Source of the DNA: Segetibacter sp.
GTDB lineage: Bacteria > Bacteroidota > Bacteroidia > Chitinophagales > Chitinophagaceae
Direction: 5' to 3'
Assembly: GCA_028288485.1 (NCBI GenBank)
Contig: JAQBNO010000157.1
Coordinates: 1 to 35,208, forward strand
DNA: 35,208 nucleotides
In this document: in pieces, positions 1-35,208 of the stretch
Layout of the letters: the number at the start of each line of letters is the position of its first letter
How positions within the stretch are numbered: position 1 is the stretch's first letter
Made by a program: the position numbers and the translations under genes
Notes under the pieces: model-generated
The model's database searches: none
Seen by the model: only the letters and a program-made list of their open reading frames with translations
Told to the model about the DNA's origin: nothing

Positions 1-31
1 GCTCAGCGTAAAAACTACTACCCTACGTTCC

Positions 32-70
32 ATTAAATATTAAAAAGTTGAACTGAGCGTAGCAACGATG
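32..70 (+). repeat. Dispersed repeat family A, partial copy
   Basis: This stretch matches the 3' part of two longer copies at 8183-8278 and, inverted, at 14376-14473. The shared core is an AT-rich TATTAAAAA run followed by GTTGAACTGAGCGTAGCAAC. It lies in the otherwise gene-free first 199 bases, where I see no coding signal on either strand. Confidence 0.6.
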
Positions 71-199
71 CTTAACCGGAGTAGTAAAGCCTGTACCAAA
101 AAAATCGTAACGTATATTAAAGGAACGGCGTTCGCTTTTTGAGCGACATTCATAGCATCGTTTTTGCAATAATGCAGAAACCTTTTTCGAAAGCGTTAC

Positions 200-1015
200 A
201 TGCAAAGTCACTATATCACTCAGAACAATTCTACTATTCACTACCGCAAATTTGGTGATGGGCCCAAGCTATTGTTTTGCTTTCATGGTTATGGAAGAGA
301 GGCAGATACTTTTTCCTTTTTGGAAAGGAGGTTGGGTAATTTGTATACGATTGTTGCAATTGACATTCCCTTTCACGGGCAAACTGAATGGAACGACGAG
401 CTGATTGTTAAGCCAAAATACCTGCAACAAACGCTGTTGCAAATAAGAAGCTCGTTAAAAAAAGAAAATTTGAAATTCAGCCTCCTGGGATTTAGTATGG
501 GAGGACGAATTGCCCTATACCTTACCCAACTAATGGCCGACCAGGTTGAACGGCTCGTGCTGCTTGCACCCGATGGCTTAAACTTTAACTTCTGGAGGTG
601 GCTGGGAAGCGATACCTGGCTGGGAAATAAAATATTGCATTATACTATACATCATCCTTCATGTGCTTTATGGATTCTTAAAAAAGCGGAAGACTGGAAA
701 GTGATCCATAGAAGCATGGCTAATTATGTTCGGTTTTATATCGAGGATGAAGAATACCGGTTCATATTGTATCACCGCTATATCTCTATGCGCAAGTTCA
801 AGCCAACATTAAGTAAGTTGAAGCAGTTCATCAGGCAGTTCAGGATACCGGTTAAAATGATGTTTGGATCGTTCGACAGGGTTATACCTTACCAGGGTGG
901 CGAAAGATTTAAGGAAGGCATCGAAGAATTTGCTTCGATGAAAGTAGTGGAGGCGGGGCATAACTTACTCAGCGAAGTGCAGGTTGGTAAAATAGCGCAA
1001 TTAATTAATGAGTAA
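200..1015 (+). CDS. Alpha/beta hydrolase
   Basis: The 271-residue protein has the alpha/beta hydrolase layout. An HG oxyanion-hole motif is at residues 29-30, the nucleophile elbow GFSMGG at 97-102 puts the catalytic serine at 99, an aspartate in FGSFD is near 226, and the histidine in EAGHN is at 254. All three members of the triad are therefore present and correctly ordered. No signal peptide is seen, so it is probably cytoplasmic. The substrate cannot be told from sequence; esterase or lipase-like roles are typical of the fold. The ATG at 200 is the first in frame and the length is normal for the family. The glycosyltransferase gene starts only 3 bases after the stop, so the two are probably co-transcribed. 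Confidence 0.88.
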   Translation: MQSHYITQNNSTIHYRKFGDGPKLLFCFHGYGREADTFSFLERRLGNLYTIVAIDIPFHGQTEWNDELIVKPKYLQQTLLQIRSSLKKENLKFSLLGFSMGGRIALYLTQLMADQVERLVLLAPDGLNFNFWRWLGSDTWLGNKILHYTIHHPSCALWILKKAEDWKVIHRSMANYVRFYIEDEEYRFILYHRYISMRKFKPTLSKLKQFIRQFRIPVKMMFGSFDRVIPYQGGERFKEGIEEFASMKVVEAGHNLLSEVQVGKIAQLINE

Positions 1016-1018
1016 TTC

Positions 1019-2185
1019 TTGTTTTCTTTGCCACTAATGGCAGTTTTCCTTTTGGTGTTTATCGTGGTGTTACTGGTATGTCACGCAGTACTTATAGAAA
1101 CGTATCGTAAGTGGTTTCTGAAAGTAAAGCTGTTTGATCCTTCACCTGCTATAAAGCCTGCTATTTTTTTTACGGTGATCATTCCTGCCCGGAACGAAGA
1201 AGATCGAATAGGAAAATGTCTTGAAACAATTCTGCAACAAGATTACCCGGTGCATTTATTTGAGGTAATTGTAGCTGACGATTATTCTAGCGATAATACT
1301 GCCCCGGTTGTACAGTCTTTGCAAAAGCAATTCCCCCACCTTCACTTACTTCAACTCGAAAAGGTTGTGGGCAGCAACAAGTTAAACAGCTATAAGAAAA
1401 AAGCGATTGAACTTGCTATTCAACAGGCGAAGGGCGAGTGGATTGTAACTACCGATGCTGATTGCGCCGTGTCGCAACATTGGTTATTCAACCTCGCGAA
1501 TTTTATTCAACAGTACAATTCCGTTTTTGTAGCAGCACCTGTAAAATTTACCAACACCGGTTCTTTCGTTTCCATTTTTCAATGTCTCGATTTTATAAGC
1601 CTTCAGGGAATTACCGCCGCTTCTGTTTATCATGGTTTTCACAGCATGTGTAATGGAGCAAACCTTGCCTATAAAAAACAGGTTTTTTACGAAGTGGATG
1701 GATTTAAAGGCATCGACAAAATTGCCAGTGGCGACGATATGCTGCTAATGCATAAAATTTATGTCAGGTACAAAAAGCAGGTCCATTTCCTGTTGTCGCA
1801 GCCATCGATCGTAGAAACACTTCCTATGGAAACGTGGAAAGATTTTATTAACCAACGAATTCGTTGGGCAAGTAAAGCCGATAAGTTTGACGATACAAGA
1901 ATTCTGGCGGTTCTGGTGTTCATCTACCTGTTAAATCTTTCATTTTTAATACTGCCGTTTGCTGCAATCTGGAATAGAAATGTTTGGTGGTATTGGCTTG
2001 CTATGCTTGCTGCAAAAACAGTGATTGATTTAAGATTTATGGTGCCGGTCGCAAAGTTTTTTGGGGAAGAAAAATTATTGTGGTGGTTCCCGGTAATGCA
2101 GCCGTTTCATATTGTGTATACTGTCATCGCTGGCTGGTTGGGAAAGTTTGGAAAGTACACGTGGAAGGGGAGAGAGGTGAAGTGA
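1019..2185 (+). CDS. Membrane family 2 glycosyltransferase
   Basis: This is a processive-type GT2 enzyme that transfers a sugar from a nucleotide donor at the inner membrane. Numbered from the TTG start, there is an N-terminal membrane helix (about 3-27), a GT-A core with DD at 87-88, the metal-binding DAD at 146-148, GDD at 238-240 and the QRIRW acceptor motif at 279-283. Two or three further helices lie at the C-terminus (about 295-375). The order D, DxD, GDD, QxxRW is that of cellulose-, chitin- and hyaluronan-synthase-like GT2 proteins, but at 388 residues this is a compact version. The start is uncertain: TTG at 1019 follows the hydrolase stop by 3 bases, and the first in-frame ATG is at 1037. 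The acceptor and product are unknown. The pairing with a hydrolase suggests lipid or polysaccharide modification, which is inference. Confidence 0.88.
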   Translation: MFSLPLMAVFLLVFIVVLLVCHAVLIETYRKWFLKVKLFDPSPAIKPAIFFTVIIPARNEEDRIGKCLETILQQDYPVHLFEVIVADDYSSDNTAPVVQSLQKQFPHLHLLQLEKVVGSNKLNSYKKKAIELAIQQAKGEWIVTTDADCAVSQHWLFNLANFIQQYNSVFVAAPVKFTNTGSFVSIFQCLDFISLQGITAASVYHGFHSMCNGANLAYKKQVFYEVDGFKGIDKIASGDDMLLMHKIYVRYKKQVHFLLSQPSIVETLPMETWKDFINQRIRWASKADKFDDTRILAVLVFIYLLNLSFLILPFAAIWNRNVWWYWLAMLAAKTVIDLRFMVPVAKFFGEEKLLWWFPVMQPFHIVYTVIAGWLGKFGKYTWKGREVK

Positions 2186-2194
2186 GGTTAGTCT

Positions 2195-2262
2195 CCCAGA
2201 TACCCGTTGCCACTTAACGGTTACCTGATACCGGAAACCAGTAACTGGTAACCGGTAACTTC
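2195..2262. repeat. Short GGTAAC-type simple repeat
   Basis: Just upstream of the permease gene the units CGGTTACC, CAGTAACTGG and GGTAACCGGTAAC follow one another with near-palindromic symmetry. A shorter run of the same unit (GGTAACTGGTAAC) occurs near 12252, inside the 3' end of the fatty acid hydroxylase-family gene. The function is unknown. Confidence 0.45.
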
Positions 2263-2277
2263 TTATTTTCGCTTCAC

Positions 2278-3360
2278 ATGTCCTCATCCAACTCATATAC
2301 ACAGGCTTTTTGGAAACGCCTTAAAAAGAACAAAGGGGCGATGTTTGGGTTGGTGATTATAACCTTATCGGTTGTTGTTGCTGTTTTTGCCTATTTTATT
2401 GCTCCTGACCACACACCTAACGCAAACAGGATGACGGTTGAAATTGGAGGCGAAAAGCCAGGATTTCAGATGCATTTTTTAAAAATAAAAAATGCAGGTG
2501 AAGAACATACATCTTTCTTCACCTGGCTGGTTAACGGGAAAACGGAAACATATACCTTACTTCCCATAACTTCTTTTGAAAAAGTAAACGATAGCATAAT
2601 TGTTCAGAAGTTTATTGATGAAGGGATAAGTGAAAGGCAATCGTATCATAGCTCCCACCTGGAAGCTGGTTTTGTGACCACCAAAACTTTTGCACTCGGC
2701 AGCGACAAATTCGGCCGCGATATCTTAAGCAGGTTGATAGTAGGCATCAGGGTGAGTTTAAGTGTTGGTTTGATTGCTGTAACCATTTCCGTTATTCTTG
2801 GTATTCTGTTAGGTTCTTTAGCCGGCTATTTCCGTGGCCGCGCCGATGATATTATTATGTGGTTTATTAATGTTATCTGGAGTATTCCTACCCTATTATT
2901 GGTATTTGCATTAACCTTATTACTAGGTAAAGGTTTCTGGCAAGTGTTCATTGCAGTAGGCTTAACCATGTGGGTAAATGTTGCACGGCTGGTTCGTGGA
3001 CAGGTAATGGCAGTAAGAGAACTGGAGTTTATTGAGGCAACGCGAGCTTTAGGCTTTTCACACACCCGGACTATCGTCTTTCATATTCTTCCAAATATTC
3101 TTGGGCCTGTAATGGTGATAGCCGCCAGCAATTTTGCTGCAGCGATCGTTATAGAAGCGGGACTGAGTTTTTTGGGAGTCGGCGTTCAGCCGCCGCAACC
3201 AAGTTGGGGGTTGATGATCAAAGAGAATTACAACTTTATTATTACCCATAACCCTATGCTGGCCCTTGCTCCTGGCATTGCCATCATGCTCCTGGTTCTT
3301 GCTTTTAATTTATTAGGGAACGGCTTGCGGGATGCTTTAAATGTAAGAGGCAAATTGTAA
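2278..3360 (+). CDS. ABC transporter permease, OppC/DppC type
   Basis: This is an integral-membrane subunit of a binding-protein-dependent ABC importer of the oligopeptide/dipeptide class. After an N-terminal cytoplasmic stretch and first helix (about 20-42) comes a long non-membrane segment of about 90 residues, then five helices from about 145 to the end. The cytoplasmic EAA loop that docks on the ATPase is visible around 247-270 (EATRALG then ILPN). The N-terminal KKNKGAMFG is typical of OppC. The periplasmic insertion between helices 1 and 2 (about 43-135) is longer than in E. coli OppC. No partner permease, ATPase or binding protein is adjacent, which is common for Opp genes in Bacteroidota. 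The ATG at 2278 gives a normal N-terminus. Confidence 0.88.
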   Translation: MSSSNSYTQAFWKRLKKNKGAMFGLVIITLSVVVAVFAYFIAPDHTPNANRMTVEIGGEKPGFQMHFLKIKNAGEEHTSFFTWLVNGKTETYTLLPITSFEKVNDSIIVQKFIDEGISERQSYHSSHLEAGFVTTKTFALGSDKFGRDILSRLIVGIRVSLSVGLIAVTISVILGILLGSLAGYFRGRADDIIMWFINVIWSIPTLLLVFALTLLLGKGFWQVFIAVGLTMWVNVARLVRGQVMAVRELEFIEATRALGFSHTRTIVFHILPNILGPVMVIAASNFAAAIVIEAGLSFLGVGVQPPQPSWGLMIKENYNFIITHNPMLALAPGIAIMLLVLAFNLLGNGLRDALNVRGKL

Positions 3361-3457
3361 CTGTGTTTAAGACGGTAGTACGCCCTGGCGATTATAGGAC
3401 CTATTCTATTTATCCTCCTTTTTTGGGTTACCAGCGGTAGAACTTCAATTTTTCATT

Positions 3458-3523
3458 GTTGCCACGCTCGCTTGTACCTTCACGCATTATTCAACCTGGC
3501 AGTTCACCCTGGGTTTGTCGAAG
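3458..3523 (+). repeat. Dispersed repeat family B, copy 1
   Basis: This begins with GTTGCCACGCTCGCTTGTAC and continues through ATTATTCAACCTGGCAGTT to TTTGTCGAAG. It aligns almost end to end with 27844-27911, with identical first 20 bases and a similar remainder. It lies in the gap between the convergent permease and Lrp-family genes. Confidence 0.65.
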
Positions 3524-3591
3524 TGGCGCACACGTGTAAAAAATCGCTCTTGAACTGTCTCAAAATTTGTGTTTGATATTTTGGCCCTGGT

Positions 3592-4062
3592 TTACATATT
3601 TGTAACATCAACGTTGCGGCTAAAACTTTCTTCGAGTGAAATAAAAGTTTCTGTTCTTTCGATACCTTTAATCTTTTGCAATTCATCGTGCAAAACATGT
3701 CGTAGCTGGTTTATATTTTTGCACACTATTTCTGCAAACATGCTATAGTTACCGGTAGTGTAATTTAAACGTACAATTTGTGGGATTTTTCTTAGTTCTT
3801 TCACAGCATCATCGTAAAGTGAACTTTTTTCCAGGTAAATGCCAATAAAAGCAATTACATCATAACCCATCGCTTTCAGATCCACATTCAACTTTGTTCC
3901 TTTTACAATCCCTATTTCCTGCAGCTTTTTGATGCGCACATGGATTGTTCCTCCTGAAACAAACAATTTTTTACCAAGGTCAGCGTAGGAAATCTCGGCC
4001 GTTTCCATCATTTCATGTATGATCTGGTAGTCGAGTTTGTCAAGATTTAATTTCGCAGCCAT
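3592..4062 (-). CDS. Lrp/AsnC family transcriptional regulator
   Basis: The 156-residue protein has an N-terminal winged helix-turn-helix (LDYQIIHEMME through the recognition helix ending KKLQEIGIV, about 8-55) and a C-terminal RAM/AsnC ligand-binding and oligomerisation domain (about 65-150). Such regulators usually bind amino acids and control their metabolism as octamers; the effector here is unknown. I start at the ATG at 4062, which gives MAAKLNLDKLD and the usual family length. An upstream ATG at 4101 would add 13 basic residues ahead of the domain and is less likely. The gene points away from the tandem tRNA-like RNA unit that begins 146 bases upstream, so the two may share a divergent control region. 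Confidence 0.9.
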   Translation of the reverse strand: MAAKLNLDKLDYQIIHEMMETAEISYADLGKKLFVSGGTIHVRIKKLQEIGIVKGTKLNVDLKAMGYDVIAFIGIYLEKSSLYDDAVKELRKIPQIVRLNYTTGNYSMFAEIVCKNINQLRHVLHDELQKIKGIERTETFISLEESFSRNVDVTNM

Positions 4063-4208
4063 TTTTAAATATTTTATTGTAAATTTTCTAACTACTCTCA
4101 CAAATATGTGAATTATTTCTAAATATTTAAAATAATACTTGAATAATTTTCAACAAAAAAAGAAAAGTCTGTAATATTGCATTATCAAAGTTCATTGAAC
4201 GGATATAC

Positions 4209-4380
4209 TGTGGGGTGATGAAATTTTTGGCAGACATGCCCTCTTGTCTCGGGGGTGAGGATCACGGGATAAATTTAAGCGTAGAGCCGACTGTTCCTTG
4301 CGTTCGGCCGACCAGGGTTGACCACTAAACTTTGCGTTTAAGCTAACTGCCTCGTGGAGGTTCGACCCCTCCCCCTACAG
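4209..4380 (+). ncRNA. tRNA-like RNA with giant variable arm, copy 1
   Basis: The sequence folds as a class II tRNA. Acceptor strands 4209-4215 and 4373-4379 form 7 pairs (one G-U). A 3-pair D stem (4218-4220/4235-4237) has GG in its loop. The anticodon stem 4239-4243/4251-4255 closes a 7-base loop, TTGTCTC, which would put GTC in the anticodon. A 5-pair T stem (4356-4360/4368-4372) closes the canonical-looking loop TTCGACC. G at 4380 sits in the discriminator position and CCA is not encoded. T8, G26 and T33 are present. Between anticodon stem and T stem lies about 100 bases instead of the usual 4-20. A GAGG/CCTC stem (4257-4260/4350-4353) bounds it, and it contains a 9-12 pair helix (4274-4285/4331-4342) and a hairpin (4286-4290/4304-4308). 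The tRNA body resembles tRNA-Leu, while the GTC anticodon and G73 match tRNA-Asp identity. The function is unknown. Confidence 0.75.
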
Positions 4381-4449
4381 CTATTTGAAGTCTCAATACC
4401 TATGAAAACCAGTTTCTCTAAAATTTATAAAAGAAGTTCTTATTTATAC

Positions 4450-4611
4450 TGTGGAGTGATGAAATTTTTGGCAGACATGCCCTCTTGTCTCGGGGGTGAG
4501 GATTACGGGATAAACGAAGTGTAGTGCCTTCCGCAAGGAAGACCGGGGTGGACCACCACAACATTGCGCTTTGCTAACTGCCTCGTGTAGGTTCGATCCC
4601 TACTTCCACAG
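4450..4611 (+). ncRNA. tRNA-like RNA with giant variable arm, copy 2
   Basis: This second copy begins 241 bases downstream. It keeps the whole fold although paired bases have changed. Acceptor strands are 4450-4456 and 4604-4610, with one G-C pair replaced by A-T. The T stem 4587-4591/4599-4603 has a G-C to T-A change around the loop TTCGATC. The long inner helix is 4515-4524/4564-4573 and includes a T-A to C-G change. The inner hairpin is wholly different in sequence but still pairs: 4528-4532/4537-4541 closed by a GCAA tetraloop. The D arm, anticodon loop, the ACGGGATAAA element and GCTAACTGCCTCGT are identical to copy 1 apart from one base before ACGGG. Such compensatory changes indicate selection on RNA structure. 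A terminator follows within 10 bases. Confidence 0.75.
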
Positions 4612-4617
4612 CTCTCT

Positions 4618-4663
4618 AAGCCTCAACCCTTTCTCAGTGTGTATTTGGTTGGGGCTTTTTTGT
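4618..4663 (+). terminator. Rho-independent terminator of the tRNA-like RNA unit
   Basis: AGCCTCAACC pairs with GGTTGGGGCT (10 pairs, one G-U) around an 18-base loop and runs into TTTTTT. It lies directly after copy 2, so both copies can be made as one short transcript ending here. Confidence 0.8.
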
Positions 4664-4752
4664 TTTTATTAGTTGTGCTTCTCCGTTGCTAGAAATAGCT
4701 TCAATTGCGATAGCAGACCTCTCTTACAAACCAATGAATCTCTCCTGATCAT

Positions 4753-5277
4753 TTAATCCGCCTTGACCAAAACTCTTCTCCACTTTTTAAAGTCACCCAT
4801 ACCGATAATTAATGTGTCTCCCTTCAGTTTAAATTGTCTTGGTTGATCGGTATTTATAAAATAAGGAACCGTGCCACCGTTTACATGATGAGTAATAATT
4901 GAATTTTTGTGGTCTATCGAATAAGTGCCGAAATAGCCGAAGGCGTAATTCCAGGAATAATCGTATAAATCAAGTAAATGGCTTTTTGCAGAATCCCTGG
5001 GAAGATGAAAAGGGATCTCAGAAGAAACGTTTAAGCTGACAATGTGATTACTCGTATAAGTAAAATATCCTTTTGGATTTTTTCCATACGGATATTCCCA
5101 CTGGTTTTTAATAGAATCGAAGTTCGAATATTCAACCAATCTCCATGTACCCACTAATTTGTTTACCTGTAATTTTGTTTTAAGAGGTCTTATAACTGTA
5201 GTTTTTATTTGTCCATACGAATTATCAACAGCAATAAAAATCAAAATCAATGCTGCCAGGGATTTTACATTTTTCAT
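4753..5277 (-). CDS. Secreted lipocalin-like domain protein
   Basis: The 174-residue protein begins with a clear signal peptide (KNVKSLAALILIFIAVDNSYG, cleavage near residue 22). The mature part starts LVGTWRLVEY around residue 40 and continues through PKGYFTYTSNHIVSL and a C-terminal RQFKLKGDTLIIG. This is the pattern of the lipocalin-like (Lipocalin_5-type) domain, a beta-barrel found in many Bacteroidota exported proteins. The likely place is the periplasm; the ligand is unknown. It is transcribed away from gmk and toward the terminator of the tRNA-like RNA unit. No operon partner is visible. Confidence 0.75.
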   Translation of the reverse strand: MKNVKSLAALILIFIAVDNSYGQIKTTVIRPLKTKLQVNKLVGTWRLVEYSNFDSIKNQWEYPYGKNPKGYFTYTSNHIVSLNVSSEIPFHLPRDSAKSHLLDLYDYSWNYAFGYFGTYSIDHKNSIITHHVNGGTVPYFINTDQPRQFKLKGDTLIIGMGDFKKWRRVLVKAD

Positions 5278-5766
5278 GCTGTCGCAATTTGCTTGTTTTA
5301 ATTAAAGTTTTTTTTAAGTTCGGTATTTGAAACAGGATTGGAATCAGTAATCACACGAACTTTATTTGCTTTTACTATCTTTTGCCTTAGGTGTCCCTTA
5401 ACAACAGTGAAAACCGGCTAAAAAAGCACCCACAGCAGATTTGCATTAGGTGTTTTAATCAAATAATCTGTAAGCGATTTCGCATCAAGTTTAATTAATC
5501 CTTTAAGCTTCCCGATTTTCTTACAAATTCCTGTATTAAAAGTTCAAGTGTCTACTTAATTTCCTAAAACTGGTGACACCTTTTAATTCTTCTAGCTCAA
5601 AGGCTCCAGCAGCTACTTTTGCACACGTGACCGCCACCGACCAAATGGGTGAAAACACTACAGGGAAATTGAAGGTAGCTCCCTTTCTTCTTATCCTTTT
5701 AGAAAACATCCTACGATTACTGTTACTGGTTGACATTACTTTCCTTTATTTGCATTTTATTTTGCT
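5278..5766. other. Gene-free region upstream of gmk
   Basis: About 490 bases separate the divergent lipocalin-like and gmk genes. On the minus strand around 5430-5520 a short stretch reads like protein (LIKLDAKSLTDYLIKTPNA) and then meets a stop. It could be a gene remnant, but I recognise no family. A plus-strand frame from 5573 overlaps the gmk start and looks like chance. No repeat or RNA is recognised. Confidence 0.4.
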
Positions 5767-6336
5767 ATGACCGGAAAAATCATCATCATTACGGCTCCTT
5801 CAGGTGCAGGTAAAACAAGCATTACGAGGTATTTATTGCATAAATACCCTAGGCTTGCTTTTTCGATAAGTGCTGCAACCAGGCCAGCAAGAGGCCAGGA
5901 AAAGAATGGCGTTGATTACTATTTTATGAGCGTAGAAGAATTCCAGGAAAAAATTAAAAACAATGACTTTGTGGAGTGGGAGATGGTGTATGAAGGTAAG
6001 TATTATGGCACTTTAAAAAGTGAGTTGGAAAGGATTTGGGCGGAAGGGAAAACGCCAATACTGGATATTGATGTGAAAGGTGCAATACATGTTCAGCAGC
6101 AGTTTCCGCAAACTTCGCTTTCGATTTTTGTGAAACCCCCTTCAGTAGAAGAATTAAAGAAAAGGTTGACAGGAAGAGGAACAGAGACACCTGAGAACAT
6201 TGCTACGCGGCTGAATAAAGCAACTTATGAATTATCGTTCTGTCATTCATTTAATGTAGTTGTCGTCAACGATGAACTCGGTCAAGCTTGTGCAGAAACA
6301 GAAGCTGCCATTAAAGCATTTACTATTATAGAATAA
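5767..6336 (+). CDS. gmk: Guanylate kinase
   Basis: This cytoplasmic enzyme phosphorylates GMP to GDP with ATP, an essential step in purine nucleotide synthesis and recycling. The 189-residue protein has the P-loop APSGAGKT at 10-17, the GMP-binding segment SAATRPARGQEKNGVDYYF (about 36-55), the DIDVKGA element near 100, and the RLTGRGTE lid arginines near 135. The length is normal. The ATG at 5767 gives the usual N-terminus. The stop codon overlaps the next start by one base (TAATG), which indicates translational coupling with the ArsC/Spx-like gene. Confidence 0.97.
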   Translation: MTGKIIIITAPSGAGKTSITRYLLHKYPRLAFSISAATRPARGQEKNGVDYYFMSVEEFQEKIKNNDFVEWEMVYEGKYYGTLKSELERIWAEGKTPILDIDVKGAIHVQQQFPQTSLSIFVKPPSVEELKKRLTGRGTETPENIATRLNKATYELSFCHSFNVVVVNDELGQACAETEAAIKAFTIIE

Positions 6337-6698
6337 TGATTAAAGTTTACGGGATTCCGAATTGTAATACGGTAAAGAAAGGATTGGACTGGTTAAAAGA
6401 GAACCAGGTGGAATACGAATTTCACGATTTTAAAAAGAAAGGGATCACCAAAGAAAAATTGGAGGAATGGGTAAAGAGCAGCGGATGGGAAAAGTTGGTA
6501 AACAAAAAAGGAACAACCTGGAGAACACTGCCTGTCGAAGAACAACAACAGATTACGAATAAGAGGTCCGCTATTAAATTGATGATTGAAAAACCTTCAA
6601 TAATCAAAAGACCGGTAATAGAATTAGATGGAAAATTATTTGTAGGCTTTGACGAAAGCCAATACAGCGAAAACTTTAAAAAGACATCGGCAGGTTAA
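6336..6698 (+). CDS. ArsC/Spx family (YffB-like) thioredoxin-fold protein
   Basis: The 120-residue protein starts with IKVYGIPNCNTVKKGLDWL, in which the single redox-type cysteine at 10 is followed by NTVKK as in the YffB subgroup of arsenate reductase-like proteins. The C-terminal part contains the K-RPVIE motif (KRPVIELDGKLFVGF) found across the family. True arsenate reductase activity is uncertain: YffB-type proteins are thought to act as glutathione- or thiol-dependent reductases, and Spx relatives are regulators. The start overlaps the gmk stop by one base, so the two are one transcription unit. Confidence 0.88.
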   Translation: MIKVYGIPNCNTVKKGLDWLKENQVEYEFHDFKKKGITKEKLEEWVKSSGWEKLVNKKGTTWRTLPVEEQQQITNKRSAIKLMIEKPSIIKRPVIELDGKLFVGFDESQYSENFKKTSAG

Positions 6699-6809
6699 AC
6701 ATTTGAATGGTTAATTGACCATCTCCTTCGCGTAAAGATTTCCACGTTTCGTTGTTCAATATAGAGCCCTCGCACCATTTTGTTTTATAATTCACTGCCC
6801 AGTATTCTT

Positions 6810-7159
6810 TTACACGGCTGCCTCATAAACTGATTTTTTGTCATTAAGTCCGAAAATTTTATTTCGTTTTGAAAGGATTTCAACAACTAAGTCAGGAGGT
6901 CCCATTATTCCTTTTTCCCAATCTATAATTTCTGCCCTTTCTTTTGCTACAAACACAATGTCGGGCTGGTATACATTTTTCTCGTTCAAATAGACGTCAA
7001 TGGGGGAATAGAGCACTTCTCCCAGGTCCCCGGCTTCAACTAATCTCTCAATTGCTTCGAAAATCGCTGATGCCCAGGAGTAGGGGCAGGTGAAAGAATT
7101 AATTCATCGTTTATTAGTTGGCATAATGTCCCTTCCGGCATGAATTCAAATGCTTCCAT
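6810..7159 (-). pseudogene. Frameshifted Uma2-family endonuclease gene
   Basis: Two reading frames together give a Uma2 (PD-(D/E)XK fold) protein. An ATG at 7159 starts MEAFEFMPEG and reaches ELILSPAPTPGHQ. The frame then shifts near 7070, and the match continues as AIFEAIERLVEAGDLGEVLYSPIDVYL, then YQPDIVF and PPDLVVEILS to a stop at 6810. The C-terminal quarter, which should carry the KxxxYE helix and final strands, is missing. The gene is therefore broken at least twice. Uma2 proteins are widespread in Bacteroidota and cyanobacteria in many copies. Two related loci lie at 14548-15634. Confidence 0.75.
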
Positions 7160-7267
7160 TCCAGTCCGTGGAGGTTTTATATCTGTTTCCTTATCCCACC
7201 TGTATTTTAATCAAAAGTTTGCAACGTATTAATTGTTACCACTAAATTACAGCTCAAATCATTTGCC

Positions 7268-8086
7268 ATGTCATTTCAAAATAAAACTGCTTTTATTACC
7301 GGAGCGAGCCGTGGAATCGGTAAAGCTATTGCATTACGACTTGCTGCTGAAGGTGCTAACATTGTAGTTGTTGCGAAAAGTATAGAAGAAAACCCTAAGC
7401 TGGGGGGAACCATTTATAGTGCAGCAGTAGAAATAGAAGCAGCCGGCGGTAAAGCATTAGCGGTGCAGTGCGATATAAGAGATGAAAACCAAATTCAACA
7501 AGCGGTAGGTAAAACGGCAGAAACTTTTGGCGGGATTGATATTCTAATAAATAACGCTTCTGCAATATCACTTACTGCAACAGAAAATACAGATCCAAAG
7601 CGTTTTGACCTTATGCACGACATTAATGTACGGGGAACTTTTTTTGTCAGTAAGGCATGCATTCCCTATTTAAAAAAGAGTACGAATGCACATATCCTTA
7701 ACATGTCTCCGCCACTTAATATGAAAAGCAAATGGTTTGGCGGACATGTTGCTTATACGATGAGCAAATACAATATGACGATGATCGCTATCGGACTGGC
7801 AGAGGAATTGAAAAAATATAACATTGCCGCCAACGCATTGTGGCCTAGAACGACTATTGCAACAGCCGCAGTTCAAAACTTGTTAGGTGGAGATACGCTC
7901 ATAAAAATGAGCCGGAAACCTGAGATAATTGCAGACGCAACCTATTATATTCTACAACGATCTTCGAAAGTTTGTACAGGAAATACTTTTATCGATGAAG
8001 AGGTGCTGGCTGCGGAAGGCATAAAAGACCTAAGCAAATATTCAGTTGTGCCGGGAGCGACTTTATACCAGGACTTGTTTATTTAA
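7268..8086 (+). CDS. SDR family oxidoreductase, HSDL2-like
   Basis: This is an NAD(P)-dependent short-chain dehydrogenase of 272 residues. The Rossmann cofactor motif is TGASRGIG (about 10-17), NNAS is near 96, and the catalytic YxxxK is Y-TMSK in HVAYTMSKYN near 165, preceded by the serine of NMSPPL. The segment EENPKLGGTIYSAAVEIEA and the AANALWPRTTIATAA region resemble hydroxysteroid dehydrogenase-like protein 2, whose bacterial relatives are often tied to lipid metabolism. The physiological substrate is not known. It stands alone, with a 237-base gap carrying a family A repeat before neuB. Confidence 0.9.
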   Translation: MSFQNKTAFITGASRGIGKAIALRLAAEGANIVVVAKSIEENPKLGGTIYSAAVEIEAAGGKALAVQCDIRDENQIQQAVGKTAETFGGIDILINNASAISLTATENTDPKRFDLMHDINVRGTFFVSKACIPYLKKSTNAHILNMSPPLNMKSKWFGGHVAYTMSKYNMTMIAIGLAEELKKYNIAANALWPRTTIATAAVQNLLGGDTLIKMSRKPEIIADATYYILQRSSKVCTGNTFIDEEVLAAEGIKDLSKYSVVPGATLYQDLFI

Positions 8087-8182
8087 TTACTTAAAGGATC
8101 TCGCAGCTCACTTTTTCCAGCCTTAAACTTCACAGCTTGTAATAATAATTCTCTTCAAAAACAGTTTAATAGAATTACCGGA

Positions 8183-8278
8183 GATGAACGTACTGCGACC
8201 CTTCTGCTTCGCTCAGGGTAACTGCTACGCTAAGTTCAATTAAGTATTAAAAAGTTGAACTGAGTGTAGCAACAATGG
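8183..8278 (+). repeat. Dispersed repeat family A, full copy with hairpin
   Basis: This aligns with the reverse complement of 14376-14473 over nearly its whole length. Its 3' half is an imperfect palindrome: arms 8224-8239 and 8255-8270 match at 14 of 16 positions across a 15-base AT-rich loop. It sits between the SDR gene and neuB, 46 bases upstream of the neuB start. Confidence 0.7.
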
Positions 8279-8323
8279 TAAATAGCATTACGAACCCTGG
8301 AACATAAAAATTAAACGAAGCAA

Positions 8324-9319
8324 ATGATTATTGCTGAAATAGCACAGGCACACGATGGAAGTGTTGGAATTTTACATTCTTATATTGATGCACTTGCCGG
8401 CACCGGCATCGATGCCGTTAAGTTTCAAACCCATATTGCAGAAGCGGAAAGCAGTGAATTTGAACCCTTCAGGATACCTTTTAGTTACGTTGATAAAACC
8501 CGCTACGATTACTGGAAACGGATGGAATTATCGACGGATCAATGGAGGGAAGTAAAGGAACATTGTCATAGAGCGGCGCTAACATTCATATCATCGCCTT
8601 TTTCCTGCAAAGCAGTAGATGTTTTGGAAGAGGCGGGCGTAGACACGTATAAAGTTGGTTCGGGAGAAGTGACGAACCTTTTATTGTTGCAGAAAATAGC
8701 CCTCACAGGGAAGCCCGTGATTATTTCGAGCGGTATGAGCAGTATGCACGAACTGGAAGCTGCCGTTTCGCTTTTTAAGCAAAAAAATATAGATGTAGCT
8801 GTACTTCAATGTACTACAGCATATCCTACCTCTCCCACACAGTGGGGTCTACACATACTAAAAGAATTGAAACACCGTTTTAATATTCCTACAGGACTTT
8901 CCGATCACAGCGGCGATATAGTAGCGTGCCTGGCTGCGACAGCTTTGGGAGCAGAAATACTTGAATTTCACGTTGTTTTCGATAAAAGAATGTTTGGCCC
9001 CGATGCGATAGCATCTATAGAAATTGATGATGTGGCACGGCTTGTAAAAGGAGTAAAAGATGTAAGGACTTCTTTACAAAACACCTTCAGCAAGAACGAA
9101 TTGGTGGAAAATATCGGCAGCTTGAAAAAAAACTTCGGAAAATCGCTATGTGTTAACAAGGAATTACCGGAAAACTACGTTATTTCTTTTGAAGACCTGG
9201 AAGCAAAGAAGCCGGCGGGGTATGGAATTCCCCCATCAGCCTATTCAACCATCGTTGGAAAGAAGCTGGTTAAAGGATTAAGACAATGGGATTTTTTAAA
9301 TTTTGAAGACCTAACTTGA
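8324..9319 (+). CDS. neuB: N-acetylneuraminate (nonulosonate) synthase
   Basis: This enzyme condenses phosphoenolpyruvate with an N-acyl hexosamine such as ManNAc to make a nine-carbon sialic-type acid in the cytoplasm. The 331-residue protein opens with AEIAQAHDGS, the NeuB barrel start. It has VKFQTH (about 32-37), FISSPFS (about 86-92), YKVGSGE, VIISSGMSS, VLQCTTAYP, GLSDHS and EFHVVFDKRMFGPD, all hallmarks of the TIM barrel. A C-terminal antifreeze-like SAF domain follows (about 270-331, KSLCVNKELP). It is the first gene of a tight neuB-neuC-neuA set. Legionaminate or pseudaminate synthases are close relatives; the NeuC partner favours a ManNAc-derived product. Confidence 0.9.
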   Translation: MIIAEIAQAHDGSVGILHSYIDALAGTGIDAVKFQTHIAEAESSEFEPFRIPFSYVDKTRYDYWKRMELSTDQWREVKEHCHRAALTFISSPFSCKAVDVLEEAGVDTYKVGSGEVTNLLLLQKIALTGKPVIISSGMSSMHELEAAVSLFKQKNIDVAVLQCTTAYPTSPTQWGLHILKELKHRFNIPTGLSDHSGDIVACLAATALGAEILEFHVVFDKRMFGPDAIASIEIDDVARLVKGVKDVRTSLQNTFSKNELVENIGSLKKNFGKSLCVNKELPENYVISFEDLEAKKPAGYGIPPSAYSTIVGKKLVKGLRQWDFLNFEDLT

Positions 9320-9324
9320 AAAAC

Positions 9325-10557
9325 ATGACCAAAAGAAAAGTTTGTGCAGTAATTACAGCTCGTCCAAGTTACAGCCGCATTAAAACTACTTTATTGGCAA
9401 TTAAAGAACATCCTGAGCTAGAGTTACAGGTGGTTCTTGCAGGTCCGGCACTTTTGAACAAATATGGTAACGTTGACAAGATAATGCACGACGATGGCTT
9501 TGAAGTGAGTGATAGAGTGTATACGGTACTCGACGGCGAAAACCTTACTTCTATGGCGAAAACCGTGGGAATAGGACTTGTAGAATTATCAAATGTTTTC
9601 TACAAATTAAAACCACAGATGGTAATTGTAATTGCCGACCGTTTTGAAACAATTTCTGTTTCTATTGCGGCAGCTTACCAGAATATTCCTTTAGTACATA
9701 TACAAGGCGGTGAAATAACAGGAAGCATTGATGAAAAGGTGCGTCACGCAAATACCAAGTTTGCAGATATTCACCTTGTGTGTAATAAAAGAGCAATGCA
9801 AACGGTAATAAAAATGGGCGAGGATCCTGATTATGTTTTTAATACCGGTTGTCCATCAATAGATCTTGCCGATGAGATTTTAGAAAACCCTGCAATAAAC
9901 TTTGATCCATATCGGAAATATGGTGGGTTGGGAAGTAATCCCGATTTTAATGATGGTTACCTGGTAGTTATGCAACACCCGGTAACTACAGAATTTAACG
10001 AAGCAAAATTTCAGACGGAAGAAACATTAGAGGCTGTCAGGGAACTAAAAATACCCACTTTCTGGTTCTCTCCAAATGCCGACGCGGGCTCCGATGCAGT
10101 TTCTCAAAGCATAAAGTATTATCGCAGTAATTACGATATGTCGCATGTGCATTTTTTCGACAACATGATACCTGCAGATTTTTTACGACTTGTTTATAAT
10201 GCGCAATGTCTTATCGGCAATAGTAGTATGGGCATAAGAGAATGTTCTTTCCTGGGAGTTCCGGTGGTAAATATAGGAAGCCGCCAAAGCGGAAGAGAGA
10301 GAGGGGTTAATGTAATAGACGTAGAATATAACAAACAAAAAATACAGGATGCCATCAGGTACTGGCAAAAGGTAGAAAGACCTGGGCGATCTTTTGTATA
10401 CGGAAAAGGAGATGCCGGCAAAAGAATGGCAGATGTTTTAGCAAAAGTTCCTCTCCGATATTCAAAAATCCTACAATTCCAAGATGAAAAACCTATGCAT
10501 AATCCCGGCCAGGGGAGGATCAAAAGGAGTCCCAGGCAAAAACATAAGGCCGCTTAG
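9325..10557 (+). CDS. neuC: UDP-GlcNAc 2-epimerase (hydrolysing), NeuC type
   Basis: This enzyme converts UDP-GlcNAc to ManNAc and UDP, supplying NeuB. The fold is the GT-B-like epimerase. Visible motifs include VITARPSYSRIK at the N-terminus, VIVIADRFE, HIQGGEITGSIDEKVRHA and, near the C-terminus, GNSSMGIRE and RQSGRERGVNV. The start is taken as the ATG at 9325, 5 bases after the neuB stop; a TTG at 9316 overlapping that stop is possible. The 410-residue length is slightly longer than usual because the last 25 codons (GQGRIKRSPRQKHKAA tail) run over the start of neuA in another frame. The tail is basic and of low complexity and may be non-essential. Confidence 0.9.
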   Translation: MTKRKVCAVITARPSYSRIKTTLLAIKEHPELELQVVLAGPALLNKYGNVDKIMHDDGFEVSDRVYTVLDGENLTSMAKTVGIGLVELSNVFYKLKPQMVIVIADRFETISVSIAAAYQNIPLVHIQGGEITGSIDEKVRHANTKFADIHLVCNKRAMQTVIKMGEDPDYVFNTGCPSIDLADEILENPAINFDPYRKYGGLGSNPDFNDGYLVVMQHPVTTEFNEAKFQTEETLEAVRELKIPTFWFSPNADAGSDAVSQSIKYYRSNYDMSHVHFFDNMIPADFLRLVYNAQCLIGNSSMGIRECSFLGVPVVNIGSRQSGRERGVNVIDVEYNKQKIQDAIRYWQKVERPGRSFVYGKGDAGKRMADVLAKVPLRYSKILQFQDEKPMHNPGQGRIKRSPRQKHKAA

Positions 10558-11185
10558 TGGAAAACTGTTAATTCAATATACATTCGACGCCGCTCTTGAA
10601 GCCCGTTATGTACATAAAACTATTCTTAGTACCGACTCTACTGTAATAGCCGATTCTGCTTGCGCCGGGGTTAACGTTCCTTTTATCAGGCCGTCACGTC
10701 TTGCAGGCGATAGAACGCCAACGGTCGCAGTTATCAAACATGCCCTTGATTATTTCGACAGCAAGGGAGAGTTTTTCGACAATATTTGCCTTTTACAACC
10801 TACCTGTCCTTTCAGAAGCCACGGCTTCGTAGACAAGTGTATCGAAAGTTTTATTGCTTCCGGTGCCGATTGCCTTGTTTCTGTTAAAAAGGTACCTCAC
10901 GAATATAATCCTCACTGGGTTTTTCAGCCAGATGAGGAAGGGTTTTTAAAGATCGCTACGGGCGAAAAAAATATCATTCCCTCACGCCAGTTATTGCCAC
11001 CTGCTTTTGCGAGGGATGGAAGTGTGTACGTTTTTAAAGCTGATAATATACGTCACCAAAATTCTCTTTACGGAGAAACGATTTCTTATCTTGAATCCGA
11101 TAACTTGTGGCACGTTAATATCGACACTAGCGATGATTGGAAACGGGCCGAACTAATAGCCAGTATGCTTTGCGTAGTGCAGTAA
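10484..11185 (+). CDS. neuA: Acylneuraminate cytidylyltransferase (CMP-sialic acid synthetase)
   Basis: This enzyme activates the nonulosonic acid with CTP to give the CMP sugar used by glycosyltransferases. The 233-residue protein begins KNLCIIPARGGSKGVPGKN, the nucleotide-binding signature. It continues with ILSTDS, the R-P and LLQPTCPFR motifs, and FARDGSVYVF. The N-terminal signature begins right at the ATG at 10484, so this start cannot be moved downstream and the 74-base overlap with neuC is real unless the sequence has an error. It completes a neuB-C-A pathway. No sialyltransferase is visible in the window. Confidence 0.92.
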   Translation: MKNLCIIPARGGSKGVPGKNIRPLSGKLLIQYTFDAALEARYVHKTILSTDSTVIADSACAGVNVPFIRPSRLAGDRTPTVAVIKHALDYFDSKGEFFDNICLLQPTCPFRSHGFVDKCIESFIASGADCLVSVKKVPHEYNPHWVFQPDEEGFLKIATGEKNIIPSRQLLPPAFARDGSVYVFKADNIRHQNSLYGETISYLESDNLWHVNIDTSDDWKRAELIASMLCVVQ

Positions 11186-11203
11186 CTTTTAAAATGATAA
11201 CTC

Positions 11204-11458
11204 GTGGTTCAGTTACCGGAAAATATAAAAAACAGCAAGATCTTTACTATTAATCAACTTCAGTTACTCGCCGATGTTGACCAAATGCCGACTGTAGAGG
11301 CATCTTTTGAAGATGAGACTGTAAAAAACATCTTCCAGTATTATTCCCTTATGCCCGAAGAAATGGATACGGAAATTCATCGGTATGCAGGTAAATTATT
11401 AAACGAAGGAAAAATTAATGAAGCATGGCAGGTGCTACTGACAACAAATGTTTGGTAG
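11204..11458 (+). CDS. Small protein of unknown function in the neu cluster
   Basis: This is an 84-residue soluble, acidic protein with no signal peptide and no family I recognise. An in-frame stop at 11198 leaves GTG at 11204 as the first usable start. The next ATG would cut the protein to 57 residues. The composition is protein-like, and the C-terminal helix (EIHRYAGKLLNEGKINEAWQVLL) looks like a TPR-type helical pair. It lies 18 bases after neuA and 21 bases before the hydroxylase gene, which fits a five-gene operon. The role is unknown. Confidence 0.65.
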   Translation: MVQLPENIKNSKIFTINQLQLLADVDQMPTVEASFEDETVKNIFQYYSLMPEEMDTEIHRYAGKLLNEGKINEAWQVLLTTNVW

Positions 11459-11479
11459 CTTTTTAATTATTTTTGATAT

Positions 11480-12313
11480 ATGAATATAGCTGAAACGTGG
11501 TATGGCTTGTTGTTCGTTTTAACTGTCAGGTATTTTTTAATAGCCGGGATAGCTTATGCCATTTGGTACAAGCTCATCCGTAAGAAGGTCTCCTACAAAA
11601 AGATCCAGTTTCGTTTTCCATCGAATAAAGATTTCCGGCGCGAAATAGTTTATTCCGTAATTTCCATCTTAATTTTTACGTTAGTTCCGGCTCTTATGCT
11701 GCAAACCTCTTTGCGGCAATATACACAGTATTATAATGATCTCGACCAGCACAGCATGTTGTGGTTTTGGCTGGCGTTTCCATTAATGTTCCTTATTCAC
11801 GACACTTATTTTTATTGGATGCACCGGCTGATGCATCATTCCAGATTGTTTAAATTATTTCATGTAGTTCATCATAAATCAACAAATCCGTCTCCCTGGG
11901 CTGCCTTTTCCTTTCAACCCTCCGAAGCGGTTTTGGAAGCCGGTATTTTCGTGGTACTTGTTATCATCATGCCGTTGCATATGGTTCACCTGTTTATCTT
12001 TTTCCTCGTTATGATGCTGTATAATGTTTACGGCCACCTGGGGTGGGAGCTATATCCTTCAGGCTTTTCTACACATTTTATTGGTAAATGGATAAATACA
12101 TCCATCAACCACAACCAGCATCACCAGTTTTTCAAAGGAAATTATGGTTTGTACTTCCTGTTCTGGGACCGTTTAATGGGAACTTTAAGGAGTGATTACG
12201 ACCTGTATTTTGAAAAGGTAAAAATGAGGGGAAAATCCCGGGTAGGAAATGTGGTAACTGGTAACTTTCACGAAATTAGTAGTAAGAAGTACTCAGTAAG
12301 GAGCGTGAAGTAA
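11480..12313 (+). CDS. Sterol desaturase / fatty acid hydroxylase family protein
   Basis: This is an integral-membrane di-iron oxygenase of 277 residues. The histidine clusters that bind iron are all present: HDTYFYWMHRLMHH at 107-120, HVVHH at 128-132 and NHNQHH at 210-215. Membrane helices lie at about 10-30, 52-72, 93-110 and 148-180. Relatives hydroxylate or desaturate lipids such as fatty acids, sterols, carotenoids or alkylglycerols; the substrate here is unknown. Its place at the end of the neuB-C-A set, 21 bases after the small gene, suggests co-expression with surface sugar synthesis. The last codons run into a GGTAAC/GTGAAG repeat tract, so the C-terminus may have been extended by repeat sequence. 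Confidence 0.88.
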   Translation: MNIAETWYGLLFVLTVRYFLIAGIAYAIWYKLIRKKVSYKKIQFRFPSNKDFRREIVYSVISILIFTLVPALMLQTSLRQYTQYYNDLDQHSMLWFWLAFPLMFLIHDTYFYWMHRLMHHSRLFKLFHVVHHKSTNPSPWAAFSFQPSEAVLEAGIFVVLVIIMPLHMVHLFIFFLVMMLYNVYGHLGWELYPSGFSTHFIGKWINTSINHNQHHQFFKGNYGLYFLFWDRLMGTLRSDYDLYFEKVKMRGKSRVGNVVTGNFHEISSKKYSVRSVK

Positions 12314-12729
12314 AAAGTGTGAAGGAGGAAGCCTGAAGTAACAACTACACTTTTTGCAACGTCCTGATAGGCTAATTTTTTTTCTCTTTTGGGGCCCTGC
12401 AGTTCCATCTCTATTCGACCGTTGTTGCGTCGCACTCTTTTGCTGTAGCACCATTACTCAGCTGTTTCTGAATTTTTTTATAATTCTTTACGGTGTGTTG
12501 GTAAGCCTTCTAATCTCACTTTTACCGTTAGTGTAGAACGGTTGGTTCGGCCGAAGGCAGTTCATTCGTAGTTCTTAGCCAATTTTTGGTCCTGCCGTTT
12601 CTCTTACTACCACTCATCCCTGCCACCATTTTTTCTTCCACTGTTTATCCTTGTTTTCCAATCTTTATAAGCTGTTGAAACCACTTGTCCATATTTGCCA
12701 TTTACAAGTTGCGTTTCATCATTATTCAA
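12314..12729. other. Gene-free region with a family C repeat
   Basis: About 415 bases lie between the hydroxylase-family gene and the promoter of the PepSY-like gene. It starts with GTGAAG-rich low-complexity sequence, then carries a family C repeat at 12424-12443. A frame at 12354-12536 is rich in F, L, I and C and looks like noise. I see no RNA or gene. Confidence 0.5.
12424..12443 (+). repeat. Dispersed repeat family C, copy 1
   Basis: GTTGCGTCGCACTCTTTTGC differs by a few bases from the family consensus GTTGCGTCGCACACTTGTAC. Other copies are at 16559-16578 (inverted), 22995-23014, 23143-23162 (inverted) and 34203-34222. Confidence 0.6.
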
Positions 12730-12760
12730 TTGGTTGGCTGTATAACCCTTTATAGTTTTG
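12730..12760 (+). promoter_or_regulatory. Bacteroidota-type promoter of the PepSY-like gene
   Basis: TTG at 12730-12732 is followed after 20 bases by TAGTTTTG at 12753-12760, an exact match to the Bacteroidota TAnnTTTG -7 element at the accepted spacing. The 12811 start would follow a leader of about 45 bases. This supports that start over an in-frame ATG at 12685, which would lie upstream of the promoter. Confidence 0.6.
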
Positions 12761-12810
12761 ACTTGTCAATCAAAAAAAATACTGACAAAAAATATAAAAA
12801 TATACTCATT

Positions 12811-13251
12811 ATGAAAAAATTATTTATCGCCGCTTTATTAGCGCTATCGGTAGTTACAGGCGCATTTGCAGCAGACACAAAAAAAGTAAGTAAAATAGTC
12901 CTTAACAATTTTAGTTCTGAATTTAAGGATGCCGGCAACATTGCATGGGCAGCAGTCGGCGAGTATGCCAAGGCAACATTTACACTAAACAACCAAAGAA
13001 TGGAAGCGTTCTATAACTGGAATGGCGAAATGATCGGTACCAGCAAAGCGATCACGCTTGAACAGTTACCTACAAATGCAAAAAGAAACTTTGCCCGGAA
13101 GTTTGACGGATATGCGGTAAAAGAAGCCATTCGTTTCGAGGGAACTGAAGAGGCAGCTTATTACATTTCTGCAGAAAATGAAAAAGAAGCACTAATCATT
13201 AAAATAGCAGACAGCAGCGATGTTTCAATATTCTCAAGAACAAAAAAATAA
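12811..13251 (+). CDS. Secreted PepSY-like protein
   Basis: The 146-residue protein has a signal peptide (KKLFIAALLALSVVTGAFA, cut near residue 20). It has repeated short strand-helix units: VLNNFSSEFKDAGNIAW, then KATFTLNNQRMEAFYNWNGEMIG, and a second NAKRNFARKFDGY unit. This is the pattern of the periplasmic PepSY-like (BLIP-like) domain common in Chitinophagaceae. No enzyme activity is expected; members are thought to bind or inhibit periplasmic partners. An ATG at 12685 in the same frame would add 42 residues unlike a signal peptide, so I use 12811. A terminator follows. Confidence 0.78.
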   Translation: MKKLFIAALLALSVVTGAFAADTKKVSKIVLNNFSSEFKDAGNIAWAAVGEYAKATFTLNNQRMEAFYNWNGEMIGTSKAITLEQLPTNAKRNFARKFDGYAVKEAIRFEGTEEAAYYISAENEKEALIIKIADSSDVSIFSRTKK

Positions 13252-13278
13252 GATAGGCAAGCAATAATTCAAAGGTTG

Positions 13279-13306
13279 GTCCCGGCGCGTTGCCGGGACT
13301 TTTTTA
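13279..13306 (+). terminator. Rho-independent terminator
   Basis: GTCCCGGC pairs perfectly with GCCGGGAC around a 5-base loop and runs into TTTTTT. It lies 27 bases after the PepSY-like gene. Confidence 0.88.
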
Positions 13307-13369
13307 TTTTACGTATTAACCTGCCTTTATGTTTCAATTCTATACTTTTGCACGCCAAATTAAAATAAT

Positions 13370-14344
13370 ATGAACAAAGGCCCAGTTTCTCAATTTATAC
13401 AGCATCACTACCGTCACTTTAATGCTGCTGCATTGGTTGATGCCGCAAAAGGCTATGAAACGCATTTGCTGGAAGGCGGTAAGATGATGGTTACGCTCGC
13501 CGGAGCAATGAGTACCGCTGAATTAGGTATTTCGCTTGCACAAATGATCCGTGAAGATAAAATCCAGATAATAAGCTGTACGGGAGCTAACCTTGAAGAA
13601 GATGTTATGAACCTCGTAGCTCATACACATTATAAAAGAGTTCCGAATTATCGTGAATTAACACCGAAAGAAGAATGGGATCTATTGGAGAATGGATACA
13701 ATCGTGTTACCGACACCTGTATTCCTGAAGAAGAAGCGTTTCGGCGAATTCAAAAGCATATTCATAAAATATGGAAAGATGCGGAAGATAAAGGTGAGCG
13801 CTATTTCCCGCATGAATATATGTACAAGCTGTTGTTGAGCGGAGTGATGAAGGAGAATTATGAAATTCCTGAAGAGCATAGCTGGATGATTGCTGCGGCA
13901 GAAAAGAACCTTCCCATTGTTGTTCCGGGATGGGAAGACAGTACGATGGGTAACATCTTTGCGAGTTACGTGGTTAAAGGCGAACTGAAAGCAAGCACCA
14001 TGAAAAGTGGCATTGAATACATGGTGTGGCTAAGCGACTGGTATCGCCACAACAGCGCCGGCAAAGGCATCGGCTTTTTCCAGATTGGTGGCGGCATTGC
14101 CGGTGATTTTCCGATCTGCGTTGTACCAATGTTGTACCAGGACCTGGAGATGCACGAAGTTCCGTTCTGGAGTTATTTTTGCCAGATTAGCGACAGCACA
14201 ACCAGCTACGGCAGTTATAGCGGAGCCGTTCCAAACGAAAAAATTACCTGGGGTAAATTAGACATTGACACACCTAAGTTTATTGTTGAGAGTGATGCTA
14301 CAATTGTGGCACCATTAATATTCGCCTACATTCTTGGATTGTAG
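13370..14344 (+). CDS. Deoxyhypusine synthase family protein
   Basis: The 324-residue protein is a homologue of eukaryotic and archaeal deoxyhypusine synthase. The NAD-binding parts are visible: LAGAMSTAELG (about 43-53), ISCTGANLEEDV (about 63-74) and FFQIGGGIAGD. The active-site lysine is kept at 296 in ITWGKL, matching the WGK of the characterised enzyme, followed by ESDATIVAPL. Bacteria have no eIF5A, so the substrate cannot be the usual hypusine protein. Bacterial relatives have been linked to polyamine synthesis such as homospermidine formation, which I consider the likeliest role. A TACTTTTG -7-like element lies at 13343-13350, but no good TTG is upstream of it. It stands alone between two terminators. 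Confidence 0.9.
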   Translation: MNKGPVSQFIQHHYRHFNAAALVDAAKGYETHLLEGGKMMVTLAGAMSTAELGISLAQMIREDKIQIISCTGANLEEDVMNLVAHTHYKRVPNYRELTPKEEWDLLENGYNRVTDTCIPEEEAFRRIQKHIHKIWKDAEDKGERYFPHEYMYKLLLSGVMKENYEIPEEHSWMIAAAEKNLPIVVPGWEDSTMGNIFASYVVKGELKASTMKSGIEYMVWLSDWYRHNSAGKGIGFFQIGGGIAGDFPICVVPMLYQDLEMHEVPFWSYFCQISDSTTSYGSYSGAVPNEKITWGKLDIDTPKFIVESDATIVAPLIFAYILGL

Positions 14345-14375
14345 TTTTGGTTACAAACGAAAGACCTCCGGCTGA

Positions 14376-14473
14376 ACATTGTTGCTACGCTCAGTTCAAC
14401 TTTTTAATATTTAATTGAGCGCAGCGCAGCAGTTTAACCCGATCGAAGCCGAAGGTTGCAGTACGTTCATCGT
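14376..14473 (-). repeat. Dispersed repeat family A, inverted copy
   Basis: The reverse complement aligns along nearly its whole length with 8183-8278, and its end with 32-70. It too contains an inverted repeat around TTTTTAATATTTA. It lies downstream of the deoxyhypusine-synthase-family gene and upstream of that gene's terminator. Confidence 0.7.
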
Positions 14474-14482
14474 GCGTACTGC
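14458..14482. repeat. Perfect 8-base inverted repeat
   Basis: GCAGTACG (14458-14465) and CGTACTGC (14475-14482) flank a 9-base spacer at the outer end of the family A copy. The other full copy has GAACGTACTGCGACC at the matching end, so this may be the end structure of the element. Confidence 0.5.
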
Positions 14483-14500
14483 TATCATACCTTTATAAAA

Positions 14501-14529
14501 GCCCTCTTTAACCGGAGGGTTTTTGTTTT
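14501..14529 (+). terminator. Rho-independent terminator
   Basis: CCCTC pairs with GAGGG around an 8-base loop and is followed by TTTTTG. It serves the deoxyhypusine-synthase-family gene about 160 bases upstream. Confidence 0.65.
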
Positions 14530-14547
14530 ACCATATTTCTTTAAAAT

Positions 14548-15045
14548 CTATGGTTGCACTGCATGCTGCTCGAATGAAAAAGGGTAAGTAAAATCTCTTC
14601 CTGTTGGTGTTAATTTATAAGAACCCTCTTCTATGGCGTAAACTTCTACCTCTTCTTTGTCAGCGGAAATAATAGAGTAATACTTGATCTGCTGCGCTTC
14701 ATAGATTTTAAATCTGCTATGCCGGTCTTTTAAGGTTGTTGAAGGAGACAAGATTTCAGCCACAAATGCAGGTGGAAAATCAAGGAATGTTCTATTTACC
14801 TGTTCACATATAAAGTTCAGGTTGAGGATTGTATCGTCGGTGAGTTTATAGTCAATGGTTGGTAGGTGTCACATTTTTCACAACTTTTCATGGCAGCATA
14901 CAGTTCCCCTCCTAGCGCATTAGCAGTTTTTTGGTGTTTACGAAACCGGCATAGGGCGCATTGCATAAGGAATGCCATCGATCAATTACCATTTACCTTT
15001 TCCAGTTAAGCCAGTCGTCGTAAGTGTAATGACGTAATATTTTAA
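14548..15045 (-). pseudogene. Decayed Uma2-family gene
   Basis: The 3' part is open from 14763 to 14548 and reads AEILSPSTTLKDRHSRFKIY and onward to a normal C-terminus. Upstream, reading frames broken by several stops and shifts still show HYTYDDWLNW, IDGIPYAM, PMPV and DYKLTDDTIL, which match the intact neighbour at 15077-15634 nearly word for word. This is therefore a decayed tandem duplicate of that gene. The catalytic region around QPD is degenerate (LNLNFICE). Confidence 0.82.
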
Positions 15046-15076
15046 CTGGCTGCAACATTACGCGGAAGTTTTTCTT

Positions 15077-15634
15077 TTACCATATTTGGTTAAAATCAAC
15101 ATTAGCTATGCAATCATTATTATCAAAAGAAAACGTATAAGTGAAGCTCCTTCCTGATTGCTTCAACTGGTAAGCCATGTTTTCAATTTCAAATACCTCT
15201 ACTTTTTCGTCGTCGGGAGATACGATTAGATAGTACTGTACCTGCTGTTGTTCGTAAATTTTAAACTTGCTGTGCCTGTCTTTTAAAGCAGACGAAGGGG
15301 ATAAAATTTCCACAATTAAAGCCGGAGGAAAATCGATGAGTTTTTTACTGATTGACCCGCAAACAATTAACAGATCTGGCTGCAGGATTATATCGTCGGC
15401 AACCTTATAATCTAAAGGTTGAATAACTTTACAGTTTCTACACTTTTTTAATTCATTTCCAAACTCTATAGTAAGATTACTTGCCAATATTTGATGTTTT
15501 GGAACCGGCATTGGGCTCATAGCATACGGAATGCCGTCAATCAGTTCCCACTGACCTTCCCAGTTAAGCCAGTCGTCGTAGGTATAATGCGGTAATATTT
15601 TAACTGTGCCTGCCATTCTTTTATTTATAGTCAA
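15077..15634 (-). CDS. Uma2 family endonuclease
   Basis: This intact 185-residue protein has the restriction-endonuclease-like Uma2 fold. The putative active site is formed by the aspartate of IILQPDLLIV, the glutamate of PALIVEILSPSS and the lysine in DRHSKFKIYE. The N-terminal YTYDDWLNW is the usual opening, with WELIDGIPYAMSP after it. Uma2 proteins occur in many copies per genome and their biological role is poorly defined. The start may be the ATG at 15634 or at 15616 (MAGTVKIL). The decayed copy follows about 30 bases downstream. Confidence 0.85.
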   Translation of the reverse strand: MTINKRMAGTVKILPHYTYDDWLNWEGQWELIDGIPYAMSPMPVPKHQILASNLTIEFGNELKKCRNCKVIQPLDYKVADDIILQPDLLIVCGSISKKLIDFPPALIVEILSPSSALKDRHSKFKIYEQQQVQYYLIVSPDDEKVEVFEIENMAYQLKQSGRSFTYTFSFDNNDCIANVDFNQIW

Positions 15635-15738
15635 ATTTAAACCATATTAGTTTCCATCTAACTAAAATCAGAACGCTTATATAGCTGAGGCAACAGAAAA
15701 TAACGTAACCGATTTCATCTTTCCTCTCAAACTAAAAA

Positions 15739-15769
15739 TTGATTAAAAAATCAAGAATGGCTATTTTTA
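15739..15769 (+). promoter_or_regulatory. Candidate promoter of the TPR gene
   Basis: TTG at 15739-15741 is followed after 20 bases by TATTTTTA at 15762-15769, which is seven of eight bases of TAnnTTTG. The start codon lies 24 bases further on. Confidence 0.45.
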
Positions 15770-15792
15770 GCGCCGGATAAAAAAACAGTAAG

Positions 15793-16317
15793 ATGACTAC
15801 AAGAATTGAAGAATTATACCTTGAAGCTGAAGCGGATATCAGGAACAACAATTTCCAGGAAGCTTTTCAGAAATATGAAAGCATTTTATGTGATGATCCT
15901 GGTTATGCTCCTGCTCATAACTCAATGGGCTGGATTTATAAATCACAGTTCGAGAATCACGAAAAAGCTGAAAGACATTTTAGAGCTGCTATCAAGTCGG
16001 ACCCGTTTTACCCGCACCCATATTTTCATTTGGCAACAGTAATGATGGATATGGACCGCTTTAAAGAGTTGGAAGAGCACCTGGAACACTGCCAGGAAGT
16101 TTACACCATTGATAAGAGCTGGGTACATGATCGCTTTGGAATGATGTACGAAATGACCTGTGATTATGCGAATGCTATCAAAAGTTACCAGCAAGCTATT
16201 TTAAGTACTATGAATAACGACAAAATAAAAGAATACCAGGCCGACATTGAACGTTGTAAAATTAAAGTTGACATAACCGGGAACAGTAAACGATGGAAGT
16301 GGTTTAGAAAAAATTGA
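15793..16317 (+). CDS. Tetratricopeptide repeat protein
   Basis: The 174-residue protein is made almost wholly of TPR helix pairs. NNFQEAFQKYESILCDDPGYAPAHN, then HEKAERHFRAAIKSDPFYPHPYF, then a degenerate pair near 88-110, and CDYANAIKSYQQAIL near 128-142. It has no signal peptide and is probably a cytoplasmic protein-protein adaptor. The C-terminus (KRWKWFRKN) is basic and aromatic. It is monocistronic, with its own promoter candidate and a 426-base gap after it. No specific partner can be named. Confidence 0.85.
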   Translation: MTTRIEELYLEAEADIRNNNFQEAFQKYESILCDDPGYAPAHNSMGWIYKSQFENHEKAERHFRAAIKSDPFYPHPYFHLATVMMDMDRFKELEEHLEHCQEVYTIDKSWVHDRFGMMYEMTCDYANAIKSYQQAILSTMNNDKIKEYQADIERCKIKVDITGNSKRWKWFRKN

Positions 16318-16677
16318 TTGAGGGACGAAGATGACAGTACCCGGAGATGACGGTGGGAGGAGAGGACCGTTGACCGATGACGGAGAGAAGATGATGGTTG
16401 ACTGATGACGAGTAGCGGAAAGATGATGCCCGGTACGCAAGGGTATACCTGCTAAACTATTGAAGATCGAAATTTGAGTTGCTGGTTAAGTTAATTGAAG
16501 AGCTCAAATACTTTGGAGCTTTGCTTTCTGGTTTTTACCAGATGCGAAATGACAGACTGTACAAGAGTGCGACGCAACAAAAGATGAACAACGGCTACAG
16601 TTGGCAACCAAAAAAAATAACTCCACTAATTACGAGGCTTTTCGGTATGGTCGAGCAACTTTTAAAATCCGTTTAAA
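16318..16677. other. Gene-free region with GATGAC-rich repeats and a family C repeat
   Basis: From 16321 to about 16435 the plus strand is purine-rich with a recurring GATGACGG-like unit (GATGACAG, GATGACGG, GATGACGG, GATGATGG, GATGACGA, GATGATGC). An inverted family C repeat follows at 16559-16578. A frame at 16479-16676 covers that repeat and I do not consider it a gene. Confidence 0.55.
16559..16578 (-). repeat. Dispersed repeat family C, copy 2 (inverted)
   Basis: GTACAAGAGTGCGACGCAAC is the reverse complement of GTTGCGTCGCACTCTTGTAC, one base from the copy at 22995-23014. Confidence 0.65.
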
Positions 16678-16707
16678 TTGCCCGTCTTCTATAATTTTAT
16701 ATCTTTA
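16678..16707 (+). promoter_or_regulatory. Candidate promoter of the CorC-type transporter gene
   Basis: TTG at 16678-16680, then 19 bases, then TATCTTTA at 16700-16707 fits the Bacteroidota promoter at seven of eight -7 positions. The start codon is 37 bases downstream. Confidence 0.45.
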
Positions 16708-16743
16708 AAAAGATAGATGAAGTTTTTTCTTTAATCAGAATAT

Positions 16744-18003
16744 ATGAATAGTGCTTATTTTACTCTTTTCCTCATTATTATTACCGTAATTTTTATTGGT
16801 TTTTTTGCAGGTCTTGAAATAGCTTTTGTGACTGCTAATAGATTAAGTATAGAATTAAAGAAAAAACAAGGTAAATCAAGCGGTATCATTCTTTCAAAAT
16901 TTATGGAAGAACCCGCAAGGTTCATAGGCACCTGCCTGATAGGGATCAACATTTTTCTTGTGATATATGGGTTGCTTTTTGGTACCCTTGTTTACCCGGT
17001 CTGGCAACAGCTGGGTGTCACTAATAATTATATTATCCTGGTTGGCAATACCGTCTTTTCCACCATACTGATCCTGGTTTTTGGAGAATTTATTCCTAAA
17101 GCTATTTTCCGGGCTAAAAACGATGTTTTACTTAGTTTTTTTGCGCCCTTAACCAGGTTTTTCTATATGATATTTTATCCTGTTGCCTCACTGCTTGTTA
17201 GTATTGCCGAATGGATTTTAAAATACATTTTTAACGTTCGTGTGCATGACCATAATGAGTCGCTTGGCAAAGGTGATTTGGAACATTTCTTCCAGCAGAA
17301 TAAAGACCAGGATGAGGATAACCAGGAATTGAACACCGAACTATTTGAAAATGCGCTGTCGCTGCCCATGGTTAAGATACGGCAGTGTCTTGTTCCCCGA
17401 ACTGAAGTGGAAGGTTTCGACATAAAAACCCCGATCAGGGAAGTGAAGCAGCATATGATAGAAACAAAGTTGAGCAAAATGGTGATCTTCCAGGATAATA
17501 TTGATAATATTCTGGGATACATCCACCAGTTAGACTTGTTTAAAAACCCGCCCGACGTTCAATCGATTTTACTTCCAATTCCTGCCGTTCCCGAAAGCAT
17601 GAGTGCAACCGACCTGATTAACAAATTCACAAAAGAGCGTAAGAGTATAGCCTGGGTGGTGGACGAATTTGGCGGTACTGCTGGTATTGTTACGATGGAA
17701 GATGTTTTAGAAGAGATATTTGGAGAGATCAAAGATGAATACGACGTAGAGGAATTTGTAGAAAAACAGGTAGGGGAAGATGAGTACATCTTTAGCGGAC
17801 GATTGGAGATTGACTATATCAACGAAAAATATGACCTGGAGTTTTCAGTGTCAGAATCTGAGACTTTATCAGGGTTTATTATTTCGAAGCATGAAACAAT
17901 TCCGCAGCAAAAGGAGAGAATAATCATAGACAGGTTTGAATTTGAGATAATGAACGTAAGTGAAACCAGGATTGATATGGTAAAAATGAAGGTTCTGCGG
18001 TAA
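16744..18003 (+). CDS. CNNM/CorC (hemolysin C) family transporter
   Basis: This 419-residue inner-membrane protein has three parts. An N-terminal DUF21/CNNM membrane domain has about four helices (about 4-28, 57-80, 95-118, 122-150), with GEFIPKAIFR in the loop. A pair of CBS domains follows (about 205-320, PRTEVEGFD to WVVDEFGGTAGIVTMEDVLEEIFGEIKDE). A C-terminal CorC/HlyC domain ends the protein (about 335-415, YIFSGRLEIDYINEKY). Relatives export magnesium or cobalt, with CBS domains sensing nucleotides. In Bacteroidota this family includes the gliding protein GldE, but gldD is not adjacent, so I leave it unnamed. Confidence 0.92.
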   Translation: MNSAYFTLFLIIITVIFIGFFAGLEIAFVTANRLSIELKKKQGKSSGIILSKFMEEPARFIGTCLIGINIFLVIYGLLFGTLVYPVWQQLGVTNNYIILVGNTVFSTILILVFGEFIPKAIFRAKNDVLLSFFAPLTRFFYMIFYPVASLLVSIAEWILKYIFNVRVHDHNESLGKGDLEHFFQQNKDQDEDNQELNTELFENALSLPMVKIRQCLVPRTEVEGFDIKTPIREVKQHMIETKLSKMVIFQDNIDNILGYIHQLDLFKNPPDVQSILLPIPAVPESMSATDLINKFTKERKSIAWVVDEFGGTAGIVTMEDVLEEIFGEIKDEYDVEEFVEKQVGEDEYIFSGRLEIDYINEKYDLEFSVSESETLSGFIISKHETIPQQKERIIIDRFEFEIMNVSETRIDMVKMKVLR

Positions 18004-18183
18004 TACTTTGAAGAATTATAATAAATGGTGAATTATCGCGTTCGATTCAATGCTCTTGTTGCTCGTGGAAAGTAAGTAAGTGAGTTGGAGAGTAGATGTT
18101 TACTTGATTGAACATCTACAGTAACTCGAAGGATGATTGCAGCAGGAGGAAGATTTGAATGCAGATAATTAGTAAAAATTATT

Positions 18184-21100
18184 ATGATTGATTTTACCGA
18201 AATCGCCGAGACACCTATTTATACTATTGCAAAATGTTTGAACGAGATTATTGTAAATAATGATCTTGACAATGCGTTGCAGAATATAGTAGACTGGTTG
18301 GCGCATTCGCTGGAAATCGATTGTTGTTATATCTGCGAAAACGGGAACAGTACATCGAATCAAACAATTTTCGCAACTAAAGGTAGTTTTGGCGAGCGAT
18401 TGGTCAATAACTACGATGTAATTACAAATACGCTCCAGTTTCCTGATGTGCATACAGTATTATCTGAAAACCACTGTTATAAAGTTTCCATTAATAACCG
18501 GGTTTCCGCCGAGTTACACGAATGGCTGAAACGATCAAATCTTCAATCCCTGTTACTAATACCGGTTTTCCGCGGTAATAAATTCTGGGGTTCTATCGGC
18601 TTTGGTGACGCAAAAAATACAAGAACCTGGCACAACAGCGAAATTCAACTACAGTCTCTTGCTTCTGCTATAGGTTCTGCAAAAGAAACTAACCGCATAA
18701 AAGCTGAAATAGAAGCGAATAACGAAGTTTTTAATACTAAACTTTCTACCTTAAATGAAATCGTTTGGGAGGTAGATCTTCTTAGCAAGACTTCAAAAGT
18801 GGCCGGCTCCGCTACTTTTATTCAAACCCTTAAAAAAGCGGCGAACAACGATAATTTTATCGACTGGATCAATGCCTCGATGCATGAGGATGATAAAGAA
18901 AGAGTAGCTGCTAAATTCAGGGAATTTTTAGAAGACAGGCAAAAATGTATACATGAAAATGTGTACAGGGTTTATAACCAAAAGACCGGCGAATACTTTT
19001 GGATGCATAGCCGGTATAACCTCAGAAGAGATGCTTCGGGTAAACCTGTTTCAATAGCCGGAACTTCTGTAGATATATCTGAAACGAAGGAGGTGGGGTT
19101 TGAGCTTTCCCGCCAGCGGGAACAATACCAGTTCCTTGTTCAAAGTCTTGGCCAGGTAGTTTTCTCTTTAGATAAAAGTGGTAAATGCTCTTCTGTTAGT
19201 CCTGCGTGGGAAGACCTGGTGGGTTATAAACCGGAACAGTCGGTAGGGCAAACATTTATACAATACATCAGCGACAGCCATGTGCACTTGTTTTGGGCAG
19301 AGTTGAATAACTTGTTATCATTGTCGAAGAACAGTTTTGATCAACAACTGCAACTGGTAAACAGGGCAGGCGAAAAAGTATGGGTTAGAATAATGGCCAA
19401 AGCATCGTTCGATTACAATAACCTGATCGACGGTTTTTTTGGCACTATTGAGAACATACATAACAAATACAACGACGAATTGCTGCTTCAGGACAGTAAT
19501 GAAAGAATAAATGCAATTCTTAACAACAGTAAAGAAATTATTCTTACGATCGATCTTGAAAAAAACGTAATTGCGAATGTAAATGAAGCCATATCATCTT
19601 TGGGCTACAAACCCGAAGAATGGATCAACAAATCTTATAAATCCTGGGAAGGAGATCATGGCCAAAAATTTCTGGAACTAATGAAACTGGCGGTTCAGAG
19701 TGAATTACAGGTACAGAACCAGCAAATAAGTTTCCCAAACAAATCCAATACTGAGAATATTCCATTTGAATTTTCTACTTCGATTTTCTACTTTAAAAAT
19801 GCCAAATACCTGGTGTGTGTTTTACGAGACATAAGGGAACGGATAAAGTATGAAGAAAACATCTCGCGCATTTCAAGTCAACTTACCCACCTTTTGAATA
19901 ATATTGAAGATGTATATGCCATCTTTGATTTAAAAAGCAACAAATACGACTTTGTCAGCGATAACGTCGAGACGCTGTATGGTTGCGACAAGCAATTGTA
20001 TTGCGACGATATAAACATCTGGAGAAATTGTATTAATAAAGAAGACGTGGCGGGGGTTGAAAAAGAAGTAGCAGAAATCGTTGAAAATAAATCAAGAGGG
20101 GAATTGTTCTACCGCATCAACACTTTTACCGGCGATAGAAAGATGATTTTGGAAAAAGTGATTGTGGGTAAGGATAACGATGGAAATGCTGACAAACTTT
20201 ACATTGTTAAGACCGACTATACGAATATCGAAAATGCCGAGCAGTCGTTAATGGAAACGGAAAGAAAGTTCCGCTTCATTTCTGAAAATTTAAGCGACTT
20301 TATATCTATTCACGACACTGACTGGAACTTTACCTATGCTTCACCTTCAGTAAAAAATATTCTTGGTTTCGAGCCTTTTGAAGTGCTTGGGTTAGGCGGG
20401 TTTGACCTCGTTCACCCCGACGACTTATTAAAGACTCTAAATGACTCGGTACAACCAGTTGTTATTGAAAAAAAAGAAACGCAGTTCAGGTATCGAATGC
20501 TGTCGAAAGATGGAAGCTATAAGTGGGTAGAGACTTATTCGAAGCCGGTTATTGATTCAAAAGGTGAGATCTCTTCAATAATCTCATCAACCCGTGATGT
20601 TACCGACCAGGTGGATGCGGAATATAAACTAAGGCAAAGCGAGGAGCAATATAGGTTACTATCAGAGAACAGTAACGACATAATAGGACTACATAATTTA
20701 CTTGAGGAGTTTTTGTACGTCTCTCCATCGTGCAAGCAGGTGTTGGGTTATGACCCCGGGGAGTTGCTTGGTAAGGCGCCGAACGAGGTTTTTGGAAAAC
20801 CGGAAATGAAAAATGCGCCCAGTGGAGCAAGTGAAGTAATGAAACATAAAACAGAACGAAAGTTTATTACCCCTGTTATAACTAAAAGTGGCGAAGAAAA
20901 GCTGCTGGAAGTATGGTTAAAACCGATGTTTAAAGGCGACCAGATCGTTTCGTTACAATCCTCTAGCCGTGATGTTACCGAAAGAGAAAAATTATTGGGT
21001 GAGCTTGAGCAGTCGCTTTTAAAAGAACGTGAGTTGAACGAACTGAGGGCAAAGTTCGTTTCTACTGCCTCTCACCAGTTTCGTACGCCGTTAACCGTAA

Positions 21101-21723
21101 TTCAGTCAGGTGTTGAAATAATGGATATGTACCTCGATGATCTTCCTGAAGAAAAGCAGGCCAAGTTTCAGCGGCAGTTTAAAAAGATCCAGGAGGAAGT
21201 TGACAGGCTCGAATTCCTGATGAACGACGTGTTGTTGCTGGGCAGGGCGAATGCAGCCAGAACCCCTTTTCACCCCGTTAAAGACGACCTGGTAGAATTT
21301 TGCAGCCAGATGATCGAAAATAAATATAATAACAGGTACGATGCTGGGAGGCACGTAATACTCCAGGTTAAAGGAGGCACTGTTCCCGTTAATTTTGATC
21401 CAAAACTTCTTGGACATTCGTTGGAAAACATCATTAGTAATGCGTATAAGTATTCCGACACCGGAAATATTTTTCTTGATTTAATTTTTGACGCTACGCA
21501 GGTAACCATCAGCATATCCGACCAGGGGATAGGCATTCCGGAAGAGGATTTAAAAAACCTTTTCGAACCATTTTACCGGGCAACAAACACCATCGAAATT
21601 GACGGAACGGGTTTGGGGTTGTCGATTGTAAAAGAATTTGTGGAGAAACACAATGGCAAAATATTTCTTACCAGTAAACTAAATAAAGGGACGTGTGTAA
21701 GCGTTCTATTACCAATAGAATAA
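18184..21723 (+). CDS. Multi-PAS sensor histidine kinase
   Basis: This 1179-residue kinase has an N-terminal GAF domain (about 25-165) and about six PAS domains in series (about 200-305, 310-430, 440-555, 565-680, 690-810, 815-935), several ending in the DxTE/DITE-type linker such as TRDVTDQ and SRDVTER. A HisKA domain carries the phospho-accepting histidine at 964 (FVSTASHQFRTPL). The HATPase domain has an N box near 1082-1090, the G1 box DQGIGIP and the G2 box GTGLGLSI. No membrane helix is seen, so it is a cytoplasmic sensor integrating several signals. It lacks a receiver domain; the receiver-kinase gene starts 14 bases after its stop and is probably its partner. Confidence 0.95.
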   Translation: MIDFTEIAETPIYTIAKCLNEIIVNNDLDNALQNIVDWLAHSLEIDCCYICENGNSTSNQTIFATKGSFGERLVNNYDVITNTLQFPDVHTVLSENHCYKVSINNRVSAELHEWLKRSNLQSLLLIPVFRGNKFWGSIGFGDAKNTRTWHNSEIQLQSLASAIGSAKETNRIKAEIEANNEVFNTKLSTLNEIVWEVDLLSKTSKVAGSATFIQTLKKAANNDNFIDWINASMHEDDKERVAAKFREFLEDRQKCIHENVYRVYNQKTGEYFWMHSRYNLRRDASGKPVSIAGTSVDISETKEVGFELSRQREQYQFLVQSLGQVVFSLDKSGKCSSVSPAWEDLVGYKPEQSVGQTFIQYISDSHVHLFWAELNNLLSLSKNSFDQQLQLVNRAGEKVWVRIMAKASFDYNNLIDGFFGTIENIHNKYNDELLLQDSNERINAILNNSKEIILTIDLEKNVIANVNEAISSLGYKPEEWINKSYKSWEGDHGQKFLELMKLAVQSELQVQNQQISFPNKSNTENIPFEFSTSIFYFKNAKYLVCVLRDIRERIKYEENISRISSQLTHLLNNIEDVYAIFDLKSNKYDFVSDNVETLYGCDKQLYCDDINIWRNCINKEDVAGVEKEVAEIVENKSRGELFYRINTFTGDRKMILEKVIVGKDNDGNADKLYIVKTDYTNIENAEQSLMETERKFRFISENLSDFISIHDTDWNFTYASPSVKNILGFEPFEVLGLGGFDLVHPDDLLKTLNDSVQPVVIEKKETQFRYRMLSKDGSYKWVETYSKPVIDSKGEISSIISSTRDVTDQVDAEYKLRQSEEQYRLLSENSNDIIGLHNLLEEFLYVSPSCKQVLGYDPGELLGKAPNEVFGKPEMKNAPSGASEVMKHKTERKFITPVITKSGEEKLLEVWLKPMFKGDQIVSLQSSSRDVTEREKLLGELEQSLLKERELNELRAKFVSTASHQFRTPLTVIQSGVEIMDMYLDDLPEEKQAKFQRQFKKIQEEVDRLEFLMNDVLLLGRANAARTPFHPVKDDLVEFCSQMIENKYNNRYDAGRHVILQVKGGTVPVNFDPKLLGHSLENIISNAYKYSDTGNIFLDLIFDATQVTISISDQGIGIPEEDLKNLFEPFYRATNTIEIDGTGLGLSIVKEFVEKHNGKIFLTSKLNKGTCVSVLLPIE

Positions 21724-21737
21724 ATTCAATTTTTTGT

Positions 21738-22895
21738 ATGGAGAACCAAATCAGGATCCAGGTCATAGAAGATGAGCAAAATATAAGGGAGAATATACAG
21801 GAACTACTTGAGGCCAAAGGCTATATTGTACGTGTATGTCCAAACGGAAAGCAAGGCATTCTCGATGCTATAGACTTCAGGCCTCATCTTATTGTTTGCG
21901 ACGTAATGATGCCTAAAATGGATGGATATAAGGTGTTGGAATACATTCGTAAAACCTCCATAGTTCAAAATACGCCTTTCATATTCCTAACCGCTAAGGT
22001 CGATAAAAACGACGTGAGGCTGGGTATGAGCCTGGGAGCCGATGATTATCTTACTAAACCTTTCACCTATAAAGAGCTTCTCCAGGCAATTGAAACAAGA
22101 CTCAAGCGCCAGGAAAAAGTAATAGACGAATATGCGAAAGTGAAACACGAATTGGATACTACGGTTTTCGCAACCTACTATCACGAGTTTAATACGCCCT
22201 TGCATGGTATTCTTGGCGGATTAAATTTATTGTTAACTGCCCGAACGTCTTTTTCTGAAGCCCAGGTTCAGGAATTAATTTCGTCAATTTTAAAATCGGG
22301 TCTTCGTTTAAATCATTCTCTCGCAAACTTAATGTTGTTCGAAGAGATTAAAAGGGCCGAAGTTTACCCTGAATTGATATCGATGTTTACGAATGGGCTT
22401 TCAAAAGCAAACTGGGTTCAGAAGGTAAAAACCGAATTGCTCACCTTAGGAAAGGAGATCTATAACCGCGCAGAAGATATAATTGTAGACCTTGAGCCTG
22501 TTGAAGTAAGGACTAATACCGAATATCTACAAAGAATGATACTCGAACTTTGTGATAATGCATTGAAATTTTCAAAGCGTGGCGAGTTGGTACATGTTAC
22601 CGGTAAAGCGATTGGTGATGAATATCATTTAGAGGTAAAAGATAGGGGCAGGGGTCTTGAAATTGAAAGTCTCAACGACATTGCACCTTTCCGGCAATTT
22701 AACCGTAAGCGTTTTGAGCAGCAAGGCCTGGGAATAGGCTTGTATCTTGTAAAACGCCTGGTAGAATTGAACCAGGGTGAACTAAAGATTACCAGTAACG
22801 AAGGCGAAGGAACAACAGTACTTATTCATCTGCATTTGGCCCAGGAGCCCCAAAAAATAAATAAAGATTTTGCTTCAACTCTAACTTTAGCATAA
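21738..22895 (+). CDS. Response regulator / histidine kinase hybrid
   Basis: The 385-residue protein has an N-terminal receiver domain (about 4-120) with the acidic pair EDE, the phospho-accepting aspartate at 55 (VCDVMMPKMDG), T in FLTAK and the K of LTKPF. A kinase module follows: a HisKA-like helix with histidine 149 (YYHEFNTPLHGILGG) and a HATPase domain with LCDNALKFSKRG, DRGRGL and GLGIGLYLVKRL. There is no DNA-binding domain. The receiver-first order suggests that phosphorylation from the large upstream kinase controls this kinase. I use the ATG at 21738, which gives MENQIRIQVIEDEQN; an upstream frame extension to 21693 overlaps the previous gene. A strong terminator follows. Confidence 0.92.
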   Translation: MENQIRIQVIEDEQNIRENIQELLEAKGYIVRVCPNGKQGILDAIDFRPHLIVCDVMMPKMDGYKVLEYIRKTSIVQNTPFIFLTAKVDKNDVRLGMSLGADDYLTKPFTYKELLQAIETRLKRQEKVIDEYAKVKHELDTTVFATYYHEFNTPLHGILGGLNLLLTARTSFSEAQVQELISSILKSGLRLNHSLANLMLFEEIKRAEVYPELISMFTNGLSKANWVQKVKTELLTLGKEIYNRAEDIIVDLEPVEVRTNTEYLQRMILELCDNALKFSKRGELVHVTGKAIGDEYHLEVKDRGRGLEIESLNDIAPFRQFNRKRFEQQGLGIGLYLVKRLVELNQGELKITSNEGEGTTVLIHLHLAQEPQKINKDFASTLTLA

Positions 22896-22915
22896 TTCAG
22901 CAAAAGAAATTATTG

Positions 22916-22942
22916 AAGCCGGCTGAATGCCGGCTTTTTTGT
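22916..22942 (+). terminator. Rho-independent terminator
   Basis: AGCCGGC pairs perfectly with GCCGGCT around TGAAT and runs into a T tract. It ends the two-gene signalling operon. Confidence 0.92.
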
Positions 22943-22994
22943 TTGTTATGTGTCAGGTTTTTTGAACCCGACAATCGAACTCTCTTCAACAGCC

Positions 22995-23162
22995 GTTGCG
23001 TCGCACACTTGTACTTTTGATTCTTTTATAAACTAAAACACAGTGAACCAGTTCTAAGCCTTCACCCTCTCGATTGATGCGGATGAAGCCTTATTCGAAC
23101 GCAGACGTTTTTCTATTGTTTAGCTGTTGCCCTGGCGCAACTGCACAAGAGTGCGACGCAAC
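22995..23162. repeat. Inverted pair of family C repeats bounding a MITE-like segment
   Basis: GTTGCGTCGCACACTTGTAC at 22995-23014 and its near-exact reverse complement at 23143-23162 (18 of 20 positions) bound a 168-base non-coding segment. Terminal inverted repeats on a short non-coding unit resemble a miniature non-autonomous element. I see no clear target duplication. The rest of this 434-base gap before tatC holds nothing I can identify. Confidence 0.55.
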
Positions 23163-23287
23163 GAAAGCCTGATAGAAGCACTTCCCCCTGCTCCAAAAAA
23201 ATCTAAAACTGCAACTTTAGAGTATATTTAAAAATAATCGGTGCCGCACACACATGATTTATTAATTTCACTATTCACCATTACTGT

Positions 23288-23295
23288 TAACTTTG
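23288..23295 (+). promoter_or_regulatory. Candidate -7 element for tatC
   Basis: TAACTTTG is an exact match to TAnnTTTG and lies 35 bases before the tatC start. No TTG is present at the expected distance upstream, so the call is weak. Confidence 0.3.
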
Positions 23296-23329
23296 CGGCA
23301 TTCAATAAAAACCAGTACTTAAATATTTC

Positions 23330-24187
23330 ATGGCGACGAGCATTTTTAAAAAAATAGGGGACGACGGAGAGGAAATGACTTTTGTGGACCACCTTGAAGC
23401 ACTCAGGTGGCATATTGTACGTTCACTGCTTGCTGTTATATTTCTCGCTATTTTTATTTTTATTAAGATGGACTGGGTTTTTGAGCGGGTAATAGCCGGG
23501 CCGCTTCAGAACGACTTTATCAGTTACCGGTTACTCTGCCAGTTTAGTCATTACATTCGTTTGGGAGACGCCCTGTGTATGCCGGCTATAAATATTAAGC
23601 TGCAGGCGATCGAATTCAGCAGCCAGTTTATGAGCAGCATTACCATCGCTTTTGTAGGTGGTTTCATCGCCGCCTTTCCCTATATTTTCCTCGAGCTATG
23701 GAGGTTTATTCAGCCGGCATTAAAACCGTCGGAATTGAAGAGTACACGGGGAAGTATCTTTTATGTGTCTTTCTTCTTTTTTATGGGCGCCTCATTTGGT
23801 TATTTCTTACTGGCACCATTCACTTTTAATTTTCTTTCAAATTATAGCCTGGGTACTACACATTTGCTCGAAACCAAGCCAACGCTAAACGATTACCTTG
23901 ATAACCTGGTAAACATTATTTTAGGCTGCGGTATTGCCTTCGAGTTACCGGTACTGGCTTATGTTCTCACGAAAATCGGGTTAATAACTCCCGAATTCCT
24001 CGCCGCATCGCGCAAATACGCCATCGTCGTAATTTTGGTGATTGCTGCAGTTATAACTCCCAGCCCTGACTGGAGCAGCCAAATGCTGGTATTTGTTCCC
24101 TTGTTTTTATTATACCAGTTAAGTATTGTCGTTTCTAAACGCGCCTACAAAGAAATGATAAAGAAGGATAACGAAGAATGGAGTTGA
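23330..24187 (+). CDS. tatC: Sec-independent protein translocase TatC
   Basis: This is the polytopic core of the twin-arginine export system, which recognises RR signal peptides with TatB/TatA and moves folded proteins across the inner membrane. The 285-residue protein has the conserved N-terminal MTFVDHLEALRWHIVRS just before helix 1. It has about six helices in all, FPYIFLELWRFIQPALKPSE in the first cytoplasmic loop, and GCGIAFELPV in a later segment. The first periplasmic loop (about 52-95) is longer than in E. coli TatC and contains two cysteines that could pair. No tatA or tatB is adjacent. rpiB follows after 48 bases. Confidence 0.95.
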   Translation: MATSIFKKIGDDGEEMTFVDHLEALRWHIVRSLLAVIFLAIFIFIKMDWVFERVIAGPLQNDFISYRLLCQFSHYIRLGDALCMPAINIKLQAIEFSSQFMSSITIAFVGGFIAAFPYIFLELWRFIQPALKPSELKSTRGSIFYVSFFFFMGASFGYFLLAPFTFNFLSNYSLGTTHLLETKPTLNDYLDNLVNIILGCGIAFELPVLAYVLTKIGLITPEFLAASRKYAIVVILVIAAVITPSPDWSSQMLVFVPLFLLYQLSIVVSKRAYKEMIKKDNEEWS

Positions 24188-24235
24188 TAAAGCATACTGT
24201 ATTTTTGCTGCAACAATTTCTATAAACAATTTATT

Positions 24236-24691
24236 ATGAGTTTGCAATTTGACCGTTCCAAACCTATAGCCGTAGGTGCAGATCATGCAGGTTTTGAATA
24301 CAAAACGGCGGTAGTAAGGCATTTAAACGAGCTGGGTTACCAGGTGTCCGATTTTGGAACCTATTCTGAAAACTCCGTTGATTATCCTGACTTTGCTCAC
24401 CCTACCGCAAATAGTGTTGAAAAAGATGAAACTGCGTGTGGAATATTGATTTGCGGCAGTGCCAATGGCGTGGCAATTACTGCTAACAAACACCAGGGCA
24501 TCAGGGCGGCTTTGTGCTGGCAAAAAGAAATTGCTGAACTTGCCCGTAAACACAACAATGCCAATATGCTTTGCCTGCCTGCCCGGTTTGTTAGTTTGAA
24601 CAGTGCTTTAGACATAATAGATACTTTTTTAAATACTTCTTTTGAAGGCGGAAGACATGAGGGCAGAGTAAACAAAATCGCCTGTTCGTAA
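24236..24691 (+). CDS. rpiB: Ribose 5-phosphate isomerase B
   Basis: This enzyme interconverts ribose 5-phosphate and ribulose 5-phosphate in the pentose phosphate pathway. The 151-residue protein has the RpiB/LacAB fold. GADHAGFEYK is near 14, DYPDFAH near 50, the catalytic cysteine is in GILICGSANGVAITANK (about 70-86), and NANMLCLPARFV comes later. The alanine in GSANG is slightly unusual where glycine is common. The M28 peptidase gene starts 9 bases after the stop, so the two are probably co-transcribed. Confidence 0.95.
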   Translation: MSLQFDRSKPIAVGADHAGFEYKTAVVRHLNELGYQVSDFGTYSENSVDYPDFAHPTANSVEKDETACGILICGSANGVAITANKHQGIRAALCWQKEIAELARKHNNANMLCLPARFVSLNSALDIIDTFLNTSFEGGRHEGRVNKIACS

Positions 24692-24700
24692 ACAAAACTT

Positions 24701-26221
24701 ATGAAGAAATTTATATTGCCTGTTATGTTAATAACAGCGATTCCTGCTTTTGCACAAAAACAGAAAGGTTTACCCATTGATTTTCCAAACAAATACGCTC
24801 AAATCATTACTGCCGGCAGTTTAAAAGAAAAGCTTTCGGTAATAGCAGGTCCGGAAATGGAAGGTCGCGAAACGGCAAGTGCAGGTCAAAAGAGAGCGGC
24901 TCTCTATATCGAAAGTTTTTTTCAAAAACTGGGGTTACTGCCCGGTACAACCGGGGGCTACCAAATGCAGTTTCCCATCTACCAGGATTCGTTAGTTGAA
25001 GCAATCCTGAAAGTAAATGCCAGGCCGTACAAATTAGATGAATCATTTTACTTAAACATTGCTTCTGCTGTCAATGGTACTTTCGAAGTAAAGGAGATCG
25101 TTTTGGCTTCATATGGTATCGTCGACTCTGTTCATAACGATTATAAGGAACTGGATGTTAAAGGAAAATGGGTTTTAATATTGGAAGGAGGTCCATCTAC
25201 AGCTGCACCTACAGATGGAAAAAATCCTTTAAGTACAACGGCAAAAGTGGAAAAGGCTAAAGCGCTTGGTGTTAAAGGCATCTTTGTAATGACTTCCGGT
25301 TTTCCCAGGAAAACTGTTTCGGAAACAAAAGGCAGGATGTATTTAAAAAAGCCACCCACCGACCCGCTTCCTGTAATCAGCGTATCGAGCGATGTTGCCC
25401 ATGAACTGCTTGGGCTAAATCCTAAACAATTACTGGAGAGTATTAAAAATGTGCCGTTAGGAGTTTATAAATCTAATGCTCAGTTTACTATCAATAAAAG
25501 AACGTTATTATTACAAAGCAGTAACGTTCTGGCACTTCTGCCCGGAACGGATAAGAAGGATGAATACGTAATCATAACCAGCCACTATGATCATCTTGGT
25601 AAAAAGGGTAAGGATATTTACTATGGAGCCGACGATGATGGCTCGGGTACTACAGGTGTATTGCAAATTGCAGAAGCTTTTGCAAGAGCAAAAAATGAAG
25701 GGAATAGCCCGAGGCGCAGCATCGTATTTATGACTGTTTCCGGCGAAGAAAAGGGATTACTGGGTTCTGAGTTCTATACAGATTACCCATCATACCCACT
25801 TGCAAAAACATCCGTCAATCTTAACATCGACATGGTCGGTCGCGTTGACCCAAACTACAAAGGCGACTCATCTAATTATGTTTATATAATTGGAGATGAC
25901 AAACTGAGCACCGATTTAAAAACTGTCACCGACTCTGTCAATAAGAATTATTTAAACATGGAACTCGACCGGAGGTTCAACGATTTAAAAGACGTAAATC
26001 GTTACTATTATCGTTCCGACCATTACAACTTTGCTAAAAATGGGGTTCCGGTTATATTTTACTTCAACGGAACGCATCCCGATTACCATCGTCCGACTGA
26101 TACAGTGGATAAGATTAACTTCGACCTGATGTCGAAAAGGGTAAAACTGGTTTTTTATACTGCATGGGACTTGGCGAACAGGAATGAAATGGTAAAGAGA
26201 AATATTGCACTGGTGAAATAG
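24701..26221 (+). CDS. Secreted M28 family metallopeptidase
   Basis: The 506-residue zinc aminopeptidase has a signal peptide (KKFILPVMLITAIPAFA) and is probably periplasmic or outer-membrane linked. A protease-associated domain lies at about 120-230 (DVKGKWVLILEGGP). The M28 domain keeps all metal and catalytic residues: H295 (SHYDHLG), D311 (GADDDGSG), E349/E350 (SGEEKGLLG), D377 (NIDMVGR) and H463 (DYHRPTDT). It should be an active exopeptidase that removes N-terminal amino acids. It follows rpiB by 9 bases and ends at a clear terminator. Confidence 0.93.
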   Translation: MKKFILPVMLITAIPAFAQKQKGLPIDFPNKYAQIITAGSLKEKLSVIAGPEMEGRETASAGQKRAALYIESFFQKLGLLPGTTGGYQMQFPIYQDSLVEAILKVNARPYKLDESFYLNIASAVNGTFEVKEIVLASYGIVDSVHNDYKELDVKGKWVLILEGGPSTAAPTDGKNPLSTTAKVEKAKALGVKGIFVMTSGFPRKTVSETKGRMYLKKPPTDPLPVISVSSDVAHELLGLNPKQLLESIKNVPLGVYKSNAQFTINKRTLLLQSSNVLALLPGTDKKDEYVIITSHYDHLGKKGKDIYYGADDDGSGTTGVLQIAEAFARAKNEGNSPRRSIVFMTVSGEEKGLLGSEFYTDYPSYPLAKTSVNLNIDMVGRVDPNYKGDSSNYVYIIGDDKLSTDLKTVTDSVNKNYLNMELDRRFNDLKDVNRYYYRSDHYNFAKNGVPVIFYFNGTHPDYHRPTDTVDKINFDLMSKRVKLVFYTAWDLANRNEMVKRNIALVK

Positions 26222-26237
26222 ATTGTAAAAATCCGCA

Positions 26238-26266
26238 AAGCCTTCCAACAGGGAGGCCTTTTTTTT
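26238..26266 (+). terminator. Rho-independent terminator
   Basis: GCCTTCC pairs with GGGAGGC (7 pairs, one G-U) around ACAA-type loop bases and is followed by eight T residues, 18 bases after the M28 peptidase gene. Confidence 0.85.
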
Positions 26267-26292
26267 GTAAATTATTTCATAAGTTGCAATAC

Positions 26293-26901
26293 ATGCTGTT
26301 ACCCGATTCTTTTCCCGCCTTTAATGCTGGTTCTGCCTCGCAAAAAAGTACTCTTTTACCTTTTCGGGTTTGTATTGATAAGCTTCCGGTTTCGTGCAGC
26401 CATTGTCGTTTCATAAACCACTTCGATTATAGTTTCTGCACTAACTGCGGTTATCCTGTTCATCCAAATAAAGAAAGGCTTGCCTTGTATAATTACCGTC
26501 TGCAAGAAAGAATTAATCTCCAAAAAAGGTGCTTTGTAAAAATCGCACAAGCGCGAAATGCTTTGTATCTTTTAGCCGGATTTAGCATGTTGGGTATATT
26601 CTACCTTTTTTCCGACTGGAAAGAAACCGTAATAAAGGGATTTGTCATGGTTTTGTTGGGGCTAATTTATGCCGGTCTTGGCACCTGGTCTTTGCAAAAA
26701 CCCTTTACATCTTTGCTTATCAGCCTGATCGTTATGCTCACTTTTGTTGCAATCAATACCTGGGCCGAGATTACTTCATTGTCTTCAACCTTAGGGGCGG
26801 TCTATTTGTTTATTATACAACTCGTTTTAATTTACTTTCTCCTCCAGGGGGTAAAGGGAGCGTTTCATGCAGATATTTTAGAAGAAGAATTTAAATTGTA
26901 A
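26293..26901 (+). CDS. Zinc-ribbon membrane protein of unknown function
   Basis: The protein is about 202 residues. Its N-terminal cytoplasmic part carries a CxxC...CxxC zinc ribbon (CSHC, then CTNCGYPV about 17 residues later). About four membrane helices follow in the C-terminal 120 residues (ALYLLAGFSMLGIFYLF; GFVMVLLGLIYAGLG; LLISLIVMLTFVAI; VYLFIIQLVLIYFLL). The last residues are acidic. I start at the ATG at 26293; an in-frame TTG lies 9 bases earlier. I know no function for it. The next gene starts 4 bases after its stop and also begins with a zinc ribbon, so the two probably work together. Confidence 0.72.
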   Translation: MLLPDSFPAFNAGSASQKSTLLPFRVCIDKLPVSCSHCRFINHFDYSFCTNCGYPVHPNKERLALYNYRLQERINLQKRCFVKIAQARNALYLLAGFSMLGIFYLFSDWKETVIKGFVMVLLGLIYAGLGTWSLQKPFTSLLISLIVMLTFVAINTWAEITSLSSTLGAVYLFIIQLVLIYFLLQGVKGAFHADILEEEFKL

Positions 26902-26905
26902 CAAT

Positions 26906-27673
26906 TTGCCCGAAGAACATGACATACATGTGAAATGCGACGAATGTGAGGTTGCGGTACAAGCTGAACACCGCTATTGTCATAACTGCGGTGCTTACCT
27001 AAGTCCGGAAGCTATCACAATCAACATTTTCAACAATGTTCATTTAAGAAATATTTTCGTTTTCTACTTTATTTACCTGTTCGTATGCCTGATCGTAAAA
27101 TACAGTCCGTCCTTTAGCAGTTACGACCAAATGTTCTGGGTTGAAATTGTGCTGGCAGCAGTTACGCTGATGTTTACCCTGTTAAACTGGAAGGATATAA
27201 AGCCTGTACTGCAGTTCAATAATTTTAAATGGATTCTCCTGGCAGGCGTTATTGTTATTGCTTCAGCGGCTTCTCTTACTGTGAGCTTTACCGTGCAGGA
27301 ATTAAATATCAAGTTTTTTCATAACGAAATAAATTATTACGCGGCGTATAAATTGTATTCCTTTCCAACGCTGATTATGATTTATTCCATCGCACTTATG
27401 CCTGCCGTTTTTGAAGAGCTTTCTTTTCGCGGCATCATGTATCATTACTGTTCTAATTTCCTCGATGAAAGGTTAGTGGTTGTAGTAACGGCATTTCTAT
27501 TTGGTATAATGCACCTCAGTTTAATCTCGCTTGTGTGGTTAATTCCTTTTGGTTTCTTTATCGGTAATCTGCGCAGAAAGTACAATACCTTATGGTACGG
27601 GATTGTTTTTCATTTTACGTTTAACCTGGTTGCCTGCCTATTCGATTTGTACCAGCAGGGCGAGTTGTACTGA
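26906..27673 (+). CDS. CPBP family intramembrane metalloprotease with N-terminal zinc ribbon
   Basis: The 255-residue protein begins with a zinc ribbon (CDEC at about 12-15 and CHNCGAYL at about 27-30). Several membrane helices follow, with the three CPBP/Abi motifs: EELSFRG at 170-176, FGIMH at 199-203 and HFTFN at 236-240. These glutamates and histidines form the metal site of Rce1-type intramembrane proteases. Bacterial members have been tied to peptide maturation and immunity, but the substrate here is unknown. No in-frame ATG lies near the start; TTG at 26906, 4 bases after the previous stop, or GTG at 26930 must be used. Confidence 0.85.
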   Translation: MPEEHDIHVKCDECEVAVQAEHRYCHNCGAYLSPEAITINIFNNVHLRNIFVFYFIYLFVCLIVKYSPSFSSYDQMFWVEIVLAAVTLMFTLLNWKDIKPVLQFNNFKWILLAGVIVIASAASLTVSFTVQELNIKFFHNEINYYAAYKLYSFPTLIMIYSIALMPAVFEELSFRGIMYHYCSNFLDERLVVVVTAFLFGIMHLSLISLVWLIPFGFFIGNLRRKYNTLWYGIVFHFTFNLVACLFDLYQQGELY

Positions 27674-28077
27674 GAAAGTTCAGGCATAAGGCCGTGTCAA
27701 AGGTGAAACGTAAAAAGTCAAAAATGAGAAAGTTGTTATTACGTTTCACTTTTTGACGTTTCATGAGGAGCTGTTTTTTAGTTGAACCGGCGTTAATAAG
27801 AATTTTTATTTTTGCCCGGGCTGAAGAATTTCTATTAAAAATCGTTGCCACGCTCGCTTGTACTGTAAATCATTATTGAACCTGGCAGTTTTTACCCTGA
27901 GTTTGTCGAAGGGTTCGACTCTTGTGCTGCAACAAGAAAATCACCAGGTTGTCGTCGGGCTCGTTTAATGCCATCTTTCGGGAAACTGCTTATCAGGTAT
28001 AATTTATCAATTTGAAGCAGTCACCATTGTATTGCTTTTCTTTGTAGCATTAAAGTACCATTTAACCAATTTGATGT
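27674..28077. other. Gene-free region with inverted repeat and family B repeat
   Basis: About 400 bases separate the CPBP gene from the MMPL gene. A long imperfect inverted repeat lies at 27704-27723 and 27744-27763 (TGAAACGT and AAAAGT blocks facing each other), and a T run follows at 27774-27779, so it may act as a terminator. Family B copy 2 is at 27844-27911. No gene or RNA is recognised in the remainder. Confidence 0.5.
27844..27911 (+). repeat. Dispersed repeat family B, copy 2
   Basis: The first 20 bases, GTTGCCACGCTCGCTTGTAC, are identical to 3458-3477, and the rest (ATTATTGAACCTGGCAGTT to TTTGTCGAAG) follows the same order. It continues into CTTGTGCTGCAAC at about 27921, which recalls the inverted end of family C. 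Confidence 0.65.
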
Positions 28078-30402
28078 ATGTGGTTTAGCCTTGGCAAATC
28101 GATCTTGAAATTCCGGTTTTTCCTGCTGCTTCTGTTATTTGTGTCGACGGGTATAATGGCTTTTTTTGCCAGTAAAGTGCAGTTGAGTTACGATTTTACA
28201 AGGGCTATTCCAACCGACAATGAAAAGTATGTTCAGTTCGAATCCTTTAAACAAAAGTTCGGAGATAACGGGGGATTAGTTGTCATAGGTATTCAGTCTG
28301 AAAATTTTTATACAGCAAAAAATTTTACCGCCCTTATAAACCTGCACAATAATCTTAAAGCTGTTAAAGGAGTTGAAAATGTATTAAGCGTTCCTGAAGC
28401 TGTAATGCTTGTAAAAAATGATACAACTTCAAAGCTCATTCCGGTAAAGCTCTTTCCTGCAATAATTACTTCGCAACAACAACTCGATAGTAGCAGGGCA
28501 TTATTCGAAAACCTGCCTTTTTATAGAGGTCTCTTGTACAATGGTGCAACCCATTCTTATTTAACGGGAGTTAACGTAAGTAAAGAACTAATTAATAGTA
28601 AATACCGGACACGGTTAGTTGCTGACATCCTTCTGCAGGTTGATAAATTTGAAAAGGAAACAAGTTTGCAAGTTCATACAAGTGGTTTGCCTTTTATACG
28701 AACTGCTGTAGGAGATTTGATTAAATCTGAAATGAAATGGTTTCTTATTGGCTCGCTTGTTCTTTCCGCCATCACCTTGTTGCTTTTCTTCAGGTCGGGC
28801 AGCGCGGTAATAATGAGTTTGCTGGTTGTAATTATGGGGGTGATATGGAGCATGGGAATCATGGTGTTGTTAGGTTATAAAATAACACTGCTTACGGCCT
28901 TAATTCCACCTTTGCTAGTAGTAATTGGTATTCCTAATTGTATTTACTTTCTCAATAAATATCATGCGGCTTTTGTGGAAACCAATGATAAGCAGCAGGC
29001 CTTAATTACTATGGTCGGTCGTATGGGAATTGTAACGCTATTTTGCAATATTGCTGCTGCCATTGGTTTTGCAGTGTTTGCCTTAACACGAAGTGCCTTA
29101 TTAAAAGAATTCGGCGTTGTTGCAGGAATAAATATTATGCTCCTGTTTATTATTTCGCTCATTTTTATTCCCCCTGTTCTAAGCTACCTTTCTCCACCCA
29201 AGGCCCATGAATTAAAATACCTCGATAACCGTTTATTGGTTGGTCTGCTGCAACAGTTGGAAAAGTGGACAATTCATAACCAGAAATGGATCTACAGCAT
29301 TACAATCGTAGCTACCATCGTTGCTATTGCCGGCATCTTTCGTATAAAAAGTGAAGCATTTATTGTGGATGACCTTCCCAAAACCGATAGAATTTATACT
29401 GACCTAAAATGGTTTGAAAGCAATTTTAAAGGAGTTATGCCACTTGAAATTGTGGTTGACACAAAAAAGAAAAAAGGCGTTACCAGTTCTTTAAAAACCT
29501 TTGAACGCATCGATGAGTTTTCCTCTGCGATTGCAGCAGACTCAAACATGAGCCGACCGCTAACGGTAGTGGAAGGTTTGAAATTTGCCAAGCAGGCTTA
29601 TTATGATAACGACAGTATGAGTTATGCTGCTCCGTCGGAATTTGACATGGCTTTTTTGGCACCTTATCTTAAAGCTAAAGATGATGGAACATCCAAGACA
29701 GGAATGGCTAAGCTCTTAAATGGCTTCATTGATACATCAAAACGATATACCCGCATCAGTGTAAACATGAAAGATGTGGGAAGTGTAAGGCTGCCCATAA
29801 TTCTTAATACTTTGCAAAAGCAAGCAAACCAGATTTTTGATACGGCATCCTACGATGTACAGTTTACAGGTGCAAGTGTAACTTTTCTGGAAGGCAGCAG
29901 GTTTATAATTAATGGATTAAAAGAAAGCATTCTTTATGCGTTTTTATTAATTGCCCTTTGCATGTTATACCTGTTCCGGTCATTTAAAATATTGTTGTGT
30001 TCACTTATTCCAAACGTGGTGCCGTTGGTTATAACGGCAGGAGTAATGGGATGGGTGGGTATTTCACTGAAGCCGTCAACCGTGTTGATATTTAGCGTGG
30101 CACTTGGAATTGCCATAGATGTTACCATCCGGTTCCTGGTCAATTATAAACAGGAACTGCGAAATTTTAATAACGAAGTACAGCCTACTATTGTAGAAAC
30201 TATCCGACATACAGGTATCAGCATTATTTACACGTCGCTGGTGCTTATTGCAGGATTTATCATTTTTTGCTTTAGCGGCTTTGGCGGAACCAAAGCCCTC
30301 GGATGGCTTACCTCTTTAACCCTTGTTACAGGCACAATAACAAACTTAACATTGCTTCCGGTGTTATTGCTCACCTTCCAGAAGCCCAAAAAGGATAAAT
30401 AG
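28078..30402 (+). CDS. MMPL/RND superfamily transporter
   Basis: This 774-residue inner-membrane exporter has the RND layout in two halves. Each has one helix, a large periplasmic domain and a bundle of five helices. Helix 1 is at about 12-32, the first domain at about 35-210, and helices 2-6 at about 215-385. The second half starts near 400 and its helices lie at about 625-765. DFTRAIPTDNE after helix 1 and the GNGL-like region FGDNGGLVVIG are typical of MMPL proteins. Related proteins move lipids, hopanoids or sterols using the proton gradient. No membrane-fusion or outer-membrane partner is adjacent. A terminator hairpin follows. Confidence 0.9.
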   Translation: MWFSLGKSILKFRFFLLLLLFVSTGIMAFFASKVQLSYDFTRAIPTDNEKYVQFESFKQKFGDNGGLVVIGIQSENFYTAKNFTALINLHNNLKAVKGVENVLSVPEAVMLVKNDTTSKLIPVKLFPAIITSQQQLDSSRALFENLPFYRGLLYNGATHSYLTGVNVSKELINSKYRTRLVADILLQVDKFEKETSLQVHTSGLPFIRTAVGDLIKSEMKWFLIGSLVLSAITLLLFFRSGSAVIMSLLVVIMGVIWSMGIMVLLGYKITLLTALIPPLLVVIGIPNCIYFLNKYHAAFVETNDKQQALITMVGRMGIVTLFCNIAAAIGFAVFALTRSALLKEFGVVAGINIMLLFIISLIFIPPVLSYLSPPKAHELKYLDNRLLVGLLQQLEKWTIHNQKWIYSITIVATIVAIAGIFRIKSEAFIVDDLPKTDRIYTDLKWFESNFKGVMPLEIVVDTKKKKGVTSSLKTFERIDEFSSAIAADSNMSRPLTVVEGLKFAKQAYYDNDSMSYAAPSEFDMAFLAPYLKAKDDGTSKTGMAKLLNGFIDTSKRYTRISVNMKDVGSVRLPIILNTLQKQANQIFDTASYDVQFTGASVTFLEGSRFIINGLKESILYAFLLIALCMLYLFRSFKILLCSLIPNVVPLVITAGVMGWVGISLKPSTVLIFSVALGIAIDVTIRFLVNYKQELRNFNNEVQPTIVETIRHTGISIIYTSLVLIAGFIIFCFSGFGGTKALGWLTSLTLVTGTITNLTLLPVLLLTFQKPKKDK

Positions 30403-30489
30403 AATGTTGTGCAACGTCAAAAGTGAAAGGTCAACGATTAATCGTCTTTCAAGTTTGATGTGGCATTTTATCACCGAAATTGGTCATAA

Positions 30490-30521
30490 AATTAAAAGCG
30501 CCACAGGGCGCTTTTAATTTT
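30490..30521. terminator. Bidirectional Rho-independent terminator
   Basis: A 12-pair stem (ATTAAAAGCGCC with GGCGCTTTTAAT) around a 4-base loop is flanked by an A run on the left and a T run on the right. It sits between the convergent MMPL gene and the small minus-strand gene and can end both. Confidence 0.85.
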
Positions 30522-30560
30522 TACTTATTTGTTGTTTGAACCAATGTATCGCATTTAATT

Positions 30561-30794
30561 TTAGGCCAGCGTGTACAATCGCTCCGCTATAGCAACTTCC
30601 AGGTCTGCCGGTATGATTTCGGAATCATCGCCAATTGCTACATAGTGTCCTATAGTTCTGTCGTAGGTAAAAACAAAATCGTCGCTGCCATTATAGCTTA
30701 CTGTAAAACGGGTGTCTGTATTAAATTCAAAAGGCGTTGCTTTAACAATGTACGGAACACCGTTTAATAATAATTGGAAAGATTGTTCTTGCAT
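30561..30794 (-). CDS. Small conserved-looking protein of unknown function
   Basis: The 77-residue acidic protein has no signal peptide or membrane helix. The sequence alternates in a beta-strand pattern (FQLLLNGVPYIVKATPFEFN, then RFTVSYNGSDDFVFTYD) with a short C-terminal helix (ADLEVAIAERLYTL). I do not recognise the family. It lies 162 bases downstream of umuC on the same strand and ends at the shared terminator, so it may or may not be in the umuDC unit. Confidence 0.68.
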   Translation of the reverse strand: MQEQSFQLLLNGVPYIVKATPFEFNTDTRFTVSYNGSDDFVFTYDRTIGHYVAIGDDSEIIPADLEVAIAERLYTLA

Positions 30795-30956
30795 AATCGT
30801 TTTTTTAAAGGGTTACGACACAAAAACAATGCCTTTAGGCAGCCACACTTTTTCCTCCACACTTGCAAAGTCAGGCACTTATTTACGCTGCCCGGGAAAT
30901 AAGACGCAATAGCAAAAGCAGGTCATTGATTTTCTTAAAAATAATGTGAGGCATAC

Positions 30957-32237
30957 TCAATTGATCTCCCGCAATTCTCCCCACCTTGTAGTATATCGTT
31001 TACTTAACAGTTCCTGTTTCATTTTCCACAGCTTCTTAGTACCGGCAGATGCAAACTTTACTTTTTCGTTTCGCATGCTGAAGTTAACATTATCTACCAT
31101 GCTCATTAAATTACGTTGTTCATATTTTGCCTGGGGCGCAAAGAAGTTTCCCTGTAAAGAACTGTCAGGAACGAGTTCAGTAAATATTACGCCGGCCTTT
31201 TCGTAAGTTGTTCCTTCTTCAAATAATTGTTCCGTTAAAACAAGTGCATGTTTTATTAGTTCATTAGTAATGGAGGTGGGAACGGGTAGCTTAATATGAG
31301 TTGTAACCGGCTCGAGAGGTTTATAAATTGAACCTCTTTTTAATTCTTTAGGAATAACAAATACGCTCATTACTTTGGCTGCAGCGTATTGTCTTCGTAG
31401 TTTTTCTGCTGCCCTGCTTGCATAAGTTGCTACTGCTTCCTTAATAGGCTGTAATTCGGTTAACGCATGGCCAAATCTGCGTGTGCATGAAACCATTTTT
31501 TTAATTGATAACTGCTCGTCTATTCCAATCGACGGTTTTCCCTGTAATTCATGTAAAAGCCTTACGCCCACAACACCTCCTAAGTTTTGCCGCATCCATT
31601 CTTCAGGCATCAGCTTTAGGTCGTATGCCGTTTTAACGTCCAGCTTTTCCAGCTTAGCTGCCGACTGCCTTCCTACTCCCCAGATCTCCTCTACGGGTGT
31701 TCTTTTCAGGGCGGCTGCAATTCTTCCGGGTGTATCTAACACAAGCATGCAATTGCTTTTTTCTTTGTTGTCTTTAGCAAGATGGTTAGCAATTTTTGCC
31801 AATGTTTTTGTGGGAGCTACACCTATCGATACCGCAATGCCGGTCCACAGTTCTACCGTTTCTTTAATCTGTTGTACAACCCTATGTAACTCCTTTGCAG
31901 CTACGTGACCAAGGTCGAGAAAGGCTTCATCTACCGAATATACTTCAATGCAATTTTGAGGAAGAATAGTAGCAACCGTTTCCATTACCCGTTTACTTAA
32001 GTCCCCGTACAACGCATAGTTCGACGAAAATACCTGTACCCCGTGTTTTTCCAAAAACGGCTTTACCATAAAGTAGGGGGCGGCCATTTTTATCCCCAGC
32101 TTTTTGGCCTCGTCGCTCCTGGAAATGATACAGCCATCGTTATTGCTTAAAACAACTACCGGTGTATTTTTAAGTCGTGGCTTAAATAATCTTTCGCACG
32201 AACAGTAAAAGTTGTTGCAATCTATTATAGCTTTCAT
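30957..32237 (-). CDS. umuC: Y-family DNA polymerase, UmuC type
   Basis: This is the catalytic subunit of an error-prone translesion polymerase (Pol V type). The 426-residue protein has the palm carboxylates at D6 (AIIDCNNFYCSCE) and D103/E104 (VYSVDEAFLDL). The fingers segment is SNNDGCIISRSDEAKKLGI (about 31-49), helix-hairpin-helix motifs lie near 190-225 (EEIWGVGRQSAAKL), and a little-finger region is followed by the C-terminal UmuC extension (about 370-420). The length matches E. coli UmuC. The umuD-like gene lies 108 bases upstream on the same strand, so the usual umuD-umuC order holds, although the gap is larger than normal and carries repeat sequence. Confidence 0.94.
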   Translation of the reverse strand: MKAIIDCNNFYCSCERLFKPRLKNTPVVVLSNNDGCIISRSDEAKKLGIKMAAPYFMVKPFLEKHGVQVFSSNYALYGDLSKRVMETVATILPQNCIEVYSVDEAFLDLGHVAAKELHRVVQQIKETVELWTGIAVSIGVAPTKTLAKIANHLAKDNKEKSNCMLVLDTPGRIAAALKRTPVEEIWGVGRQSAAKLEKLDVKTAYDLKLMPEEWMRQNLGGVVGVRLLHELQGKPSIGIDEQLSIKKMVSCTRRFGHALTELQPIKEAVATYASRAAEKLRRQYAAAKVMSVFVIPKELKRGSIYKPLEPVTTHIKLPVPTSITNELIKHALVLTEQLFEEGTTYEKAGVIFTELVPDSSLQGNFFAPQAKYEQRNLMSMVDNVNFSMRNEKVKFASAGTKKLWKMKQELLSKRYTTRWGELREIN

Positions 32238-32265
32238 AGCCTTTAAACCCTTGAAAGGCGGTTTA

Positions 32266-32345
32266 GACCCAACCCCTAAAGCAGGGTCACCGTATTTATA
32301 AATGTTTTTTCTACTCGCTTTAATATTACCCCAGGGGTAGGGGTT
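32266..32345. repeat. CCCCTAAAG/CCCCAGGGG repeat in the umuD-umuC gap
   Basis: The gap between umuD and umuC contains CCAACCCCTAAAGCAGGG and later ACCCCAGGGGTAGGGG. Related modules (CCCTTTAGGGCTGGGG and CCCCTCCAGGGG) occur at 34302-34346, in reverse orientation. This appears to be another dispersed palindromic repeat. Confidence 0.45.
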
Positions 32346-32774
32346 TCAGGGCGCATGTATTACATACGTTACCACTCCCCAAACCGAAAACTCCGAAAAG
32401 GGATCCACATCAATAACTGCCAGCTTTGTTGTTTCAGGTACCAGCCTGATTTTATTAAAAGATTTATCGAGGCGGCGAACAAGCATTTCTCCGTTTAAAA
32501 CAGCCACTATCACTTTTCCATTTACGTTCGTAATACTTCTGTCAACTATAAGAACATCGCCGCTAAAAATCCCTGCACCTTCCATAGAGTCTCCATTCAT
32601 TCTAAAAAAGAAAGTAGCCGGCTTGTTTTTAATGAGTTGCTCGTTTAAGTCGATGCCCCTTTCCATGTATTCATCTGCAGGCGTGCTAAAGCCGGTGGCG
32701 TTAGCACGATGAACATCGTGTTGTGTAAAATCTTTTGTGCCGCGGTATGATGCACCATGTATTTCCCCTTCCAT
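32346..32774 (-). CDS. umuD: UmuD-like S24 family protein, catalytic lysine replaced
   Basis: The 142-residue protein aligns with E. coli UmuD along its length. A short N-terminal arm is followed by TGFSTPADEYMERGIDLNEQLI (about 27-48), the serine nucleophile region GDSMEGAGI with S63, GDVLIVDRSI, then GEMLVRRL and VWGVVTYVIH. The residue in line with the catalytic lysine (VK in UmuD and LexA) is R100. At the self-cleavage position the expected Cys-Gly or Ala-Gly is Thr27-Gly28. Self-cleavage may therefore be slow or absent, which is inference. It probably partners the downstream UmuC. A palindromic site lies just upstream. Confidence 0.9.
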   Translation of the reverse strand: MEGEIHGASYRGTKDFTQHDVHRANATGFSTPADEYMERGIDLNEQLIKNKPATFFFRMNGDSMEGAGIFSGDVLIVDRSITNVNGKVIVAVLNGEMLVRRLDKSFNKIRLVPETTKLAVIDVDPFSEFSVWGVVTYVIHAP

Positions 32775-32794
32775 ATTTAAAAATTTTTATTATG

Positions 32795-32821
32795 CTAAAT
32801 TATTTAGTAAAATTATACTAA
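32795..32821. promoter_or_regulatory. Candidate SOS-type operator between umuD and the 2H genes
   Basis: Two overlapping symmetric elements occur: CTAAAT-T-ATTTAG (32795-32807) and TTAGTA-N6-TACTAA (32804-32821). They lie 20-45 bases upstream of the umuD start and 27-53 bases upstream of the divergent 2H gene at 32848, so one repressor dimer could control both. A LexA-like repressor is the natural candidate, but I know no verified motif for this lineage. Confidence 0.5.
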
Positions 32822-32847
32822 TTTTATTATCACAAAAAATTAAAATC

Positions 32848-33465
32848 ATGGAAACAGGGTTAGTATCGCTGTCTACGAAATCGTTTTTTAAGGAGGGGAT
32901 CATTGAATATTTACTGGTAGCGCATCCTGATGCTACCGTTAGTAATAAGATCAACCAGGAGAAGCAAAATTTTTATGATCAGTATGGCGAAAAGCTCGCT
33001 ACAAACTCCAAACCCCACATTAGCATTGCCGATTTCCAGGCTACGGAACCGATGGAAGAAACGATCATCCGGTGGATAGGTCGCATTTGCAGCAGCAAGC
33101 AATGCTTTAAGGTGGCGCTGAATAATTATAGCGGATTCCCTCCAGGTATGGTTTACCTGCGTGTTCAGAATCCAAAGCCTTTTCAGCAGCTTGCACACGA
33201 ATTAAGGGTGATAGATAATTATGTGCGTTCAAATGCTTGTCCGCCTGCTAATCTTATTAAAACGCCTTATCTGTCTATTTCACCAACACTGCCTGAAGCG
33301 ATTCGCCGTAAAGTATTAATGCACTATTCACAACAGATGTTTCATGAAACATTTTTAGTTGAGCAACTTGTCTTGCTTAGAAGAAGTGATCAATACGATA
33401 ACTATAAGACGGTAAATGTTTTCCGGTTACAGCCGCAATCGCAGGAAGATAATTTATTCAATTAA
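32848..33465 (+). CDS. 2H phosphoesterase-like (2'-5' RNA ligase family) protein A
   Basis: The 205-residue protein has the two-lobed 2H layout with strands IIEYLLVAHP at the start and the catalytic-motif positions at 57 and 141. The first motif is intact (KPHISIADF, His57). The second reads TPYLSISPTL, with Tyr141 in place of the expected histidine. Normal family enzymes use both histidines to hydrolyse 2',3'-cyclic or ADP-ribose phosphodiester bonds. I start at the ATG at 32848; an extension to 32737 would run across the umuD promoter. A paralogue that has lost the other histidine starts 14 bases after the stop. Confidence 0.8.
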   Translation: METGLVSLSTKSFFKEGIIEYLLVAHPDATVSNKINQEKQNFYDQYGEKLATNSKPHISIADFQATEPMEETIIRWIGRICSSKQCFKVALNNYSGFPPGMVYLRVQNPKPFQQLAHELRVIDNYVRSNACPPANLIKTPYLSISPTLPEAIRRKVLMHYSQQMFHETFLVEQLVLLRRSDQYDNYKTVNVFRLQPQSQEDNLFN

Positions 33466-33479
33466 TTATATAAAGACTT

Positions 33480-34085
33480 ATGAAAGACGAAATGTTAGCT
33501 CTTCCAGGCTACCGTATATGCGAGTATTTACTGGTGCTCCAGCCGCATGAAGAGTTGTTGAATAAGGTGATGCAATTTAAAAAGGAATTTGCTGAAAAGT
33601 ATGAGGCACCTTCCGCTGCTTTTGGTAAGCCACAGATCACTGTAGCAAGGTTTAGCCAGTTACAAATGATGGAGGAGCGTATTTGCAACCGCCTTAAGAT
33701 GATTGGTATGGCAATGCCTGCCTTTAAAGTTGAGCTGAAAGATTTTGGTAGTTTTCCGTCGCATACTATTTACATAAATGTAGATACCAAAGTCGCTACC
33801 AGGCTGTTGATAAAGCATTTAAAAACGGCGCAGCAGTTATTGAAAACGAAGGAACAAAAGCCTTATTTCATCGAAGAGCCCCACCTTACAATTGCAAGGC
33901 AGTTGTTGCCGTGGCAGTTCGAGAAAGGCTGGCTCGAATACAGTAACAGGCACTTCACCGGGCGGTTCATAGCAAATAGCATGGTACTGTTACGGCGTCC
34001 GGAAGGTGCAAAATCATATCAACCTGTAAAACGTTTCGAATTTTTAAACATGCCGGTCGTAACCAGGCAGGGAGTGTTGTTTTGA
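33480..34085 (+). CDS. 2H phosphoesterase-like (2'-5' RNA ligase family) protein B
   Basis: The 201-residue paralogue of the preceding protein shares CEYLLVLQPHEELLNKV near the N-terminus, MEERI-NRL, the GSFP loop near 90 and FIANSMVLLRR near the C-terminus. Here the first motif has lost its histidine (KPQITVARF, Gln52), while the second is intact (EPHLTIARQL, His135). This is the reverse of protein A. The two genes are 14 bases apart and clearly come from a duplication. They may form a heteromer, or each may be a binding protein rather than an enzyme; both ideas are inference. Confidence 0.8.
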   Translation: MKDEMLALPGYRICEYLLVLQPHEELLNKVMQFKKEFAEKYEAPSAAFGKPQITVARFSQLQMMEERICNRLKMIGMAMPAFKVELKDFGSFPSHTIYINVDTKVATRLLIKHLKTAQQLLKTKEQKPYFIEEPHLTIARQLLPWQFEKGWLEYSNRHFTGRFIANSMVLLRRPEGAKSYQPVKRFEFLNMPVVTRQGVLF

Positions 34086-34202
34086 ACCAGGATTTTGGGG
34101 ATTAGGATTTGTGGGATGTTTGGGAAACTTAGAACGAGGTAGTAGCAGTGAGGCTTTAGAGGAATATGAATGTACTAAGCCGAAGTGCTGCTATTAAACA
34201 TC

Positions 34203-34222
34203 CTTGCGTCGCACACTTGTAC
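34203..34222 (+). repeat. Dispersed repeat family C, copy 5
   Basis: TTGCGTCGCACACTTGTAC is identical to the copy at 22995-23014 apart from the first base. It lies in the 266-base gap before the radical SAM gene. Confidence 0.65.
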
Positions 34223-34301
34223 TGATAATCTTTTCGGTACCCTTAAAGTACGAAGGTGCGGCCGGGAAAGAGGGTTAAAATATAATTTTTAAAAATTTAA
34301 A

Positions 34302-34346
34302 TACTCCCTTTAGGGCTGGGGCTAAACTCCCCTCCAGGGGTTGGTA
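34302..34346. repeat. CCCTTTAGGG/CCCCTCCAGGGG palindromic repeat
   Basis: Two short GC-rich palindromic modules, CCCTTTAGGGCTGGGG and CCCCTCCAGGGG, stand directly upstream of the radical SAM start codon. Similar modules are found in the umuD-umuC gap at 32266-32345. Confidence 0.45.
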
Positions 34347-34351
34347 GCATT

Positions 34352-35208
34352 ATGAAAGAGAATAATGAGGAGCAGGTAAATCAATATATAAAAGGGCGGG
34401 GTTCTCAAATAAATACGAGGAACAAGTTTTTAAAGAACGAACGTGTAAAAGAACATGTAGAAGGCATCGACGACTGGACGGAAAAAAACGAAGCCACACA
34501 ATATTTGGTGGATAATGCCAAAGGCATTGTAAACAAAGTAGAAAGTCCCGATGTAGGTATGTTTTATAGTATGAATCCGTACCAGGGTTGCGAGCATGGC
34601 TGCATTTATTGTTATGCCCGAAACTCTTTTGAATACTGGGGATACAGTGCAGGACTTGACTTTGAACGAAAGATCATCGTAAAGCAAAACGCCCCTGATT
34701 TGCTTAGAAAGTTCTTAATGAACCCCAGGTGGGAATGTGTACCACTGGGCTTAAGTGGTAACACCGATTGTTATCAGCCTGCCGAACAAAAGTTCAGGCT
34801 TACAAGAGGTTTGCTGGAAGTGTGTAATGAATTTAACCAGCCTGTAGGAATGATCACCAAAAATGCAGGAATGCTGCGCGACAAAGACCTGCTTGCAGAA
34901 ATGGCAAAGAGGAATTTAGTATCTGTGCTTGTATCGATCACATCGTTTAATGAAGACCTGCGGCGGGTAATGGAACCAAGGACAACAACAGGCAAACAAC
35001 GTTTGCGACTGATAGAAGAAATGAGCAAAGCAGGCGTACGGATGGGCGTAATGCTTGGTCCTATGATACCGGGATTGAATGATCATGAAATGCACGATAT
35101 ACTAAAAGCAGCAAGCGAAGCCGGGGCGAAATTTTCAGCTTATACATTCATTCGCTTAAATGGTGCAATTAAATTATTGTTTCACGATTGGCTCTATAAA
35201 AACTTTCC
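34352..35208 (+). CDS. PA0069-type radical SAM protein, 3' end cut by the window
   Basis: An open frame starts at ATG 34352 (KENNEEQVNQYIKGRGSQ) and stays open to the window end, giving 285 residues so far. The radical SAM cluster motif CEHGCIYCYAR is at about 88-98, after SMNPYQG, the arrangement of the PA0069/Rv2578c family that is distantly related to spore photoproduct lyase. GLSGNTDCYQPAE, MITKNAG, VSITSFNEDLRRVMEPR and GPMIPGLND are further family blocks. The reaction of this family is not established; the link to photolesion repair rests on similarity. It follows the 2H genes and the umuDC region, which hints at DNA damage handling. The C-terminus lies outside the window. Confidence 0.9.
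   Translation, partial: MKENNEEQVNQYIKGRGSQINTRNKFLKNERVKEHVEGIDDWTEKNEATQYLVDNAKGIVNKVESPDVGMFYSMNPYQGCEHGCIYCYARNSFEYWGYSAGLDFERKIIVKQNAPDLLRKFLMNPRWECVPLGLSGNTDCYQPAEQKFRLTRGLLEVCNEFNQPVGMITKNAGMLRDKDLLAEMAKRNLVSVLVSITSFNEDLRRVMEPRTTTGKQRLRLIEEMSKAGVRMGVMLGPMIPGLNDHEMHDILKAASEAGAKFSAYTFIRLNGAIKLLFHDWLYKNF

Follow-up and report, generated by a model that had tools for sequence, protein, structure and literature searches.

Two tandem tRNA-like RNAs in the genome of a Segetibacter species belong to a family, apparently undescribed so far, that recurs in Bacteroidota and in viral contigs. Judged by its bases, this RNA combines a Leu-type tRNA body with a tRNA-Asp-like anticodon loop and a tRNA-Asn-like acceptor end. 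We propose that it is a non-decoding tRNA to which AspRS would attach Asp for amidation by GatCAB, and which would thereby replace an asparagine synthetase under the control of an asparagine-sensing, AsnC-type regulator; we put the probability of this reading at roughly 0.57.

The window, by which we mean the whole 35,208-nucleotide stretch of DNA that was analysed, yielded these two copies as its sole matches to the family model, and blastn across the 6.4-Mb genome likewise detected the RNA nowhere else. In both copies an acceptor stem of 7 bp, a D stem of 3 bp, an anticodon stem of 5 bp closing a 7-base loop, a T arm and G73 can be recognized, so the tandem pair of cloverleaves described in the original prediction, confirmed by the two model matches, stands as claimed (Table 1). 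The replacement of the variable loop by about 100 bases was also sized correctly (~97 and ~87 nt), but its nature needs amendment: it is an extended, branched variable arm of class II, and compact as well as near-ordinary-arm members occur in the family. In copy 1 this arm is laid out as a 4-bp stem, a bulge, a 3-bp stem, a GAUAAA/CUAA internal loop, and an outer helix with hairpins. An odd tRNA with a removable insert, one of three options first entertained, is not supported, as no sign of splicing was seen and the internal-loop sequence of the arm is conserved in most compact members. The terminator thought to close the unit corresponds to a terminator-like hairpin and T run 3' of copy 2. 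A gene for a NeuB-family synthase (window 8324-9319) follows the RNA pair at a distance of about 3.7 kb.

Table 1. Positions of the RNA pair, its parts and its flanking elements in the window
Feature	Position	Strand	Basis or detail
Copy 1 of the tRNA-like RNA	4209..4380 (T1 to G73; C74 at 4381)	+	Model match 4208-4381, 98.7 bits
Copy 2 of the tRNA-like RNA	4450..4611 (T1 to G73; C74 at 4612)	+	Model match 4449-4612, 94.9 bits
Anticodon loop, copy 1: UUGUCUC (G34 U35 C36 U37 C38)	4244..4250	+	Sequence, pattern position
Anticodon loop, copy 2: UUGUCUC	4485..4491	+	Sequence, pattern position
Extended variable arm, copy 1 (~97 nt)	4257..4353	+	RNAalifold on 43 relatives; inner-stem pair counts
Extended variable arm, copy 2 (~87 nt)	4498..4584	+	Sequence; RNAalifold on 43 relatives
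Conserved element AGGGUUGACCACU in the arm of copy 1	4314..4326	+	Conserved alignment columns
GGGGUGGACCACC, counterpart of AGGGUUGACCACU in the arm of copy 2	4545-4557		Conserved alignment columns
Intrinsic-terminator-like hairpin and T run, 3' of copy 2	4619..4663	+	Read from sequence
Intergenic region, regulator to RNA	4102..4208	.	Layout common to 115/164 cellular loci
Divergent AsnC-type regulator gene (Lrp/AsnC family)	3592..4101	-	Pfam, NCBIfam and PDB matches

The structural claim leans on covariation, because the folding energies of the single sequences showed no advantage over shuffles (z of -0.31 and -1.23). Among 26 compact members, 14 of 27 pairs had changed on both sides while 96.7% of cells were paired (0/500 shuffles); among 39 distinct model-found members the figures were 16/27 and 98.8% (again 0/500), in an alignment fitted to the model and containing some sequences that had also served to build it. 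RNAalifold, applied to 43 relatives, reported double changes in 17 of 36 pairs and recovered the branched arm. By these pair-change tests against shuffles the RNA has a cloverleaf with covarying helices, and the homologues with covarying stems that the original prediction looked for do exist. A candidate acceptor stem of 8 bp, with base -1 paired to G73, was dropped, base -1 being A in 47 of the 280 sequences.

Searches against known RNAs were largely empty. ARAGORN reported no tRNA in the window, and an Rfam scan of the window at gathering level returned nothing, RF00005 and RF00023 included; a permissive scan gave a single lncRNA match (E 1.2), which we take as chance. The RNA was likewise without an Rfam match at eight more loci, some cellular and some viral, so that the known Rfam family whose existence had been considered at the outset did not emerge. 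With the class II tRNA-Leu and RF00005 tRNAs the RNA shares its cloverleaf, Leu-type D arm and C74, but in the window and in the eight further loci it falls short of the RF00005 gathering score, it has G73 where the three listed tRNA-Leu genes of this genome have A73, its arm reaches about 100 nt, and its bases 33 and 37 are mostly of non-decoding type. Identity with tmRNA was rejected, in agreement with the first impression: the window has no RF00023 match, and the genome has a separate tmRNA on contig C185. The RNA resembles tmRNA in its tRNA-like end, and some viral loci hold both, but it has a full anticodon arm and no mRNA-like part was seen in it. The window sequence gave only short blastn matches in INPHARED (E 0.2-0.6) and none in PLSDB; a query with a viral member matched one unannotated phage record. 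The open-licence literature searched yielded no account of an RNA of this kind.

The family is a large one. When this genome and 58 relatives were searched by blastn, 39 of the 59 matched at E<=0.1 (four of these only at 0.02-0.1), and all nine other members of the genus matched at E<=5e-35. Among 395 genomes of the phylum, 31, this one counted, matched a pattern allowing up to two mismatches. The matches listed from collection scans include Chitinophaga, Hymenobacter, Pedobacter, Dyadobacter, Algoriphagus, Saprospiraceae and other Bacteroidota, and, outside the phylum, one Ignavibacteriales MAG (L079) and many IMG/VR viral contigs. At least 280 distinct sequences could be parsed, 205 from 164 cellular loci (counted singly, so several may share one genome) and 75 from as many viral contigs; 20 of the 343 pattern matches were left unparsed. 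Lengths run from 88 nt, in a viral form with an ordinary class-II arm, to more than 200 nt, and the arm contains GACCAC in 120 of the 205 cellular and 65 of the 75 viral sequences.

Copy number and arm size vary locally. The RNA occurs in three tandem copies at L161 (311-874) and L096 (from 3383), and at L026 (1606-1724) and L028 (1755-1877) a full-length copy is adjoined by a second copy with a shrunken arm, which has lost the UUGACCAC hairpin and largely kept the internal-loop sequence. Decayed copies in three genomes (G127, G548 and G583) were among the weakest positives of a class-wide model search. Members with A34, U34 or C34 were seen at L385 (in G127), L061, L064, L089 and L098, and the loop of the U34 member is that of this genome's tRNA-Glu with base 37 changed; such members possibly reflect a switch to Glu/Gln, or decay.

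Because the search pattern had partly forced bases 35-38 in the scan-derived sets, loop statistics were drawn from 41 model-found copies at 30 loci, which include the window's two and some model-building sequences. U35 and C36 were found in all 41 and the full G34U35C36 in 40; C38, G73, U1-A72 and G2-C71 were likewise present in 41/41. Among the 280 parsed sequences G73 and G2-C71 were invariant (280/280), and U1-A72 nearly so (274/280). Other positions behave differently. Bases 33 and 37 are needed for decoding, and here base 37 was U in 31 copies, G in six and C in four, never A, and base 33 was U in 33 and G in eight; the decoding-compatible combination of U33 with G37 occurred in 6/41; both copies in the window combine U33 with U37. 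Compared with the CUGUCAC of this genome's tRNA-Asp, their loop, UUGUCUC, is changed at positions 32 and 37, and many members carry CUGUCUC, in which base 37 is the sole difference. The D arm is of Leu type, with a longer D loop in the window copies, and in some members, among them the shortest viral form (L287), it is that of this genome's tRNA-Leu(UAG). U1-A72 together with G73 is also found in this genome's tRNA-Asn, and C74 is shared with 21/21 of its tRNA genes listed. The Leu-like body, the Asp-like anticodon with G73 and the odd U37 had all been read correctly in the original prediction.

The retained bases coincide with known marks. In the excerpted account of PMC9976931, G73, G34, U35, C36 and C38 are determinants for Asp, with G2-C71 a minor one, whereas amidation is marked by U1-A72 and blocked by G1-C72 and U20a; the tRNA-like RNA lacks the G1-C72 of tRNA-Asp, and its base 20a is A. 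The same excerpt describes G1-C72 as strictly conserved in bacterial tRNA-Asp, where it helps to place the end in E. coli AspRS, a role from which it follows that a discriminating AspRS may charge an RNA with U1-A72 less well. Of the options first entertained, the evidence speaks most for an aminoacylatable RNA with a new task. A tRNA mimic that regulates, another of them, is possible; it leaves unexplained why the AspRS and amidation determinants should be the conserved bases.

In the mechanism that we propose, a tRNA-Leu derivative would have been reshaped into a carrier that does not decode and is dedicated to making asparagine. AspRS would load Asp onto the RNA by way of the anticodon GUC, C38, G73 and G2-C71, and GatCAB would read U1-A72 and convert Asp-RNA to Asn-RNA. 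The altered base 37, a base 33 that is sometimes not U, and the sheer size of the variable arm would bar the RNA from the ribosome, so that Asp codons would not be misread as Asn. Asparagine would then be freed from Asn-RNA, and the level of the RNA would be set by the divergent, Asn-sensing AsnC-type regulator, in the way that AsnC controls asnA in E. coli. The loading with Asp, its amidation, the barring from the ribosome, the freeing of asparagine and the regulation are all steps that we infer, and release at a useful rate requires a deacylation step, which counts against the carrier proposal. There is, by our estimate, barely better than an even chance that the RNA amounts to a third, RNA-based asparagine synthetase, i.e., an out-of-translation tRNA scaffold, dedicated to making an amino acid, which combines three tRNA identities, answers to a sensor of asparagine and travels in viruses together with their tRNA sets. 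If so, an amino acid would be made on a tRNA that does not translate, separating tRNA-dependent biosynthesis from decoding, and the retention of GatCAB by many Bacteroidota that have AsnRS and GlnRS, without AsnA and the usual AsnB, would be explained. A natural tRNA that kept chosen synthetase and amidotransferase marks and lost those for the ribosome would also offer a clean test of identity rules, and would constitute a new class of virus-borne RNA.

The association with the amidotransferase was followed through a set of 247 genomes from the class, among them the present one, in which the RNA, GatB, AsnRS, GlnRS, AsnB-like proteins and AsnA were compared. The RNA was scored as present in 45, at a model E<=1e-15 or, for G146, as a known positive missed by the model search, which scored at most 15 candidates per genome; the 45 include the three decayed copies. 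With GatCAB judged by GatB, all 45 RNA-positive genomes have it; in the whole set GatB is matched at any level in 193/247 and over cut-off in 185/247. GlnRS is over cut-off in 83/247. Where GlnRS coincides with a typical GatB, both the RNA and AsnRS are present in 22/22 genomes, and where GlnRS occurs without GatB (48 genomes with no match and 5 with weak matches) the RNA is found in 0/53. Eight GlnRS-bearing genomes of family f85 (G457, G496, G527, G555, G581, G607, G630 and G653) are exceptions, with a divergent GatB (E 1e-103 to 1e-108) and no RNA; with these counted, the association in the GlnRS-bearing set has a Fisher value of 8e-14, genomes being taken as independent of phylogeny. Contrasts within families agree: G074 in f1, G060 and G177 in f22, and G547 in f75 lack both RNA and GatB, and their sisters have both. 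These counts and contrasts argue that GatB, unneeded for decoding in such genomes, is kept where the RNA is, f85 apart. An earlier survey of 14 Bacteroidetes, as excerpted, records GlnRS together with gatCAB in one only (PMC3927822).

We had predicted beforehand that RNA-positive genomes would lack AsnA and true AsnB, and that RNA-negative genomes would have one of them. TIGR01536 proved too broad to mark true AsnB, being over cut-off in 227/247 genomes (482 bits in this one), and the AsnB equivalog NF006949 was run on 61 hand-chosen genomes, comprising 31 of the 45 RNA-positive genomes and 30 of the 202 RNA-negative ones, the latter weighted toward relatives and GlnRS-bearing genomes. The equivalog was over cut-off in 0/31 RNA-positive versus 13/30 RNA-negative genomes (p=1.8e-5). 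AsnA occurs in two of the 45 RNA-positive genomes and in 8/202 of the others, and both AsnA-bearing RNA-positive genomes have an altered RNA (anticodon CUC in G221; AUC, with the arm lost, in G127); altered or decayed RNA is also seen without AsnA, in G548 and G583. The RNA-negative half of the prediction failed in part, as 16 of the 30, including G074 of f1, have neither AsnA nor the AsnB equivalog, so that lacking both is not special to genomes with the RNA. Among genomes without RNA and GatB, G060 of f22 has AsnA and AsnB, G177 of f22 has AsnB, and G547 of f75 has AsnA. In f88, AsnB is present in G498 and G556, which lack the RNA and match GatB weakly, G608 has the RNA and no AsnB, and G460 has none of RNA, GatB, AsnA and AsnB. 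As TIGR01536 paralogs are widespread, another source of asparagine may exist; in the RNA-positive G447, which is 100% complete, AsnA is missing and the best TIGR01536 match is at 2.3e-13.

The rival that survives best is one that we consider unlikely, at about one chance in five: a non-discriminating AspRS and GatCAB would form asparagine on ordinary tRNA-Asn, the route known from Bdellovibrio, and the RNA would be a regulator or sensor only, its charging state reporting, for example, the supply of Asp or Asn. This genome's tRNA-Asn does carry U1-A72, the AsnC-type neighbor would suit a sensor, and there is precedent: PMC4206432, in excerpt, shows the route in other bacteria with AsnRS, GlnRS and GatCAB and no AsnA/AsnB, and names Bacteroidetes among 18 genera with that gene content. 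By itself, however, the tRNA-Asn route forecasts neither constant AspRS determinants and U1-A72 beside variable bases 33 and 37 in the RNA nor the joint absence of RNA and GatB. The carrier that we propose would share with tRNA-dependent asparagine synthesis in Deinococcus, Thermus and Bdellovibrio (AspRS and GatCAB acting on tRNA-Asn) its need for both enzymes, its U1-A72 mark and its occurrence, despite AsnRS and GlnRS, in the apparent absence of AsnA and the AsnB equivalog. It differs in being a separate RNA, with a Leu-type body, a GUC loop, a changed base 37 and a large arm, which would not decode, which adjoins an AsnC-type gene, and for which a discriminating AspRS might suffice.

The adjoining gene matches Pfam AsnC_trans_reg; its best NCBIfam model is AsnC PRK11179 (158.5 bits, below the cut-off of 227), and its best PDB match is E. 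coli AsnC, 2cg4 (115.6 bits versus 72.4 for the next). A homologue lies divergently upstream of the RNA in 115/164 cellular loci, with a gap of 101-252 bp measured from the homology edge, and no AsnC-type gene was seen in any other orientation among the 164. A further 38 loci are without the regulator, as are 11 in which fewer than 700 bases upstream are present; in the model-found set, whose loci partly overlap the 164, the gene occurs at 21/30. The arrangement recalls E. coli, in which asnC is divergent from an asparagine-making gene, asnA, across a gap of 151 bp, and, according to an excerpt of PMC4482635, AsnC activates asnA unless Asn is present; there the partner is the AsnA enzyme, here an RNA. 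Three promoter patterns were tried on the 115 divergent regions. TTG-N16-22-TAnnnTTG, which we take to be the promoter pattern from the Bacteroidota consensus, matched 55 of them, versus a mean of 5.5 and a maximum of 11 in shuffles; the window's own intergenic region has no match to it, and TAnnTTG at the same spacing was not enriched (10/115 versus 6.6 in shuffles). No AspRS, AsnRS, AsnB, GatB or AsnA gene was linked to the RNA at E<=1e-8 in 335 loci (2.34 Mb), and in 10 loci of RNA-negative genomes AsnC was not found beside AsnA or AsnB (one weak match, E 0.026).

It seems improbable that the RNA donates Asp or Asn to a non-ribosomal product (a lipid, the cell wall or a peptide) instead of supplying free asparagine. 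Non-decoding tRNAs that feed other pathways include the staphylococcal cell-wall tRNA-Gly, the precedent for such a donor, and Bacillus tRNA-Other; both resemble the RNA as aminoacyl carriers kept from decoding, but they differ in amino acid, structure, phylum and proposed product. An AsnC-type gene was the sole neighbor seen in most compared loci, with no conspicuous acceptor enzyme, and that all 31 RNA-positive genomes tested lack the AsnB equivalog points instead to asparagine supply.

Viral copies suggest a further alternative, to which we give slightly less credence still: an RNA for translation control, or a decoy for the ribosome, a synthetase or a nuclease, carried by viruses along with tRNA and tmRNA sets. 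ARAGORN scans of 50 viral loci turned up one or more tRNA or tmRNA genes in 33 (tmRNA in six) and none in 17, a company that fits replacement of the host's stable RNA set, short of proving a role. A decoy would not need to keep U1-A72 or to accompany GatB, and an ordinary tRNA-Asp stands beside the RNA in four viral loci (L225, L237, L255 and L279). That it is simply a decoding tRNA-Asp with an odd variable arm is most improbable, since in spite of its GUC anticodon, the six loops with U33 and G37, and three short forms called tRNA-Asp by ARAGORN (L201, L252 and L385), 35 of 41 loops depart from U33 with G37, this genome has an ordinary tRNA-Asp, and U1-A72 would invite amidation and misincorporation of Asn. 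Two viral contigs hold other notable RNAs: L252 (3960-4367) matches both the tmRNA family and that of permuted tmRNA, in overlapping stretches, and L237 (IMGVR_UViG_3300047553_000511) carries a GOLLD RNA at 6933-7342 (268 bits) amid 25 ARAGORN tRNAs and a tmRNA.
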